Assembly: GCF_000337135.1 (NCBI RefSeq)
Contig: NZ_AOIN01000008.1
Location: 161,989 to 225,988, forward strand
Reading direction: 5' to 3'
Length of the DNA: 64,000 nt
Origin: Natrialba chahannaoensis JCM 10990
Lineage (GTDB): Archaea > Halobacteriota > Halobacteria > Halobacteriales > Natrialbaceae
Positions 1-64,000 of this stretch are shown piece after piece. Made by a program: the position numbers and the translations under genes. The notes beneath the pieces are model-generated. The model saw only the letters and a program-made list of their open reading frames with translations. It was not told the origin of the DNA and searched no databases. Each line of letters begins with the position of its first letter. Within the stretch, counting starts at the first letter, position 1.

Positions 1-1
1 G

Positions 2-469
2 TTGCTGTTCGGTGAGGGCAGTGCCGGAGTCGAACGACTCCCAGAAGCTGTGGGCGTTGATCACCGTCACCATCGTGTCCAGTTCGTAGGTGCCGGTCGG
101 ATCGAACTCGGCGTCCTCGAAGCCCATCGCGAACGTCTGGGCGACCGGAATCGGCTCGGAGATACCGGACGATTCGACCAGCAGATAGTCGAATTCGCGT
201 CGCTCGGCGAGTCGACCAACTTCATCTAGCATGTCACCTCGCAGGCGACAGCAGATGCAGCCGTTGGATAACTCAATGATCTCCTCTTCACTGCCCAGGT
301 CCGACTGCTGGGCGACGTGCTCGGCGTCGACGTTCACCTCTCCCATGTCGTTAACGACGACGGCGACATCAAGGTCGTGCTCTGCAGTTAGTACGTGATT
401 CAAGACAGTCGTTTTTCCCGCACCGAGGCTGCCACTGAGGACGGTCACAGGAATAGGGTCGTCGGTCAT
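2..469 (-). CDS. G3E family GTPase (CobW/HypB-like metallochaperone), partial
   Basis: This is the N-terminal 156 residues of a G3E P-loop GTPase; the rest lies beyond the left edge. The visible protein has a Walker A loop (GSLGAGKTTVLNH), a VVNDMGEVNVD segment, the metal-binding NGCICC motif and ESSGISEP, all diagnostic of the CobW/YjiA/HypB class that delivers metals (Zn, Co or Ni) to proteins. The start at 469 gives MTDDPIPVTVLSG with the usual short lead into the P-loop. The gene is divergent from a NikR-like nickel regulator across a 110-bp AT-rich gap, which suggests nickel or another transition metal as substrate; that link is inference. Confidence 0.9.
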   Translation of the reverse strand, partial: MTDDPIPVTVLSGSLGAGKTTVLNHVLTAEHDLDVAVVVNDMGEVNVDAEHVAQQSDLGSEEEIIELSNGCICCRLRGDMLDEVGRLAERREFDYLLVESSGISEPIPVAQTFAMGFEDAEFDPTGTYELDTMVTVINAHSFWESFDSGTALTEQQ

Positions 470-494
470 GCGTCGGTTGTGAATAAGAACTCCT

Positions 495-554
495 GTATTG
501 TTAATACTAGTCATTACGTGCTGCTGTCTTATTGAATAACAAATACTAATATTT
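495..554. promoter_or_regulatory. divergent promoter region with three AT-rich palindromes
   Basis: The 110-bp gap between the G3E GTPase and the NikR-like gene holds three short interrupted palindromes: GTATTGTTAATAC at 495-507, TTATTGAATAA at 529-539 and AAATACTAATATTT at 541-554. The last lies 26-39 bp upstream of the nikR-like ATG, where a TATA box is expected. They are plausible operator sites for the adjacent ribbon-helix-helix regulator, but they do not match a NikR operator that I can name. Confidence 0.4.
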
Positions 555-579
555 ACTATAGAGATATTCACAACCACGG

Positions 580-1002
580 ATGCCCGTCATCAGCGTCTCC
601 ATGCCCGAAGAACTGATCGATCAACTCGATACTGTCGCCGAACGTCACGGGTACACGGGGCGAAGCGAAGTCGTCCGCGAGGGGTCACGAGCCCTGCTCA
701 CCGAATTTGAAGACGACCGTCTGGCGAACCAGCAACTCGCGGGAACCGTCAGCGTCTTCTCCGATTTCGAAACCCAACCTATCGAGCGACAGTTAACAAC
801 GCTCCGTCACGAATACGAGAGGAGCATCGCTTCGATCACCCACAGCCACGTCGGTGATTCCTGTCTCGACGTACTGGTACTCGAGACCGACCGCGACGAA
901 CTGGCGACAGTCGTTGGGAAACTTCGGGCAATTGACGGCGTCAAGACGGTGGAATACTCGCTGGTGCCGCTAGAAGGATCCGATAACTGCGGTTGCAGAT
1001 GA
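580..1002 (+). CDS. nikR: NikR-like nickel-responsive ribbon-helix-helix regulator
   Basis: 140-residue CopG/NikR family protein. The N-terminal ribbon-helix-helix (MPVISVSMPEELIDQLD, then GRSEVVREGSRALL) binds DNA. The C-terminal ACT-like domain carries the nickel-site pattern: H77, H88, H90 and C95 line up with E. coli NikR H76, H87, H89 and C95, with one residue fewer between the last His and the Cys. The protein ends in a small Cys-rich tail (NCGCR) not typical of the family. It is divergent from a G3E metallochaperone, consistent with control of metal homeostasis. The ATG is 26 bp downstream of an AT-rich box, so the transcript may be leaderless. Confidence 0.85.
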   Translation: MPVISVSMPEELIDQLDTVAERHGYTGRSEVVREGSRALLTEFEDDRLANQQLAGTVSVFSDFETQPIERQLTTLRHEYERSIASITHSHVGDSCLDVLVLETDRDELATVVGKLRAIDGVKTVEYSLVPLEGSDNCGCR

Positions 1003-1030
1003 ACTAACTAGACGACGAAAGTCGAAGAAG

Positions 1031-1103
1031 CGCCGAAGCCAGGACTCGAACCTGGGACAACCTCGTTAACAGCGAGGTGCTCTACCATCTGAGCTACTTC
1101 GGC
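1031..1103 (-). tRNA. tRNA-Asn (GTT)
   Basis: 73-nt cloverleaf on the minus strand. The acceptor stem GCCGAAG pairs with CTTCGGC, the anticodon stem is CCTCG/CGAGG with loop CTGTTAA giving anticodon GTT, and the T-arm contains GGTTCGAGTCC. Discriminator is G and CCA is not encoded. The transcript continues into CTTCTTCGAC, a trailer start also found behind the tRNA-Asp copies at 56.5-57.4 kb. Confidence 0.97.
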
Positions 1104-1199
1104 TCAACTCGTGATTGGAGGGTTCATTTGATAGGGCTTTCGTTTTCGCTTCCGGCGGTTCGACACCCTTTCACGCACCGCACGAGTAGATGCGGGAAA

Positions 1200-2669
1200 A
1201 TGAGCGACGAGGATGCAGACGCCGGCGCTGACGCAGTCGGCGGCGACCGTGATGCCGGCGGAACTCGAAACAAAGGCAACGGCAACGGCAACGGCAGCGA
1301 CAGCAGTGACGCTGCCAGCGACGAGTTCAACAGCATCGTCGCCACCGTCCGAGACCGCGTCGACCCCGACGAGGACGAACGCAAGCGACTGCGCGCAGTC
1401 GCCAATCGGCTCACCACCCGCGCCGAAGCCGCAGCGACCGAGCTATGCGACGACGCAGATGTCATCCAGGTCGGCTCCACCGCGAGAGGCACCTGGATCA
1501 GCGGCGACCGTGACATCGACGTCTTCGTTCGGTTCCCACCCGAACTCGACCGGGAGACACTCGAGTCCTACGGCCTCAAGGTCGGACACACCACCCTCCC
1601 CGACGGCCACGAGGAGTACGCTGAACACCCCTACGTCAAGGGCACCGTCGAGGGGTTCGACGTCGACGTTGTTCCTTGCTTTCGACTCGAGTCGGCTACC
1701 GAAATCAGGTCGGCCGTTGACCGAACGCCGTTCCACACGGAGTACCTGCGTCAGCGCCTCGACGACGACCTCGCCGCCGACGTGCGCATCACGAAGCAGT
1801 TCCTGAAGGGAATCGGTGCCTACGGCAGCGACCTCCGAACGCGTGGGTTCAGCGGGTACCTGACCGAACTGCTCGTCTGCGAGTACGGCGGCTTTCGGCC
1901 GTTCCTCCAGGCCGCCGCGGAGTGGCAGCCACCGGTCGAACTCGATCCCGAGGATCACGGCCGCGAAACCTTTGCCGACCCGCTCATCGTTATCGACCCT
2001 ACCGACCCCGACCGCAACGTCGCCGCAGTCTGCTCTCCCGAGAACGTCGCCCGACTCCAGCACTACGCCCGCGCGTTTCTCGACAAACCGGCACTCGAGT
2101 ACGTCGAGCCAGCCGACCCCGAGCCACTATCTGAGACAGTCCTTCGCGAGCACCTCGAGCAACGCCAGACGACACCGATTGCGATCCGGTTCGATGCGCC
2201 GGACCTCGTTGAAGACCAGCTCTACCCCCAGCTTCAGAAGTCGCTCGACGGAATCACACAGGGGCTCGACAATCGCGGCTTCGACGTCTTCCGCGCTGCG
2301 GCGTTCGCAGACGAGACGGCCGCCGTGTTCGCCGAACTCGCCGTCGCCGAGCGTCCCGCGGTCGAGCGCCACGACGGGCCGCCAGTCCACGTGCAGGGCC
2401 ACGCTGAGGGATTCTACGACGCGTACGCGGACGACCCCGAGGCCTATGGACCGTTCATCGACGGCGACCGCTACGTCACCGAGCGCAAGCGAGAGTTCAC
2501 GAGTGCAGCCACATTTCTGGAGAGCCAACGCCTTTTCGATGTCGGCCTCGGCGCACATGTCGAGACGGCACTCGAGTCCGACTACGAGGTGCTGGTGGGA
2601 GACGATGTGGCAGTGCTACTCGAGGAGTTCGGTCGCGAGCTCAGGACGTACTTCGAGCCGCGGCCGTGA
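1200..2669 (+). CDS. cca: CCA-adding tRNA nucleotidyltransferase (class I, archaeal)
   Basis: 489-residue class I CCA-adding enzyme, which adds CCA to tRNA 3' ends; the neighbouring tRNA-Asn lacks encoded CCA. The nucleotidyltransferase signature GSTARGTW (from G92) is followed by catalytic acidic residues in DRDIDVFV (D105, D107) and FDVDVVPCF (D154, D156). The start at 1200 follows tRNA-Asn by about 100 bp. Residues 1-45 form a Gly/Asn/Asp-rich low-complexity extension (GNKGNGNGNGSDSSD) absent from most homologues and probably disordered. The gene appears monocistronic. Confidence 0.95.
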   Translation: MSDEDADAGADAVGGDRDAGGTRNKGNGNGNGSDSSDAASDEFNSIVATVRDRVDPDEDERKRLRAVANRLTTRAEAAATELCDDADVIQVGSTARGTWISGDRDIDVFVRFPPELDRETLESYGLKVGHTTLPDGHEEYAEHPYVKGTVEGFDVDVVPCFRLESATEIRSAVDRTPFHTEYLRQRLDDDLAADVRITKQFLKGIGAYGSDLRTRGFSGYLTELLVCEYGGFRPFLQAAAEWQPPVELDPEDHGRETFADPLIVIDPTDPDRNVAAVCSPENVARLQHYARAFLDKPALEYVEPADPEPLSETVLREHLEQRQTTPIAIRFDAPDLVEDQLYPQLQKSLDGITQGLDNRGFDVFRAAAFADETAAVFAELAVAERPAVERHDGPPVHVQGHAEGFYDAYADDPEAYGPFIDGDRYVTERKREFTSAATFLESQRLFDVGLGAHVETALESDYEVLVGDDVAVLLEEFGRELRTYFEPRP

Positions 2670-2735
2670 GCGCGTCTCAAATCGCTACCAGTGGTAATTG
2701 ACACGCAGAGAACGAAACGTGGAGACACAGACAAG

Positions 2736-3764
2736 CTACAGTTCGATATCTACCTCGTGTTCTTCGAGAACCCCCTCGAGTACGTCTTCGACTGCCTCGT
2801 CGATCTCGGCGTCGTCGTCCGGCCCGATCGGTTCACGGCCGTCGAACGTCTCGTGGACGATCGAGACGCTGTCTGCGAGCACGTCCAGCCCGTACCCGCC
2901 TTCGAGGACGAACGCGAGCGGTGCATCCAGTTCGCCAGCAAGCGTCCGCACGCGATCGGTCAACAGCGCGTATGCCTCCGTCGAGAGCCGAATCCGAGAA
3001 ATCGGATCGTGGCGATGTGCGTCGAATCCTGCGCTGATGAGGAGGAGGTCCGGATCGAACGACTCGAGTGCGGTCGCGATGGGACCATCGAACGCGGCGA
3101 GGTAGCCCGCGTCGCTCGTACCGGCGGGCATCGGAATGTTCATCGTCGTCCCTGTACCATCACCGGAGCCGGTCTCCTCGATGTCGCCGGTGCCAGGATA
3201 GAGGCCCTGCTCGTGGACCGAGACGAAGAAAACGTCGTCGCGGTCCTCGAAAATATCCTGCGTACCGTTGCCGTGGTGAACATCCCAATCGATGATGGCG
3301 ACCCGGTCGACGTCGTACTCCTCGTGGTCGAGCGCGTGCTGGGCGGCGATGGCGACGTTGTTTGCGAAACAAAATCCCATCGCGTCGTCGGGGACAGCGT
3401 GGTGGCCCGGGGGCCGGCCAATCGCAAACGGCGTCTTACGACCTGAGTTACCCGCGAGGGCAGCGTCGACGGCCCAGCAGGCCTGTCCAGCGCTGGCACA
3501 GATCGCGTCCCAGGTCGCCTCAACCGCCGTCGTATCAGGATCCCAGTTCCCACCGCCGTCCGCACAGAAGTCTTTGACCGATTCGACGTAGTCGCGGTCG
3601 TGGACGGCCGCAATGTCGTCGATCGGACAGGGATCTGCCTCGACGTACTCGACGCCGTGTTTCTTCTTCAGGCGCTCTCGAATAGCACGCAGCCGGTCCG
3701 GCGACTCAGGATGGCGCGGACCGGGATCGTGTGCGAGGCAGGCCTCGCTGTAGCCGAATTGCAT
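2736..3764 (-). CDS. histone deacetylase family protein (HdaI/AcuC type)
   Basis: 342-residue arginase/deacetylase-fold enzyme, a zinc-dependent deacylase of class I/II HDAC and AcuC type. Catalytic features are intact: GRPPGHHA (H121-H122), DWDVHHGNG (zinc ligands D161 and H163), SAGFDAHRHDP (ligand D248) and EGGYG (catalytic Tyr291). It is the third gene of a minus-strand operon behind RPA and the doublet histone, with only 6 bp to the histone stop. Possible substrates include acetylated chromatin or metabolic proteins; the histone context is suggestive but does not prove histone is the target. Confidence 0.93.
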   Translation of the reverse strand: MQFGYSEACLAHDPGPRHPESPDRLRAIRERLKKKHGVEYVEADPCPIDDIAAVHDRDYVESVKDFCADGGGNWDPDTTAVEATWDAICASAGQACWAVDAALAGNSGRKTPFAIGRPPGHHAVPDDAMGFCFANNVAIAAQHALDHEEYDVDRVAIIDWDVHHGNGTQDIFEDRDDVFFVSVHEQGLYPGTGDIEETGSGDGTGTTMNIPMPAGTSDAGYLAAFDGPIATALESFDPDLLLISAGFDAHRHDPISRIRLSTEAYALLTDRVRTLAGELDAPLAFVLEGGYGLDVLADSVSIVHETFDGREPIGPDDDAEIDEAVEDVLEGVLEEHEVDIEL

Positions 3765-3770
3765 CTGCTG

Positions 3771-4202
3771 TCACTCGAACAGCGAGAAGTACGTCTCGAT
3801 GTCGTCGTCGATGATCGTGCGCCGATCCGCGTGGTGTGCAAGAATCGCCGCCGCACCCGCAACGTTGTCGGCATAATCCTCGAGAATGTCCGCGAGCGCG
3901 ACACGAGCGTCCATCGAGACACGATACTGATCCTCAATCTCCAGTCTGGCGATCCGGTCGACCGGCGCGACTGGTAACTCGAGTTCGTTCTTGTCGACGA
4001 CAGTTTCGACGCCGAAATCAGCGGCCATCAGCGTCTTTCGGCCGTCGTCGGTTGCGCATTCGGCGGCGTCGATCGCGAGTTCGCTCCCGTGGTCCTGGAT
4101 CCGAGCTGCGAGTTCCTGGGACGCATCGGCACTCACCCGAAGCTCGCCCGCGTTCCGGCGGATGATTGTATCCACGGGGGCGAACGGGAGTTCGACGTTC
4201 AT
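3771..4202 (-). CDS. archaeal doublet histone (two fused histone folds)
   Basis: 143-residue protein made of two tandem histone folds in one chain, the arrangement typical of haloarchaeal histones. Fold 1 starts at LPFAPVDTIIRRNAG and fold 2 repeats the pattern at LPVAPVDRIARLEIED, ending ADRRTIIDDDIETYFSLFE. It is acidic, unlike the basic histones of methanogens. The ATG at 4202 places fold 1 at residue 4; longer upstream readings run into sequence with no histone similarity. It lies 64 bp behind the RPA gene and 6 bp before the deacetylase gene on the same strand. Confidence 0.93.
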   Translation of the reverse strand: MNVELPFAPVDTIIRRNAGELRVSADASQELAARIQDHGSELAIDAAECATDDGRKTLMAADFGVETVVDKNELELPVAPVDRIARLEIEDQYRVSMDARVALADILEDYADNVAGAAAILAHHADRRTIIDDDIETYFSLFE

Positions 4203-4266
4203 ACCATCATAGGTGAAGCTAACGCCCTTAACGCTTTTCCTCGCCGCTTGGAAGCGCAAGGACTGC

Positions 4267-5739
4267 TTAGAACACGTCGTTTGCATCGAGGCGGCCGTCC
4301 CGGACGACACCCCGTGCGGTGACCTCCTCACCCAGTCCCACATCGACATCGGTGTCGACGCTCATCGTCGTCTCGCCGTCGTCGAGGACGACCGGACTGC
4401 CAGCCTGGACGACGACGCCAGTGAATTCGGTTTCTTCGCCCTCGCCGTTTCCGTTCCCGGTTCCGGTTCCGGTTGCATCTTCGGCTTCGGTAACTGCCGT
4501 CGTGGTCGCTCCATCACTACCCCCGCTCGACGCGTCCGACGTCTCGGCATCGTCGGACGCACCGCCCGCAAACGCACCGAGCCCCGCGTTCTCGTCGTCA
4601 CCACCGCTCTCGTCGCCGCCCGTCGTGCGCTCAGACTCGGACTCGAGTACCGTAATCGTCGACTGCCAGCCTGCGGAGGCTTCGAGGTCGTCCTGCCACC
4701 CGTCCTGAATCTCGACGTCGCCGAGTGCAACTTCATCCCCAGGACCAATGTCCACATCTGCCTTCTCGCCCCAGAGCGCGACGCGAATGTCGCCGGTCGC
4801 GTCCTGGACACGGATGTTCCGGACCTGCCCTTCAGAGCCGTCGTCACGGTCGAACGTCCGTTTCGGGTCCGCCGAGCGGACGACGCCGGCGAGGTCGACC
4901 TCCTGTCCGATTTCGATGGACTCGATAGACGTACTCTCCGGGACGTACTCGACCTCGGCGTCGACTTCCTCAACTGCGCCACGGTTGCCGACGTGGAGTT
5001 CGAGACTGCCGTCGCGTTCCTTGACGTAACCGTCGACAACCTCGACGGTCGTCCCGGTCTCGATTTCGGTCGCGAGATCGGCCTGCTCGTCCCACAGCGT
5101 TACGCGGACGCGGCCGGTCGAGTCGCCAAGGACGAGATTCGAAACCTTGCCCTCGGAGCCGTCGTCGCGGTCGAACGTGCGGACAGTGCCCGTATCCAGC
5201 ACCAGCCCGACGAGATTGACGTTCGAAAGACCGAGGGAGAGGCTCTCGACAGTGTGTGTGTCCGACACCTGCACGTCGACCTCGGTGTCCGGATCCGGTT
5301 CGACCTCGTCGACACTGACCTCGACGCCGCTGAAACCGTCCTTCGGCCGGCCTTTGATCCGTAGCACCTGTCCCTCCTCGAGTTCTCCGAGTGCGGCTTC
5401 GGCGTGTTCGTCCCAGAACGCCGCGCGCACGGAGCCAGTTTCGTCAGCCACTTCGACGTTGACGACCTGTCCGTCTTCGTCCTCCCCGTCGCGTTCGAAG
5501 GTGCGACGCTCACCGATCGAGAGCACCTTGGCGACGAATTTCGCCACCTCCATGCCGGGTTCGATGTCGGCGATGCCGCCGACCTCACTCTCGCCGATTT
5601 CGTGGGCGATCAGCATCGCGGCGGTTTCCTCGTCCGCGAGCCCCCCCATCTGCTCGACTTTTTCCTCGACGGCCTCGCGAAACTCTTCGAGAGAAACGTC
5701 GGCTTCGAGATCCTCGTAGACGCCCTCGATATCGCTCAT
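4267..5739 (-). CDS. replication protein A / multi-OB-fold ssDNA-binding protein
   Basis: 490-residue single-stranded DNA-binding protein. After an acidic helical N-terminus (about residues 1-65) there are three OB folds in series, each with the recurring pattern of a TFDRDDGSEG strand followed by a VRV.LW(D/G)E strand, at about 70-160, 180-270 and 285-370. A Thr/Gly/Asp-rich linker (about 370-435) leads to a fourth small OB-like domain (TEFTGVVVQAG to LDANDVF). Start at 5739 gives MSDIEGVYEDLEADVS. This is the Rpa2-like class of haloarchaeal RPA. It leads the operon with the histone and deacetylase genes. Confidence 0.9.
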   Translation of the reverse strand: MSDIEGVYEDLEADVSLEEFREAVEEKVEQMGGLADEETAAMLIAHEIGESEVGGIADIEPGMEVAKFVAKVLSIGERRTFERDGEDEDGQVVNVEVADETGSVRAAFWDEHAEAALGELEEGQVLRIKGRPKDGFSGVEVSVDEVEPDPDTEVDVQVSDTHTVESLSLGLSNVNLVGLVLDTGTVRTFDRDDGSEGKVSNLVLGDSTGRVRVTLWDEQADLATEIETGTTVEVVDGYVKERDGSLELHVGNRGAVEEVDAEVEYVPESTSIESIEIGQEVDLAGVVRSADPKRTFDRDDGSEGQVRNIRVQDATGDIRVALWGEKADVDIGPGDEVALGDVEIQDGWQDDLEASAGWQSTITVLESESERTTGGDESGGDDENAGLGAFAGGASDDAETSDASSGGSDGATTTAVTEAEDATGTGTGNGNGEGEETEFTGVVVQAGSPVVLDDGETTMSVDTDVDVGLGEEVTARGVVRDGRLDANDVF

Positions 5740-6208
5740 TCTATGCTCGTGCATGCGTAGCCCGCGCATAAGCGTTATCCATTCGATGTGAGCAATGTGT
5801 GTGACTGGCGCGATATGCGCGTGAAGACCGTTGCCCGTAGCGGTCTGTGCTCGACACAACGCCCGCGCCTGATTCGAAAGCGTTGCCGGACACCTCGAAC
5901 GGACCACTCTCCTCAAGTACCTCACGCGCGCCGGACCCAACTCGAGTTCGAGTCCACCTCGTCTCGATTCCCTGTGTCATCGTGATCACCGCATGTTGGG
6001 CCTGTCATCCTATTTGAATGTGAGCCAGTCATCGATTGGGACCGGTACTCGAGTACAGGTGTTCGTGCTGCCGCCAGCGCGGTTTGGGGTGGGTCGAAAC
6101 GCGGAATGGTGTCGTGGGTGAGTCAGACAGGCACAATCGGCCGAAACAGGCCCGTTCGCCGGTTACTTTCGAAAGGGCTTTAATGTCCACGCGGCTACGA
6201 AGAGATGA
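5740..6208. other. non-coding gap between RPA operon and tRNA-Arg
   Basis: No credible gene. The left end should hold the RPA operon promoter. The right end holds the tRNA-Arg promoter: GAAAGGG followed by CTTTAATG at 6178-6185, about 25-30 bp upstream of the tRNA start, a good BRE/TATA arrangement. A perfect 12-bp palindrome GTACTCGAGTAC lies at 6045-6056. Confidence 0.6.
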
Positions 6209-6281
6209 GTCCTGATAGGGTAGTGGACTATCCTCTTGGCTTGCGGAGCCAGGGACCGGAGTTCAAATCTCCGTCAGGACG
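6209..6281 (+). tRNA. tRNA-Arg (GCG)
   Basis: 73-nt tRNA. Acceptor GTCCTGA pairs with TCAGGAC, D-stem GGGT/ATCC, anticodon stem TTGGC/GCCAG with loop TTGCGGA giving anticodon GCG, and T-arm CGGAG-TTCAAAT-CTCCG. Discriminator G, no encoded CCA. Its last 23 bp recur exactly downstream at 6409-6431, and the last 13 bp recur at 6521-6533. Confidence 0.95.
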
Positions 6282-6536
6282 CTTTTCCGAACACAACAAC
6301 GACGAGCGGAGCGAGTCGTCCGTGTTCGGAAAACGGACCCGGAAGATTTGAGCAGACAAGTTGCAGCCCGGAACGGCGCTTTGCGCCGCACGCCCGGAAC
6401 ATCTTGGCGAGTTCAAATCTCCGTCAGGACGCTCACTTATCGCGGACGCTTCACATTGCTCAGTGCCTGCTCTTGTGTTCGGTCCTGATGTACCCAACGC
6501 TCGCTACCGCTCGCGTTGGACTCCGTCAGGACGCTT
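6282..6536 (+). repeat. array of tRNA-Arg 3'-end copies with hairpin spacers
   Basis: Two units follow tRNA-Arg. Unit 1 (150 bp) holds a nested hairpin, with outer arms TTTTCCGAACAC (6283-6294) and GTGTTCGGAAAA (6322-6333) and inner arms GACGA/TCGTC. It then has an inverted T-arm fragment GGAAGATTTGAGC (6341-6353), a CGGCGC-TTT-GCGCCG hairpin (6374-6388), and an exact 23-bp copy of the tRNA 3' end (6409-6431). Unit 2 (102 bp) ends with CTCCGTCAGGACG (6521-6533). It also contains GTCCTGA at 6482-6488, which can pair with TCAGGAC at 6526-6532 around a CCAACGC/GCGTTGG stem, rebuilding an acceptor-like helix. The layout parallels the tRNA-Asp arrays at 56.5-57.5 kb. Confidence 0.85.
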
Positions 6537-6697
6537 CTGTCCACAATAAGTGGTTCTAAAACGGGCCAGACGGAGAACACATCTAGTCTGTTCACACCCT
6601 TTCGAATATCCATTAGTTATTTCCTAAACTAGTAAAACACAGATTGAATTTAGACAGTTTTTTATGAGGCGGTGTGGCCCATTTTCCAAGAAGTGGG

Positions 6698-7000
6698 ATG
6701 GATTCGAAAGTACACCAACGGACGAACTCGACTGCAGGATCAACAGCAATGGCACAGTACGACTACGATACCAACCACACCGCGTCGCTCGCGGTGGTTG
6801 AGGCAGTTTCGACAGTTGCTGACTGCGATCCGACCGCACTGCCACCACTGTACGACACCATCGATCCGGATGCACTCGATGCACTCTTCTCGGAACAGAC
6901 TGCAGCCGATGTCCGGCCGGAAGTCTCGTTTACTTATAACCAGTACGACGTGACGATCACTCAAACCGAAACAAAGCTCTCTGTCGAACTAACGCAGTGA
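6698..7000 (+). CDS. HalOD1 output-domain protein
   Basis: 100-residue protein whose core (TASLAVVEAVSTVADCDPTALPPLYDTIDPDALDALF to VSFTYNQYDVTI) matches the HalOD1 domain, a small output module widespread in haloarchaea, often stand-alone or fused to receiver domains; its biochemical role is not established. The start at 6698 is preferred because the box GTTTTTTATG lies about 35 bp upstream, fitting a leaderless message. An alternative ATG at 6749 gives an 83-residue protein starting MAQYDYDTNH. No operon partner is adjacent. Confidence 0.8.
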   Translation: MDSKVHQRTNSTAGSTAMAQYDYDTNHTASLAVVEAVSTVADCDPTALPPLYDTIDPDALDALFSEQTAADVRPEVSFTYNQYDVTITQTETKLSVELTQ

Positions 7001-7345
7001 GGCGTACCTGACACTCCGTTTTCCAACTCAGCTCGTCGATCGGTGTTTGCCGTCATCGTCCTGCTGAGACGGCTGTCGTCCGTCACGTTTGTGTCGACCA
7101 AGGTTTTGAATCGCATCGTGAGCGATAGTCGCCACTGAAAGTCAGTGCACACCTGATCGCCAGACGGATCGGCGATCAGTGTGTAAACCGGTTCAGTTGT
7201 TACTATCGGATAACAGACCATGTGACAGTACAACCTGCCGGGCTGCACAGACCACCTGGTAGACACCACAGTTCACACCACGGATCGCACAACACGCAGA
7301 ATACATTACAAACATCTCACCGAAACCTACCGGTCAGCGCGAAAA
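7001..7345. other. non-coding gap with a stable hairpin
   Basis: No credible gene. It contains a 9-bp perfect stem CTGATCGCC (7153-7161) / GGCGATCAG (7171-7179), flanked by ACAC/GTGT that can extend it past a bulged C. No T-run follows, so a terminator role is not obvious. The right end carries the T-run that should end the RNase P RNA transcript (minus strand). Confidence 0.4.
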
Positions 7346-7838
7346 AGTGGTGAGAGGAGTAAGCCCCCTTCTGTTCATCCCGGCATTCGGCTAAGCGTCC
7401 ACGCCGTCACGGCAAGGCCGTGGGTGTTCGGGCTACCACGACGTGGACTTGCACCGGTGAGGGTTCGCCGTTCCATCGCTCCTCGGCCGTCTCTGTGTGG
7501 TCGATCGTGACGAGCACGACCCACGGTTTCGAACCGTGAACGCCGACCACACACCGCTCGGCGGCTCGCGCGCCGGAGGCGCTCCGAGTCGCCCTCCCTC
7601 TGCGGGTCAACTCCCCTTCCTCTCGGTCGGGTTCGCTCGCATCATCGGTCGGGCCGAGACGTGTCGTTTCTGTTCCAGAGCCAGCGGTCTCCCGCTCCGG
7701 ACTTGCGTCCGGTCACCTGCCCGAACAGGTGGGGGGACTTTCCTCGCGAGCGTGGGGCGTCTCGAAGAGACGGTCCACGTTGCACAGCCATCCTGTTGCC
7801 AGGATAGCCGCCGCGGCAGCCAGGCTCTCTCTCCACCG
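7346..7838 (-). ncRNA. rnpB: RNase P RNA
   Basis: Minus-strand RNA of about 490 nt with the two universal RNase P RNA signatures. The CR-I sequence GAGGAAAGTCC is in the 5' third (near 7735-7746) and CR-V ACAGAAGGGGGCTTAC is near the 3' end (7360-7375). The 5' strand GGTGGAGAGAG and the 3' strand CTCTCACCAC form helix P1 and define the ends given. A TTTTT run follows the 3' end. An ACTTATTC box about 25 bp upstream of 7838 is a likely TATA element. This is the catalytic RNA that matures tRNA 5' ends. Confidence 0.95.
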
Positions 7839-7997
7839 TTTCTAGGTGCTAGTGTGGAATAAGTCCCTCGGTCGAACCCACAGTCGACAGACAGTTGATC
7901 ACACCCAATCGTATTACAAATCCAACGGTACTACCCAGTGGTTTGACCTTCGAAACGAATGGAAGCGTTTTAGGACGACTGTCTCATGTACACGTGT

Positions 7998-8597
7998 ATG
8001 TCCCAGGGACAGGGCGTCAACCTTTCCTACGAAGACGGTGCGCGAGCAGTCGAACTCGCGCGTGAATCCGTCGAATCCTACGTCGAACACGGCCAACGAG
8101 AACAACCAGGGAGCATGCGTGAGAGCTTCTACGAACGAACCGGCGCGTTCGTTCGACTCGAGTCCACCCGCGGTCGCGGCAGCCTGCGCGGCTGTGCCGG
8201 CGGCTATCGTTCGGGTGAACAACTCGGTCACGTCATCGTTGACGCGGCAATCGAGGCCGCCAGCGAAGACTCCTGTGGTTCCGAAGTGAGCCCGTCCGAA
8301 CTGCCGAACCTCACGGTCTCGGTCTGTGCGGTCAAGAACGTTATCCTCACCGACGACCCACTTGCCGATATCGAACTCGGCACGCACGGCGTCGCCATCG
8401 ACGGCGGCGAGGGTGGCTGGCTCTACCCGACAGTGCCCGTCGAAAACGGCTGGAGCAAACGTGAGTACCTCGATCGGACCTGCCGAAAGGCCAAGCTCGC
8501 ACCGAGCGCCTGGCAGGACGACGACGTTGTCGTCACGCTCTTCGAGGGGCAAGTCTTCCGCGAGCGCGAAGCCGACGGGAGCATCGAAGAGCTGTAA
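7998..8597 (+). CDS. AMMECR1 domain protein
   Basis: 199-residue AMMECR1-domain protein (TIGR00296 type). Family motifs include RGRGSLRGCAGGYR, LTVSVCAVKNVI and the GVAIDGGEGGWLYPTVPVENGW region. The biochemical function of AMMECR1 is not firmly established; in prokaryotes it is often near radical-SAM or MEMO genes, but none is adjacent here. An alternative ATG at 7986 adds MYTC; the start at 7998 gives MSQGQGVNLSYEDG. It is divergent from RNase P RNA. Confidence 0.9.
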   Translation: MSQGQGVNLSYEDGARAVELARESVESYVEHGQREQPGSMRESFYERTGAFVRLESTRGRGSLRGCAGGYRSGEQLGHVIVDAAIEAASEDSCGSEVSPSELPNLTVSVCAVKNVILTDDPLADIELGTHGVAIDGGEGGWLYPTVPVENGWSKREYLDRTCRKAKLAPSAWQDDDVVVTLFEGQVFREREADGSIEEL

Positions 8598-8702
8598 CCA
8601 ATCGGTTTCCGCATCGGTTCTTCTACTGGTTGCAGAGTAACAGCAAGACCGAGAGCACGTCGTCTCAGACGCAAGCGGACAACGGACACAACTGAGCGAC
8701 AA

Positions 8703-9863
8703 TCAGCTATCCAGATCGCCGAATTCGACCGCCTCAGCGTCGGCCAGACACCGCTCACTCGCCGCATCGAGGTCGAACTCGCGGACGAGTTCGCCATCAC
8801 GGACGAGTGGCTCGAGTAGAGCCGTCGCATCGTCGGGCGCATCGTGGTCAGCCAGCGCAACGTGGTGGCCACCGTCTGCGGTTCGGTACACCTCCTTCAC
8901 ACCAGCGAGTTTACCGCGTTTAGAGATCGGCTTGCCCGCTATTTCGACAATATCCAGGCTAAAGTCGACCGAGTCCGCACCGGTGATGTGGCTCCCAACG
9001 CCGAAGCCATCCGCGATGTCTCGCAGTTCGCGGATCGAATCCGGATCGAGTCCCCCGCTACAGAAGATGTCAACGTCCTCGTATCCCCGGGCGTCGAGTT
9101 CCCAGCGAACCTCACGGATGATGTGGCGGAAATCGCCGCGGCGTGAACTCGTGGTGTCGATGCGGACGCCGTCGAGATCGTCGCCGAGCGTCTCGGCCGC
9201 GAGGAGGCTCTCGCTCTTTTCGTCCCAGAAGGTGTCGGCAAGCGCGATTCGTGGAACCTCCTCCGGAACTGCCTCGTCGAACGTCTCCCACGCCTCGGCC
9301 TGATTCCCCTCGCCGAAACAGAACATGAGCGCATGGGGCATCGTTCCGTCCGCTTCACGACCAAGGAGTTCGCCGGCAGCGACGTGTGAAAAGCCGTCGA
9401 GTCCGGCGAGCAACGCCGCTCGCTCGACCGTCGCTGCGATCGACGGATGCACGTGGCGCGCACCAAAGGAGAGGACAGTCCCGTCCGGCGCAGCGAGTCG
9501 GGACTCGAGTGCGGCCGTGGCGAACCCACTGGGTTGGGAAAGAAAGCCGAGCAGAGAGGTTTCGAATTCGGCAAACTCGAGATAGGGACCTTCGATTCGC
9601 ATGACTGGCCCACCGTCGAACAGGTGCCCGTCAGGCAGGGCATCGACGTCGACAGCACGGTCCTCGAAGAGTTTCGCGACGTCTGTAACGCCTGTGAAGA
9701 CATCGAACGACCCAGTCGGGAACTGGTCGGCGGTGACCTCGGCGACGACGTGCGGGTTCTTCCCGGCGTACTCGAGTGTCGTCCGCGTGCGGTCGAAATA
9801 GGCGTCCGTCGCGGTCCCCTCGAGAATCGCCTCGTCGGGGATGGTACCGAACGGGTTTGACAT
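8703..9863 (-). CDS. pncB: nicotinate phosphoribosyltransferase
   Basis: 386-residue enzyme converting nicotinate and PRPP to nicotinate mononucleotide in NAD salvage. Family features include the N-terminal TDAYFDRT motif, FGARHVHPS, the ADTFWDEK segment, RIDTTSSRRGDF and the phosphate-binding CSGGLDPDSIREL with GVGSHITGADS. Length is typical of the archaeal short NAPRTase type. A nicotinamidase-like gene lies 3.7 kb away, supplying the preceding step; two surface-protein genes separate them. Confidence 0.93.
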   Translation of the reverse strand: MSNPFGTIPDEAILEGTATDAYFDRTRTTLEYAGKNPHVVAEVTADQFPTGSFDVFTGVTDVAKLFEDRAVDVDALPDGHLFDGGPVMRIEGPYLEFAEFETSLLGFLSQPSGFATAALESRLAAPDGTVLSFGARHVHPSIAATVERAALLAGLDGFSHVAAGELLGREADGTMPHALMFCFGEGNQAEAWETFDEAVPEEVPRIALADTFWDEKSESLLAAETLGDDLDGVRIDTTSSRRGDFRHIIREVRWELDARGYEDVDIFCSGGLDPDSIRELRDIADGFGVGSHITGADSVDFSLDIVEIAGKPISKRGKLAGVKEVYRTADGGHHVALADHDAPDDATALLEPLVRDGELVREFDLDAASERCLADAEAVEFGDLDS

Positions 9864-9984
9864 AGCGTCGATTTCCTGCGCGAAGCCAAAAACCTACTCG
9901 TCTCCGGTCGATTTTGGCGTTGATTGTGATGGTCTTTGACATACCTGGAGAGAGTTGCAGGACGGTGCTGATTGAGGGGAGAGA

Positions 9985-11673
9985 TTACGACGAGGATGGA
10001 ACCGGACTCGAGTACGGTCCTGTGCTACCAGCGAGCGCAGACGGAGGGTCGGCCGACGCTGTGGATTCGGGTGTCGGTGTGGTGACCGTGTCGTGGACGG
10101 ACTCGAGTGCTGCCGTCGTCGGCGCGCCGACAATAGTCACGGTCTCATCGGTAACCGAGACGGCGTAGCCGCCGCCGAACGGCTCGCTGTCGGGGATGTG
10201 GTGGATCGTTTGCTGTGATCCGGGCACGGGTGAGCCCGGGTCCTCGAGCGATGCGTTGTGTGTGCCGAGGAGAGTCCGATAGGCGTCGGCAAAGGTGGTC
10301 GCATCGTCGGGGGTATCCCAGGTGAGTTGCCAGACGAAGGCGGGCTGTGAGTCGTGGTGCCCATGGTCGTCGTCACTCTCGCCTTCGCCCCCATCCGCAC
10401 CTGTGTCCGCGACCGTGCCTTCGTCTGCGTCCGGATTCACCTGTTGATACACCTGAAACGTATCACCTTCCCAGCCGCTGGTCTCGGGTGCCGAGTAATT
10501 GTACGGCGAGTGCTCGGGTGCGCCCGCGGTGAGCGGGCGGTCGATGACGCCGTTGGCCCACAGCGTTGCGAACAGCGACGCCTCGCCGACGGTGTCGGTC
10601 CGCGGCTCGTCGCTCTCGCCGTCGACTGTGATCGGCTCCCACGCCGTATCGGAGCGGTCCGGAATGTCGACAGTGACCGGTTCGTCGTCGGGATAACGAT
10701 CCGGATCGATCAACTGCGCCGTGCTCGCTGGTCGGTCGTCGTAGGCCGCGTCGACGGCGTCCCACCCGCCGCGCTCGTGGAGGGTGGCAACGAACTCCGG
10801 TCCCATGGCGTAGGGAGCGTAGATAGAGAGGAAAAGCCCGGAGTTGATCTCGGTGGTGTCGGTGTCGGCCTCACCCCCAGTGCCGTCGTCCGCCGAGGCG
10901 CTGTCCGCCGAGCTGTCGTCCGCTGCGGGAGTGGACGCATCCGTCGGAACGGTGGCAGCGAGACACTGCCACTGTTCGCCACAGTGCTCGTCGTACAGCT
11001 CCGGCAGGTAGTTCGCCTCCCCCTCGATCAGCCCGAGTTCGGCGCGGCGCTCGTCGAGCGTCTCACCTTCGCGTGCGAGTCCGAAGTGCTGGTCCTGTAG
11101 CGCGTGGACGAGTTCGTGCACCAGCGTGTCGCGATCGATCCGGACGCCATCGTTCGCTGCGTCGGTGACAATAACGATCCGATCGTCTGTGTAGTATCCC
11201 TGCACTGCCCCAGCGTAGAGGGTGTCGAGTTCCTGATTCGCGTCCGTCTCACCGTCGACAACGAACGTCCCGCGCCAGAACTCGTTGGTGAACGGCGACG
11301 CAGTGCCAGACTCGCCGCGTTGCTCGCGGTACGTCTCGCGGCTGATTACCTCGAGCTCGACATCGTGTTTGAACCGTAACTCGCGGACGACCTCGATGCG
11401 AGCCATCGCACGGTACTTGGCCTGTTCGAGTTCAGCCTCACTGAGTTCGGGTGTAGTCTCGTCATCGAACGCGAACGTGTCCTCGGGCGAGTACTCGCCA
11501 AGCTCGCCGTACTCACGGTCAGTACCGAACTGATCCGGCGACGCTGGAAGCGTACACCCCGCAAGAACGACGAGGGCGAGTACAGCGACGAGTCCCAGCG
11601 GCAGGGCTCGTACTCGAGTACGCAGCCGTCCACTGGCCGCCTGCAGAGAGTTTGACCCCTGTCGCTTCGCCAT
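9985..11673 (-). CDS. Hvo_1808-like surface lipoprotein with HExxH motif
   Basis: 562-residue exported protein. A basic N-terminus and hydrophobic stretch end in a lipobox LVVLAGC (Cys40), so it is probably lipid-anchored outside the cell. The mature part has HELVH (H186-H190) followed 27 residues later by GLIEGEAN, the arrangement of gluzincin metallopeptidases. Long Asp/Ser/Thr-rich stretches (about 245-270 and 440-460) interrupt the fold. The next gene upstream is a paralogue on the same strand. The peptidase role is inferred from the motif; the Hvo_1808 family has no assigned function that I know of. Confidence 0.8.
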   Translation of the reverse strand: MAKRQGSNSLQAASGRLRTRVRALPLGLVAVLALVVLAGCTLPASPDQFGTDREYGELGEYSPEDTFAFDDETTPELSEAELEQAKYRAMARIEVVRELRFKHDVELEVISRETYREQRGESGTASPFTNEFWRGTFVVDGETDANQELDTLYAGAVQGYYTDDRIVIVTDAANDGVRIDRDTLVHELVHALQDQHFGLAREGETLDERRAELGLIEGEANYLPELYDEHCGEQWQCLAATVPTDASTPAADDSSADSASADDGTGGEADTDTTEINSGLFLSIYAPYAMGPEFVATLHERGGWDAVDAAYDDRPASTAQLIDPDRYPDDEPVTVDIPDRSDTAWEPITVDGESDEPRTDTVGEASLFATLWANGVIDRPLTAGAPEHSPYNYSAPETSGWEGDTFQVYQQVNPDADEGTVADTGADGGEGESDDDHGHHDSQPAFVWQLTWDTPDDATTFADAYRTLLGTHNASLEDPGSPVPGSQQTIHHIPDSEPFGGGYAVSVTDETVTIVGAPTTAALESVHDTVTTPTPESTASADPPSALAGSTGPYSSPVPSSS

Positions 11674-11697
11674 CGAGTTTCGTTTTCGCCGGTGTGG

Positions 11698-13488
11698 TCA
11701 AAGCTTCGTCGGCTTTTCGACCGTCACGACTACCCGACGTGCGCCAGACGCGACCGAGGCAGATGAACTCGAGTTCAGCCGTGGCCGAGCGCGCGTTCTG
11801 AGGACGGCGAGCCAGCCAACGGTTCCTGCGAGCGCGACGGACACGAAGACGGCCGTCACTGTTCCGAAGCCAGGATTGAGACCCGCAAGGACCGCCCCCT
11901 CCTGATCGTCGGCAACACTGGCTGCGGTCGCGTCCGAAGCCGACTCGGTACTCGAGGCTGGAGTAGGCGCGTCCGCACTACCCGGGACAGCGCCTGCGTC
12001 GATCGCATCAAGGTCGTCGACGGTCGGCGCACGGACGATGGTGACCGTCTCATCGTCCTGCTCGACGTGGTACGCACCGGGGAAGCCACGGTCGATGACG
12101 TAGGTGTCCACCGAGTCGTTGGCCTGATCGCTGTTATACAGTTCGAGCAGCATGGTATACGCGTCGGCAAACTGCGCGGCGTCCTCCGCAGAGGTCCACT
12201 CGGTCTGCCAGACGTAGCCGGTGTCCTCGACGTTGTCAGCGGTCTCCCCGTCGTTCGTCGCGACGTACGTTACCAGTTCGTCGCCGGCCCACCCGTCGGT
12301 GATGGCGTGGTCGAACTCATAGCCAACTCCCGAGCCGATGAGGTCGGCGCGGTCGATCACGGTCGGTCGCATATCGTCGAACGCACCGCCCGCGAACATC
12401 GCGACCATCCCGGCCTCACCCACAGATTCGGTCGCGACGTCACCGTTCAACTCGAGTTGGGTCCACTCGTCGTTCGATCGATCTTCGAGTTCGATCGTAA
12501 CTGGCTCCCGATCCTCACCAGGTCGGATCACTTCGGAACTGCTCGTTGGCGGGTCGTCGTAGGCTGCGTCCACGGCGTCCCAGCCGCCCTGTTCGAGCAG
12601 GTGGTCGACGTAGTCGGGACCGTCGTCGTAGGGCTGGTACATTGTGAGGTACAGTCCCCAGTTGAGATCGCCGACGGCGGGCGGCGTTCTATCAGGCTGG
12701 AGACAGTCCCAGTCGGCCTCACAGCGCTGTTCGTACGCGGTGTCGACCCAGACCGCATCGCCTTCGATGAGGCCGTTCTTGGCGTTATCCTGGGCGATCG
12801 TCTCACGGTCGTAGCTCCGGAGATCAAAGTGTTGGTCTTGTAACGCGTGAAGTAGCTCGTGGCCCAGCACGATTTCGTCCAGTTCGGGCGAGTCGGGGCT
12901 GTCCGAGACGAGAACGATTTCGTCTGTCACCGGATCATAGAAGCCGTCGACGGCACCGCCGTAGAGCGATTCGAACGCCTCGGTGGCATCGGTTTCCCGA
13001 TCAACCATGAACAGTGCCTCGTAGTTGACGTTCTGCTGGAGACGCTGGTCGCCGGTGACGTTCGCAAACATATCGCCGTGTTCTGTCTGGTACTCCTCAC
13101 GGGAGATGACAGCAACCTCGGCCTCGTCCTGGAACGTCAGGTTGCGGATGAGTTCGACACGAGCCATCGAACGGGCGACGACGGCGTCCAGTTCGTCCGA
13201 CTCAACGGCGGCGTCAGTACGGTCATCGACCGGTAACTCGTCGTCGTACCAGTAGCCATCAACGTAGCCGACAGTCTCGCTCGTGGACGGATCGTCCGGT
13301 CGGTCCTCGGGCGGGACCTCCGACTCGAGTCCGCTGTGATGGTTACCGGCACCCGAATCAGAGTCAGGACCCGGTGTCGAATCCTCCCCTGGAGAAAAGA
13401 TGGCGACACCGCCGATCGCCGCACCAAGGAGGATGAGTACCGCAAGGCCGACAAGACCCGCCGTGAGTTGCGTTCGCGTCAAATTCAT
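11698..13488 (-). CDS. Hvo_1808-like membrane-anchored protein, paralogue of the next gene
   Basis: 596-residue protein with an N-terminal membrane segment (about residues 8-30) and a second near the C-terminus (GTVTAVFVSVALAGTVGWLAV) followed by an Arg/Ser-rich tail. The central domain parallels the downstream lipoprotein: HELLHALQDQHF (H210, E211, H214), then GLIEGDAVWV and a Cys-containing AYEQRCEADWDCLQ. It lacks a lipobox, so the paralogues differ in anchoring. The start at 13488 gives MNLTRTQLTAGL; longer readings overlap the divergent gene. The 24-bp gap to the next gene suggests co-transcription. Confidence 0.8.
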   Translation of the reverse strand: MNLTRTQLTAGLVGLAVLILLGAAIGGVAIFSPGEDSTPGPDSDSGAGNHHSGLESEVPPEDRPDDPSTSETVGYVDGYWYDDELPVDDRTDAAVESDELDAVVARSMARVELIRNLTFQDEAEVAVISREEYQTEHGDMFANVTGDQRLQQNVNYEALFMVDRETDATEAFESLYGGAVDGFYDPVTDEIVLVSDSPDSPELDEIVLGHELLHALQDQHFDLRSYDRETIAQDNAKNGLIEGDAVWVDTAYEQRCEADWDCLQPDRTPPAVGDLNWGLYLTMYQPYDDGPDYVDHLLEQGGWDAVDAAYDDPPTSSSEVIRPGEDREPVTIELEDRSNDEWTQLELNGDVATESVGEAGMVAMFAGGAFDDMRPTVIDRADLIGSGVGYEFDHAITDGWAGDELVTYVATNDGETADNVEDTGYVWQTEWTSAEDAAQFADAYTMLLELYNSDQANDSVDTYVIDRGFPGAYHVEQDDETVTIVRAPTVDDLDAIDAGAVPGSADAPTPASSTESASDATAASVADDQEGAVLAGLNPGFGTVTAVFVSVALAGTVGWLAVLRTRARPRLNSSSSASVASGARRVVVTVEKPTKL

Positions 13489-13599
13489 CGGAGGTAGGGT
13501 ATAGTTGTCAATCTGTACGAAAGCAACCGTAAAAAGAGCGACGGTCGGACGAACGCACCCGCCGCGAACGTTTTTGCGGGCGCGTTCGTAGCATTGGGT

Positions 13600-14181
13600 A
13601 TGTCTCTCACACTGGATACAGACCGCACGGCCGTCGTCGTCGTCGATATGCAAAACGGGTTCTGTCACCCCGACGGAACGCTGTACGCACCCGGCAGCGA
13701 GGAGGTGATCGAGCCAGTTGCCGAACTCGTCGACCGGGGTCGCGACGCAGGCACGCGAATCGTCTACACCAGGGATGTGCACCCACCAGAACAGTTCGAC
13801 GAGGCCTACTACTACAACGAGTTCGAGCAATGGGGCGAACACGTCCTCGAGGACTCCTGGGAGGCCAAGATCGTCGACAAACTCGAGGTCCACCCGGACG
13901 ACCACGTCGTCGAAAAGCACACCTACGACGCGTTTTACAACACCGAACTCGAGGGCTGGCTGAACGCTCGCGGAATCGACGACCTGGTCATCTGTGGGAC
14001 GCTCGCCAACGTCTGCGTCCTCCACACTGGCGGGAGCGCCGGTTTGCGGGATTTCCGGCCGCTCATGGTCGAAGACTGTATCGGTGCGATCGACGACGAC
14101 CACCACGAGTACGCTCTCGACCACGCAGACTGGTTGTTCGGCGAGGTACTTGCGGGCAACGAGATTACGTTCGGCCCGTAG
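13600..14181 (+). CDS. isochorismatase-family hydrolase, probable nicotinamidase
   Basis: 193-residue cysteine hydrolase. The triad of the nicotinamidase/isochorismatase family is present: Asp16 in VVVDMQNGF, Lys106 in VVEKHTYDAFYNT, and nucleophile Cys139 in GTLANVCVLHT with the preceding cis-peptide context. The N-terminal DMQNGFCHPDGTLYAPGS resembles PncA proteins. The nearby nicotinate phosphoribosyltransferase supports a role converting nicotinamide to nicotinate, but other isochorismatase-type substrates cannot be excluded. Start chosen at the ATG at 13600 (MSLTLDTDRTAVV) over an upstream TTG. Confidence 0.85.
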   Translation: MSLTLDTDRTAVVVVDMQNGFCHPDGTLYAPGSEEVIEPVAELVDRGRDAGTRIVYTRDVHPPEQFDEAYYYNEFEQWGEHVLEDSWEAKIVDKLEVHPDDHVVEKHTYDAFYNTELEGWLNARGIDDLVICGTLANVCVLHTGGSAGLRDFRPLMVEDCIGAIDDDHHEYALDHADWLFGEVLAGNEITFGP

Positions 14182-14314
14182 GCCGTTCAAATCGCTTGCC
14201 GGCCGTTGTCTATGCCAGAATATTCTCTTACCTTCCGATTGGTGTTATGTTTCCAACTATTCGGTTACTTTAAATACCATTCCGGCCCCAGACTAAGATG
14301 AAGCGATATAACCA

Positions 14315-15514
14315 ATGGAGCGTAACGATTCGCCGACTCACTGTCCGGAGTGTGATGGAATACTCCGGGAGCGCGAAACAGAAACGATCTGCGAAGAGTG
14401 TGGTGCCATCGTCGACACTGATCTGATCGACCGTGGGCCTGAATGGCGGTCATTCGTCGACGACCCGACTGATCGTCGCCGAACCGGTGCCCCACTCACT
14501 CGCTCACGCCACGACCGTGGTCTGTCGACGATGATCGGCTACGGATCCGGCTCACAGTTCGACCAGAGTACACGTATCACTGGTCGCAAACGACGCCAAC
14601 TCACCAGACTGCAACGTGAACATACCCGCTCACAGATAGCAACAAAAGCAGAGTACAATCAGATTCGTGCGTTCAATGAAATCAGATGTATTGTCGCCCG
14701 ACTATCGCTAACTGACCCGATCACGGAGCAGGCCTGTGCCCTGTTCGACAATGCCCAGTCCGAAAACCTCCTTCAGGGGCGCTCACTCGAAGGCTTTGCC
14801 GCCGCAGTCGTCTACGCAATCTGTCGTACCCACAACCTCCCACGAACGATCGACGAAATCGTCACCGTCGCATCCGCAGACGAAGCCGAACTCAAAGCGG
14901 CCTACACAGCACTCAATCGCGAACTCGGACTCGAAACCGGACCGATCGATCCAACCGACTACCTTCCACGGTTCGCCTCAGAACTCGACCTCGAGATGCC
15001 CACCGAGAAACGCGCACACGAACACGTCACCGCACTGCAGCAGGCAAACCGAATCTGTGGCAGCAACCCGAGTGGCGTCGCCGCAGCCTGTCTCTACCAC
15101 GCTGCCGGCGAACGCGATGAGTGGCCAACCATCACGCAGGCCGAAGCTGCCGATGTCGCAGACGTCGCTCCTACAACGATCCGGACAACACACAAGAAAC
15201 TCGAGGCACTCGAGACGAAGACAGAGGTGGAGACGGAGTCAGAGCAAACTGCTGCTTCGGAGACGAACGGAGAGCCAGAACTGGAGACAGACACGGAGAT
15301 AGATGCAGGGATAGACACAGAGACAGAGGGAGAAACAGAACCGGACTCGGCGTCGGAACCAAAACCAAGAACAGACACGAACACAGACTCGAGAGCAGAG
15401 GTAGCGTCCGGATCAGACCGGGCAAAATCAGAGGTTGAGGCAAACACAGGCTCAGAGTCGAGATCAGACTCAAGACTGAGCCACGATCCAGATTCGGACC
15501 TGGAACCAGACTAA
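14315..15514 (+). CDS. tfb: transcription initiation factor IIB with long acidic C-terminal tail
   Basis: 399-residue TFB, which bridges TBP/BRE and RNA polymerase. The N-terminal zinc ribbon has C10, C13, C26 and C29. A B-finger/linker region follows (to about residue 100), then two cyclin-like repeats at about 105-205 and 215-300, the second ending in the helix ADVADVAPTTIRTTHKKL. Residues 301-399 are a Glu/Asp/Ser/Thr-rich tail without aromatic residues that ordinary TFBs of about 300-330 residues lack. It is monocistronic, with a CTTTAAATA box 40-50 bp upstream. It is presumably one of several TFB paralogues. Confidence 0.92.
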   Translation: MERNDSPTHCPECDGILRERETETICEECGAIVDTDLIDRGPEWRSFVDDPTDRRRTGAPLTRSRHDRGLSTMIGYGSGSQFDQSTRITGRKRRQLTRLQREHTRSQIATKAEYNQIRAFNEIRCIVARLSLTDPITEQACALFDNAQSENLLQGRSLEGFAAAVVYAICRTHNLPRTIDEIVTVASADEAELKAAYTALNRELGLETGPIDPTDYLPRFASELDLEMPTEKRAHEHVTALQQANRICGSNPSGVAAACLYHAAGERDEWPTITQAEAADVADVAPTTIRTTHKKLEALETKTEVETESEQTAASETNGEPELETDTEIDAGIDTETEGETEPDSASEPKPRTDTNTDSRAEVASGSDRAKSEVEANTGSESRSDSRLSHDPDSDLEPD

Positions 15515-15607
15515 TGACAAGGCGGGTGCACGAACCAACGAATCGAGCCCTCTTGGAGTGAAACGACAACGACATCCAAGACTGGTGGGCGCTGAACACT
15601 CAGACAG

Positions 15608-17710
15608 CTACGTCGTTCGCAGATTATCCGTACTCGGCTCGTAGACCTCGCCTTTCTGCTTTAGCTTCTCGATTTCGTGCTCGGCTTTCGAGTGATCCAT
15701 GCCGATCTCCTCTGCACGATCCATGACGATGTCGACTGGGGCACCGTCGTCGTACTCCTCTTCGATATCGCTGATTAGCTGTTTCAGGTTCTTGATCCGG
15801 TCACGTTGGGACTTCGAAGTCCCTGCCTCGACGATGTCGGCGTCGAACTCGCCCGTTTCGGGATCGACACCGACATCCTGGAGACACGAGCGGACGATTT
15901 CGATGACCCGATCCGCGTCGGATTGTTCGACCGTATCCGAAAGACGAACACGCGCACTGGCTTCCGAAAGGCGAACGAGCGCCTCGAGTTTTCGGGCGGT
16001 GACGGGGACAGCTGCATCCTCGTCGGTCCCCTTCGAACGAAGATTGACGTAGAAGTCCCGGATCGACTCGCGGGCTTCCTCGGTCATCCGCGGGTGACAG
16101 TTCTGCTTGGAGAAGGCGATGTACTTCCGAAGGAGGTCGGCATCGATCTCGGGATCGACCTGTTCGGTCATCTCCTCGATCTCCTCCTGGCTGACATCGA
16201 GGTTGGTCATCTGCTCGCGCTGGGTGGTTAGCTCACCCGCGTAGTTGGTCGTCAGGATGTGTTCCGCCAGGTTTCGGTCCTTCTCCTCGTCTGGCGTGTC
16301 CGTGACGGTGAAGATCAGGTCGAACCGCGAGATGAGCGCCGGTTCGAGGTCGATCTGTTCGCTGATCGGTTCGTACTGGTCGAAACGGCCGTACTTGGGA
16401 TTCGCCGCACCCAGCAGCGAACACCGAGACTTGAGAGTGGCGTTGATGCCGGCCTTGGAAACAGAGATTTTCTGCTGCTCGAGGGCCTCGTGCATGGCAC
16501 TCCGATCCTCCGACCGCATCTTATCTAGCTCGTCAACCGCCGCAATTCCTTGATCGGCGAGGACGAGCGCACCGGCCTCGAGTGTCCACTGTTGGCCGTC
16601 GCCGAAGTCGTCGCGAACGGCTGCGGCCGTCAGACCAGCCGAGGACGATCCCTTCCCGGAGGTGTAGACGGATCGAGGCGCAATGTTCTGGATGTAGCCA
16701 ATCATCTGCGACTTACCAGTACCCGGATCCCCGATGAGGAGCATATGCAGGTCGCCACGAATCCGCGACCCGTCGGGGAGATGTTTCGTCACGCCGGAGA
16801 ACAACTGGAGGGTCATCGCGAGCTTCTCCTGATCGTAGCCGTAGATGGAGGGCGCGATGGAGCCGACCATCTTGTCGTAGACATCGTCTCGATTCGAGAT
16901 TTCGTAGATTCGCTTCTTGTCCTCGGCGGTGATGTCCATGTCCTCGAACTGCTCTTCGTCGATGTCAACGGACATCCCCTCCATGTAGAAGTCGAACACC
17001 GGCGTCTTCTCGCCCTGATTGCTCTGCTGTTCGAGTCTGAGCACACCCGTCGCAGAGACGTGATCGCCCGGCGTGACCTCGCCAGTAATGTCGTCCTCGA
17101 CGTGGACGTCGAGTGCCTGTGGCGTCTCGCCACCGCGGAGTCCCTCGGGACTCTCCTGAATGCGGAGCTTCTGGGAGTCGACGAACTCGGACTGGTCGAA
17201 GTTGACCTTGAACGGCCCCTGTCGTTCACAGCCCTGACACTCGTGAGGTTCCTGAAAGTCCCCGCTCGACTGCGGGACGCGGCTAAGCGTGCCACAGAGT
17301 TGGCATTCGAAGGCTGCCTCCTCGATTTTCGGACGGACGTCCGTCGCCTTGCGGACAATGCCGTGGACCTCGACCAGCGAGTTCATATCGCGCGCGCGGA
17401 TCTCGCGGATCTCGGGCGTCTCGGTCTCGGGCAGGTTCTTGATGCGGACGTGGGCCTGTCCGAGGCTGACGTCGATCGGCAGGTCATAGAGCCGCAGCGC
17501 TTCTTCGGCGTAGCGCTGGAGTTGTTCTGGCTGGGCCAGCACGTCGTCGGCTAGGTCCGGATTGAATCGGTAGAGTTCCTGCCAGTCGACGTGGAGCGAG
17601 CGCTGTTCGTTGGGATACTGCTGCGCAAGCTGCTTGATTTCGTTGTCGTAGTAGTTGCGGAAGAACTGCTCGAACGCGTCGACAAGTTCAGAATTTCCCG
17701 CTTGCGCCAT
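15608..17710 (-). CDS. mcm: replicative helicase MCM
   Basis: 700-residue archaeal MCM. N-terminal domain to about residue 265 includes the zinc motif C136-x2-C139 ... C158-x2-C161. The AAA+ core has Walker A GDPGTGKS (327-334), Walker B ending AAVDELDKM (D393-E394) and the arginine finger in SRFDLIF. A C-terminal winged helix (about 630-700) ends the protein. Many haloarchaeal mcm genes carry inteins; this one reads through without any. Start at 17710 gives MAQAGNSELVDAF. Confidence 0.97.
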   Translation of the reverse strand: MAQAGNSELVDAFEQFFRNYYDNEIKQLAQQYPNEQRSLHVDWQELYRFNPDLADDVLAQPEQLQRYAEEALRLYDLPIDVSLGQAHVRIKNLPETETPEIREIRARDMNSLVEVHGIVRKATDVRPKIEEAAFECQLCGTLSRVPQSSGDFQEPHECQGCERQGPFKVNFDQSEFVDSQKLRIQESPEGLRGGETPQALDVHVEDDITGEVTPGDHVSATGVLRLEQQSNQGEKTPVFDFYMEGMSVDIDEEQFEDMDITAEDKKRIYEISNRDDVYDKMVGSIAPSIYGYDQEKLAMTLQLFSGVTKHLPDGSRIRGDLHMLLIGDPGTGKSQMIGYIQNIAPRSVYTSGKGSSSAGLTAAAVRDDFGDGQQWTLEAGALVLADQGIAAVDELDKMRSEDRSAMHEALEQQKISVSKAGINATLKSRCSLLGAANPKYGRFDQYEPISEQIDLEPALISRFDLIFTVTDTPDEEKDRNLAEHILTTNYAGELTTQREQMTNLDVSQEEIEEMTEQVDPEIDADLLRKYIAFSKQNCHPRMTEEARESIRDFYVNLRSKGTDEDAAVPVTARKLEALVRLSEASARVRLSDTVEQSDADRVIEIVRSCLQDVGVDPETGEFDADIVEAGTSKSQRDRIKNLKQLISDIEEEYDDGAPVDIVMDRAEEIGMDHSKAEHEIEKLKQKGEVYEPSTDNLRTT

Positions 17711-17735
17711 TGCACTGTCCTAGGTTCGCCATCGG

Positions 17736-17743
17736 GTATAAAT
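17736..17743 (-). promoter_or_regulatory. TATA box of mcm
   Basis: ATTTATAC on the minus strand, 26 bp upstream of the mcm ATG, which implies a leaderless or near-leaderless transcript. Confidence 0.6.
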
Positions 17744-17830
17744 GGTCGCAAACCGGACTGAAACTGAACCGGATGGTCAAGGGTGGTCTGGGATGGGCAG
17801 CGATGGCACTCTCCGTTTCGGGAGCAGCTT

Positions 17831-18601
17831 TTAGCTGTCCGTCTCGGTGGTTGCGTCCGCTGTGTCTGGTGTGCCCTGCGTCGAGGGAGCTGTCTGCGAG
17901 TCACGTTCCGAGGAGGCCACACTGGGTGGTGCAATCGAGCCCTCGTCGGCCCATGCTTCGATGACTTCGGTCTCTGCAGAAACAGCTCGTTGTGCAATGC
18001 TCACAGCGGCACTCCAGTCTCGACAGACCGTTTCGACGGAGCAGTCGTCAGTGGTGCACTTGATGACATCCTGCTTGACCGACGCGAGTGTCCCACAGAC
18101 GTGGCACTGCCGCGTAGTATTGCTCGGATCAACGTACACCACCGGAATCCCAGTAGCCCGAGATTTTACTATGATGGCGTGCTGGAGCGTTGGGAGCAAC
18201 CATGACCCCAGATTGGTGTCTGCTCGGGACTCCCAAAGCGTGACGGTGGCGTGTGGCAGATCCTCGAGTACGAGTATTGGAGCAGTGAACTGCCGGGCGT
18301 AGTGAACGACGCGGACAGCAGCGTCGTAGACCTGTGGACGGATCTGATGCCAGAGCGCTGCGAACAGCTGTGCCTGTCCGTCGGTGGTGTCGAATTTCGT
18401 GCCCTGAAGTGCCCGCATCGCTTCGACAAGCACATCGTGGCGTCTCCGGAGATGGTCACCGGTGAGTACGAACGCCGACTCCGGAGTAGCATCCACTGAG
18501 GCCGCTGCGATGAGGTTCTTCACCCCGACATCAACTCCAATCGGTGTGGACTCCACCGTCCCGTACGGCGGAATCGTCGTTGGTAGTGGTGTGCTGGTCA
18601 T
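17831..18601 (-). CDS. truncated TnpB-like (IS605-type) protein, RuvC plus zinc ribbon only
   Basis: 256-residue protein that aligns by motif with the C-terminal half of TnpB. RuvC-I GVDVGVKN (D24) begins almost at the N-terminus. RuvC-II ILVLEDLPHA (E113), a four-Cys zinc ribbon (C166, C169, C182, C187) and RuvC-III RDWSAA (D195) follow in order. All three catalytic acids are kept, but the usual N-terminal REC/WED half is absent and no fragment of it is visible upstream. The ATG overlaps the stop of a 68-residue ORF as ATGA, implying coupled translation. The Ser/Thr-rich tail after residue 215 is not typical. It may be a domesticated or degenerate TnpB; no IS ends or TnpA are seen. Confidence 0.8.
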   Translation of the reverse strand: MTSTPLPTTIPPYGTVESTPIGVDVGVKNLIAAASVDATPESAFVLTGDHLRRRHDVLVEAMRALQGTKFDTTDGQAQLFAALWHQIRPQVYDAAVRVVHYARQFTAPILVLEDLPHATVTLWESRADTNLGSWLLPTLQHAIIVKSRATGIPVVYVDPSNTTRQCHVCGTLASVKQDVIKCTTDDCSVETVCRDWSAAVSIAQRAVSAETEVIEAWADEGSIAPPSVASSERDSQTAPSTQGTPDTADATTETDS

Positions 18602-18804
18602 CGTTCCACCCACTCCTCACGACCAACTGGCTCGTCGGTAAGAATCTCATCAATCGCTTCCTCGAGTCCGCTGGCCGTCCAGAAGGCGTTGAGGTTCAGC
18701 AACCCGATCAGTGGCTCGTCCTCCATATGGAGGTGCCGGGTGTTTGGCGTTCGATTGTCGACGGCCTGGCTGATCAGTGTCAGGTTGTGGAACGCGTCGC
18801 TCAT
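18598..18804 (-). CDS. small hypothetical protein translationally coupled to the TnpB-like gene
   Basis: 68-residue acidic protein (MSDAFHNLTLISQAVDNR to GREEWVER) with no family that I recognise. It contains a mixed hydrophobic middle (PLIGLLNLNAFWTASGLEEAIDEIL) that could form one or two helices, and no membrane segment. Its stop overlaps the ATG of the mini-TnpB by 1 nt within ATGA, which is the main reason to believe it is real. It does not resemble the N-terminal half of TnpB. Confidence 0.6.
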   Translation of the reverse strand: MSDAFHNLTLISQAVDNRTPNTRHLHMEDEPLIGLLNLNAFWTASGLEEAIDEILTDEPVGREEWVER

Positions 18805-19428
18805 CGGCTCACCCCAAGAGCGAGCAGAGGGCGCTGGCTACAGTAGCTGGGACGCTTACTGTGGCTGCGTGCTAGTGTCGTCATGGTCTCACTGTAGTTG
18901 GACTGTGGACTCACCGCGTGCGTCGACTGTTGGATTAAGGGGCGTGCGCGGGTTCTCTCCGTCGGTGATTCGTATCGAGCGGACGCTGCCCTCTTAGCCG
19001 TCGGCGTCCGATTTCTAATTTCCCGAAACGTAACGGATTGATGAGTTGTGGCCTCTCGAGAGTGGTTTTGGAGGGGGAGTCCGTTTCCAAAACCGTTTCC
19101 GAAACGGAACGACTCGAGTGAGAGTCGGTAGTCGGGATACGATTCTGCTAGTCGATCGAGGGGTTTTTGCCCCGTGCGGTTGCGCGCATACATGCTTCCG
19201 TAGTCTGGTTACGGAAGCCAGGTGGACCGGTGTCACAAGCACCAGGTCCGCGTTTCTCTCGAGGACTCGGCCGGCTACCGGTGGGTCCGTCTGACTTCCG
19301 TTGTGTTCATCAAGACATGGGAGCCACTTAATCCTACCTTACGGCTTCGTCATCTGTGGATTACGTAAATGGGTTATTTTATACTCGACCGAACAGGCCA
19401 TACAGGGAATATACGATTGTAAAATCGA
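18805..19428. other. non-coding stretch with several inverted repeats
   Basis: No credible gene in 620 bp. It holds the palindrome CCGTTTCCGAAACGG (19093-19107) preceded by a direct CCGTTTCC, a GGGG-TTTTT-G-CCCC hairpin near 19160-19175, and a 9-bp inverted repeat GCTTCCGTA / TACGGAAGC spaced by 7 bp (19194-19218). The right end has the likely TATA element TTATTTTATAC (about 19374-19384) for the winged-helix gene at 19429. Confidence 0.45.
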
Positions 19429-19695
19429 ATGTATCGACGGGTGGACTGGATGAAAGCAGCAGATCAAGCGATCCTGCAGCTGCTGGGTCCACCAAAATCT
19501 CTCGAATTAACACCCAGCAATATCGCTCGAAACACAGGACTGAGCCGTGGGTATACTAGTTCGCGGCTGAGTGTTCTTGTTGATCAAGGCTTAGTTGAGG
19601 TTGACGAAGAGGAAGGGTCACACCCATTTTATAGCGTATCTGACTTGGGGAAAGGTGTTTTAGATGGAGAAATTTCTCCTCAAGACTTGATGTGA
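19429..19695 (+). CDS. winged-helix DNA-binding protein (PhiH1 repressor/MarR-like)
   Basis: 88-residue protein with the haloarchaeal winged-helix pattern: RRVDWMKAADQAILQLL, a recognition region NIARNTGLSRGYTSSRLSVLVDQGLVEVDE, and a wing EEGSHPFYSVSDLGKGVL. These small proteins are common as repressor-like regulators in proviruses and accessory islands. Here it sits alone between an inverted-repeat-rich gap and a transposase remnant. Its target is unknown; the palindromes upstream at 19093-19218 are candidates for autoregulation. Codon use is less GC-rich than its neighbours. Confidence 0.82.
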   Translation: MYRRVDWMKAADQAILQLLGPPKSLELTPSNIARNTGLSRGYTSSRLSVLVDQGLVEVDEEEGSHPFYSVSDLGKGVLDGEISPQDLM

Positions 19696-19904
19696 GAACC
19701 ACCGAGTTTGTGCGAACTCATTGTCCATTACATGGTGTATAGCTCAACGTCTAACGATCATCTGCGCGCTACCTCACGACCACATCTGATTGTAGCTAGT
19801 CTAACAACTCACGTGCGCTCTTCTTAGGAAATTGTTGATACTGCCCAGTTGTCGCCATAGAATCGAAGCGAGCAAGGACACCACATCAGCGGTGTCCGTT
19901 AGGC

Positions 19905-20342
19905 ATGATTCCGCTAGATGTGTTTGGGTTGGAATCGGTCGCAGCGGACCTGTTAGAGCAGCCCGATGAGACGATTCGGCACCTTCTCACGGTTTGCGAG
20001 AAGGAGCCACTGACCGTCTACACTGGCGGGTTTCGTGCCTATGGTCCACTCAGCGAGGACGACGCATTCGACCACGAATACGTCACCCACGGCGACAGAG
20101 AATACGCCGACGGCGATGTTCACGTCAACACCTACGAGGGCGACGGATCGCTGCTGCGACCGTGGCTCTTGCCTCATCGAGGAATCTCAAAAGATGAGCT
20201 CACACAGTATCTCCGAGCGTTCCAACTTCGACGGAAACCACTGGGAAGCCGGGAAGAAAAGCACTCAAACGCGCTGTCAAAGCCACGCTATGAGATCAAC
20301 AAAGTGCTAACACGAGAGCGAAGGGAAACGTTGTATAGTTAG
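19905..20342 (+). pseudogene. IS1595-family transposase remnant (C-terminal half)
   Basis: 145 residues resembling the C-terminal DDE domain of ISH4/IS1595-type haloarchaeal transposases: LTVYTGGFRAYGPLSEDDAFDHEYVTHGDREYADGDVHVN followed by PWLLPHRGISKDELTQYLRAFQLRR. The usual N-terminal zinc ribbon and first catalytic Asp region, roughly 150 residues, are missing. The 210 bp upstream contains no trace of them, and no terminal inverted repeats are evident. It is probably a dead insertion-sequence fragment. Confidence 0.75.
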
Positions 20343-20437
20343 TCTTGGAAGGCCGAAAGGCGGTGGCTTCAAGGTCGACCAATTCTGCCGCAGACGAATA
20401 GTCGATGTACCGACTCATCGGCTGCGTCCCCCGTCAG
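20343..20437. other. short non-coding tail of the transposase remnant
   Basis: Nothing recognisable, apart from possible leftover insertion-sequence DNA. No inverted-repeat end was identified. Confidence 0.3.
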
Positions 20438-20621
20438 TCAACGTCGTTTGACCGGTTTCATTCCGGGAACTCCCTCACGCTTCTCTCTGGCCGAAGCGAG
20501 GACAGGAGTGTAGTGGCAGGCACGACATTCCCGATCGGCACCGTGACTCGAGTAACGGAGCTCGATCGCGTCCGCGTTACACTGAGTACACGTACGCGAC
20601 GAACTGAGATCAGTCGGTCAT
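20438..20621 (-). pseudogene. possible frameshifted small zinc-ribbon protein
   Basis: Reading the minus strand from ATG at 20621 gives MTD and then a TGA. Skipping one base restores a frame encoding CTQCNADAIELRYSSHG followed by CRACHY and a basic C-terminus ending at 20438, about 60 residues with a Cys-x2-Cys ... Cys-x2-Cys spacing typical of tiny haloarchaeal zinc-finger proteins. The length of 184 bp is 3n+1, as expected for a one-base insertion. It may be a decayed gene or chance; a sequencing error is also possible. Confidence 0.35.
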
Positions 20622-20832
20622 CGCGGTCCCTCCAGAGCAGACTGGACTTCAAGATCAGTTGCTTCGCTACTGGTCGAGTACAGCGACGAAGCCCGGATGA
20701 ATTCAAGAGCACTGAATGGCCAACGGACCTCGCGGGACCCGTTAGAGGGCCCCGCGTCGGTCCGGGCTGGCTGGAGGGAGGGTGAGAAGCAACTACAAGG
20801 TGTAGAACCCACCGAAAAACTTAATCGCGGTA

Positions 20833-20905
20833 TGGGATCGCCCGGATTTGAACCGGGGTCACGGGCACCCAAGGCCCGAAGTATACCAGGCTAACCCACG
20901 ATCCC
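20833..20905 (-). tRNA. tRNA-Pro (TGG)
   Basis: 73-nt tRNA. Acceptor GGGATCG pairs with CGATCCC, anticodon stem CGGGC/GCCCG holds CTTGGGT giving anticodon TGG, and the T-arm is CCGG-TTCAAAT-CCGG. Discriminator A, no CCA. A TTTATGC box lies about 25-30 bp upstream, and a TTTTT run follows about 17 nt after the 3' end. Unlike tRNA-Asp and tRNA-Arg, its 3' end is not repeated downstream. Confidence 0.96.
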
Positions 20906-20988
20906 GTACCTCCTTCTTTCGGGTGCACTGCATAAAGGGTTTCGTTCTGTTCCGAACGGTTTTGTTCCCTGCGACACTAGAGTCGATC

Positions 20989-21246
20989 ATGGTTACAGGA
21001 CTCGAAATCCTCCTCTTGGTCCTCGTTCTTGCTGCGCTCATCGGTGCAACGACCATCATCCAGACGGTCCGCCCCTTCATCGTCAACGCGGTCGTCGGCC
21101 TCATCGTCCTCTTTCTGGCCCAAGCCGTCTTCGGACTCTCCGTTGCAATCACTCCGATCGCGCTCGCAATCGTCGCGATCGGCGGCTTCCCCGGCTCGCT
21201 GCTCGTCATCCTGTTGTCGATGTTCGGCATCGCGTTCGTTCCCTGA
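20989..21246 (+). CDS. small membrane protein, BofA-like family
   Basis: 85-residue, almost entirely hydrophobic protein with about three transmembrane segments: LEILLLVLVLAALIGATTII, FIVNAVVGLIVLFLAQAVFGL and the C-terminal IALAIVAIGGFPGSLLVILLSMFGIAFVP. The PFIVNAVVGLIVLFLAQ...FPGSLLVILL pattern fits the pro-sigmaK-processing-inhibitor BofA family, which in archaea has no known sporulation role. Start at 20989 (MVTGLEILLL). It is divergent from tRNA-Pro. Confidence 0.8.
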   Translation: MVTGLEILLLVLVLAALIGATTIIQTVRPFIVNAVVGLIVLFLAQAVFGLSVAITPIALAIVAIGGFPGSLLVILLSMFGIAFVP

Positions 21247-21411
21247 ACGAATCCGACAACGGATTCTGAAACTGACCGTCGGCCCTCAGCCGTCGCCCGC
21301 CCCTCACAATGTCCCGTTACTGCTGCCCACTGTTGAACCCGCTATACTGGCGAGTAGGCAAATCGACGAGCCAGTGTACAAACTGAGCAATGAGCCGCCA
21401 GTCAACCGACG

Positions 21412-23595
21412 CTACAACTCCTCGTCGCGAAGCTCGATATCCGCCACGAGCTCGTACGGATGGGCGTCCTTCCGAATACCATCGAGCAGCGTGAACGCCT
21501 CGCTTGGATCGAGGAAGTGCTCAGTCACGACCTGCCCCAGCGGCGTCGGCTCGAAGCCATCGATGAAGTCGTACTGGAGCAGTTTGCCGACCGCGTGCTT
21601 CGTCGGCACGTCGCCCAGCATGCGGTCGTTGAGCGCCTTCGTTGCCTTCCCCCCGACAGTGATGTTCGCGAGCGTCTCCTCGATCGCCGCGCTCTCGTCG
21701 TAGTGAGTCATCACCGACTCCATCTCGCCCTTGAGCAGCTTGAACGCCACCTCGTCCTCCGTCATCTCCATCGAGTTGTGATACGCGGTGTCGGGCTCGA
21801 CAAGAACGTACACCGTCCCTTTGTCGTGGTAGTCCGGCCGCCCCGCGCGCCCGAGCATCTGGTGGAACTCCTGTACGGAGAGCCACTCGATCCCCATCGC
21901 CAGCGAGTCGAAGACGACCTGCGAAGCAGGGAAGTCGACACCCGCTGCGAGCGCCGCCGTCGTCACGACCGCCGCGAGATCTTGGTCGCCAAACTGGCGC
22001 TCAACCTTCTTGCGGCGCTTGTAATCGAGGCCCGCGTGGTACGGCGCTGAGGAGTATTCGAGTTTCCGCGAGATTTCGTGACACCGTCGCCGGGAGTTCG
22101 TGAAGATGATCGTCTGGCCGCGATACCCCTTCGAAGACTCGGTATCGAACTCGCGTCTGACGAGTTTGTTCTCGACGCGGACCTTCTCCTGGCCGTCGGC
22201 GAATGTGACGTGGCGCTCGATGGGAACTGGGCGCTCCTCGAACTCGATCAGGGTGGACTCGAGTGCGGTCGCGAGTTGCTTCGGGTTGCCAACGGTTGCG
22301 GAGAGGTAGACCCACTGGGCACCCTGGTAGTCGTCGCGGCGTGTGGCGCGTTGCTCGCAGGTGTGTTTGAGCCGCGAGATGAGGCCGTCGAGACGGTGGC
22401 CGCGGTCGTCTTCTTTGAGGGTGTGGACCTCGTCGATGACGACGGTGCCGATGTCGCCCATGTCCTTGCCGGTGCGGAGGGCGTGGTCGATGCCCTCGTA
22501 GGTGCCGACGATAACGTCGGCGTTGGGGTCGAACTGGTTGCCGTTGTCGGCGATGCGGCTGGCACCGACGCGGATGGAGACATCGACGAGGTCGCCGTAC
22601 TCGTCTTTGAAGTCCTCGTGTTTCTGATTCGCGAGTGCGACGAGCGGGACGAGAAAGAGCATCTTCCCCTTGCCGTTCAGTACGCGGTTGATTCCGGTCA
22701 TCTCGCCGACCAGCGTCTTCCCAGTCGCCGTTGCGGAGACGACCATCTGGTCATCACCGTCGAAGAGGCCGTTCTCGACGGCGAGGCTCTGGACTGGGAG
22801 CAGTGTTTCGAACCGGTCCTCGAGCAGGTTCTGCAGGCCGGGATGGAGGTTCAGCGAGTCGACCCGGACGGGGTCGACCTCGTCGGTCGTCGCGGAGATG
22901 GTATCGAACTTCGTTAGATCGGGGTCGAGTTGGCCCTGCAGCAGGTTGACGATCCGATCTAAGTCCTGTACTTCGATCATGAGGTCCTCGAGTCGGTCTT
23001 TCGCAGCGCCCGTGACCTTGCCGCCGCCGGAGTACGATAGCTGGCGCTCGAGTTCCTGGCGGGCACAGTCCTGGCAGATCCAGTCTTCGTCGTCTTTGAC
23101 CGCCGTGTCGGTCGTGATCGGTGAGTAACGGCCCGCGGAGGCGCAGTAACGACAGGTCCGAACGGCCTTGGCCTTCTCCTCGAGCTGGTAGCCAGACAGC
23201 ATCTCGAGGAGTTCCTCACGGCCTGTGTGGGATGTCTGCTCTGAAATCCGAATTCGCTTCGCGCGGCGTGCGAGTTCGACGAACTCGTCGGGTTGGCGTG
23301 GCTCCTCGCTCGAGCCGTCCTTGAGACGGAACTTCGCGGGGCGGGGCCCGGCGGAAGTTTCGGAGAGTCCGAGCTTTGCCCGGAACAGCCGTTTGCCGTC
23401 GCGCTGGACGACGATCAGGTAGTCGCCGCCGGTTTCGTGGCAGAAGATGGTTTCGACCTGCTGGACCTGCTTCGACACGATACGTGATACACGACTGTCG
23501 TACTTGAGCGATTCGGACTCCGGCGGTGGCCGCTGGACGACTACCTGACTGTCTCCGGTGCTCTCCGCCAGAAGGAACCGCTTCGTTTCGTCCAC
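21412..23595 (-). CDS. archaeal superfamily II helicase with zinc motif (COG1202 type)
   Basis: 727-residue DEAD/DEAH-type helicase. An N-terminal region with a zinc motif (CRYCASAGRYS ... CQDC, about residues 145-180) precedes the core. Walker A is SATATGKT, motif II is IDEVH, and the C-terminal RecA domain contains GRAGRPDY (motif VI). A winged-helix-like C-terminus follows. This archaea-specific group is related to Ski2/Hel308 enzymes and is thought to act in DNA repair or nucleic acid remodelling; the substrate is not shown by sequence. It is followed closely by an unrelated exported-protein gene. Confidence 0.9.
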   Translation of the reverse strand: MDETKRFLLAESTGDSQVVVQRPPPESESLKYDSRVSRIVSKQVQQVETIFCHETGGDYLIVVQRDGKRLFRAKLGLSETSAGPRPAKFRLKDGSSEEPRQPDEFVELARRAKRIRISEQTSHTGREELLEMLSGYQLEEKAKAVRTCRYCASAGRYSPITTDTAVKDDEDWICQDCARQELERQLSYSGGGKVTGAAKDRLEDLMIEVQDLDRIVNLLQGQLDPDLTKFDTISATTDEVDPVRVDSLNLHPGLQNLLEDRFETLLPVQSLAVENGLFDGDDQMVVSATATGKTLVGEMTGINRVLNGKGKMLFLVPLVALANQKHEDFKDEYGDLVDVSIRVGASRIADNGNQFDPNADVIVGTYEGIDHALRTGKDMGDIGTVVIDEVHTLKEDDRGHRLDGLISRLKHTCEQRATRRDDYQGAQWVYLSATVGNPKQLATALESTLIEFEERPVPIERHVTFADGQEKVRVENKLVRREFDTESSKGYRGQTIIFTNSRRRCHEISRKLEYSSAPYHAGLDYKRRKKVERQFGDQDLAAVVTTAALAAGVDFPASQVVFDSLAMGIEWLSVQEFHQMLGRAGRPDYHDKGTVYVLVEPDTAYHNSMEMTEDEVAFKLLKGEMESVMTHYDESAAIEETLANITVGGKATKALNDRMLGDVPTKHAVGKLLQYDFIDGFEPTPLGQVVTEHFLDPSEAFTLLDGIRKDAHPYELVADIELRDEEL

Positions 23596-23604
23596 ACCAG
23601 TCCG

Positions 23605-24315
23605 TCACTGACTTGCGTCACCGTGAGCGACAGGACGTTCCGACGGAGTTGCAGTGATGTCGGTCACCGTCTCGTTCACTGTATCGACCGTCACTGCAGT
23701 TGTCGTTGCGTGTCCATCGTCCTGGAGAATCAGCGTTGCAGTGATAGTATCGAGAGCTGTTGGCGCTGTTTGCCGGATACGGATTTCGTTTTCACTGGTT
23801 GTAGTGACGTCGAACGCTGGCTGGCCCCGTTCTACGGACACGGGTTCTCGTTCGCCCTCGTACGACAGATCAACCGCTATCCGTGTCGAGAGATCGTGGT
23901 CGCTACTGTTGTCGATGAGTGACTGTACGGTCTCGTTGGCTCGAACGATGTCCTGTACGTGCGTTTCGTTCGGGGCTATTGGCTCGCCTTCGAACGCGCT
24001 TTCGTTGATCGGTGGCGACTCGACCGTAATCGCAAGAGTCTCGCCGTCTCGGGCGATACTGATCTGTTCGTCTGTCGTGCCCGACATCGTGTGTACGTCG
24101 ACAGGTTCGGTGAGCGTTTCGGACTCGAGTGAAACGCTTTCGTTCGTTACCTGAACTTCTGCTGCAGGAGTTCGGTCGATCGGTCCATCGATACCGACGC
24201 TGACACCGAGACTCACACTCGAGAGGACCAGCGCGACCACTGCGCCGACACGGAGTAAACTCAGTACTCGAGGCGAACGGCCGCGAAGAATCGACCGGAG
24301 CGGAATTTCTCTCAT
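23605..24315 (-). CDS. exported hypothetical protein with N-terminal membrane anchor
   Basis: 236-residue protein with a basic N-terminus and one hydrophobic segment (VLSLLRVGAVVALVLSSVSLGVSV), so it is secreted or anchored. The remainder is Thr/Glu/Ser-rich and beta-strand-like, without cysteines. The end VTDITATPSERPVAHGDASQ is hydrophilic. It is divergent from a membrane-bound HTH protein; I believe such pairs recur in haloarchaea, with the HTH protein controlling the exported one. No enzymatic motif is visible. Confidence 0.65.
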   Translation of the reverse strand: MREIPLRSILRGRSPRVLSLLRVGAVVALVLSSVSLGVSVGIDGPIDRTPAAEVQVTNESVSLESETLTEPVDVHTMSGTTDEQISIARDGETLAITVESPPINESAFEGEPIAPNETHVQDIVRANETVQSLIDNSSDHDLSTRIAVDLSYEGEREPVSVERGQPAFDVTTTSENEIRIRQTAPTALDTITATLILQDDGHATTTAVTVDTVNETVTDITATPSERPVAHGDASQ

Positions 24316-24542
24316 CGTCGGGTAGTTCGTTCTCGTGACGTGGTCGGTGACTCTGCGTGAAATACTATGTAGTTATTTGTTTCAGCGTATTTCACTCGTG
24401 TTTCGTGTTTGTTTCATCTTGTTTCATTTTGGCTATAGCAACAGTATATGTCCTCTCTCGCCAAAATCTATCGGCTGACTCATACGAACCGTGAAATCCT
24501 CAGTCTTATAACTATACTGGGGGCAACCATCAGCCACGAGCG
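24316..24542. promoter_or_regulatory. AT-rich divergent promoter region
   Basis: The region between the exported protein and the membrane HTH gene is clearly AT-rich compared with its surroundings. It contains repeated GTTTC/TTTCA tracts (24375-24430) and TCTTATAACTATAC (about 24505-24518) as a likely TATA element for the HTH gene. Confidence 0.45.
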
Positions 24543-25109
24543 ATGAAGTTACGCACACGCCTCGGTCCCGGGTTGGTAGCGGCGACGGTCGTCGTCGCGT
24601 CGGTCGTGCTGGGGTTGCAGTTAGCACATCCGTCACCGGTCGTCGTTTCTGTGGACGGCACGGGTTCGGAGACGACGCAACTCCCCGGCTTTTTCTCTTA
24701 TCGTGACGTCGGCGTCATCCTCGGTACGTCGTTCGTCCTCGGTGCGAGCAGTGCCTACCTGTTTCTCGACTGGCTGGCAGGAACGACCCGGACACCATCG
24801 GAAGACGGCGCGGAGACCACTACAAGATCGACGAGAGGTGAAGATGAACCTGGTTCGATAGCGGCGTCTGACGACCTCCTCGAACGTCGAAAACACGAGT
24901 GGGAAACGACCGCGGCGAAACTTTCCCAGGCAGAACGAGACATCTACGAACAGATACTCGACGCTGACGGTGTGCTGGAGCAGCGCCTCATCGTCGAGCA
25001 AACGGACCATTCGAAAGCAACAGTCAGTCGGAAACTCGATCGACTGGAGAGTAAAGACCTCGTCGAGCGAAAACGTCGAGGGATGGGCAACGTCGTGTTC
25101 CTTCTGTGA
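24543..25109 (+). CDS. membrane-associated winged-helix regulator
   Basis: 188-residue protein with two transmembrane segments (about residues 10-28 and 53-77) enclosing a short outside loop. A charged linker follows, then a C-terminal winged helix (AERDIYEQILDADGVLEQRLIVEQTDHSKATVSRKLDRLESKDLVERKRRGMGNVVFLL). The domain order suggests a membrane-tethered regulator sensing an extracytoplasmic signal and acting directly on DNA. It lies between two exported-protein genes, the likely regulatory targets (inference). Confidence 0.78.
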   Translation: MKLRTRLGPGLVAATVVVASVVLGLQLAHPSPVVVSVDGTGSETTQLPGFFSYRDVGVILGTSFVLGASSAYLFLDWLAGTTRTPSEDGAETTTRSTRGEDEPGSIAASDDLLERRKHEWETTAAKLSQAERDIYEQILDADGVLEQRLIVEQTDHSKATVSRKLDRLESKDLVERKRRGMGNVVFLL

Positions 25110-25143
25110 ACTCGGTGTTACAACAACTGTAATGAGTATTTTA

Positions 25144-25279
25144 GCCGTTCCGAAACGGCTTTCCAACGGGTGATTATCAGGTGTTTCTCTCAACACTCGT
25201 TCGAGGTCGGTTCGGAACGACGAGACGACGAGCAGTGTCGAAACGGTATCACAGACTGCTGTAGCCCGTTCCGAACCGG
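25144..25279. promoter_or_regulatory. cluster of GTTCCGAAC-type palindromes
   Basis: Three related sites lie upstream of the exported-protein gene: GCCGTTCCGAAACGGC (25144-25159), GGTTCGGAAC near 25208, and CCGTTCCGAACCGG (about 25266-25279). The spacing of about 60 bp and symmetry suggest operator sites for a dimeric winged-helix protein such as the one encoded just upstream. Confidence 0.4.
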
Positions 25280-25304
25280 TCTCGAAGACAATCACATAAC
25301 AACG

Positions 25305-25958
25305 ATGAAACGAAACCGACTCCCGATTGCGCTCGCACTCGTGGCGATGGTTGCGATTGCGCTCAGCGGCGGTGGTGTCGCTGCGACGGATGGTATCGAC
25401 GTCGACGTCGAACTCGTCGATGCGGACGATGCTGAGGTGGAACACGGAGACGAGTTCACGCTCGAACAGATCGATGAGACCGAGTTCGAGGAACTGTCGG
25501 TGACGGTTACCGCCGACGAGAACACGTCTGCCGATGATTCGATAGTGCTGCGTTCGGACGACACCGAGCCGACGGCGCTCGATCCCGAAACGCACGACAA
25601 CAGGACGACCGCTTCTGACGAATTCGACGTGACGACCGACGAAGTCGATAGTGTGGCCGATGTCGGTCCGGCTGCAACGTACGACATCGACGGAACGATT
25701 GACCCAGGAGAGGCGACTGCGTACGGCACGCATTCACTCGCTCCCGGGGAAACGCTAACTGTTGACGTGTCATGGGACGCCGCCGACTCTGATCTCTGTC
25801 TCGGTATTATGACAGCCGACGGTGACATCATCTGTACGGAGGAATCAGACGGACAAGGGTCAGTTACCTTCGAGGTTGAAGAGTCTGGTGACTACTACGC
25901 GTTCGTCGGAAACGAAGGACCGTATACAGCTGAGTATACAGGCCACTACCGCGTTTGA
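25305..25958 (+). CDS. secreted acidic protein with pre-peptidase-like C-terminal fold
   Basis: 217-residue exported protein. A signal sequence (KRNRLPIALALVAMVAIALSGGGVAA) with a likely cleavage after VAA leads into a very acidic repeat-like middle. The C-terminus (ETLTVDVSWDAADSDLCLGIMTADGDIICTEESDGQGSVTFEVEESGDYYAFVGNEG) has the strand pattern of bacterial pre-peptidase C-terminal (PPC) domains. Two cysteines could form a disulfide. It lies 195 bp behind the membrane winged-helix gene, with operator-like palindromes in between. Confidence 0.7.
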   Translation: MKRNRLPIALALVAMVAIALSGGGVAATDGIDVDVELVDADDAEVEHGDEFTLEQIDETEFEELSVTVTADENTSADDSIVLRSDDTEPTALDPETHDNRTTASDEFDVTTDEVDSVADVGPAATYDIDGTIDPGEATAYGTHSLAPGETLTVDVSWDAADSDLCLGIMTADGDIICTEESDGQGSVTFEVEESGDYYAFVGNEGPYTAEYTGHYRV

Positions 25959-26018
25959 AACGTCGTTCGCCAGAATCGCTATTTTTTGTCGTCACGGAGT
26001 CGTAGCGATCCTGTGTCC

Positions 26019-26993
26019 TTACTGCTCGACCGGATGGTGGGGCATGATCGTCGGCCCGTTCTCGCCGTAGCCGACGGTCGCGACGACGCCGAAGACCGTC
26101 TCGAGGAGGTCGTCGGTGACGACCTCGTCCGGCGGCCCCCAGTCGAAGACGGAACCATCCTTGAGCGCGACGAGGTTGTCCGCGTAGCGAGCGGCCTGCG
26201 AGATGTCGTGCAGGACGACCCCTACTGTCACGCCGCGCTCTTCGTTGAGTGTCTGGACGAGCTCCATCACCTGTAGCTGATGCTGGAGGTCGAGATACGT
26301 CGTTGGCTCGTCGAGCAAGAGCACGTCCGTCTCCTGGGCAAGCACCATGGCGATCCAGACGAGTTGCTTCTGGCCACCGCTCAGGTTGCCAACCTCCTCC
26401 TCGCGCAGGTGGTCGACGCCCGCGAGGTCGATGGCCCGCTCGACTGCCGCCTCGTCGGACTCAGTCGGCGCATCGAAAAACCCCATGTGCGGATACCGCC
26501 CGTAATAGATCAGTTCCTCGGCGGTCATCCCACCAGGCGACTCGTGTTCCTGGGAAAGCATCCCGACGCGGCGGGCAAAGGGCTTGCTATCGAAATCATC
26601 GATGTCGTCGCCGTCGAGGAGGACAGTGCCGTGCTCGGGTGCGTGCTGGCGAGCCAGCGCCTTCAGCAGCGTCGACTTGCCACTCCCGTTCGGCCCGACG
26701 AGCGCCGTGATCTCGCCCGCCGGAAGGTCGATCCGATCGACCTCGACAACCGGCTCCTCGGTCGTCGGATAGCCGATCGCGAGGGTATCGCCGACGAGTC
26801 GACTCGAGTGTACCCCGCCGTCGTCAGCAGTGGGACTCGAGTGGCCGTCGGCGGCGTCGGTTGACTGCGGGCCGGAGTGGACGGCAGCGTCGGCGAGCTG
26901 ACCGGTGTCACCGGATTCGCGCGCGGCGGACCGGCCTGTTCGCGCCTCGGGCGTCGATTGGGAGGAAGGTTGCGAGTGCGTCTCGTTGCTCAT
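26019..26993 (-). CDS. ABC transporter ATP-binding protein, iron/cobalamin type
   Basis: 324-residue ATPase of the FecE/BtuD/FhuC class. Walker A is GPNGSGKST, then the Q-loop MLSQEHESPGG, ABC signature LSGGQKQ, Walker B VLLLDEPTTYLDL and H-loop VLHDISQAA. The YPHMGFF segment is typical of iron-siderophore and heme importers. About 65 residues of Ser/Asp/Gly-rich sequence precede the domain, an unusual extension. No permease or binding protein adjoins it, so it must work with partners elsewhere. A perfect DtxR-type palindrome 33 bp upstream supports iron control. Confidence 0.9.
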   Translation of the reverse strand: MSNETHSQPSSQSTPEARTGRSAARESGDTGQLADAAVHSGPQSTDAADGHSSPTADDGGVHSSRLVGDTLAIGYPTTEEPVVEVDRIDLPAGEITALVGPNGSGKSTLLKALARQHAPEHGTVLLDGDDIDDFDSKPFARRVGMLSQEHESPGGMTAEELIYYGRYPHMGFFDAPTESDEAAVERAIDLAGVDHLREEEVGNLSGGQKQLVWIAMVLAQETDVLLLDEPTTYLDLQHQLQVMELVQTLNEERGVTVGVVLHDISQAARYADNLVALKDGSVFDWGPPDEVVTDDLLETVFGVVATVGYGENGPTIMPHHPVEQ

Positions 26994-27001
26994 AGGTCAC
27001 C

Positions 27002-27039
27002 GAACAGATGCCGTCTGTTCATGTTTTAGGCTAGCCTAA
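27002..27039. promoter_or_regulatory. DtxR/IdeR-like iron operator plus second inverted repeat
   Basis: TTAGGCTAGCCTAA at 27026-27039 is a perfect 14-bp palindrome closely matching the DtxR/IdeR/SirR iron-box core (TTAGG...CCTAA). Between it and the start codon lies another inverted repeat, GAACAGA-TGCCG-TCTGTTC (27002-27020). A half-site TTTTAGGC occurs further up near 27058. The arrangement predicts iron-dependent repression of the ABC ATPase gene. Confidence 0.7.
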
Positions 27040-27200
27040 CTACTGAAAAGTGCATCGTTTTAGGCGACCGACACTCGAGAGAGACCGGCGTTTCGCGAAC
27101 GTGTTCGGACAAACAGAGCAGAAGAGCTGATTTGAAGCGCGCCAAACGAAGCGTGGCGATCGATGGCTGGAGTGCGGTGGTGGCCCTAGGAACGACCGCT

Positions 27201-29216
27201 CTACGACTCGTCGTAGATCCGGTCGACGCGGTTTTCGAACCGGTTCATGATGACGCGGCGCTTCTTCTTCATCGTCGGCGTCAACATCTCGTTTTCCTCG
27301 GTGAACTCCTGGGGAACGAGTTCGAACTGCTTGATCGTCTCGTGTTTCTCGAAGTCCTCGTTCGCACGGTCGACCTCCCGCTGGACGTACTCGCGGACGC
27401 GCTCGTCATCACAGAGCGACTCGAGATCGGTAGGCAGGTCGAGACCGTTCTCGTCGTCCCACTCGCGGATGTGTTCGATGTTCGGGACGAGCAGCGCGCC
27501 GATAAACTTCTCACCGTCGCCGACGACCATCGCTTGTTCGACGACCTCGCTCGCGGCGAAGGCGTCCTCGATCGGACCTGGCGCGACGTTCTTGCCGGTC
27601 GAGAGGACGAGAAGTTGCTTGACACGGTCGCGGAACTCGATGTAGCCGTCGTCGCGCAGGTGGACGACGTCACCGGTGCGGAACCACTGGTCGTCAGCGT
27701 CCTCGTCCTCATTCACATCCTCAGGTGAGTCCGTCAGGGTGGTACTCCCGTCCGACTGTGTGGCCTCGGTGAACGCCCGATCGGTCGCCGCGGGCTTGTT
27801 CCAGTAGCCCTGTGTCACGTTCGGCCCGCGGGTAAGGAGTTCGCCGACCGCACCCGGATCGTCGAAGGCGTCCTGGTCGACGACGCTTTCGTCGATCGAG
27901 ATGTCGGCATCGACCACCGTCGGGCCGATCGTGCCGATCTTTGGCTCCTCGGGCGGGTTGACCGCGACGACCGGTGAGGTCTCCGTCAGGCCGTAGCCCT
28001 CGAAGATAGGCAGGCCCATCGCGTGGTAGAGCCGACAGAGTTCGGGCGAGAGGCTGCCACCACCGCTGATCAGAATCTCGATCTCGCCGCCCAGCGCCTC
28101 GCGGACCGTCGAGAAGACGAGTTTGTCCGCGAGCGCACGCTTCGCGTTTAGAATCGGGCCGGGTGAGTCCGCTTGCTGGTACTCGACGCCCACGTCTGTC
28201 GCCCACTCGAAGATACGCTTCTTGACCGACGATTCGCTTGCTTGCTCGCGGATCGCGTCGTAGATCTTCTCGTAGACGCGAGGGACGCTGGTCGCCGTGT
28301 TCGGCTGAACAGTGCTGAAGTCCTCCTGCAGCGTGTCCGGGTTCTCGGCGTAGGCGACGCAGGCACCGCTTGCAAACAGCAGGAAATGGCCCGCCGTCCG
28401 CTCGAAGACGTGTGCCAGCGGCAGGTAGGACATCGCCTGGCTTTCGGAATCGATCACCGGCACGTCGTCGTCGCGGTCCGGCCGCGGCGCGAAACGCTTG
28501 CGGATCTGGTTGACGTTCGAGCGAAAGTTGCTGTGGGTAAGCTGGACGCCCTTTGGCTTCCCGGTCGTCCCGCTCGTGTAGATCAGACTCGCCAGATCGT
28601 CCATCTCGGGCTCGTCGACCCACTCCTGGTAGGCATCTTCGTCGAACGCCCCAGCGCCGCGGTCGTGGAGTTCCGCGAGCGTTAGAATGTCCTCCCGGTC
28701 ATCGTACCCGTCGAGTTCATCGATCGAGACGATGAACTCGAGTGCCAGTTCATCCTCGACGGCGAGCACGCGCTCTAGGAGTTCCTGGTTCTCGACGACG
28801 ACGCCGTCCGCGTCGGGGTCGTCGAGCAGATAGGAGACCTGGTCGGGCGAGGAACTCGTGTAGACTGTGGTGACGACTGCGCCAGCACCGAGGAGCGCGA
28901 AGTCAGTCTGCGCCCACTCCATGCGGGTGTTGCTGAAGATGCCGACCCGGTCGCCCGACTCGACGCCGAGGGCGCGAAAGCCGGCGGCGAGGTTGCGGAC
29001 GATGTCGCGCATCTCGGCGTAGGAAATCGCGTTAAACGAACCTGGATCGGCCGCCGGCAGCACGCCGTCGGTGAGCGAGCGATCGTAAACGCCACCCTTG
29101 TAGCGCTGGGCCGGCCGATTCGTGTTCCGTTCGGCCGTCTCCTCGAACATCCGTCCGAGTGTCGTCGTCCCGATCACCTCGTCGTCGTACTCGCGTTCGG
29201 CGTCCCGCCAGTTCAT
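27201..29216 (-). CDS. long-chain acyl-CoA synthetase (AMP-forming)
   Basis: 671-residue ANL-superfamily ligase that activates fatty acids to acyl-CoA through acyl-AMP. Signature motifs are LIYTSGTTGKPKG (P-loop, about residues 215-228), ISGGGSLSPEL, FEGYGLTETSP and WFRTGDVVHLRDDGYIEFRDRVKQLLVLSTGKNVAP. Length fits the FAA1/FadD15 type. Start at 29216 gives MNWRDAEREYDDE; a few upstream codons look untranslated. An Asp/Glu-rich insertion (DSPEDVNEDEDADD) precedes WFRTGD. Monocistronic. Confidence 0.93.
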   Translation of the reverse strand: MNWRDAEREYDDEVIGTTTLGRMFEETAERNTNRPAQRYKGGVYDRSLTDGVLPAADPGSFNAISYAEMRDIVRNLAAGFRALGVESGDRVGIFSNTRMEWAQTDFALLGAGAVVTTVYTSSSPDQVSYLLDDPDADGVVVENQELLERVLAVEDELALEFIVSIDELDGYDDREDILTLAELHDRGAGAFDEDAYQEWVDEPEMDDLASLIYTSGTTGKPKGVQLTHSNFRSNVNQIRKRFAPRPDRDDDVPVIDSESQAMSYLPLAHVFERTAGHFLLFASGACVAYAENPDTLQEDFSTVQPNTATSVPRVYEKIYDAIREQASESSVKKRIFEWATDVGVEYQQADSPGPILNAKRALADKLVFSTVREALGGEIEILISGGGSLSPELCRLYHAMGLPIFEGYGLTETSPVVAVNPPEEPKIGTIGPTVVDADISIDESVVDQDAFDDPGAVGELLTRGPNVTQGYWNKPAATDRAFTEATQSDGSTTLTDSPEDVNEDEDADDQWFRTGDVVHLRDDGYIEFRDRVKQLLVLSTGKNVAPGPIEDAFAASEVVEQAMVVGDGEKFIGALLVPNIEHIREWDDENGLDLPTDLESLCDDERVREYVQREVDRANEDFEKHETIKQFELVPQEFTEENEMLTPTMKKKRRVIMNRFENRVDRIYDES

Positions 29217-29366
29217 ATGTACAATGAGAGTGACGCCCACGCGATAAAACGTGATGAAACTAATTTCAGTATAATTTCCGTTTATTCATGCTGGAGAAGC
29301 TGTTGCCGCCGATCTGTCGACAGCGCCGGCAAGTTCGTTCGAGAGACGCCACCTCTCGCTCGCGGT

Positions 29367-30284
29367 TCACTCCCGGTCGTCAAGGTAGCCGATGGTGCCG
29401 CGGACGTTCATCGCCGCCTCGGCGCTTGCCTTTTCATCGTTCCAGGCGTCACCGTGATCGGTTGCAGCCGCAAAGTGATCCATGAGTTCGTCGTCAGCCA
29501 GTTCGTCCCGTTTCGCCTCGACCGCGTTCACCCACTCGGTGAGGACAGTGGCGTACTCCTCGAGTACCCGCTCGGCATCGTCGCCGACGTATCGGGGGCC
29601 GAAATGAGTGTAGAGGAGCACGTCAGGGTCGATGTCGGCGATTGTTCGAGTGTCTGCGAGACACTGCTCCAAATCGAAGTCAGAGGGCGGTGAGGTCTCG
29701 ACGATCTCCTCGTGGTCGGGAATCCAGATCCCCGCCGCGTCGCCGGTGAAGACGGCGTCGTTCGCAGGGTCCTCGAAGACTACCTGATGGAACGCGTGGC
29801 CAGGGGCAGCGTGGACGCGCAGTTCGTGCTCACCGAGGTCGATCACGTCACCATCTTCGAGTTCGACGATCCGGTCTTCGGGGATCGATGCCGGTTGGAC
29901 GTAGTACTGCCACTGGTCGCCGACGGCGTTTTTCGTCCCAGCGACGAGTTTGCCGGGGTCGGCGAGCAAGCTCGCACCGGCACCGGAGATGTATACGTCG
30001 GCGTTCGGGCAGGCCTCTGCGAGCAGTCCTGCACCGCCCGCGTGATCGAGGTGGATGTGGGTGACGGTGATGACCGCGACATCCTCTGGCGCGATATCGA
30101 GCTCTGCGAGCGCGTCAAGGACCAGCTCGTAGTTGGTACCGACGCCGGTCTCGACGATTGCTGGCCGCTCGTCATCAAGGATGTAGACGGCACCGAACTC
30201 ATCAATCTCGAACATTCCGGTATCCACGTAGTACAGATCCGAGCAGTCGCCAACCGTCACCTCACGAACGTCTCCGATAGCCAT
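29367..30284 (-). CDS. MBL-fold metallo-hydrolase
   Basis: 305-residue metallo-beta-lactamase-fold protein with HIHLDH (H76, H78, D80, H81), a second metal His in AAPGHAFHQV, the Asp ligand in FTGDAAG and a terminal His in YTHFGP, so the binuclear site looks complete. It resembles glyoxalase II-like or sulfur-metabolism hydrolases, but the substrate cannot be told. Start at 30284 (MAIGDVREVTVGDCSDLYYVDTGMF). It ends about 150 bp before the acyl-CoA ligase start and lies 76 bp behind the CDF gene on the same strand. Confidence 0.88.
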   Translation of the reverse strand: MAIGDVREVTVGDCSDLYYVDTGMFEIDEFGAVYILDDERPAIVETGVGTNYELVLDALAELDIAPEDVAVITVTHIHLDHAGGAGLLAEACPNADVYISGAGASLLADPGKLVAGTKNAVGDQWQYYVQPASIPEDRIVELEDGDVIDLGEHELRVHAAPGHAFHQVVFEDPANDAVFTGDAAGIWIPDHEEIVETSPPSDFDLEQCLADTRTIADIDPDVLLYTHFGPRYVGDDAERVLEEYATVLTEWVNAVEAKRDELADDELMDHFAAATDHGDAWNDEKASAEAAMNVRGTIGYLDDRE

Positions 30285-30360
30285 ATCGGAAGCGCGTCCG
30301 CCGACGAGATAAAAGCACGTATCATAGCAAGCCCGCCGTTCCTGGTGGAACCAACTCCCG

Positions 30361-31272
30361 CTACAGGTCGACCTCGTCCACCTGATCCTTCCACTCCCCG
30401 ATCCCCGACGGGTCGAGATGGACGTGCGCGTCACCGACGTCCTCCAACGCCCGCAATTCGTCGACCAAATCGGACTCGATGTCGTGAGCCTTCCGGAGTG
30501 GGAGATCGCCGTCGACCTCGACGTGGACTTCGACCTCGAGGACGGGCCCGTCGTAGAAGACCGTCAGGTCGTGCATTCCGTGTACAGCAGGATGATCACG
30601 AAGCACTGCGGTTACCGCCTCGCGCTTCTCAGGTGTCGGTGCGGCACCGATGAGGTAGCCGATGTTCTCACGACCAATCTCGACGCCCTGGTAGACGACC
30701 AACACGCTGACGAGCGCGCCGGCAAGCGGGTCAAGCAACGGCTGGCCGAGCAGGACACCGATAACGCCGACCACGGCAGCGAAAGAGGTGTAGATATCGT
30801 TCAGACAGTCAGTCGCGAGCGCCTCAAGTGCGGTCGACTGCAGGTGTTCGTTGATCGCCTCGGTGTAGCGGTAGACAAGGTACATGTCGACGATTGCGAA
30901 CGCGAGCGCGGCGAGCAACAGCGGGCTAAACTGAACGTCAACACCGACGAGCAGCCCCTCGACGGAGCTATAGAGTAAGTTCAGCCCGAGAAGCGCGATC
31001 ACCGCACCGACGAATAGCGCCGTCAGCGGCTCAATCCGATCGTGGCCGTGGGGGTGCGTGTCGTCGGGCTCGTCGAACGAACTGCGGCCCCAGACGAGGA
31101 CGACGATACTCGCGACGAGGTCCGCAACAGAGTGAGCGGCGTCGGCCAGTAACGCGACGCTGCCAAACAACAGCCCCGCCGCTCCCTCGACGATTATCTT
31201 CGCCGCGTTGCCAAGCACGTTTGCCCACGACGCTCGCGCAAACCCGCGTCGTTCCTCGACGGACTCGACCAT
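30361..31272 (-). CDS. cation diffusion facilitator (CDF) metal transporter
   Basis: 303-residue CDF exporter with six transmembrane segments and a C-terminal cytoplasmic metal-regulatory domain (about 210-303, HPAVHGMHDLTVFYDGPVLEVEVHVEV). The membrane metal site would be H47 and D51 in TM2 (DAAHSVAD) with D155 and D159 in TM5 (DCLND). The HPHGHDRIE loop motif is classic for the family. The HD-DD ligand set does not decide between zinc, manganese and iron. The 17-bp inverted repeat just upstream of the ATG suggests metal-dependent repression. Confidence 0.92.
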   Translation of the reverse strand: MVESVEERRGFARASWANVLGNAAKIIVEGAAGLLFGSVALLADAAHSVADLVASIVVLVWGRSSFDEPDDTHPHGHDRIEPLTALFVGAVIALLGLNLLYSSVEGLLVGVDVQFSPLLLAALAFAIVDMYLVYRYTEAINEHLQSTALEALATDCLNDIYTSFAAVVGVIGVLLGQPLLDPLAGALVSVLVVYQGVEIGRENIGYLIGAAPTPEKREAVTAVLRDHPAVHGMHDLTVFYDGPVLEVEVHVEVDGDLPLRKAHDIESDLVDELRALEDVGDAHVHLDPSGIGEWKDQVDEVDL

Positions 31273-31278
31273 AGCTGT

Positions 31279-31295
31279 TTTAGAACGAGTCTAAA
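31279..31295. promoter_or_regulatory. inverted repeat at the CDF start
   Basis: TTTAGA-ACGAG-TCTAAA, a 6-bp perfect inverted repeat with a 5-bp spacer, ends 6 bp upstream of the CDF ATG. A repressor bound here would overlap the start region of a leaderless transcript. It is distinct from, but similar in style to, the TTAGG-type iron box at 27026. Confidence 0.5.
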
Positions 31296-31413
31296 CTTGG
31301 ATCTTTCCTTCGTGGTCGCTGGTGATGCAGACTCCGAACCGGACTCGAGTACACCCCTGCTCACAGTTCCACAACGCTCATTGGGTGGCTGTGAGAAGGG
31401 TGTGCTAGACACC

Positions 31414-31540
31414 GGGCGATGGGGCCCGCCTGACCCAACTGCTGGCGCTGTGGGTAGACTGTGCGCGCGATCCGCTGTTCGGATGGTCAGATCCATCCTG
31501 CGCGTTCTGTCTGGACCCACGGCCGGCTGACGGTCCCTGC
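31414..31540 (+). ncRNA. probable fluoride (crcB) riboswitch with enlarged P3
   Basis: Directly upstream of two crcB genes. GGGCGATGGGGCCCGCC (31414-31430) closely matches the 5' half of the crcB motif. P1 is GGCG/CGCC, and its loop GGGGCC (31421-31426) can form the pseudoknot with GGTCCC at 31532-31537 inside CTGACGGTCCC, the counterpart of the conserved CUGAUGNC element. AACTGC (31437-31442) fits the junction. P3 is closed by GCTGGC/GCCGGC (31441-31446, 31522-31527) and GTGGGT/ACCCAC (31450-31455, 31515-31520), enclosing about 60 nt of further hairpins, far longer than usual. One conserved T is C here. Confidence 0.65.
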
Positions 31541-31550
31541 TTCGGTAGCC

Positions 31551-31970
31551 ATGGCAGGAACCCACTCTCACCCCCTCGTTCGGCTCGAAACGCTTGCACT
31601 GGTCGGCATCGGCGGCTTCGCCGGCGCGAATCTCCGATTCTTCGCGATCGGGCTCTTCCCGGATGTCGTTGCGGTTTTGCTCGTCAACGTTCTGGGCTGT
31701 GTCGCGCTCGGCTTTATCGCCTACGAGGCCCAATACTCAGGAATCGTCGAGCGGAAGTCGCGGCTCGTCTTCACGACTGGCTTTCTCTCGTCGCTGACGA
31801 CCTACAGCACGTTCGCACTCCAGACGGCGCTCGCCGCCGATCCGTTCCTGCTTGCCGCCATCGTCGTCGGCAACTACGGACTCGGCTTCGCCGGCGTGCT
31901 CGCGAGCCGCGAACTCGCCCGTCGGGTTCGCAGTCCCGAAGCCACAGCGGCCGGAGGTGAGACGGCGTGA
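31551..31970 (+). CDS. crcB1: fluoride exporter CrcB/Fluc subunit 1
   Basis: 139-residue, four-transmembrane fluoride channel subunit. It has GIGGFAGANLRF in TM1 and the family motif TTGFLSSLTTYSTF in TM3. Fluc channels work as antiparallel dual-topology dimers. This subunit overlaps a second crcB gene, so the pair probably forms a heterodimer of opposite topologies. ATG lies 10 nt behind a probable fluoride riboswitch. Confidence 0.93.
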   Translation: MAGTHSHPLVRLETLALVGIGGFAGANLRFFAIGLFPDVVAVLLVNVLGCVALGFIAYEAQYSGIVERKSRLVFTTGFLSSLTTYSTFALQTALAADPFLLAAIVVGNYGLGFAGVLASRELARRVRSPEATAAGGETA

Positions 31971-32380
31971 GCGGATTTCCGATACTGGCGCTGGCACTAG
32001 CACTCACTACCGACCTCGTCGCCATCGACCCCGAACCGGCACACATCGTCGGCACCGGCGGCGCAATCGGCGCGATGCTGCGGTATGCTGTGTACCAGCA
32101 ACTCTCGAGTGACCGGTTCCCCTGGCCGACGCTGTTCGTCAACGTCGTGGGGAGTTTCGTCTTCGCGCTCGCGACGTTCGCGGGCGCAAGCGAATCAGTG
32201 ATTCAGCTGCTGGGTGTCGGTATCTGCGGTGCGTTCACGACGTTCTCGTCCTTTTCGGTCGAGACGGTCCAGCTCTACGAGCGCGGCGACAAACTGCTCG
32301 CCGTCGCGAACGCGGTCGTCAACCTCGCCCTCTCGCTCGCGGGCATCGGCCTCGCGTGGGTGGTCCTCGCCGTCGTCTAA
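31967..32380 (+). CDS. crcB2: fluoride exporter CrcB/Fluc subunit 2
   Basis: 137-residue partner subunit. The GTG start lies in a GTGA overlap with the stop of crcB1, indicating coupled translation. Motifs are GTGGAIGAMLRYAVYQQL, PWPTLFVNVVGSF and GICGAFTTFSSFSVETVQL. An N-terminal hydrophobic lead (ILALALALTTDLVAI) precedes the standard fold. Four transmembrane helices are expected. Confidence 0.93.
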   Translation: MSGFPILALALALTTDLVAIDPEPAHIVGTGGAIGAMLRYAVYQQLSSDRFPWPTLFVNVVGSFVFALATFAGASESVIQLLGVGICGAFTTFSSFSVETVQLYERGDKLLAVANAVVNLALSLAGIGLAWVVLAVV

Positions 32381-32501
32381 CCGCACGGCCCGGACTCGGG
32401 TACGACGAACCCACCGCGACCGCAGAATCAGTACCGAGCGACCAGTTGTGCTCCCGACACAGCCGGTACGAGGAATCCAGCAACTGGCGTTTCAGACACC
32501 G

Positions 32502-32948
32502 TCAGCTCTCGTCCTCAGGCGAACCACGAACGATGGTGACCGGTACCGCAGCCCGGCGAACGACCTGTTCTGCAACGCTGCCGAGGAGATACCGTACAGC
32601 ACCTGCCCGTCCATGGCTCCCGATGACGATTGCGTCGACATCGTGGTCGTCTGCGTACTCGACAATCACTCTCGGTGGCTTGCCGGCCTCGAGTGCAATC
32701 TCGACGGTCGCGTCGTCCGGCAGTCGCTCGCGCGCCGTCTCGAGTACCGCTTCCCCCTTCTCGTGTTCCGTCTTGAACTCGTCGTCCGACGTATACCCCG
32801 GATACGACCGTTCGCGGCTGTAGTCCGCCATCGGATCGACGACGTACAACACCGTCAGTCGATCCTCGGGGAAGCGCTCGTGGGCGTACTCGAGTGCCGC
32901 CGTCGCTGGCCGGGAGCCATCGACTGGGACGAGGATGTGCTCGGTCAT
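32502..32948 (-). CDS. universal stress protein (UspA family)
   Basis: 148-residue Usp with the start ILVPVDGSRPA and the ATP-binding signature GSHGRAGAVRYLLGSVAEQV, followed by the terminal strand PVTIV. It is a single-domain Usp. Haloarchaea carry many such genes; no specific partner is indicated, and the neighbours are the crcB pair (convergent) and mgtE. Confidence 0.92.
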   Translation of the reverse strand: MTEHILVPVDGSRPATAALEYAHERFPEDRLTVLYVVDPMADYSRERSYPGYTSDDEFKTEHEKGEAVLETARERLPDDATVEIALEAGKPPRVIVEYADDHDVDAIVIGSHGRAGAVRYLLGSVAEQVVRRAAVPVTIVRGSPEDES

Positions 32949-33014
32949 ACGACGACTACGACGGCAGTTCCAAAAAATGTACGTCGCTAAGAGCGCCCCT
33001 GCAGGGGCGATGGC

Positions 33015-34052
33015 CTAGATCAGTTCACTCAGCAGCACCGCCGCCAGTCCGAAGTAGATCAGCAGCGCGGTGATGTCTTTGACCGTCGTGATCAGCGGGT
33101 CCGACGCCGCCGCGGGGTCGAAGCCGAGTTTGTTCATAATCCACGGGATGACGTAGCCGACGACCGACGCGACCACACAGACGGTGACGAGGCCGACGAA
33201 GACGACCGTCGCCAACTCGAGTGCGTACGGTTCGTCGATCTGCCAGACATACGCCGCACCGGCACCGATTCCACCGATGATCAGCCCGATGAGGAGGCCG
33301 ATTAGCCCCTCACGGGCGAAGTGACGCATCGCGTTCCGGTCGTCGATGTGACCGAGTGCGAGGCCACGGACGAAAATCGTCGACGCCTGCGTGCCGACGT
33401 TCCCACCCATGTCCATGATTACCGGGACAAAGAAGGCGAGCGCGACGACGGCTTCAAGCGTGTCCTCGAACCGCTCGATGACGCCGCCGGCCATCAGACC
33501 GCCGGCCAGCGCGACGATTAGCCACGGCAGTCGCAACCGGAGGATCTTCGGGATCGAGGACTCGAGGATCGCCGAACTCCGGGAACTCTCGACGTCGGCA
33601 AACGAGAAGCCGGCGCTCTTCATGATGTCCTCGGTGGCCTCCTCCTCGACGACGTCGAGCATGTCGTCGGTGCGGAGAACGCCGATCAGGACATCGTCGG
33701 TGTCGATAACCGGCAGTGCCGGAAAGTCCCGATCAGCCATCTCGTCGGCTGCGTACTCGGGGTCAGCATCAGCGTCGATCGTCACGAGGTCAGTATGCAT
33801 GTGCTCCTCGACGACATCGTCCTCCGGGGCGTTGAGCAGTTCCCGAAGGGACATGACGCCGACTAGCCGGCCGGAGTTGTCGGTGACGTAGAGATAATAG
33901 ACGGTCGTTTCGTCGTCGATCGGTTCGAAGTGACGAAACTCATCGATTGCGGGACCGACGAACGTTTCCTGGGTAACGGCGACGTACTCCTCGTCGGTTA
34001 CGTCGTAGACGCGGTCCGCGTGGAACTCGGCGGTGCTCTCAGCAGCCCCCAT
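33015..34052 (-). CDS. mgtE: MgtE-type magnesium transporter with CBS pair
   Basis: 345-residue protein. Two CBS domains (about residues 15-145) precede the MgtE membrane domain with five transmembrane segments. The channel motif PVIMDMGGNVGTQASTIFVRGLALG is intact, as is the TTVKDITALLIYF region. The superhelical MgtE_N domain of bacterial MgtE is absent. The start at 34052 (MGAAESTAEFH) is preferred over longer readings. A small ORF overlaps this start by 14 bp. Confidence 0.9.
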   Translation of the reverse strand: MGAAESTAEFHADRVYDVTDEEYVAVTQETFVGPAIDEFRHFEPIDDETTVYYLYVTDNSGRLVGVMSLRELLNAPEDDVVEEHMHTDLVTIDADADPEYAADEMADRDFPALPVIDTDDVLIGVLRTDDMLDVVEEEATEDIMKSAGFSFADVESSRSSAILESSIPKILRLRLPWLIVALAGGLMAGGVIERFEDTLEAVVALAFFVPVIMDMGGNVGTQASTIFVRGLALGHIDDRNAMRHFAREGLIGLLIGLIIGGIGAGAAYVWQIDEPYALELATVVFVGLVTVCVVASVVGYVIPWIMNKLGFDPAAASDPLITTVKDITALLIYFGLAAVLLSELI

Positions 34053-34218
34053 AGACTTCCCCCCGGACGTGAGACCGAATAACGCCTGCAAATTCGCCTT
34101 CGAGCAGGTCGAGCACGAGTTCCTCAAGTGTCCGACGGCGTTCGATACCGTCGGCAACGGCAGCATCGGCGATCGCAGTTTCGATTCCGTATCGATTGCT
34201 GTGGTTGGTATCCAGCAT
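34039..34218 (-). CDS. small ORF overlapping the mgtE start
   Basis: 59-residue reading frame (MLDTNHSNRYGIETAIADAAVADG, then ERRRTLEELVLDLLEGEFAGVIRSHVRGEVYGGC) in the 5' region of mgtE, ending 14 bp inside the mgtE gene. The amino-acid composition is haloarchaeal and protein-like with amphipathic helices, and an AT-rich box (CTAATAATTTT) lies just upstream of its ATG. It may be a genuine small protein co-translated with mgtE or a regulatory leader. I do not recognise a family. Confidence 0.45.
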   Translation of the reverse strand: MLDTNHSNRYGIETAIADAAVADGIERRRTLEELVLDLLEGEFAGVIRSHVRGEVYGGC

Positions 34219-34422
34219 ACGGTGCAAAATTATTAGACCTGTCAAAACAGTTTCCCTTTGAGACCAAGTATGTGGTATAACCGCACGACGAAGCCACGTA
34301 CAGTGATACCGACGTCAGAAAGTGCCCAAACTAGCAGTGGTTATACGTTCCATGGTGACTGCTGCTACGTTCCAGGCTACCGGTCCCGATACGTTTAACA
34401 GACGACTGAGTGATAAACTGAT

Positions 34423-34992
34423 ATGAGCGTTCGCGGCGACATCTGGTCGATCTATCGTGAGGCGATGCCAATTCTCCTCATCGCGCTCGGGGGCGGCCTG
34501 TTCGCTGGCCTCGTCCTTGAGGGAATGCTCGAGAGCGTCGAGCGCTTTCCCGGTTTGCTCGTGATGGTCCCCGTCTTTCTTGCAACCCGAGGGAACGTCT
34601 ACGGTGCTCTCGGCGGGCGCATCTCGAGTGGGCTCCACCAGGGACTGATCGAACCGCGGTTCGAATGGGACGAGCGACTCGTCAACGCCGTCATCGCATC
34701 GTTTATCAACGGCATCGGCATTTCGGTCGTCATCGGCGTCGTCAGCTGGCTGGCACTGCAAGTGCTCGGCTGGGAGTCTGCTGCACTGTACGAACTCGTC
34801 GGAATCATGCTCGTCGCCGGCGTGTTGACCTCGGTTATCCTCATCTTCGGGCTGCTCGCGCTGATCTTCGCGGGCTACAAGTACGGCTACGATCCGGACA
34901 ACCTCGTCGGACCGATCGTGACCACCCTTGGTGACATCTTCGGGATGCTCTTCTTGCTGTTCGCGATCGGCGTCGTCGAGGTGATCGTCTGA
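34423..34992 (+). CDS. half-size MgtE/SLC41-type membrane protein, first subunit
   Basis: 189-residue membrane protein matching the MgtE/SLC41 integral membrane domain: FPGLLVMVPVFLATRGNVYGALGGRISSGLHQG corresponds to the channel-lining PxxxxxxGNxGxQ region, though with ATRGN in place of DMGGN. About five transmembrane segments, no CBS or N domain. Its stop overlaps the ATG of a second such gene (TGATG), so the two are probably co-translated subunits of one divalent cation transporter. Confidence 0.85.
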   Translation: MSVRGDIWSIYREAMPILLIALGGGLFAGLVLEGMLESVERFPGLLVMVPVFLATRGNVYGALGGRISSGLHQGLIEPRFEWDERLVNAVIASFINGIGISVVIGVVSWLALQVLGWESAALYELVGIMLVAGVLTSVILIFGLLALIFAGYKYGYDPDNLVGPIVTTLGDIFGMLFLLFAIGVVEVIV

Positions 34993-35576
34993 TGGTCGTC
35001 CCGCAGGGCCAAGGCTCGCTCGGCTCGTGGGAGACGCGCAGCATCGTCAGGAACATGTTCCCGCTGTTGATCGTCCTCTCGATTATCGTCCTCGCAGCGG
35101 GGATCACACTCGAAGACGCCGAGGAGATGCTCACTGAGTACGGGCTGCTCGCGGTGATGGTCCCGACGATGGTCGACATGGGCGGAAATCTCGGTGCAAT
35201 TCTGAGTTCGCGGCTTACCTCTCGATTCCACCTGGGAATGACAGATTTCGATCCCCGAGACCGGGAGCTCTGGGCGAACATCCTCGCGATTCTCGCCCTC
35301 GCATTCAGCGTATTCACCGCGCTTGCGGTGGGTGCCTGGCTACTCGGACAACTCATCGGTGGGGCATTACCACTGTGGATGTTGCTCGTGATTTCGCTGA
35401 CGAGCGGGCTGTCCGTCGCGGTTATCGCGATCGTCTTCAGTTTCGCGGCGACGTACGCCTCTTACAGGATGGGGATCGACCCCGACGACACGACGATTCC
35501 GATCGTCACGAACGTCGTCGACGTCTTCGGGATGATCATCTTCATCGGCGTTTCGGCGCTGGTTATCGGCTTTTAA
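34992..35576 (+). CDS. half-size MgtE/SLC41-type membrane protein, second subunit
   Basis: 194-residue protein with the canonical VPTMVDMGGNLGAILSSRLTSRFHLG motif and about five transmembrane segments. It begins with a short cytoplasmic lead (MVVPQGQGSLGSWETRSIVRNM). Together with the upstream subunit it rebuilds a two-repeat SLC41-like transporter. A 20-bp direct repeat (35553-35572 and 35591-35610) spans the stop codon, so the last seven codons' sequence recurs just downstream as untranslated DNA. Confidence 0.87.
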   Translation: MVVPQGQGSLGSWETRSIVRNMFPLLIVLSIIVLAAGITLEDAEEMLTEYGLLAVMVPTMVDMGGNLGAILSSRLTSRFHLGMTDFDPRDRELWANILAILALAFSVFTALAVGAWLLGQLIGGALPLWMLLVISLTSGLSVAVIAIVFSFAATYASYRMGIDPDDTTIPIVTNVVDVFGMIIFIGVSALVIGF

Positions 35577-35645
35577 TCGCCGGCGGCCTCTCGGCGCTGG
35601 TTATCGGCTTCTACCCCACACGAAGGTCAACGTCATGGTGCGTTG

Positions 35646-36866
35646 CTACGGCGTCCGCTCGTGCTCCTGTGACAGATCGTCGAACGCCTCCGCCGCCGTC
35701 CGCGTCCCCTTCGAGATCAACACGTCACCCGCCTCGAGTTCGGTGTCGGTGTCGCCGACGAGCAACCAGCCTTCTTCAGGACGGCGAATCGCGATGATCG
35801 ACATCGTCGACTCCGTGTCTGGCACACCGCCGACGACGGTCGCCCCGTCGAGTCTACTCCCGGGTTCGACCACGACGCGGGTGATGATCTCGTCACTTTC
35901 CTCGACTGCCATCTGGACGACCGGATGCACCTCCAGATCCCGCAGCACACCCTCGCTAATGTCGACTGCCGCGTCGCTGATAACCTCCGTGCTGCTCCCG
36001 AGCTGGATCAGGCCGCGAAGCACGACCGGATCGTCGGCATCCGCGGCGGCCCGAAGGGTCCACGCCTCGAAACGCGACTCCATCGCGTCGACCTCGACCT
36101 CGAGGTTGCGAACCTCTTCTGCGAGCCCTTCGCTGTCGAACAGCACGCTGCTGTAGGCAAGGTCGACCGCGAGCTCCGAGAGGTTCTTCATGTGGACGAT
36201 CGTGTCGACCGCTCGCTCCAGATCCTCAATATCTGCCGCATCGATCACCGGTGACTCGTAGGGCTCGCCAGTTAGCGTCTCGTAGACCCCATCGACTGCC
36301 GGTTCGGGGCCACGCAAGAGCGCGACGTCATCGCGCTCGATCTGCGTCTCCGGACCGGGGTTCAACAGCCACTCGTCACCGCGCCGGAGCGCGATCACCC
36401 GGATACCAGTTACGGATTCGAGGTCGATATCGACCAACGTGCGCCCGGCGTACTCCGAATCGGATGCGACGACACCGCGGACGAGCGTCTCGGTCGCCTC
36501 GGGCAACGCCGCGCGCATCGCCTCTGGAAGACCGACCTCCTCCAGGACGATCTTCGCGATATCGCCAGCCGCGTCGCTGATATCTCCCGCCGCGGCAACG
36601 ATGCCGAGCACCGGCGCAAGTTGCTCTGCATCGTCCGGATTCCGGACGGCCAGCATGAGGCTCATGCGCGCCTGTAACTCGAGTACGTCCATGCGCTCTT
36701 CGAGCCGGAGCACCTCCCGCGCGAGGTTCTCGTTGCGGTGGAGCACCGCCGAGTACGAGAGGTCGATCAGCAGCTCCGCTGTGTCCTTCATCTCGACGAG
36801 GACGTCCTTGACGCTCCGTGGCTCGTACTCGATCGGTACCGCCGCTTCCCCCTCGAACGGGTCCAT
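35646..36866 (-). CDS. PhoU/TrkA-C duplicated regulatory protein of cation transport
   Basis: 406-residue cytoplasmic protein built as two repeats of a PhoU-like helical domain (about 15-95 and 215-290) followed by a TrkA-C (RCK_C) domain (about 120-200 and 315-395; G.RVIALRRGDEWLLNPGPETQIERDDVALLRG, and the later SIIAIRRPEEGWLLVGDTDTELEAGDVLISKG). Such proteins accompany K+ or Mg2+ transporters and likely gate them by ligand binding. It is convergent with the split MgtE pair. Start at 36866 (MDPFEGEAAVPIEYEPRSV). Confidence 0.85.
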   Translation of the reverse strand: MDPFEGEAAVPIEYEPRSVKDVLVEMKDTAELLIDLSYSAVLHRNENLAREVLRLEERMDVLELQARMSLMLAVRNPDDAEQLAPVLGIVAAAGDISDAAGDIAKIVLEEVGLPEAMRAALPEATETLVRGVVASDSEYAGRTLVDIDLESVTGIRVIALRRGDEWLLNPGPETQIERDDVALLRGPEPAVDGVYETLTGEPYESPVIDAADIEDLERAVDTIVHMKNLSELAVDLAYSSVLFDSEGLAEEVRNLEVEVDAMESRFEAWTLRAAADADDPVVLRGLIQLGSSTEVISDAAVDISEGVLRDLEVHPVVQMAVEESDEIITRVVVEPGSRLDGATVVGGVPDTESTMSIIAIRRPEEGWLLVGDTDTELEAGDVLISKGTRTAAEAFDDLSQEHERTP

Positions 36867-37045
36867 ACGTCGACAAACCCGCCGCGTCGAAAAAAACGTT
36901 TCCCGCGTGGGACGGGTTCGTTCCGAACGGCGGACAATAAACGACGGACGGCAACCAACGGGCAGGGAACAACAACCACGGCGACAGACGCAACCGACGA
37001 CGCCTTCCGATACGGTTTTGGACGGCCACAAAGAACCCACGGGCA

Positions 37046-38425
37046 ATGATCGATCAAACGACGCTTCGCGAACAGCCCGAGGCCGTTCGCGAGGCACTCG
37101 AGAACCGGGGCACCGACATCGACCTCGACGACCTTCTCGAGACGGACGAGCGATGGCGTGAACTGAAAGCTCGCGGCGACGAACTCCGCCACAAGCGAAA
37201 CGAGATTACGGACACGATCGGCGAACTCGTGGCCGACGGAAAGGACGAGGAACGTAAGGAAGCCATCGCGGAGTCAAAGGAACTCAAAGCCGAGATCGAG
37301 GACGTCGAAGCCGAGGCCACCGAACTCCGCGATGAACTCGACGAGCGACTGCTCGAAATCCCACAGCTTCCCGACGAGAGCGTTCCCGTCGGCGAGGACG
37401 AGGGCGACAACGTCGAGGACCGGCGCTGGGGCTTCGACGACATGCGTGCCCTTCCCGACGAGGTTGTCCCCCACTACGACCTCGGCGAAGACCTCGACAT
37501 CATCGACGAGGCTCGCGGCGCGAAGACCACGGGTTCGGGCTTTTACTTCCTCAAGGGCGACGGTGCACGGTTAGAGCACGCGCTGATCCAGTTCATGCTC
37601 GATGTCCACCGCGAACAGGACTACGTGGACCTCTTGCCGCCGGTGCCGGTCAACAGCAAATCGATGCGCGGCACCGGCCAGCTCCCGAAGTTCGCCGACG
37701 ACGCCTACCGACTCGGCGGCAGCAACGAAGAGGAATACGAGGACGAGGACCTCTGGCTCTGTCCCACTGCCGAAGTACCGGTCACCAACATGTACGCCGA
37801 CGACATCCTCCTCAAAGACGACCTCCCGCTCAAACACCAGGCGTACACCCCGAACTTCCGGCGCGAAGCCGGCGAGCACGGCACTGAGACTCGCGGCATC
37901 GTCCGCGTCCACCAGTTCAACAAGGTCGAACTCGTCAACTTCGTCGAACCCGAGAACAGCTACGACCGCCTCGAAGGTCTGCTCTCGGAAGCCGAGGAGG
38001 TACTCCAGCAACTCGGCCTCCCCTACCGCATCCTCGAACTCTGCACCGGCGACCTCACCTTCGCCTCAGCCAAGACCTACGACATCGAGATCTGGGCTCC
38101 CGCAGACGACATGGACGACGGCCCCGACGAAGGTGGCCGCTGGCTTGAGGTCTCCTCGGCCTCGAACTTCGAAGCCTTCCAGGCCCGCCGCGCCGGCCTG
38201 CGCTACCGCCCAGAACGCCACGAATCGGCCGACTACCTCCACACGCTGAACGCCTCCGGGCTCGCACTGCCACGAGTGATGGTGGCCCTACTCGAGTACT
38301 ACCAGAACGAGGACGGCACTGTCACGGTGCCCGAGGCGCTGCAGCCGTACATGGGTGGCCAGGAGGTTATCGAGGGCCACGAGAAGGTCGGCGAGAGCGC
38401 GCTTGGGTCGGGTGAGCGAGAGTAA
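37046..38425 (+). CDS. serS: seryl-tRNA synthetase
   Basis: 459-residue class II synthetase of the common (bacterial-like) SerRS type, not the rare methanogen form. It has an N-terminal antiparallel coiled coil (about residues 30-105, rich in Glu/Lys/Arg). The catalytic core includes motif 1 near LPPVPVNSKSMRGTGQLPKF, TAEVPVTNMYAD, motif 2 NFRREAGEHGTETRGIVRVHQFNKVE, and a C-terminal motif 3 region NASGLALPRVMVALLEYYQNEDGTVTVPEAL. It charges tRNA-Ser. The start at 37046 gives MIDQTTLREQPEAVREAL. Confidence 0.96.
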   Translation: MIDQTTLREQPEAVREALENRGTDIDLDDLLETDERWRELKARGDELRHKRNEITDTIGELVADGKDEERKEAIAESKELKAEIEDVEAEATELRDELDERLLEIPQLPDESVPVGEDEGDNVEDRRWGFDDMRALPDEVVPHYDLGEDLDIIDEARGAKTTGSGFYFLKGDGARLEHALIQFMLDVHREQDYVDLLPPVPVNSKSMRGTGQLPKFADDAYRLGGSNEEEYEDEDLWLCPTAEVPVTNMYADDILLKDDLPLKHQAYTPNFRREAGEHGTETRGIVRVHQFNKVELVNFVEPENSYDRLEGLLSEAEEVLQQLGLPYRILELCTGDLTFASAKTYDIEIWAPADDMDDGPDEGGRWLEVSSASNFEAFQARRAGLRYRPERHESADYLHTLNASGLALPRVMVALLEYYQNEDGTVTVPEALQPYMGGQEVIEGHEKVGESALGSGERE

Positions 38426-38465
38426 GCGGCCACAGACACGGAGTCGTGTCGTATCGTATCAAGTA

Positions 38466-38492
38466 ACACGACGAAACACGACGAAACACGAC
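38466..38492. repeat. short tandem repeat behind serS
   Basis: Nearly three copies of a 10-bp unit (ACGAAACACG). Upstream GTCGTGT (about 38442-38448) can pair with the ACACGAC core of the repeat. It lies between serS and the small membrane protein and may be part of the serS 3' end. Confidence 0.5.
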
Positions 38493-38503
38493 ACAACTCG
38501 AGT

Positions 38504-38650
38504 ATGTATATCGACTTCAGACAGAAACTCCTTGCCTCAATCGTCGGCCTCGGGTTCGCCACTATGATCATCGTTCTCTCGCCGTGGTGGTTCGCGTTGC
38601 TCGCACTCTGTACGATGGTCCCCTTCTTCGCGAAAGTGCTGACTGCCTGA
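38504..38650 (+). CDS. 48-residue membrane protein
   Basis: Small ORF starting MYIDFRQKLLASIVGLGF, with one long or two short hydrophobic segments (LLASIVGLGFATMIIVLS and WWFALLALCTMVPFFAKVL). An ACTCGAGT palindrome ends directly before the ATG. Composition and third-position GC are as expected for a coding sequence. No family recognised, and no clear partner; it may be co-transcribed with serS. Confidence 0.6.
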   Translation: MYIDFRQKLLASIVGLGFATMIIVLSPWWFALLALCTMVPFFAKVLTA

Positions 38651-38926
38651 CGGGGATGGTACTCGAGTCGACCGTCCGAGCTGAAAACGGCAACGGCAAA
38701 AGCGCAGACATCGACTGACGCCCGTCATATGTTCCAGTTGTCCGATGCGTTCGGTCAATCACAGAGACCACTTGGGATGAGCGGTAACTGAGCGGAATCG
38801 TCGGTGCAGCACAACAGCTCAGACGAGGTTGCAACAGCGCACAGGACAGCGCAGCAGCTCACCGTATCATAGTCGTCGACCGAAAAATGAACGCCAATCG
38901 ACTGCGGGGGAAGCCCCGGACCGGTC
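38651..38926. other. non-coding gap before the aEF-2 3' end
   Basis: 275 bp without a recognisable gene. It contains ACTCGAGT at 38661-38668 and otherwise no clear structure. Confidence 0.4.
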
Positions 38927-41113
38927 TTAGAGGTAGTCGATCGCTTCCGGCAGTTCGAGCTTCATGCCCTTGCGCTCGCGGATCTCCATGATCTTCTCAC
39001 GCTGGAGCGAGTCGGACATGACCTCGAAGCCAGCGTTCTCCGTGTTCCAGGAGGCACGACCCTCGGTCGCGGAGCGGATGTCGCTCGCGAAGCCGATCAT
39101 CTCGCCAACAGGTGCGATACCCTCGACGACCATGAGGTCACCTTCCTGGTACATGTCGTCGACGCGGCCACGACGACCCTGGATCTCGCCGGAGGCGGCA
39201 CCCATGTGGTCGTTTGGCACGTCGATACGGGCGTCCTGCATCGGCTCGAGCAGCTTGATCTTGCCGTGGATCAGAGCGTTGTGAAGCGCGTTACGGGTTG
39301 CAGGGATAACCTGTGCCGGACCACGGTGGATGGTGTCCTCGTGGAGCCGTGCGTCGTGCAGGCGGATGAGCGTCCCCTGGACCGGCTCGTTTGCGAGCGG
39401 GCCGTTGTCGAGAGCGTCCTCGAATCCTTCGATGACGAGCTCCATCGTCTCGTTCAGGTGCTGGATACCCTTCGTGTCGTCGATGAGGATGTTGGTCCCG
39501 TGGATGTGCTCGACGTTCTGGGATGCATCCTTCTCCATGCCGGCGTCCTGCAGGGCTTCACGGCGTTCCTGCTCTGGCATGTCCATCGATGCCTCGCCGA
39601 GCTGGATGGTCTCGACAAGGTCGTCCGTCATCGGTTCGATGGAGATGTAGAAACGGTTGTGACGGTTTGGCGAAATACCCTCGACTTCCGGGCTTGCCTG
39701 CTGTGGCTGCTCGCGGTAGACGACGATCGGTTCACCAGTGATGACCGGAATGCCCTGGTTCTTCTCGATACGCTGGGTGATGACCTCGAGGTGGAGCTCA
39801 CCCTGTCCGGAGATCAGGTGTTCACCGGTGTCCTCGTTAATGGTAATCTGGATCGTCGGGTCCTCCTTGGAGACCTGGCGCAGCGTCTCGATGAGCTTTG
39901 GCAGGTCGTCCATGTTCTGTGCCTCGACGGACTTCGTGATGACGGGCTCAGAGATGTGCTCGATGGACTCGAACGGCGTCATCTCGATCGAAGAGACGGT
40001 CGAACCGGCGATGGCGTCGCGCAGACCGGTGACGGCAGCGATGTTCCCCGCAGGAACGTTTTCGACTTCCTCGCGCTCGCCACCCATGTAGATCCCGACG
40101 GACTGGACGCGGTTCTTGCCCGCGGTTCCGGAGACGTACAGCTCCTGACCCTTCTCGAGGGAGCCCGAGAAGACACGACCGGAGGCGATTTCGCCGGCGT
40201 GTGGGTCCATTCCGATGTCGGTGACCATGAAGACGACTTCGCCGGACTCGTCGACGAGGCGCATGCCCTCTGCGAGTTCGGACTCGTCGTCACCGCGCCA
40301 GATACGCGGAACACGGCGTGGCTGTGCGTCGACTGGGTTCGGGAAGTGCTCACAGACCATGTCGAGCACGACGTCCGACAGCGGCGTCCGGTCGTGGAGC
40401 TCCTGGCGCTCGTCGTTGCGCTCGAGTTCCATGATGTCGCCGAAGTCCATGCCGGTGCGCTGCATCGACGGCATCGAGACGCCCCACTTGTAGAGGGCAG
40501 ACCCGAAGCCGACGGTGCCGTCTTCGACGGAGACGGTCCAGTCGTCGACGTCGTCCATATCCTCGGTCATGCCGCGGATGAGTTCGTTGACGTCGCCGAT
40601 GACCGAGACGAGTCGCTGCTGCATCTCCTCGGGACCTTCCTGCAGTTCGGAGATCAGGCGGTCGACCTTGTTGATAAACAGGGTCGGCTTGACGCCCTCG
40701 CGGAGTGCCTGGCGCAGGACCGTTTCGGTCTGAGGCATGGCACCCTCGACAGCGTCGACGACGACGAGCGCACCGTCGACGGCACGCATCGCACGGGTCA
40801 CGTCGCCACCGAAGTCGACGTGGCCTGGTGTGTCGATGAGGTTGATGAGGTGGTTGGTGTCCTCGTACTCGTGGGTCATCGAAACGTTTGCTGCGTCGAT
40901 GGTGATCCCACGTTCCTGCTCGTCTTCCTCCGTGTCCATCGCGAGCTGCTCGCCGGCAGTCTCGTCGGAGATCATGCCTGCACCCGCGAGGAGGTTGTCA
41001 GAAAGGGTCGTTTTTCCGTGGTCGACGTGAGCGGCGATGGCGATGTTCCGGATGTTCTCCGGTTCGTCCATCAACCGTTCACACTCTTGGACGATCTTCT
41101 TGCGTCGGCCCAT
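38927..41113 (-). CDS. translation elongation factor aEF-2
   Basis: 728-residue GTPase that drives ribosomal translocation. G1 AHVDHGKT (28-35), G2 region [13 protein letters not shown]3 [13 protein letters not shown]4 NKVDRL, then domains II-V. The diphthamide loop near residue 600 has [19 protein letters not shown] with the modifiable His. Start at 41113 gives [15 protein letters not shown], preceded by GAGGGGT, a possible ribosome-binding site. It belongs to the conserved translation block with rps12 and rps7, although an MFS gene and a putative peptidase gene separate them here. Confidence 0.97.
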
Positions 41114-41328
41114 ATACCCCTCATTACCGCTAGCGGGGTCAAAAGGGTAGTGTTTCGTCGCCGGCAGAATCCGACGCATATCCCCGCCCGTAACGGTGAA
41201 TATCCATTTTGCGTGAGTTAATAACATGCACTAAGATAGGAGACTGTAACAGCGGTGATCCAGCCGGTTTACACGAAGCAGGAACCAGCGTAAGAGACAT
41301 ACCGCCCCAGCCCTTGCTATTCTTGCAC

Positions 41329-42090
41329 ATGGATCTTCGTATTCAGGGACCGGGCCCAACCTCCCCATTTCTCAGCGCCCGGGACCTCTTCGAAACCGAG
41401 CACGATCTTTCGCTTCCGGTCTACGTGCGCCTGCGCGATGACCCAGACGAGCGAACCTGGGCCGGCCACTACGAGGACCGCCACGTCCTCAACATCTCAC
41501 GACAGGCCGCCTCTAGCGCGATGGCCCGTGAACTCGCCCTCCACGAGTTCGCCCACATGGCAAGATACGAGGAAGACCACCCATCACACACCCAATCCAC
41601 CGAGGAAGTACTCTATCTCGCGCTGGCAGGCAAGTCCGTCGAGCGCCGACAACTCTCTCACTGCTACCAGATCGCGAACCACATGAAGGATATCTACGCC
41701 GACGACATCACCCTCTCGGTCGGCCCCGGCGAAAAACTCCTCTCCTTTCTCGAGTCCAGCCTCGCGACAGCGGTCGCGGACCGGCCGGAAACACCATCCC
41801 GTTCGGGGCTGCAACGGCTCTCTGCGAGCGCCGATCCAGATATTACGGCCGTCAACGCCGCGTTCGCGCTTGCGCTTGCAGAGCGCCACGACCTCGTGGG
41901 TCCGGACGAGAGTCACCGACTCTACGACCTCGCGCACGCGGCCGCGATGGACGCACCCGCCGTCGATACGATGGCATTTCGCCGCCGTTTCCGCGATCTC
42001 GGCCAGGAAACCGACGCGAGCACGTACCGGAAAGCGCTCGTCAACGCCACGCGCTCATACGTTACGTCCAACTCGGCCGCTGCGGACTGA
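41329..42090 (+). CDS. putative HExxH metallopeptidase (DUF5781-like)
   Basis: 253-residue soluble protein. LALHEFAHMARYEEDHPSH contains HEFAH (H72, E73, H76) with a further acidic/His cluster, suggesting a zinc site; the third ligand is uncertain. The N-terminus (MDLRIQGPGPTSPFLSARDLFETEHDLSLPVYV) and the following YEDRHVLNISRQAA look like a peptidase-type beta/helix fold. From memory, a DUF5781 gene accompanies aEF-2 in other haloarchaea. It is divergent from aEF-2, 215 bp apart. Confidence 0.75.
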   Translation: MDLRIQGPGPTSPFLSARDLFETEHDLSLPVYVRLRDDPDERTWAGHYEDRHVLNISRQAASSAMARELALHEFAHMARYEEDHPSHTQSTEEVLYLALAGKSVERRQLSHCYQIANHMKDIYADDITLSVGPGEKLLSFLESSLATAVADRPETPSRSGLQRLSASADPDITAVNAAFALALAERHDLVGPDESHRLYDLAHAAAMDAPAVDTMAFRRRFRDLGQETDASTYRKALVNATRSYVTSNSAAAD

Positions 42091-42165
42091 TCTATAGACG
42101 ACTCGCAAGAACTGAAACAGAACGGGGAACTCGAGTACACGCTCACAACAGCACGTCACACGACA

Positions 42166-43494
42166 CTACTCGGTTGTCACCACCTGCTCACCGACGACCA
42201 CCGGCCGCGAGACGACTAGCAGCGCCAGTCCGCCGAGCAAAAACACGCCGCCGAGTCCCGCGACGGTTGCCAGCGGGCCAACGATGTCCGCGACGCCACC
42301 CGCCAGCGGTTGCAGCGGTGCACGCACGAACGCGTACCCCATCGATGTCGCACTCAGCACGGTCGCCCGGCCGGTCGCCGTAGCGCGGTCGTTGATGTAC
42401 TGGTTGACGAGCGGCTTCGACAGTGCGTACACACCCTTCACGAGCACGAACACGGGAATGGCAAGCAGCGGGAGGAATGCCGGCACGACGAGTGCCAGCG
42501 CGACGACGACCGGGAGCCAGATCAGCGCGGCCCGAAGCCCGAACCGAGCCCGAACCCTCGCTGCGTTGTCGCTTGCAACCGCACCAACCACGGCAAAACA
42601 GGCGTACAACACCCCGATGAGCGCCGGCTCGGGGAGTGTCGCCCCAGTCGCGGCGACTATGGGGGACTCGAGTACCCCGCCAAGAATGTCCTCGGCGATC
42701 GGCTGGATATAGGTGTCGGTCGCGTTGACGACGGCGAAAAACAGCGCGACGTAGACGACGAAGGCTCGAAGCGGCCGTGCAAGGAGTGTGCTGCGGAGGA
42801 TCGAGAGGGATTCGCGGATACTGATCGGCGGGGTGTCGTGGATGTGGTTGGTGTTGGGTGTATCGTTGTCCCCAGAGTTCCCCGTAGTCCGATCGGCGGA
42901 ACCGGCACGGCGCTCCCCGCTGTACTGCGCGTTCTGGGGCATCGAGTAAACGATCACGATCCCGCAGGCGTGGAGAATTGCCGACGCAACGAACGGATAC
43001 GTCGGGTGGACGACGTAGAGGAGGCCACCCATGATCATCGTGATCGCCGACGCGTACTCGTAGACTGCGCCGCCGCGCCCGCGAACGCGGGTGAATTCGC
43101 CGCTCCGGAGGTCCGCCGCAAGCGTGTCGTACAACCAGGCGTCGGCTGTGCCCGACTGGAACGCGATCGAGATTGCCCACAGCGTATACAGGACCACGAA
43201 CTGCCAGTAGGCGTCGGCAACGACGAACCCGATAATCGACAACGCCATCGCGACCATGCCGAGCGCCAGAGCGTTTCGGCGACCAAGTCGATCGGCGACG
43301 TAGCCCGTTGGAACTTCGAGACACACGACCAGAACGGCCGAGATGGCGCTCAACAGCCCAATCTGAGCAAACGTGAGATCGTTCCACAGCAAGAAAAGAG
43401 TGAAAATCGGCCAGATGAACCCGACCGAGTCGGTTGCCTGATACCCGTAGTACTTCAGAATCGTCGCATTGGGGAGCCAGTCGGCGAGGACCAT
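42166..43494 (-). CDS. major facilitator superfamily transporter
   Basis: 442-residue transporter with about 12 transmembrane helices. The loop 2-3 motif GYVADRLGRRNAL is the MFS A-motif. A hydrophilic central loop (about 200-240, SGERRAGSADRTTGNSGDNDTPN) separates the two bundles. The substrate is unknown; sequence resembles drug/metabolite efflux proteins of the DHA type in general layout only. ATG at 43494 is preferred (MVLADWLPNATILKYYG); a GTG two codons upstream is possible. It sits between the putative peptidase and rps7, interrupting the translation block. Confidence 0.88.
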   Translation of the reverse strand: MVLADWLPNATILKYYGYQATDSVGFIWPIFTLFLLWNDLTFAQIGLLSAISAVLVVCLEVPTGYVADRLGRRNALALGMVAMALSIIGFVVADAYWQFVVLYTLWAISIAFQSGTADAWLYDTLAADLRSGEFTRVRGRGGAVYEYASAITMIMGGLLYVVHPTYPFVASAILHACGIVIVYSMPQNAQYSGERRAGSADRTTGNSGDNDTPNTNHIHDTPPISIRESLSILRSTLLARPLRAFVVYVALFFAVVNATDTYIQPIAEDILGGVLESPIVAATGATLPEPALIGVLYACFAVVGAVASDNAARVRARFGLRAALIWLPVVVALALVVPAFLPLLAIPVFVLVKGVYALSKPLVNQYINDRATATGRATVLSATSMGYAFVRAPLQPLAGGVADIVGPLATVAGLGGVFLLGGLALLVVSRPVVVGEQVVTTE

Positions 43495-43770
43495 CGTCAC
43501 ACATCAGTCGCTGGCGCACGGTCTTGAGTGCTCGCTGATATGAATTTATGTAACGAAACACTCACGTTCGAGACCGAGAGGGGACCCGAGACGCTGGTCA
43601 GCATCGGCGCTGTCGGTACTCGAGTTCGGTTGTCGATGGCAGTCGAGTACAGCGGCTGTCGGTGTTGGTCGAGCGGAGAGAAGTAAGATGTCGTTCGACG
43701 GTCGAGTCTGGCGTTCGGTGTCGAAAGGCAAGCCGTGAATACCGACACCGACACCGACGGTCGACAGTCG
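43495..43770. other. non-coding gap between MFS and rps7
   Basis: No gene seen. An AT-rich stretch at about 43538-43552 is the likely MFS promoter (minus strand). ACTCGAGT occurs at 43618-43625. The right end is the rps7 3' region. Confidence 0.4.
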
Positions 43771-44379
43771 TTAGCGGGCAGCCGCCGCGACGCGCTCTTT
43801 CTCTTCTTTCTGACTGACTGCGTAGGTCTGGACGTCGTAGTTCGCCGCGCCGGTAAGCTGGGAGGCGATGGCCTCCGGAACCGACGTGGACGACTTGAAC
43901 GAGTCGTTGTGAACGCCCTCGGCGAGGAACTTCAGGGCCTGGTCGACGCGACGCTGTGGCGCGACGTCGACGGCCTTCGGGACGGAGATGCCACCGTACT
44001 TCAGGCGGACGGTCTCCTCGCGCGGTGCCGAGTTTTCGACAGCCGTGACGAGAATCTGAATCGGGTTCTCCTCGGTGCGCTCGTGGATGAGTTCGAACGC
44101 CTCACGGACGAAGTTGAGCGTCTGCTGCTTCTTGCCCGTGTTGTCCTCGGTCTGCATCAGACGGTTGATGAAGCGCTCGACGATGGAGATTTCGGACTTC
44201 TGGAACTGCTTGCTCGCGTGGCGACCGGCGGTGTGTGCGACCGGCGTCACCGAGATGTAGCGTTCGGTCGATGGGTCCTCGTAGGCGATCTCGTCGATCT
44301 CCCACGTGCCAAAGAGCTGTGCGCCGACGTCTGCGCCGCCGGCTGGGGCGTCTGGGTCTGGTTGATCTTCTGCAGCCAT
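43771..44379 (-). CDS. rps7: 30S ribosomal protein S7 (uS7)
   Basis: 202-residue uS7, which nucleates assembly of the 30S head. Recognisable segments include LFGTWEIDEIAYEDPSTERYISVTPVAHTAGRH, FINRLMQTEDNTGKKQQ, NFVREAFELIHERTEENPIQILVTAVENSAPREE and the C-terminal SQKEEKERVAAAAR. An acidic N-terminal extension (MAAEDQPDPDAPAGGADVG) is haloarchaeal. It lies 2 bp behind rps12, in the same operon. Confidence 0.97.
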   Translation of the reverse strand: MAAEDQPDPDAPAGGADVGAQLFGTWEIDEIAYEDPSTERYISVTPVAHTAGRHASKQFQKSEISIVERFINRLMQTEDNTGKKQQTLNFVREAFELIHERTEENPIQILVTAVENSAPREETVRLKYGGISVPKAVDVAPQRRVDQALKFLAEGVHNDSFKSSTSVPEAIASQLTGAANYDVQTYAVSQKEEKERVAAAAR

Positions 44380-44381
44380 GA

Positions 44382-44810
44382 TTATCGCACCGGTTTCTCC
44401 GCGTTCCCGCGGACGAGTTCTTTCAGCGCGACGCCGTTGACCTTGTCAACCTTGTAGTTGACACCCGAGAGGTCACCCATCGCACGACCCTTCGCCCCAC
44501 CGATACCGGCGATGGTGACTTCGTCGTGCTCGTCGATGAACGAAATTGCACCGTCACCGGGACAGAACGCGGTGACCTGCTTTCCGTTCTTGATCAGCTG
44601 CACTCGGACGCACTTTCGGATTGCCGAGTTTGGCTGCTTTGCTTCGATACCGACCTTCTCGAGGACGATACCGCGTGCCTGTGGTGCTCCCTCGAGTGGG
44701 TCAGACTTCTCGCGAAGGCCACGAGCGCGGCGCGCGTAGTCAGAGTCGGACCACCGCTGGTTCTGGCGGTCCTTCTTGAGCTTGCGCGCGGCGTATTTGC
44801 CGTTTGCCAT
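44382..44810 (-). CDS. rps12: 30S ribosomal protein S12 (uS12)
   Basis: 142-residue uS12 of the decoding centre. Typical sequence includes [66 protein letters not shown] and the conserved [19 protein letters not shown]. Archaeal length. In most haloarchaea it follows nusA directly; here about 3 kb with two foreign-looking genes separates them. Confidence 0.97.
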
Positions 44811-45200
44811 AGTACCCGTCGCTATCCGTCGGAACCACTTAAGCGTCCCTGTTTGGAGACGGCGTTACGCCACGAGAGCGCTCGAGGTACCCCGCTCGTC
44901 GGATCTGAACGCGTTTCGCCAACTCGCGAGATCGCGTGAGCGCAGGTTAACGGGCCTCGGCTGACCGGAGCGTTCCGAACGGGTCATCGGCGGTCGTCCC
45001 CGTTCGGTTGTGCTCGGTCGGGCTCAGTCGTGTTTGGTAGTCGGGACAGAATGGGAGAAGTATTGACCGACAGAATGACAGAAATCAGAAGTATCTGCCG
45101 ATAACTCACGTTGCTACGTAATATCAGTTCCGCTGTGATACCAAATTCGGTGTCAGTAATACAAAGCTATTAGTTCGATGGCTCATATTCTGCACTCAAT
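44811..45200. other. 390-bp non-coding region upstream of rps12 and the V4R-like gene
   Basis: No gene seen. It presumably holds a new promoter for rps12-rps7, now cut off from nusA, with ACTTAAGC (about 44839) as a possible TATA element. It also holds a 9-bp inverted repeat CCGAACGGG (44975-44983) / CCCGTTCGG (44999-45007). The right 120 bp is AT-rich (TACGTAATATCAG, AATACAAAGCTATTAG) and should be the V4R-like promoter. Confidence 0.45.
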
Positions 45201-45851
45201 ATGACGACAGTTGCGACAGTACTCATCAGTGGTTCCTGGCTGAAACGACTCGTCGGATCCGGTGACGACGAAGAGGACGACGAGGAACTGCCGCCGACAG
45301 AGGGACGAATCGGATTCGAGGGGGCACTCGAGGACGCGGAAGTCATCGGACGCAGTCCGCAGTCCTACGTCGCTGCGGGCGAGTCGATTTCGCCGTTTGT
45401 TGGCAAACAGGTTACGCACAAACTCGCCGAGTACGGTCTCGAAGAAATCGAGGCAGAGGAGTGGTACTCGCTCGCAATCCCGCTCGCCATGCTGTACGAT
45501 ATGCGTGATGAGTACGGCGAAACCAGAATGCGAAATATGGGGCAAAACGTCCCGCAACACGTCGAATTCCCACCGGATCTCACCGAACCCGAGAACGCGC
45601 TTCGGGGGATCAACCAGGCCTACACACAGAACCACCGCGGGAGCGAAATCGGCACCTACGAGTTCCAACAAGAGGGGGACAACGAGGGCGTGATGATCTG
45701 CGAGACGCCGTACCCGTGTGAGTTCGACAAGGGACTGATCAAGGGTGTCGCAAAGAAGTTCTCTGACAGCTACGTCACGGTCGAAGAAATCGGCGACCAG
45801 TGCCGATCAGATGGTGGACAACGCTGTAAGTATCACGTCGACTGGATCTAA
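45201..45851 (+). CDS. V4R-like ligand-binding domain protein
   Basis: 216-residue protein. Residues 1-40 are hydrophobic then very acidic (GSGDDEEDDEELPP). The rest resembles a V4R / heme-NO-binding-like fold, ending EEIGDQCRSDGGQRCKYHVDWI, the typical C-x-x-x-G-x-x-x-C-x-Y/F-x-V-x-W closure. The segment ESISPFVGKQVTHKLAEYGLEEIEAEEWYSLAIPLAMLYDMRDEYGETRMRNMGQNVPQHVEFPPD is well structured. Ligand and role unknown; cysteines suggest metal or small-molecule binding. It is flanked by rps12 and aldehyde dehydrogenase, so it interrupts the translation block. Confidence 0.65.
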   Translation: MTTVATVLISGSWLKRLVGSGDDEEDDEELPPTEGRIGFEGALEDAEVIGRSPQSYVAAGESISPFVGKQVTHKLAEYGLEEIEAEEWYSLAIPLAMLYDMRDEYGETRMRNMGQNVPQHVEFPPDLTEPENALRGINQAYTQNHRGSEIGTYEFQQEGDNEGVMICETPYPCEFDKGLIKGVAKKFSDSYVTVEEIGDQCRSDGGQRCKYHVDWI

Positions 45852-46016
45852 CGGAGTCAGCACAATTTTTGTGGGCGCGAACACGGGCACGGGACGAGAA
45901 CAGGTCACCCCGACCGAGGCTCGTTCCAACGGCGTTTGACGGTGTTCCCGTCTCCGATACGACACTGGAACACTGCACTGTTCTCGTCTCCGGACACCAT
46001 ACCGGCGTCGAACGGA

Positions 46017-47528
46017 TTAGTACGGATACTCCCGCGGTTCGCGCTGGATCGAGATCCACTTCAGCGTCGTCAGGGTGTCCATAATCCACTCGTCGTTGTA
46101 TCGTCCCATCCCCGACGCACCGACGCCGCCAAACGCGACGTGTGGCTCGTCGTTCAACGTCTGATCGTTGATGTGAACCATCCCTGTCTCCAGTGCATCG
46201 GCTACGTCGCGCGCACGAGCAACATCACTCGAGTGGATCGAGCCCGACAGGCCGTACTCGGTCCCGTTGGCGATCCGGATCGCCTCTTCGTCGGTCTCGA
46301 ACGGAATGACGGGTGCAATCGGTCCGAAGTGTTCGTTGGCGACGATCGGCATGTCGGACGTGACGCCCGAGAGCACCGTCGGCTCGATGAACAGGCCGTC
46401 GTGACTGCCGCCGGCTTCGACTGTTGCGCCGCGTTCGACCGACTCGTTGACGTAGCCGACGATTTTGTCACGCTGACTCTCGTTGATGACAGGTCCCACG
46501 AGCGTCCCCTCCTCGCGTGGGTCACCGATCGGGAGCTGTGTAGCGCGGTCGGCCAGTCCGGCAACGTACTCGTCGTAGAGCGACTCGTGGACCAGGTGGC
46601 GGTTGATCGAGATACACTCCTGGCCCTGATGGGTGAACGAGCCGAACGCGCCGGCGTCAGTCGCACGCTCGAGGTCGGCATCCGACAGGACGATGTGGGC
46701 GTTGTTGCCGCCCAGTTCCAGTGCTGGCTCCGTATAGGAGCCGACGGCGCGCTGGCCGACGCCGCGGCCGACCTCCGAAGAGCCAGTAAACGACATCACC
46801 GACGGGACCGAGTGACTCGAGAAGTGGTCGCCCATCTCGTGGCCGTAGCCGGGAACAACGTTCAGAACACCGTCAGGAAGGCCGGCCTCCTCGAAGACCT
46901 TCGCGAGGACGAGCCCGCCCATGATGGGTGTGTGCTCGTCGGGTTTCAAGACGACGCTGTTGCCGAGTGCGATAGCCGGCGCGACGACGCGACTGGAGAG
47001 GTACAATGGAAAGTTCCACGGTGTGATGACGCCGACGACGCCCGCTGGTTCACGCACGAGCAGGTTTTCCTTGCCCGGCGTCACCGAGTCTTTGCGGCGG
47101 CCACCGTCGCGCATCGCCAACCCGGCACCGACTTTCATCGTGCCCTGTGCGAGCTGGAGTTCGAAGTCGGTTTTCAGCTGGACGCCACCACACTCGACCG
47201 CGAACAGCGTCGCGAGGTCGTCTGCGTACTCGCCCAGCAGTTCACAGGCCTCGGTGACGATTGCCGCCCGTTCCTGGGGCGGTCGTTCCGCCCACGCCGC
47301 CTGGGCATCGTCCGCAATGGCGTACGCCTCGTCGACATCGTCCTCGGTACTCGAGGGGACAGATGTCACGGTCGTTCGCGTCGCGGGATTTTCGACGTCG
47401 ATCAGGTCCCGGTCACCGGCCGGTACCCATTCCCCGTCGAGATAGAGGGCGTTCCAACCGGCTTCCGGTGCAATATCGAGATTGGCTACGTCGTTTTCTT
47501 CGAGAGCGTGTTCGCTGGTACTCGTCAT
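46017..47528 (-). CDS. NAD(P)-dependent aldehyde dehydrogenase
   Basis: 503-residue ALDH that oxidises an aldehyde to the acid. Catalytic residues are present: Asn172 (PWNFP), Glu271 (LELGGNN) and nucleophile Cys305 (HQGQECISINR), plus the cofactor-binding SFTGSSEVGR. It resembles benzaldehyde/salicylaldehyde-type and generic ALDHs; the substrate is not determined. The start at 47528 (MTSTSEHALEENDVANL) is preferred. It lies between nusA and the V4R-like gene. Confidence 0.93.
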   Translation of the reverse strand: MTSTSEHALEENDVANLDIAPEAGWNALYLDGEWVPAGDRDLIDVENPATRTTVTSVPSSTEDDVDEAYAIADDAQAAWAERPPQERAAIVTEACELLGEYADDLATLFAVECGGVQLKTDFELQLAQGTMKVGAGLAMRDGGRRKDSVTPGKENLLVREPAGVVGVITPWNFPLYLSSRVVAPAIALGNSVVLKPDEHTPIMGGLVLAKVFEEAGLPDGVLNVVPGYGHEMGDHFSSHSVPSVMSFTGSSEVGRGVGQRAVGSYTEPALELGGNNAHIVLSDADLERATDAGAFGSFTHQGQECISINRHLVHESLYDEYVAGLADRATQLPIGDPREEGTLVGPVINESQRDKIVGYVNESVERGATVEAGGSHDGLFIEPTVLSGVTSDMPIVANEHFGPIAPVIPFETDEEAIRIANGTEYGLSGSIHSSDVARARDVADALETGMVHINDQTLNDEPHVAFGGVGASGMGRYNDEWIMDTLTTLKWISIQREPREYPY

Positions 47529-47794
47529 ATGAACACTGTTGCATAGCACCTGCTTATCATTTTGGTTATGACATTCTTAGCAAAAACCATTGGAAATGGT
47601 TTCATAGTCAATGACGGTGTTCAAATAAGATACTATACCGATGAAATATAGGAGCGGCAACAAGATATCGAAATGGGGAGTGCCGAGGAACCGAGAGTAA
47701 TCCATCCGCTAGGGGTAAAGAAATCAGAACCCACACAGCGACTCAAACCAACGGCGGGGTCGAGAGAATAATTCGTGACGGGGGAGAACAGACG
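47529..47794. other. AT-rich non-coding gap behind nusA
   Basis: 265 bp without a gene. The left part (47550-47660) is unusually AT-rich for this genome, with TATA-like AAGATACTATACCG at about 47626-47639 and the probable ALDH promoter close to 47555. Confidence 0.4.
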
Positions 47795-48340
47795 CTATAT
47801 GAGCTGAATGTCGTCGATCTCGAAGTGACGAGCAGCTAGCGTCCGTGCGGTTTCGATGGTCCGTCCGCCCGAGCCAATCGCGATACCGCGGTCGGCGTCT
47901 GCAACCTCAACGTAGGCGACGGTGTCGTCGTTTTCGCTGATCGTGACATTGTAGACCGCAGCAGGGGCAAACGCGTTTGCGACGAATGACTCAGGATCGT
48001 CAGCGTTCTCGACGAGACGGATCGACCGTCCGAGACGATCTTCCAGTTGCTGAATCGTCTGTCCCTCGGGGCCAATTGCTTCGCCCATCTGTCCGCGTTC
48101 GACGACGATAACCAACCGATCGGAGTGACGTGACTCCACATCACCGGTCGCAGTCGTGTTTTCGTTGCCACCGTCGTGCTCGACGCCGCTGGAGTGGGCT
48201 GCGTCCGTGCCCGCACTCGCGCCGCTAGACGTGTCACGCTCGTCGCGCTCTTCAGGGACGCAGTCGATGCCGGTCGCACCCGTCACCTCCTCGAACGTCG
48301 CGAGGTACTGACGCGCGTCGTCGTCGAGGGTAACCGCCAT
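47795..48340 (-). CDS. nusA: NusA-like transcription factor (KH domains) with insertion
   Basis: 181-residue archaeal NusA homologue of two KH domains, associated with RNA polymerase. KH1 contains DRLVIVVERGQMGEAIGPEGQTIQQLEDRLGR and KH2 ends GIAIGSGGRTIETARTLAARHFEIDDIQLI. Archaeal NusA is usually about 140 residues. Here an Asp/Ser/Gly-rich insertion (about residues 29-72, DERDTSSGASAGTDAAHSSG) splits the N-terminal strand region from the rest. It is 3 bp behind rpoA2 and ends the RNA polymerase operon. Confidence 0.93.
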   Translation of the reverse strand: MAVTLDDDARQYLATFEEVTGATGIDCVPEERDERDTSSGASAGTDAAHSSGVEHDGGNENTTATGDVESRHSDRLVIVVERGQMGEAIGPEGQTIQQLEDRLGRSIRLVENADDPESFVANAFAPAAVYNVTISENDDTVAYVEVADADRGIAIGSGGRTIETARTLAARHFEIDDIQLI

Positions 48341-48343
48341 TGA

Positions 48344-49543
48344 TTAGTCTGCCTGACCGCCGCTTTCGGGGCTAACCGATCCCATCCGGAGGTCGACGTC
48401 TCCGGTTCCGAGCTTGATCGGTTTGCCGACGATGACGTTCTCGGTGACGCCGTCGAGTTCGTCGATCTCGCCGTGGATCGCCGCGTTCAGCAGGTGGTTG
48501 ACCGTCACCTCGAATGCTGCGCGTGCGAGGACCGAGTCCTTCGAGCCCGAAATACCGTGGCGGCCGATCGACTCAATTTCGCCGCGGTTGGTCATCATGT
48601 CCGAGACCAACATCAGGTGGCGCACGTTCACGTCGTCAAGCCCCTGCTCTGCAAGCGTGTTATTCGTCTCCTCGATGATGGCCTCGCGGGCGGCCTCGAT
48701 ACCGAGGTTGCGGTGAATCTCGTGGATGTTGTTACACGTCGTCCGGGAGGCGTCGACGCCCTCGATCTCGAGGACGTCGCCGAACGCCGACCCTTCGGTG
48801 TAGAGGACGAACTGCTCGTCGCCGTCGTCCATCTCCTCGCGGCGGATGACGACGCGAGAGACCTCTTCGATCCCCTTGAACGTAATCTCGCGCAGTTCCT
48901 CGACGAGCTGGAGCAGGTCTCGATACGACGGCTCTTCTGGCCCGAACTGGATGTTGGTACCGTCTTGAACCGTGCTCACGCCGAGGTTGTCCTCGATGAT
49001 CTCGGCGACCTCCTCGGGCGTGATCATGCGCTCTTCGAGGGTATCCTGGTTGAGCGAGATCTGGACGCGCATGTCTGCGACGTTCGTCGAAACGTCACCC
49101 AGCGCGAGGATTTTCGTCGCCTCGATGTTCCAGACGACCTCGTGAGCGCGCTCGCGCTCAGTTGCGAACTCGTCTTCGAGATAGACCGTCATCATCGGCG
49201 TGTCCGGCGTCTTCCGGGCGTCGACGAGTTCGATCAGTCGTGGCAGCCCCTGGGTCACGTCGATCTCTGCGACCCCTGCGTAGTGGAACGTGTTCATCGT
49301 CAGCTGCGTTCCTGGCTCCCCAATCGACTGTGCCGAAACGGTACCGACGGGATCGAGCGGCTCAACGCGCGTGTCGACGTAGCGTGCTTCGACCGCTTTC
49401 GCGAGTTCGTCTGCATCCTCGACGGTCGCGTCGCCGCGATCTTCGAGCGTCTCGTAGACGTTGTCCTTGAGCCGACGCGGCAGGTCGGTGTCCTCGACAA
49501 CGGCGATCATGTCGTCGTCGACGGCGTAGTCGACCTCAGTCAT
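48344..49543 (-). CDS. rpoA2: DNA-directed RNA polymerase subunit A''
   Basis: 399-residue C-terminal part of the largest subunit. The trigger-loop region [15 protein letters not shown] and following [17 protein letters not shown] are clear, as is the jaw and clamp sequence up to [37 protein letters not shown]. It overlaps the end of rpoA1 by 8 bp, as in other archaea, showing coupled expression. Complete. Confidence 0.97.
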
Positions 49544-52466
49544 CGGAGGTCACCTCCTCTGTCTCCTCGACAAAGCGAGTGTCAGCGTGCTCGGAGAGGT
49601 TCGTCGGCTGTCGTTTCGTGCCGAGGAACTCCTCCTTCTCGGCCTCGGAGGCGAACTCCGAGTCGAGCACGCGGTCTGCGATCTGCTCGACGTCGATGTC
49701 GTTGTCGTCACCCGAGGAAACCTTCACCGGCGAGGTGCCGTCCTCGCCGAACTCGAACTGGACGATCGTATCCGAGGTGTCTCGGACAGTGCCGTCGTAC
49801 TGCGCTTCGAGTTCCGAGAGTGCGTTGATCAGTCGGCGCTGCAGGTAGCCGGACTTCGAGGTCCGGACTGCCGTGTCGACCAGCCCCTCGCGGCCACCCA
49901 TCGCGTGGAAGAAGAACTCCCGCGGGGTCAGCCCCGACGTATAAGAGTTCTCCACGAACCCGTGAGCCTCCGCCGAGAGGTCGTTCGGCTTGTAGTGGCT
50001 GAGCGTGCGGTCCTCGTAGCCGCGGTTGATTCGCTCGCCACGAACTGCCTGCTGACCAACCGCACCGGCCATCTGGGTCAGGTTGAGCATCGATCCACGC
50101 GCACCGGAGTTGGCCATGACGACCGCCGGATTCTCGTTGTCGAAGTGCTCGTCCGCAATGTTACCGGCGTTGTCACGCGCACGCGAGAGCGTCTGCATGA
50201 TCTTCATCTCGAGTGTCTCGTCGAGCGTCCGGCCCGGAAGGGACTCGAGTTCGTTGTTCTCGTAGGCCTCGATGAGTTCCTCGACGCGGTCGTTCGCGTC
50301 CTCGATCGTCTCGTCGATTCGGGACTGTGCTTCTCCTGGGATGGTTTCGTCGTCGATCCCGATCGAGAACCCGAAGTGCATGATCGCGCGCATCGCGAGC
50401 GTCGAGACCTCGTTGATGAAGATCCGCGAGCGGGTGTTGCCGTAGATCTTCGTGATTGTGTCGACGATCTCGCCGCCGAATTCGCCGACTTCGTCCTCGG
50501 CAATGGTTCCCTCAATGAGCTGGCCGTCTTCGATGACGACAGGCTCGCCGATAGTGCCCGTGAACTCGAGATTCAGGTCGTCGGGCAGGAGTTCGGAGAA
50601 GACGTCGTACCCGGTCCAGAACGGCTCACCCTCATCGTTGATACCACTTGGCTCTGGCAGTTCGTCGATCCGAGTTGCACGCAGTAGGTCGAGCGCCTGC
50701 GTTTCGTTGAACCGTGGGTTGTCGTGGGTCAAGAGGTACATCCCACTGATGTGGTCCTGAATTGCCCCGATGATGTTCTCACCGAACCGTGGGGAGAGAA
50801 TCTGTTCCTGGACACGCATGAGGACGCGCGCTTCGGCGCGGGCCTCCTCGTTCTGCAGCGCGTGCATGTTCATCTCGTCACCGTCGAAGTCAGCGTTGTA
50901 CGGCGGACAGACGACGGTGTTGAGTCGGAACGTCTTGTACGGCATGACCACGACCTCGTGGGCCATGATCGACATCCGGTGGAGCGACGGCTGGCGGTTG
51001 AAGATGACGATGTCGCCGTCGACCATGTGCCGGTTAACCTCCCAGCCGGCGTCGACCTTCTCTGCGAGCGCCTCGCAGTTCTTCTCGGTCACCTTCAGTC
51101 GGCGGCCGTCGGGTCGGCGGACGTAGTTCGCGCCAGGGTGGCCCTCGGGACCGTTCGAAACGTAGCGTCGAGCCTCCTCGACGTTTCGCTCGGTGACGTT
51201 CATCGTCTGGGTCATCTCCTTTGCGACGCGGTCTGGGACACCGACCTCGTTCAGCGAGAGGGTCGGGTCCGGCGAGATGACGGTACGGGCAGAGAAGTTG
51301 ACACGCTTCCCGGACAGGGAGCCTCGGAAGCGACCCTCCTTGCCCTTCAGGCGCTGGGAGAGCGTCTTGAGCGGCCGGCCGGAGCGGTGTCGGGCCGGCG
51401 GCGTCCCCGAGATTTCGTTGTCCATGAACGTGGTGACGTGGTACTGCAGCAGTTCCCAGAGGTCCTCGATGATCAGCTGTGGGGCACCGGCCTCACGGTT
51501 CTCCATGAACCGCTGGTTGATCCGGATGATGTCGACCAGTTTGTGCGTAAGGTCGTCCTCGGATCGCTGGCCGTTGTCGAGCGTAATCGACGGCCGCGCA
51601 GTGACCGGCGGAACGGGGAGAACGGTAAGGATCATCCACTCCGGCCGCGAGCGGTCGGCATCGATGCCGAGCACTTCGATGTCCTCGTCCGGAATATTCT
51701 CGAACCAGTCCCGGATGTCCGAGGGCATCAGCTTGTTCGTGTCCTCCTCGGTAAGGTCGATGTCGAGTGCCTTCTCGATGGCCTCGCGCTGACTCTCACG
51801 CGGACGGAACGATCCCGAGAGAATCTCGTTGATCCGGGTGAGGTCGATCTCCGTCTCCGCAGCGAGTTCGTCCGGCGAGGTCCGCTCGATACCAGCTTCC
51901 TCGTCGCCCTGCATCGCGCCGGCGATACGCTGGGAGTACTCGCTGGTCAGGACCTGCTGCACCTCGTAGTAGGTCGTCGGCTTCTCGTGGTCGATATCGT
52001 ACTGGACCTCGCCACAGTGTGGACATCGATCCTTCTTTCGGGCCTGCCGAATTGCCGCCTTCGTCACGTCGTTCAGGTCACGACCGAGTTTCCGGGACTC
52101 CTCGATCTGGTCCTGGAACTCCTCGCGCTCGTCTTCGACCAGCAGCAGGCGCGAACACTCACGGCAGGTGCCACGCAGCAGTCGGCGGATAAGCTTCGTA
52201 AAGCCGACGTGGATGACAGGTGCGGCGAGTTCGATGTGACCGAAGTGACCGTTACAGGAACCTGAATGCTTCCCACAGGTCTTGCACTCGAGTCCGGGGT
52301 CGATCACGCCGAGACGCGGGTCCATCAGCCCCATGTCGATGGGGAAGCCGTCGTCGTCGTAGGTGTCGGCGGTGATGATTTTCGTCGCGCTCATCTCCCG
52401 ATACTCTTCGGGCTCCATGAGCCCGAAGTTGATCGATCCGATGTCTTTTGGTGTACTGTTTCGCAT
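49536..52466 (-). CDS. rpoA1: DNA-directed RNA polymerase subunit A'
   Basis: 976-residue N-terminal part of the largest subunit, carrying the catalytic magnesium loop [12 protein letters not shown]. The N-terminal clamp has zinc motifs [17 protein letters not shown] and [36 protein letters not shown] and [23 protein letters not shown] are standard. It has no intein. It lies 7 bp behind rpoB1 and overlaps rpoA2. Confidence 0.97.
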
Positions 52467-52473
52467 TGTGATG

Positions 52474-54303
52474 TTAAACGGCGTCTGCCAGTTCCAGTCG
52501 TGGCGCGATACCCAGTGCCTTCATCTCGTCCAGGAGGAGCTTGAACGCGTAGCTCATCTCGATTTCGTGGATGTCGGTTTCCTCCTCACAGTTCGGACAG
52601 TAGACGCGTCGTTGTTCGACGTTCTCGACTGCACTCATGCCACACTGGCCACAGACGTTGATGAACTCGCGGTCGGACTCATCGAGCAGTCGTTCCTTGA
52701 GCGTCATCGCAGCACCGTGACCGATGAAGACGTCGCGCTCCATCTCCCCGATACGTAGTCCACCTTCACGGGCACGACCCTCGGTCGGCTGGCGGGTAAG
52801 GACCTGCACTGGCCCGCGCGAACGGGCGTGCAGTTTGTTCGAGACCATGTGGTAGAGCTTCTGGTAGAAAATGATCCCAACGAAGATCTCGGCCTCAATT
52901 TTCTCTCCCGTGACGCCAGAGTACATCGTCTCCTTGCCCGCGGAGTCAAAGCCGGCCTCTTCGAGCCCATCACGCAGTGCGGACTCGTCCTCGCCGAGGA
53001 ACGGCGTTCCGTCGACGCGACGGCCTTCCATTGCACCGAGCTTGCCGCCGATCATCTCGAGAATGTGTCCGACGGTCATGCGCGATGGCAGCGCGTGGGG
53101 GTTGAGCACGAGGTCGGGGACGACACCGTTCTCGGTGAACGGCATGTCCTCCTGGGGTGCGAGGTGGCCAAGAACACCCTTCTGTCCGTGCCGGGACGCG
53201 AACTTGTCGCCGAGTTCCGGAATCCGTTCGTCGCGCACGGAGACCTTCGAGAGCTTCGAGCCGTCCTCGCCCTCCATGAGCGTGATCGTGTCGACGACGC
53301 CGCTCTCTCCCGAGCGCATCGTGACCGAGGTCTCACGGCGCTTCTGCGGCGAAAGACCACCCATATCATCTGGCTCCTCGAGGAATCGCGGTGGACTCGT
53401 CTTGCCAAGCAGGACGGAGTTCTCGTCGACCTCCGTCTCGGGGTTGACGAGGCCGTCCTCGTCCAGATGCGCGTAGGCTTCCTCACCGCGGGCACCGCGG
53501 ACATCCTGGGACGGAATCTCGAAGCGGTCTTCCTGGCCGCCCGGATACCGTCGCTCCTCGCCCTCGTAGGTACGGAAGAAGTGCGAGCGAGCAAGTGCGC
53601 GCTCGATGGACGCCTTGTTCATGACGAGCGCGTCCTCGATGTTGAACCCCTCGTAGCTCATCACGGCGACGACGAAGTTCTGTGCGGCTGGACGGTCGTC
53701 GTAGCCAATCTGCTCCGTGGTCTGGGTCTTGACCATCGAGAGCTGCGGATAGTGAAGCAGGTGCTGGCGCGTGTCCGGCCGGATCCGGTAGTTAGCCGAC
53801 GGCAGCCCCAGCGACTGCTTGATCATCCCTGCACCCATCGTAATTCGCGGCGAGGCGTTGTGTTCTGGGTACGGAATCATGCCCGAACCGATCGAGAAGA
53901 TCAGCTGCGGGTCGATCTCGAGGTGCGTGTGATCCTCGTTCAGATCGTCCTCCTCGACGGCGACGTAGATGTCCTCTTCCTCCTCGGCGTCGATGAACTC
54001 GACGTAGCCGTGATCGACGAGATCCTCGAACTCGAGATCACCGTCGCGAAGCGCCTCGATCTCCTGCTGGGAGATGCGGGGCTCGCCGTCCTCGACGACG
54101 AGTAGCGGGCGGCGAGCGCGGCCTGCGTCGGCGTTGACGATGACTTCGCGAGTGCGGTCTTTGACGGAGACGTTGACCATCTCGCTGACGTCACCGATGC
54201 GTCGTGCTTCGCGGATCTGTTCGGCTAGCTCGTGCGGATCGGGGTGCGTTCCCACCAGCGACCCGTTGACGTATACTTTGGCTTCTCGTTGTTGGCTGCT
54301 CAT
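52474..54303 (-). CDS. rpoB1: DNA-directed RNA polymerase subunit B'
   Basis: 609-residue C-terminal half of the second-largest subunit. [25 protein letters not shown] and [29 protein letters not shown] lead to the active-site region [15 protein letters not shown]. The C-terminal zinc motif [22 protein letters not shown] ends in a helix. Archaeal split of B into B'' and B' as in methanogens and halophiles. It lies 6 bp behind rpoB2. Confidence 0.97.
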
Positions 54304-54309
54304 TGTAGA

Positions 54310-55890
54310 TCAGTCGTCTGCGGTAGATGTCGATCGTTCGATGCCCTCGAGTCCGGGAATGCCCTCGACCCCCATCGAGGCCAGTTCCCGCTTGAGCGCC
54401 TGTTCATCTTCGATGTTCTGGGAGAGCTCCATCGCCTGCGCGAAGTTCTTCACGAGACCACAGTTTGGTCCCTCAGGCGTTTCCGACGGTCCGATACGAC
54501 CCCACTGCGTGGCGTGTAGGTCCCGCGCTTCGAAGTGGGGCTGGCTGCGCGAGAGCGGACTGCGCAGTCGGCGAAGGTGAGAGAGAACGCCCATGAAGTT
54601 GGTACGGTCGACCAGCTGGGAAACCCCAGAGCGGCCACCGACCCAGTTGCCCGTCGCGATTGGGTGCTCGAGTCGCTCGGTCAGCACGTCGGAGCGAACG
54701 ACCGTCGAAACCGAAAGGTTCCGGTTACGCATGTTTGCGCGCTCGAGCTGATACTTCACGTCACGTGCCAGCTTGTTGAGCGCTGTCCGGAACAGGTCCT
54801 TCATCAGGTCGCCCGACACCTTGAGGCGCTTGTTCGCGTAGTGGTCCTTGTCGTCGGCCTCGCGCCGGCCGAGCGCGAGCTCGAAACAGGCCTCGGCCAT
54901 CCGACAGAGGTAGTGAGCCTTGTTGATCCGAACGTCTTCCTCCTCGACACCATCCTCGTGGAGGTGTGGCAGGAGGTATCGGTCGATGACGTAGTTGGCC
55001 CGCTTGAGCTGGTAATTCTTGCCCTGACCCGAGGCGACGCGCTTTCCGAGTGCCTCGATGGCCTCCTCTTCGGTCTGGACGTCCGCTTCCTCCAGATTCT
55101 CGAGCATGTACTTGACGACCTCTGGGTCGTTCGAGACCTTGTGGACGATCTCCTCGTCCGATTCGAGGCCGAGTGCGCGCACGAGCGTCACGAAGTTAAT
55201 TGAGCCAGAGACCGAGGGGAAGGATACCTCAAGCAGCCCGTTTCGGGTTCGCTCACAGAGGACGAGCGCGCGGTAGCCACGGCGCTGAGAGAAGGTCTTT
55301 GCGACCTGAATCTCGTCGCCGTACTTGGTGTCGTACTCCGCGAGGATCTTGTTCGGTGCGAGGTCCTCACTGGTCATCAGCACACGCTCGGAGCCGTTGA
55401 CGATGAAGTAGCCACCGGGGTCGGCAGGGTCCTCACCGATCTCGATCAGTTCTTCGTCCGAGAAGCCGGCGATGTTACACTTATCGGAGCCGACCATGAT
55501 CGGCATCCGGCCGATCTTCGTCTCGGTCGAGTCGACGACGCGCTCGTCGCCCTCTTCGCCCTTGACGATGGACATTTCCATGAAGACCGGCGCAGAGTAG
55601 GTGATATTGCGGAGTCGGGCTTCCTGCGGATAGAGCAGTTCCTCGGAGCCGTCTGCCTCGCGAACGCGAGGCGTGACGACGCGCACGTCGCCCAGTTCGA
55701 CGTGAACTGGCTCCTCGCCTTCCTTGTCACCGATATCCGTGTCGATGGTCGCCTTCTCGTCGACGACCTCCTGCATTCCCCGGTTAAGGAAGGCGTTGAA
55801 GGAGCGGTAGTGATGTTCTGCGAGCCGTTCTCTCGAGAAGTATTCGCGCGAAATGTCCCGTCGTTTGTCTCGGTCGAGTTCCATTGCCAT
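54310..55890 (-). CDS. rpoB2: DNA-directed RNA polymerase subunit B''
   Basis: 526-residue N-terminal half of the second-largest subunit. It shows the protrusion and lobe domains (MPIMVGSDKCNIAG, DPGGYFIVNGSERVLMTSEDLAPN) and the fork region SRSQPHFEARDLHATQWGRIGPSETPEGPNCGLVKN. The first codon is next to the rpoH stop with no gap; a second ATG two codons later is possible. Confidence 0.97.
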   Translation of the reverse strand: MAMELDRDKRRDISREYFSRERLAEHHYRSFNAFLNRGMQEVVDEKATIDTDIGDKEGEEPVHVELGDVRVVTPRVREADGSEELLYPQEARLRNITYSAPVFMEMSIVKGEEGDERVVDSTETKIGRMPIMVGSDKCNIAGFSDEELIEIGEDPADPGGYFIVNGSERVLMTSEDLAPNKILAEYDTKYGDEIQVAKTFSQRRGYRALVLCERTRNGLLEVSFPSVSGSINFVTLVRALGLESDEEIVHKVSNDPEVVKYMLENLEEADVQTEEEAIEALGKRVASGQGKNYQLKRANYVIDRYLLPHLHEDGVEEEDVRINKAHYLCRMAEACFELALGRREADDKDHYANKRLKVSGDLMKDLFRTALNKLARDVKYQLERANMRNRNLSVSTVVRSDVLTERLEHPIATGNWVGGRSGVSQLVDRTNFMGVLSHLRRLRSPLSRSQPHFEARDLHATQWGRIGPSETPEGPNCGLVKNFAQAMELSQNIEDEQALKRELASMGVEGIPGLEGIERSTSTADD

Positions 55891-56118
55891 TTATTCCACC
55901 ACAAGTCGGTATACGACCGCCTGATCGGTTGTACGTGAGTTTCGGACGATTTTGATGACGTCGCCGACCGCCGCATCGTCCGGCAGCGCGGGGTCGTTGC
56001 GTTTGATTTTTGGCAGATCGGTACGGTCGATGTCGTACTCGTCGAGCACCTCCTCGAGTGCGTCTTCCTCGAGGACGGAGTGGTCTGGCACGAGTTCGTG
56101 TTGGCTTACGTCTACCAT
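55891..56118 (-). CDS. rpoH: DNA-directed RNA polymerase subunit H (Rpb5 C-terminal-like)
   Basis: 75-residue subunit H, equivalent to the C-terminal domain of eukaryotic Rpb5: [72 protein letters not shown]. It is the first gene of the operon rpoH-B2-B1-A1-A2-nusA. A likely TATA element (GTTAAATG, minus strand, near 56214-56221) would give a leader of about 70 nt. Confidence 0.97.
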
Positions 56119-56442
56119 GTATTGGTCTGGTTGGGGTCAGTGATGTGCGTGTGCGCTATTGGGAGAGAAGCGGCTGTCACGAGATACTACAGCGAGGTAG
56201 CGGCGGCAGGCATTTAACGGTTACTAACTCGGCTCAGAAGCGTCGCTATCCGGCCGGGCGGACCTGACCGGTGTGAACGATCACGAGTGTGAGTAGCCGA
56301 TTCTCAGTTAAATCCCTTGTGGGTCGTGTCAATCACCACCACGATTTGGCAGAAGGAGGCAGGATTGTGTGGCGATTCCCCGTACCAAGGCAGTCCCGAT
56401 TGGAAAGCCTTAATACTCCGACCGGGAAAGGAAGCATTGCAA
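56119..56442. promoter_or_regulatory. divergent promoters of the RNA polymerase operon and tRNA-Asp
   Basis: No gene. The left half serves rpoH. At the right, CCTTAATACTCCGACC (from 56408) is the tRNA-Asp TATA element, about 30 bp upstream of the tRNA. The same block recurs in front of the second tRNA-Asp at 57209. Confidence 0.55.
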
Positions 56443-56515
56443 GCCCGGGTGGTGTAGTGGCCCATCATACGACCCTGTCACGGTCGTGACGCGGGTTCAA
56501 ATCCCGCCTCGGGCG
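56443..56515 (+). tRNA. tRNA-Asp (GTC), copy 1
   Basis: 73-nt tRNA. Acceptor GCCCGGG/CTCGGGC, anticodon stem CGACC/GGTCG with loop CTGTCAC giving anticodon GTC, T-arm GCGGG-TTCAAAT-CCCGC, discriminator G, no CCA. Identical to the second copy at 57244-57316. Its last 22 bp are repeated downstream. Confidence 0.97.
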
Positions 56516-56961
56516 TTTCTTCGATATCCAATCCGTGAGCGACCAGCGTAGCTGTGTCGCGAACAAACTACATCGAAGAACGACAGTACTGGGATTTGAA
56601 CCCTGCCAGTCGCGCACAGCGAACAACGTGAGCGAGCACGTCTGGCTCCGGTTCAAATCCCGCCTCGGGCGTTTTCTCGAACTCAACTCTCACGAGCAAT
56701 CAGCGTGCTGTGTTGCGAGTATCCTGTGTTCGAGAACACGGCAATAGGGATTTGAATCAGGGAGCAGCTTGCTGCGACCGTGGTTCAAATCCCGCCTCGG
56801 GCGCTTCTTCGATTTCTAATCCATGAGCGACCCGCGTAGCGGTGTCGCGAACACACTCAATCGAAGAGCGGCAGTACTAGGATTTGAACCCTGCCAGTCG
56901 TGCACAGCGAACAACGTGAGCGAGCACGTCTGGCTCCGGTTCAAATCCCGCCTCGAGTGCG
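56516..56961 (+). repeat. array of three tRNA-Asp 3'-end repeat units
   Basis: Three units of 156, 132 and about 158 bp follow tRNA-Asp, each ending in a copy of its 3' end (GGTTCAAATCCCGCCTCGGG plus CG): 56650-56671, 56782-56803, and a decayed one at 56938-56961 (CCTCGAGTG). Each begins with a nested hairpin, for example outer TTCTTCGAT/ATCGAAGAA (56517-56525, 56572-56580) and inner GCGAC-CAGC-GTA-GCTG-T-GTCGC (56539-56560). An inverted T-arm follows, GGGATTTGAACC (56591-56602), GGGATTTGAA (56747-56756) and GGATTTGAACC (56880-56890). Units 1 and 3 share one inner spacer, while unit 2 has another containing GCAGC-TT-GCTGC. Confidence 0.9.
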
Positions 56962-57243
56962 CTCTGTTGAGGACAATCGTGACTGGCCAGATGTGCTGTA
57001 GGATATTGCTGCGGCGATGAGTGGAGCAAGCCACACCCATCAGTTTGTCGATGTCCTGAACAGTAGAAGCAAGTCGTCCGTCACTCCACGCAGCGTGAAC
57101 GACAGGTACGACAACTGTATCCTGTGATTATAGCGCGTGTCCTCCGCAGTGGCACTCGAGTACGCCGAGTGGTCAATATTCCCACACACGGCGGAGGGAG
57201 AACAAAACCCTTAATACTCCGACCGGGAAAGAAGGCATTGCAA
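56962..57243. other. non-coding gap between the tRNA-Asp loci, with duplicated promoter
   Basis: No gene. From 57209, CCTTAATACTCCGACCGGGA and the following bases repeat the promoter of copy 1 almost exactly, so the duplication of tRNA-Asp included about 35 bp upstream. ACTCGAGT lies at 57154-57161. Confidence 0.55.
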
Positions 57244-57316
57244 GCCCGGGTGGTGTAGTGGCCCATCATACGACCCTGTCACGGTCGTGACGCGGGTTCA
57301 AATCCCGCCTCGGGCG
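57244..57316 (+). tRNA. tRNA-Asp (GTC), copy 2
   Basis: Identical in all 73 nt to copy 1, 801 bp upstream, with the same promoter block. Anticodon GTC. It is followed by its own, shorter array of 3'-end repeat units. Confidence 0.97.
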
Positions 57317-57510
57317 CTTCTTCGATTCCTAACTCGTGAGCGACCCGCATAGCGGTGTCGCGAGCATACTGTATCGAAGAACGGCACTAGGGATTTGAAT
57401 CAGGGAGCAGCTTGCTGTGACCGTGGTTCAAATCCCGCCTCGGGCGTTTCTTCGATATCCAATCCGTAAGCGACTCGCGTAGCGGTGTCGCCAACATCCT
57501 GCCTCGAAGA
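57317..57510 (+). repeat. tRNA-Asp 3'-end repeat array of copy 2
   Basis: One complete unit of 130 bp. Nested hairpin TTCTTCGAT/ATCGAAGAA (57318-57326, 57373-57381) with inner GCGAC-CCGC-ATA-GCGG-T-GTCGC, inverted T-arm GGGATTTGAA (57390-57399) and an exact 22-bp tRNA 3' end (57425-57446). The second half differs by one base from unit 2 of the first array. A further hairpin follows (TCTTCG/CGAAGA, 57449-57454 and 57505-57510; inner GCGAC-TCGC-GTA-GCGG-T-GTCGC) but no further tRNA end, so the last unit is cut short. Confidence 0.88.
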
Positions 57511-57600
57511 GTAAGAGGGTTCGAGTTCCTGTAGCGCGACGACCCCACAACACAGCCGAGAGTTCATATACAAAAACGAACTCAACACCGGCGAACTGCG

Positions 57601-58029
57601 ATGTCTGTGAGGACGAACACGAAACAAACCGGCGACGAAACCGAGTGCAAGATCATGTGCCGGCTACTCGAGAAGGGCTACACTGTCTCGCAGCCGTTCG
57701 GAGACAACGACAAGTATGACCTAATTCTCGATACCGGCACTGACCTGTTCCGGGTGCAGTGCAAAACCGGCTGGCAGGAGGACGACGGTGCTGTCCTCCG
57801 GTTCAAGACGGCGAGCAAGACGACGAGAAACGGAGAAGTGACCATCGTCGACTACGGTACCGCAGTCGACGCGTTCGCCGTTCGCTGCATCGACACAGAC
57901 ACGCTCTACTGGGTCCCAGCCGAGCAGGTCGGATCGAAGAGTACGTATCTCCGACTCGAGAAGCCCGAGATCGATCACCCCCACATCAAACTAGCGTCGG
58001 CGTTCCGGTTCGACACCGCGCTTCCGTGA
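57601..58029 (+). CDS. PD-(D/E)XK endonuclease, group I intron-associated type
   Basis: 142-residue protein of the small PD-(D/E)XK family found with group I introns and free-standing in archaea. The active-site pattern is E13 (GDETECKIM), D40 (GDNDKYDLIL) and Q53-x-K55 (LFRVQCKTG). A beta-rich C-terminus follows (EVTIVDYGTAVDAFAVRC, TLYWVPAEQVG). It is predicted to cut DNA, perhaps as a homing-type or repair enzyme. It begins about 90 bp behind the last tRNA-Asp hairpin, so it may be linked to that repeat system. No intron is visible near it. Confidence 0.82.
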   Translation: MSVRTNTKQTGDETECKIMCRLLEKGYTVSQPFGDNDKYDLILDTGTDLFRVQCKTGWQEDDGAVLRFKTASKTTRNGEVTIVDYGTAVDAFAVRCIDTDTLYWVPAEQVGSKSTYLRLEKPEIDHPHIKLASAFRFDTALP

Positions 58030-58241
58030 CGCCGTGCTGGCGACGCACTCGAGTACCACCCACGAAACCGAGGGTGACAACGCGCGATCGTAGAAAGAGA
58101 GATGCGAAGACAGGAAGGTGAAGACAAGAACCAGAGGGCTAACTTTTAGTACAGGTTGAAACGTTATAGAAGCAGTTACAGGTCGCCGATCACAGAACGT
58201 CGCCGCACGTGGTATCGGCGACCTGAAGTTCGATTTCGACT

Positions 58242-60380
58242 ATGTCACAGCAGATTGCCGTTCTCGTCGTCGACAACGAACCCGGGTTCGCGGGACTCGC
58301 CAGCGAAATGCTCGAACGCGAACACGATGCAATCGCCGCAACCCCTATGACCAACGCACCGGAGGCACTCGAGTATCTCGAGGTCGAGGAGCACACGGTC
58401 GACTGTATCGTGAGTGATTACGAGATGGCGGAGCTGTCGGGTCTCGAGTTGCTCGAGCGCGTGCGAGCGGAGGATCCAGAGTTGCCGTTTATTCTGTTTA
58501 CGGGCCGCGGGTCGGAGGCGGTCGCGAGCGAAGCGATCGATGCGGGGGTAACGCAGTACCTCCAGAAACAATCGGGCAGAGAGCAGTATACGCTGCTGGC
58601 GAATCAGATCACGAACGCGGTGGCACAGTACCGGGCAGAGACGGAGTTGCGCGAGAGCGAGCGTCGATACGAGCGGACAGTAACGACGCTGCACGAGACG
58701 ACGCGAGAGCTGATGCGCGCGGAGACGAAGGCCGAAATCTACGAGGCGGCGGTCGAGACGGCGGCAGAGATGCGAAATGTGGCGGCTGCGGCGGCCTATG
58801 CCTTCGAGCCAACGGACCGGGTCCTCGAACACGTCGCCTCAGCGTCGGCGTCGGCCTCGACGGGTGAGTCGCGGGCAGTCGTCGATCCTGCTGTCGACGC
58901 GCCGCGATCGGATGATCTGATCTGGGAAGCGTTCTCCGAGGGCATCGTCGGAGAGTACGACGAGCAGGCACAGGCAGGTGGGATTCTCCGCACAGAACTG
59001 GTCAACCGCAGTGAGGTGGTGGTCCCCCTCGGCTCACACGGGGCGCTCGTCGCGGGGACGACGGATTCGGATGGGTTCGCCGAGACGACGACTGAAGTCG
59101 TCCAGATCCTGGCGGCGAACACGGAAGCGGCACTCGACCGCGCAGAGCGCGAGCAGTTGCTGCGCGAGCACGACCGAACGCTGACCGAGCAAAACGAGGA
59201 ACTGACGCGGCTCAACCACATCAACGAGATCGTCCGCGAGATCAACCACGGTGTCGCGCAGGCCTCAACCCGCAACGAGGTCGAAACGACAGTATGCGAT
59301 CGCCTTGCCGACACGGATCGGTATCGGTTCGCCTGGATCGCGAGCAGCGACGATCCGCCTGAGCCAACCACCTGGGAAGGCGTTGACGCAGCGTACATGG
59401 ATCGGATCCGCGAGGACGGAACTCAGACTCCCGAATCGAAACTCGTCCGACAGACGCTCGAGGCGGAGCGACCCTGTGTCGTCCGCGACGTGCTGGAGAC
59501 CGACGCCTGGGACCAGCGCCGTGCCGAGGCGCTCACCTACGGCTTCCAGCGCGTCCTCGCAGTTCCCATCACCGACGGCGAGCGAGAGTTCGGCGTCCTG
59601 CTCGTGCACATCGGCGGCGGCGAAGACATCGGCGACGCCGAACGCGAGGTGCTCGCCGAACTCGGCGAGACTATCGGCCACGCGATCCACTCCATCGAGC
59701 GCACGCGAGCGATGCTTACTGATAGCCGACTCGAGTTGGAACTCGAGTGCCGTGACTCGCGGCTGTTGTTCAACAGGCTGACGACGCGGATCGAGGAGTC
59801 ACTGACGGTGGCGGGCGTCATCGACCGACGGGACGACGAGTTCGTCTGTTTCGTCAGCACGCCGTCGTCAGCCGATATCCGGCCAGTCGCCGAAGAGTGG
59901 GCGGCACTCGAGACCTGTTCGGTTGTCTCGAACGGTGAGGACGAGACGCTGTTCGAGATCACCGGTTCGACGACGCCCCTGATCGATGTGTTGCGGACCT
60001 ACGACGTGACTGTGCGAAGTGTCACCGCGGAGGGGGGCGTCTCGACGCTCGTGCTCGACGTGCCAAAGCAGGTCGAGGCCCGTACGTTGATCGAGGCAGT
60101 CACCGAGCGCTATCCAGAGACCGAACTCGAGGCGCGCCGTGAGACGACGAGCACCAGGTCGGCCCGACAACTCGACACCTATCTCGAGGAGAAGTTAACC
60201 AACAAGCAACACGAAGCGCTGCAGGCGGCCTTTTACAGTGGGTTCTTCGAGTGGCCTCGCGAGAGTACAGGAGAGGACCTTGCGGCTGCACTCGACGTTT
60301 CGTCGCCGACATATCACTACCATCTCCGAGCGGCCGAACGAAAGCTGGTAACGCTGGCGCTCGACAGCTACTCTAATTGA
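58242..60380 (+). CDS. receiver-GAF-GAF-Bat regulator (bacterio-opsin activator type)
   Basis: 712-residue signalling protein. Receiver domain at the N-terminus with D59 (IVSDYEM) as phosphoacceptor. A helical linker leads to GAF domains (about 145-300 and 335-485; for example AWIASSDDPPEP, RVLAVPITDGEREFGVLLVH), then a bacterio-opsin-activator domain (about 500-645) and a C-terminal HTH_10 (KLTNKQHEALQAAFYSGFFEWPRESTGEDLAAALDVSSPTYHYHLRAAERKL). There is no kinase core, so it reads out a signal as a DNA-binding protein. Targets unknown. Confidence 0.9.
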   Translation: MSQQIAVLVVDNEPGFAGLASEMLEREHDAIAATPMTNAPEALEYLEVEEHTVDCIVSDYEMAELSGLELLERVRAEDPELPFILFTGRGSEAVASEAIDAGVTQYLQKQSGREQYTLLANQITNAVAQYRAETELRESERRYERTVTTLHETTRELMRAETKAEIYEAAVETAAEMRNVAAAAAYAFEPTDRVLEHVASASASASTGESRAVVDPAVDAPRSDDLIWEAFSEGIVGEYDEQAQAGGILRTELVNRSEVVVPLGSHGALVAGTTDSDGFAETTTEVVQILAANTEAALDRAEREQLLREHDRTLTEQNEELTRLNHINEIVREINHGVAQASTRNEVETTVCDRLADTDRYRFAWIASSDDPPEPTTWEGVDAAYMDRIREDGTQTPESKLVRQTLEAERPCVVRDVLETDAWDQRRAEALTYGFQRVLAVPITDGEREFGVLLVHIGGGEDIGDAEREVLAELGETIGHAIHSIERTRAMLTDSRLELELECRDSRLLFNRLTTRIEESLTVAGVIDRRDDEFVCFVSTPSSADIRPVAEEWAALETCSVVSNGEDETLFEITGSTTPLIDVLRTYDVTVRSVTAEGGVSTLVLDVPKQVEARTLIEAVTERYPETELEARRETTSTRSARQLDTYLEEKLTNKQHEALQAAFYSGFFEWPRESTGEDLAAALDVSSPTYHYHLRAAERKLVTLALDSYSN

Positions 60381-60620
60381 TTAGTACCGTTCTCAGACAG
60401 TGTCTAATTAGTTAGAAAGTATACTTAACCCCCTCCCATCCATACGCATAGATGGCGATCTGCGAGAGACTGTCGCCACCCCCTAATCCCCACCCCCACT
60501 TTCCGGAACCAATACTCAAGAGCGACAGGTAGAGCTGTGTCAACTGCGTAGGGAGGAGATCGGAAGCAATGCTTCTGAGCATCACACAGAGCCTGCGCTC
60601 GGCCGGTAGTACGTCAATAC
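60381..60620. other. non-coding convergent gap
   Basis: 240 bp between convergent genes. It has a pyrimidine-rich CCCCCT/CCACCCCCAC stretch (60478-60500) and AT-rich TCTAATTAGTTAGAAAG (60402-60418). No gene or clear terminator stem recognised. Confidence 0.4.
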
Positions 60621-61367
60621 TCACGAGTCAACCGACCGCTCCCACTCGATCCAGTCCTGTTCCCAGCCGCGTCTGGACTCGGCACGGCGCTGGGCGTACT
60701 CGCGATCTTCGCGTGCCATCCGATTTCGTTCGATGGTACCAGGCTGTTCGCCCTCGACCAGCAATGGTTCCAGAGAGACGACGTCGTGTTCGGTCCGGTC
60801 GCCATCGTTCGTGACTGCGACCACGCGCTGGCGTTGGGTTCCTTCCGGGTAGACCAGCCGTCCGTTCGGAGCCAGTTGGTCGAGCAACGCCCGCGGGGGC
60901 GACACGACGGCTGCCTCCAGGAGAATGCGATCGAACGGGGCGTACTCTGGGAGTCCGTCGGCTCCGTCGCGACGGTCGACGAGGACGCCGTCGTACCCCG
61001 CGCTGGCGAGGTTCTGCCGGGCTTCGATGACGAGCGGACGAGCGATGTCGATTGCGTGGACGGTCGTCTCGCCGGCAATCTCGGCTGCGAGCGCGGCGGT
61101 GTAGCCGACGCCTGCCCCGACGACAAGCACATCATCGCCCGCTGTCGGTGCAAGGGCGTCCATGAATCGGGCGACAGTGCTCGGCGAGAGCACACGCGTT
61201 CCGTGTACCTCGTGGTCGCGGTCGGCGTACGCCGTTCGCTCGTCGTCGATGAACTCGTGACGAGGCACGTCACGCATCGCGACAGCGACGGTCTCGTTCT
61301 GGAGGACGTCCTTGGCCGGGGACTCGAGTCCGTCGACCATGTCCTCTCGCAGTACCGCGGGGTCCAT
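60621..61367 (-). CDS. protein-L-isoaspartate methyltransferase-like protein, divergent
   Basis: 248-residue PIMT-fold methyltransferase. The SAM motif I is VLVVGAGVGYTAAL instead of the usual LEIGTGxGY. The region normally reading GQTISxPxxV is GTRVLSPSTVARFM, so the isoaspartyl-binding signature is altered. VPRHEFIDDERTAYADRDHEV matches the family N-terminus. The C-terminal 40 residues (GTIERNRMAREDREYAQRRAESRRGWEQDWIEWE) are a charged helix not typical of the enzyme. It probably evolved from the adjacent canonical copy; its activity is uncertain. Confidence 0.83.
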   Translation of the reverse strand: MDPAVLREDMVDGLESPAKDVLQNETVAVAMRDVPRHEFIDDERTAYADRDHEVHGTRVLSPSTVARFMDALAPTAGDDVLVVGAGVGYTAALAAEIAGETTVHAIDIARPLVIEARQNLASAGYDGVLVDRRDGADGLPEYAPFDRILLEAAVVSPPRALLDQLAPNGRLVYPEGTQRQRVVAVTNDGDRTEHDVVSLEPLLVEGEQPGTIERNRMAREDREYAQRRAESRRGWEQDWIEWERSVDS

Positions 61368-61451
61368 AGTCGAGCTATCTGGTCGGTGAATATGAATGGC
61401 GCGCTTGCGCCAGACGGAGTCGCCACGTGCTCTTCTCGTGCTCCCGAACGC

Positions 61452-62117
61452 TTACCCGCGCAACTGGACGAACCGGACCGCGCCGTGCTCGGACCGGTCG
61501 AGCGAGCCGTCAACCCGTTTTGTCGCCTCGACGAGCGTCTGGCGGCCCGTCCCGACAGGAGCGAGGAGCGTCCCCCCGGAACGAAGCTGCTCACACACCG
61601 GATTTGGAATCGACGGCGTCGCACAGGTGAAGTAGGCCGCGTCGTAGGGTGCGTGCTCTTCCCACCCGTTTCGGCCGTCACCCCTCCGGACCGCAACATC
61701 GCCGTAGCCGAGTGTTGTGAGTGTCTCGCGGGCCGATTCCGCGAGCTCTGCGCTGTACTCGACGGTGTACACGTGTTCCGGACCGACAATCTCGGCCGTC
61801 ACGGCTGCGTGATAGCCACACCCCGTCCCGATCTCGAGTACCTCGTCGCCCGGCTCAAGGGCGAGTCGGTCGGCCATGACCGCAACCATGTGCGGTGCAC
61901 TGATCGTCTGGCCGTCTCCGATGGGGAGCGGTCGATCCGCGTAGGCGTTACCGCGACGGCCGGCAGGAACGAACTCGTGGCGCGGGACGGACTCGAGTGC
62001 ATCGAGGACGCGCTCGTCGTGGACGCGGTGGGAGACGGTTTGGACCATCCGCTCGCGAGCGGCCGCAAAGTCGCCGTCGTCCGGATCGTCGGTGTCGCGA
62101 CCGAAGCGATCGAACAT
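61452..62117 (-). CDS. pcm: protein-L-isoaspartate O-methyltransferase
   Basis: 221-residue enzyme that repairs isoaspartyl damage using S-adenosylmethionine. VPRHEFVPAGRRGNAYADRPLPIGDGQTISAPHMVAVM carries the intact substrate signature, and VLEIGTGCGYHAAVTAEIVG is motif I. The start at 62117 (MFDRFGRDTDDPDDGD) is preferred over a TTG five codons up. It lies 84 bp ahead of the divergent paralogue on the same strand. Confidence 0.93.
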   Translation of the reverse strand: MFDRFGRDTDDPDDGDFAAARERMVQTVSHRVHDERVLDALESVPRHEFVPAGRRGNAYADRPLPIGDGQTISAPHMVAVMADRLALEPGDEVLEIGTGCGYHAAVTAEIVGPEHVYTVEYSAELAESARETLTTLGYGDVAVRRGDGRNGWEEHAPYDAAYFTCATPSIPNPVCEQLRSGGTLLAPVGTGRQTLVEATKRVDGSLDRSEHGAVRFVQLRG

Positions 62118-62258
62118 AGGTATAGGTACCAATTAGCGTTCGGGAGGAAAGAGTATGTGGGGCGCACGTGCGCGCTGGTTCAGAGTGGGGCCGAGAGGGG
62201 CCGAGAGGGACCGAGAGAGACAGGAGAGGCGAGAGAGGGCGAGAAAGGGACGCGACCA

Positions 62259-62912
62259 TTACCAGGCCGACCACGCGCTCGACGTCTCGTCGTAGGCGTA
62301 CACTCGCTTGACATCCTTTGCGGGTACCGTATCACCCTCCATATCGTATCGGTCCCGGTCGTAGCCCGTTACTGTCTTGCGGACCACGAAGGCATCGATT
62401 TCGAACTCGTCGTCACCGAAGTCGTCGACTGCGCCAACCTCGAACTCGTAGTCGCCGGGGACGTGAACCGTGATGCTCCGACTGTCGTCTCGGGACCCGT
62501 CCTGTGGGTGGATCGTAATATCGACGGAGACGTTGTCGACTTCGCGCGTCCAGACAGTCTCGATCTCGTCGGCTGGGGCACTCTCGACGCGGCGCTGGCC
62601 ATCGAGTTCGAGGCTGGTCACGCGAACGGTCGAGAGGACCTCCTCGGTTTCGAGGAGGAACTCATCGCCGACCTCGATGGTCGCGCCTTCGGGTGTCGTC
62701 ACGTTGGCGGTGAACGATTCGCCGTCCTGGGAGACGACGACATCGAGCGTTACCTCGCGCTCTCGTTCTGGCTGTACCTTGTGGACGTGGCTGCACTCGC
62801 TGCAGCGCACAGTGAGGGAGCCGCCGCCCTCGGTGAGGACCTCGTGGACGGTTTCGAGGTCCGGCGAGCACGACGGACACGGCGTCGGAATCCGATCCGG
62901 TATATCGTTCAT
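62259..62912 (-). CDS. HVO_0476-family zinc-finger protein
   Basis: 217-residue protein with an N-terminal zinc ribbon (CPSCSPDLETVHEVLTEGGGSLTVRCSEC) followed by beta-rich domains (VVVSQDGESFTANVTTPEGATIEVGDEFLLE and SITVHVPGDYEFEVGAVDDFG). This is the conserved haloarchaeal HVO_0476 type; the function is not known to me. It could act on nucleic acids or as an adaptor. It is upstream of pcm, 141 bp apart. Confidence 0.82.
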   Translation of the reverse strand: MNDIPDRIPTPCPSCSPDLETVHEVLTEGGGSLTVRCSECSHVHKVQPEREREVTLDVVVSQDGESFTANVTTPEGATIEVGDEFLLETEEVLSTVRVTSLELDGQRRVESAPADEIETVWTREVDNVSVDITIHPQDGSRDDSRSITVHVPGDYEFEVGAVDDFGDDEFEIDAFVVRKTVTGYDRDRYDMEGDTVPAKDVKRVYAYDETSSAWSAW

Positions 62913-63058
62913 AGCACGGCGTAGACGCTACGTGCCTAAAAGGCGATTGGACCTGTTTTGATGGAGCGATTCGACTGGTCGGTACTCGAAATCCTCATTC
63001 GAACGACGAACTCCCGAAGAGAACACACGGTAAGCAGAGCCTTGCTTGCGGCCGGGTC

Positions 63059-64000
63059 TTACTCGCTCTGTGGGAGGTCCACTTCCTCCCCGTCCACGTA
63101 CACCGTCGGCCCGCGAATAATGCCGTCGAGGTGGATGGGTGCCTCCACGTCGCCGCCGATTCCAGCGTCGTCACCGATTGCGATATGAACCGTCCCGCCG
63201 GCCTTCTCGTCCAGTAGGACTGAGCCGACGAGTTCCGTGACGGCGACGTTGGTTCCGATACCGAGCTCCGCGAGGTTACGCGCCGCGTCACCGACCTCTT
63301 CGGCCGCACTCTCGACCGTTTCGCGGATGTCGTCGTCCGAAATATCTGTGACGAGACCGTCCTCGACCTCGAAGGCGAGTGTCTGGTCGTCCTCGAGAAG
63401 CCCGTGGGGCATCATCGTGCCGTCGACGACGAACGTACCGCTCGCGCTTTCAGGGCTGACGAACACCTCGCCGGCAGGGAGGTTCGACATGACACCTGGC
63501 TCGTGGACGATACCGGTATCCGAGAGGAAATCGTGGCCGCCAACGTCGAACGTAATGTCAGTCCCCGCAGGCGCGGTCACGCGAATCTCGTCAGCGTCGT
63601 CGACCTGCTCGCGAACGTCGGCGCAGTGGTCCGCGATCAGTTCGTAATCCGCGTCGAGTCCGGTCGTGAAGACCTCCTGGGTGATTCCGGGCAGTGTCGC
63701 GACGCGTGCGCCGGCCTCGTTGGCCTCGGTTCGGGCGCGAGTGTGGCTCAGGCTCTTGGTCGTCGGCGCGAGCACCACGTCCGCGCCGGCCATCGCTGCT
63801 GCAACCGGGTCCGGTGGCTCGCTCCCGTGGGTCGTTCCCGGTGGGTACCGAACGATCACCGCATCGTCCGTAATCTCGCTCGCCACGTCGTAGAGCGCCT
63901 CCCCAATCGGCTCGCGCTTGTCGTCGGTGACGATCGCACAGGACTCGTTGGACTCGAGTGCAAGACACTGTGCGACTGCGGTTTCGGCTGGGTCTCGAAG
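63059..64000 (-). CDS. aminopeptidase, M29-like (COG2309), partial at the right edge
   Basis: The C-terminal 313 residues of a metalloaminopeptidase-like protein whose start lies beyond the window. Visible segments are VTAPAGTDITFDVGG, a GVMSNLPAGEVFVSPE metal-binding-type motif, DDQTLAFEVEDGLV, NLAELGIGTNVAV and GTVHIAIGDDAGIGGDVEAPIHLDGII, which match the COG2309 (AmpS/M29-like) family. Expected full length is about 365 residues, so roughly 50 are missing. Ligand roles of the conserved Glu and His residues are taken from the family. Confidence 0.85.
   Translation of the reverse strand, partial: LRDPAETAVAQCLALESNESCAIVTDDKREPIGEALYDVASEITDDAVIVRYPPGTTHGSEPPDPVAAAMAGADVVLAPTTKSLSHTRARTEANEAGARVATLPGITQEVFTTGLDADYELIADHCADVREQVDDADEIRVTAPAGTDITFDVGGHDFLSDTGIVHEPGVMSNLPAGEVFVSPESASGTFVVDGTMMPHGLLEDDQTLAFEVEDGLVTDISDDDIRETVESAAEEVGDAARNLAELGIGTNVAVTELVGSVLLDEKAGGTVHIAIGDDAGIGGDVEAPIHLDGIIRGPTVYVDGEEVDLPQSE

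Follow-up and report, generated by a model that had tools for sequence, protein, structure and literature searches.

The window analysed here is a stretch of 64,000 nucleotides from Natrialba chahannaoensis JCM 10990, whose RpoB'' is 99% identical to those of Natrialba hulunbeirensis and Natrialba sp. SSL1. It contains two identical tRNA-Asp(GTC) genes, each followed by short units that close with a copy of the tRNA 3′ end (Table 1), and the ORFs adjoining these arrays were identified by reading of the ORF list as RpoH-like, RpoB''-like and one other. A preliminary description of the locus had reported the two genes with units behind both, a 3′-end copy closing every unit, and two families distinguished by the second half of the unit, A (units 1 and 3) and B (units 2 and 4); the ARAGORN and Rfam calls and the sequence itself agree with it in these respects. 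Of the four unit lengths given there, 156, 132 and 130 bp are correct, while the third unit has 156 bp instead of about 158 bp. The one copy described as decayed is that of unit 3, which differs from tRNA-Asp by two to three mismatches.

Table 1. Coordinates of tRNA genes, units and unit parts in the window.
Feature	Position	Strand	Remarks
tRNA-Arg(GCG) gene	6209..6281	+	with own array
tRNA-Arg unit	6282..6431	+	150 bp; ends in exact tRNA-Arg 3′-end copy
Second, shorter unit type at tRNA-Arg	6432..6533	+	hairpin arm is inverted acceptor strand (TCCTGACG/CGTCAGGA)
tRNA-Asp(GTC) gene 1	56443..56515	+	ARAGORN, Rfam
Unit 1	56516..56671	+	family A, 156 bp; behind tRNA-Asp gene 1
Unit 1, H1	56517-56580	+	
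Unit 1, inverted T-arm	56591-56602	+	
Unit 1, apical stem	56603-56649	+	
Unit 1, tRNA 3′-end copy	56650-56671	+	
Unit 2	56672..56803	+	family B, 132 bp
Unit 2, H1b	56674-56736	+	
Unit 2, inverted T-arm	56747-56758	+	
Unit 2, 3′-end copy	56782-56803	+	
Unit 3	56804..56959	+	family A, 156 bp
Unit 3, decayed 3′-end copy	56938-56959	+	CCTCGAGTG
tRNA-Asp(GTC) gene 2	57244..57316/7	+	identical to gene 1; ARAGORN, Rfam
Unit 4	57317..57446	+	H1a and family B second half, 130 bp
Unit 4, inverted T-arm	57390-57401	+	
Unit 4, 3′-end copy	57425-57446	+	
Fifth, terminal H1 hairpin	57447..57511	+	after last 3′-end copy; no second half

Units are about 90-185 bp long, have no gene inside and follow the same order throughout, with a T-rich start, a first hairpin (H1), an inverted arm (iT), an apical stem and the direct copy of the tRNA 3′ end (dT). 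The second hairpin (H2) is long, and its lower arm is formed by the inverted T-loop and T-stem 3′ strand. Where the preliminary description spoke of an inverted and a direct T-arm, the inverted arm and the direct copy are both present, but the copy spans only from the T-loop (GTTCRAAT) to the tRNA 3′ end, and the T-stem 5′ strand is not copied in the aligned units. It can now be added that the inverted arm complements the T-loop and the T-stem 3′ strand and not the acceptor strand, for which no specific complementarity was found (3.74 of 7 with the own tRNA, 3.67 of 7 after permutation). On these values, a minihelix model in which the acceptor strand is paired inside the unit as well was rejected as unsupported. 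Since iT matches T-loop and T-stem but not the acceptor, H2 stands in the position of a T-arm and the duplicate acceptor strand is unpaired within the unit; having no partner there, it does not make the unit alone a tRNase Z minihelix. By inspection, the unit ends, which are the T-rich trailer and the acceptor strand, form no inverted repeat.

The inverted arm is complementary in at least 9 of 12 positions in 181 of 207 units, which belong to 30 tRNA types, compared with 56 of 1035 shuffles. The four bases opposite the T-stem form 2.84 of 4 pairs with the own tRNA and 2.36 with permuted ones, the maximum in 2000 permutations being 2.51; examples of such own-T-stem pairing are CTAC/GTAG and CCAC/GTGG at two Met tRNAs, CTCC/GGAG at Arg and CCGC/GCGG at Gln. 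In comparison with dinucleotide shuffles, units 2-4 of the tRNA-Asp arrays fold with z = -4.7 to -6.4, and unit 1 without its 3′ copy with z = -2.3.

The hairpins also change in a coordinated manner. The three compensating changes named in the preliminary description were all found in the sequence, and among 16 H1a homologues of the tRNA-Asp arrays 98.6% of the paired cells hold standard pairs; in 11 cells both partners have changed, and the covariation score is reached by none of 500 shuffles. Base pair 30:38 of H1a, for instance, occurs as A-U, G-C and C-G. One-sided changes in H1a that keep a standard pair are G-U, no A-C was seen, and four cells are otherwise unpaired or unspecified. Between related units, compensatory and non-compensatory double changes number 87:6 in H1 and 61:8 in the apical stem, while RNase P RNA, handled alike as a control, gave 79:5. 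One-sided changes to G-U or to A-C were counted at 15:6 in H1, 19:18 in iT:dT and 0:6 in the apical stem, compared with only 23:13 in RNase P RNA, a control that is itself weak. This asymmetry was dropped as proof of RNA versus DNA, since early runs showed no wobble preference and the RNase P control failed in the same way, and a stricter version gave mixed results; overall, the sense-strand wobble test of RNA selection is weak.

Units of this kind are not confined to tRNA-Asp. Going beyond the preliminary description, we found similar units in this genome at about 20 of 45 tRNA genes, each with at least one copy of its own 22-nt 3′ end 80-140 nt downstream; one of them is the tRNA-Arg(GCG) gene at 6209. 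Upstream of the tRNA genes, examined as a control, 3′-end copies were absent save for those of the neighbouring Asp array. The unit carries the 3′ end of its own tRNA at Ala, Arg, Asp, Gln, Glu, Gly, His, Leu, Lys, Met, Ser, Trp and Val, and at several tRNAs with no detected unit (Phe, Lys-TTT, Ile) remnants such as H1 alone are present. As a separate observation, at tRNA-Phe (G000:C8:141500-146000) two 3′-end copies flank a 1.48-kb segment with two ORFs, as if this were a cargo-bearing unit; on reading, these ORFs seem to end in SHOCT-like helices.

For a wider search we used the structural pattern GATTTGAA-N25-55-TTCAAATC, which is limited to units of the inverted-arm type whose T-loops have A57, and the reversed pattern as control. 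It matched in 261 of 292 Halobacteria genomes and 73 of 77 genera, with up to 17 matches per genome and none in the remaining 31 genomes, whereas the reversed pattern had 0 matches in all genomes. Among about 310 genomes outside Halobacteria, isolated single matches occurred in some, a small minority, and those listed mostly had no hairpin core. At the fetched loci, the own upstream tRNA 3′ end was matched directly at 95 of 105 pattern sites; the other 10 sites form 9 loci, at 4 of which a tRNA is also present. Recurrence in haloarchaeal genomes, for which the preliminary description had proposed a search, was found by this pattern scan at many loci throughout Halobacteria, and together with the roughly 20 tRNA genes within one genome these matches exclude a private tandem duplication. 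It is very likely that the units are a real, class-wide, structured and tRNA-specific family. No Rfam family matches them, the Rfam rtT model has no match at gathering score, nor at E<=5 in 56400-57650, and no description was found in open-access full-text literature on haloarchaeal tRNA tails, so that this element, with its tRNA-specific pairing at 3′ ends, seems to have gone undescribed although it is present in nearly 90% of the Halobacteria genomes sampled.

A search of phages matched no unit, the tRNA-tail structure was not found in viral contigs apart from different, perfect palindromes in GC-rich ones, and plasmids gave two weak matches only; on this basis a virus- or plasmid-borne cassette was rejected. 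The GC-rich viral contigs L270:1103, L285:2325, L299:8498 and L302:13876 carry near-perfect palindromes (GGATTTGAACCGTG..CACGGTTCAAATCC) that end in T-arm sequence and are possibly attP or terminator structures.

Comparison with close relatives, which had been proposed for single units, revealed unit-sized gains and losses, and these too speak against a private tandem duplication. With second-half families designated A, B, B', C and F in this analysis, the two tRNA-Asp arrays read A,B,A / B in the window and, within the same genus, C,B / A,B in G032, C,B' / A,C in G163, F / F in G604 and none / F in G231. Exactly at the tRNA-Arg 3′ end, G163 carries an additional 101-bp unit of the short type that is absent from the window, and the sequence that follows is the same. 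Few or no intact units are present at tRNA-Arg in three genomes of the same genus, G604, G186 and G231, which also have fewer at tRNA-Asp and contain decayed H1 remnants, and in Natrinema a single unit stands behind either one or the other tRNA-Asp copy. In arrays with at least two units, the copy nearest the tRNA is the better preserved one in 40 cases and the worse one in 5 (p about 2e-6). B-type cores are common to tRNA-Asp, Ser and Trp, and as core families recur at different tRNAs, a transfer of cores from one tRNA gene to another is probable.

The closest known system is that of the tyrT/rtT repeats of E. coli. Read with the same script, tyrTV of MG1655 contains three 178-bp units, each closing with the tRNA-Tyr 3′ end including CCA, and its 3′-end copies show 3 mismatches where the block used for comparison begins. 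In these units GGGGAAGGAT lies upstream and pairs with ATCCTTCCCC of each 3′-end copy, which gives an inverted arm of 10 bp. As far as sequence can tell, the tyrT repeats are of the haloarchaeal plan, in which an inverted copy would sequester the T-stem 3′ strand and the acceptor strand would keep a free end. To our knowledge, the inverted arm of the tyrT repeats has received no emphasis in the literature. In both systems (the E. coli one being 'rttR' in MG1655), a tRNA gene is immediately followed by tandem units that close with the tRNA 3′ end; ahead of every 3′-end copy the T-stem 3′ strand is repeated in inverted form, with hairpins in between. In contrast to rtT, the haloarchaeal units occur at many tRNA types and in a whole archaeal class with tRNA-specific arms, encode no CCA, do not match the Rfam rtT model and show no recognised tpr-like gene. 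An article citing Boesl and Kersten 1991 describes how rtT RNA is freed from the transcript of the tRNA operon and implicates it in responses to limiting amino acids (PMC4986893), and BIMEs include some enterobacterial rtT-like sequences (PMC2965389). By their common architecture, the haloarchaeal modules tie in with the little-explained rtT repeats.

Other known systems are less similar. Archaeal integrases favour tRNA 3′ ends, with the T-stem-loop among their targets (PMC8371274), and elements integrated there by tyrosine recombinases likewise leave a T-loop-to-3′-end duplicate behind an intact gene; the haloarchaeal units, however, are short, geneless, structured and arrayed, and no integrase was seen. 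SMR-A of Haloquadratum is a short (about 110 bp), transposase-free and hairpin-rich haloarchaeal repeat whose mobilisation is unknown, but unlike the tRNA-tail units it has terminal inverted repeats, no target duplication and IS605-type palindromes as targets (PMC3119063). CRISPR and integron arrays also join a polar repeat and a variable segment beside a fixed end, whereas here the repeat is a tRNA tail and the spacers are homologous hairpins; cas or integron genes were not recognised in the ORF list of the window.

The preliminary description had offered two interpretations, miniature integrative units or RNAs processed by tRNase Z, and both are partly supported. The leading reading, to which we give about an even chance, is that of a class-wide family of non-coding, rtT-like modules whose structure is selected in the tRNA transcript and which recombine at the repeated 3′ end. 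The structure would be under selection in a read-through transcript, as with E. coli rtT, and a tRNase Z cut at the real tRNA 3′ end would release the module RNA. By replacing the T-arm, H2 would keep the duplicate T-stem strand from the real tRNA and leave the duplicate acceptor strand free; modules would be gained and lost through recombination at the repeated 3′ end, presumably with entry on the tRNA side. One idea is that the distal copy could capture the acceptor 5′ strand (predicted 0.73-0.77), for which multiloop energy terms may be decisive. The pattern throughout Halobacteria, the pairing with the own T-stem, compensation like that of RNase P RNA, the whole-module differences among relatives, the better preservation of proximal copies and the rtT architecture argue for this transcript reading, and so does the fixed orientation for an RNA released by tRNase Z, against which stands the acceptor strand unpaired inside the unit. 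The fast turnover of modules between sister species is odd for a conserved function; further points against this reading are the tRNA genes with no modules, about half of the total, and the genomes with no match. Complementarity of the arms could also be kept by template-switch repair of quasi-palindromes without any selection on RNA.

RNA function and integration are not exclusive, as the former could account for the working of the units and the latter for their movement. Integration taken by itself is a possible but doubtful account, according to which a tyrosine recombinase or staggered-cut integrase of a haloarchaeal element acts at the tRNA T-loop on non-autonomous cassettes, each insertion leaving a T-loop-to-3′-end copy, so that cassettes pile up as in integrons or CRISPR arrays. 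The identity block from T-loop to tRNA 3′ end resembles archaeal att sites (PMC8371274), the freshest copies are tRNA-proximal, arrays of sister species are mosaic, the 101-bp module is precisely present or absent at tRNA-Arg, B-type cores are shared among tRNAs, and the 1.48-kb segment at tRNA-Phe lies between 3′-end copies. Nevertheless, no integrase was found beside the arrays where looked for, neither an autonomous relative nor a carrier among viruses and phages came to light, and the plasmid matches were the two weak ones; the tRNA-specific inverted arm and the compensatory hairpins are left unexplained, and the losses can also result from plain recombination between 22-bp repeats.

We regard as unlikely that the arrays are functionless local repeats, in which slippage or template switching at the palindromic T-arm makes direct and inverted 3′-end copies, which are then amplified and made uniform by recombination and gene conversion. 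That both kinds of copies derive from the local tRNA, that decay grows with distance from it and that turnover is rapid would fit such an origin, but one H1/H2 architecture with its core families across 30 tRNA types, compensation at the level of RNase P RNA and the apparent restriction to one class are contrary to it.

Rather improbable in our view is a dedicated tRNA-anchored cassette system, in which new hairpin cassettes would enter at the tRNA 3′ end and duplicate the T-loop-to-3′-end segment, and RNAs of the polar arrays would offer an alternative tRNA 3′ end (duplicate acceptor strand with H2 as T-arm) as a maturation switch that E. coli tyrT would have as well. Decoy attachment sites, whose surplus 3′ ends would draw integrating viruses away from the genuine one, would suit the common use of tRNA 3′ ends as archaeal att sites (PMC8371274) and the two-ORF segment inside the tRNA-Phe array, but are highly improbable, as the inverted arm and H1 would be needless.

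The modules provide a tractable system for studying the duplication and movement of tRNA tails and their possible use as regulatory RNAs. They also affect annotation: in the window, spurious ORFs at 56465-56686 (-) and 57400-57627 (-) (RRDLNP..., GFEPRSQQAAP) are translated units, and tRNA-tail units account for such 'RRDLNP'-like small ORFs, which are spurious and run antisense to tRNA genes.
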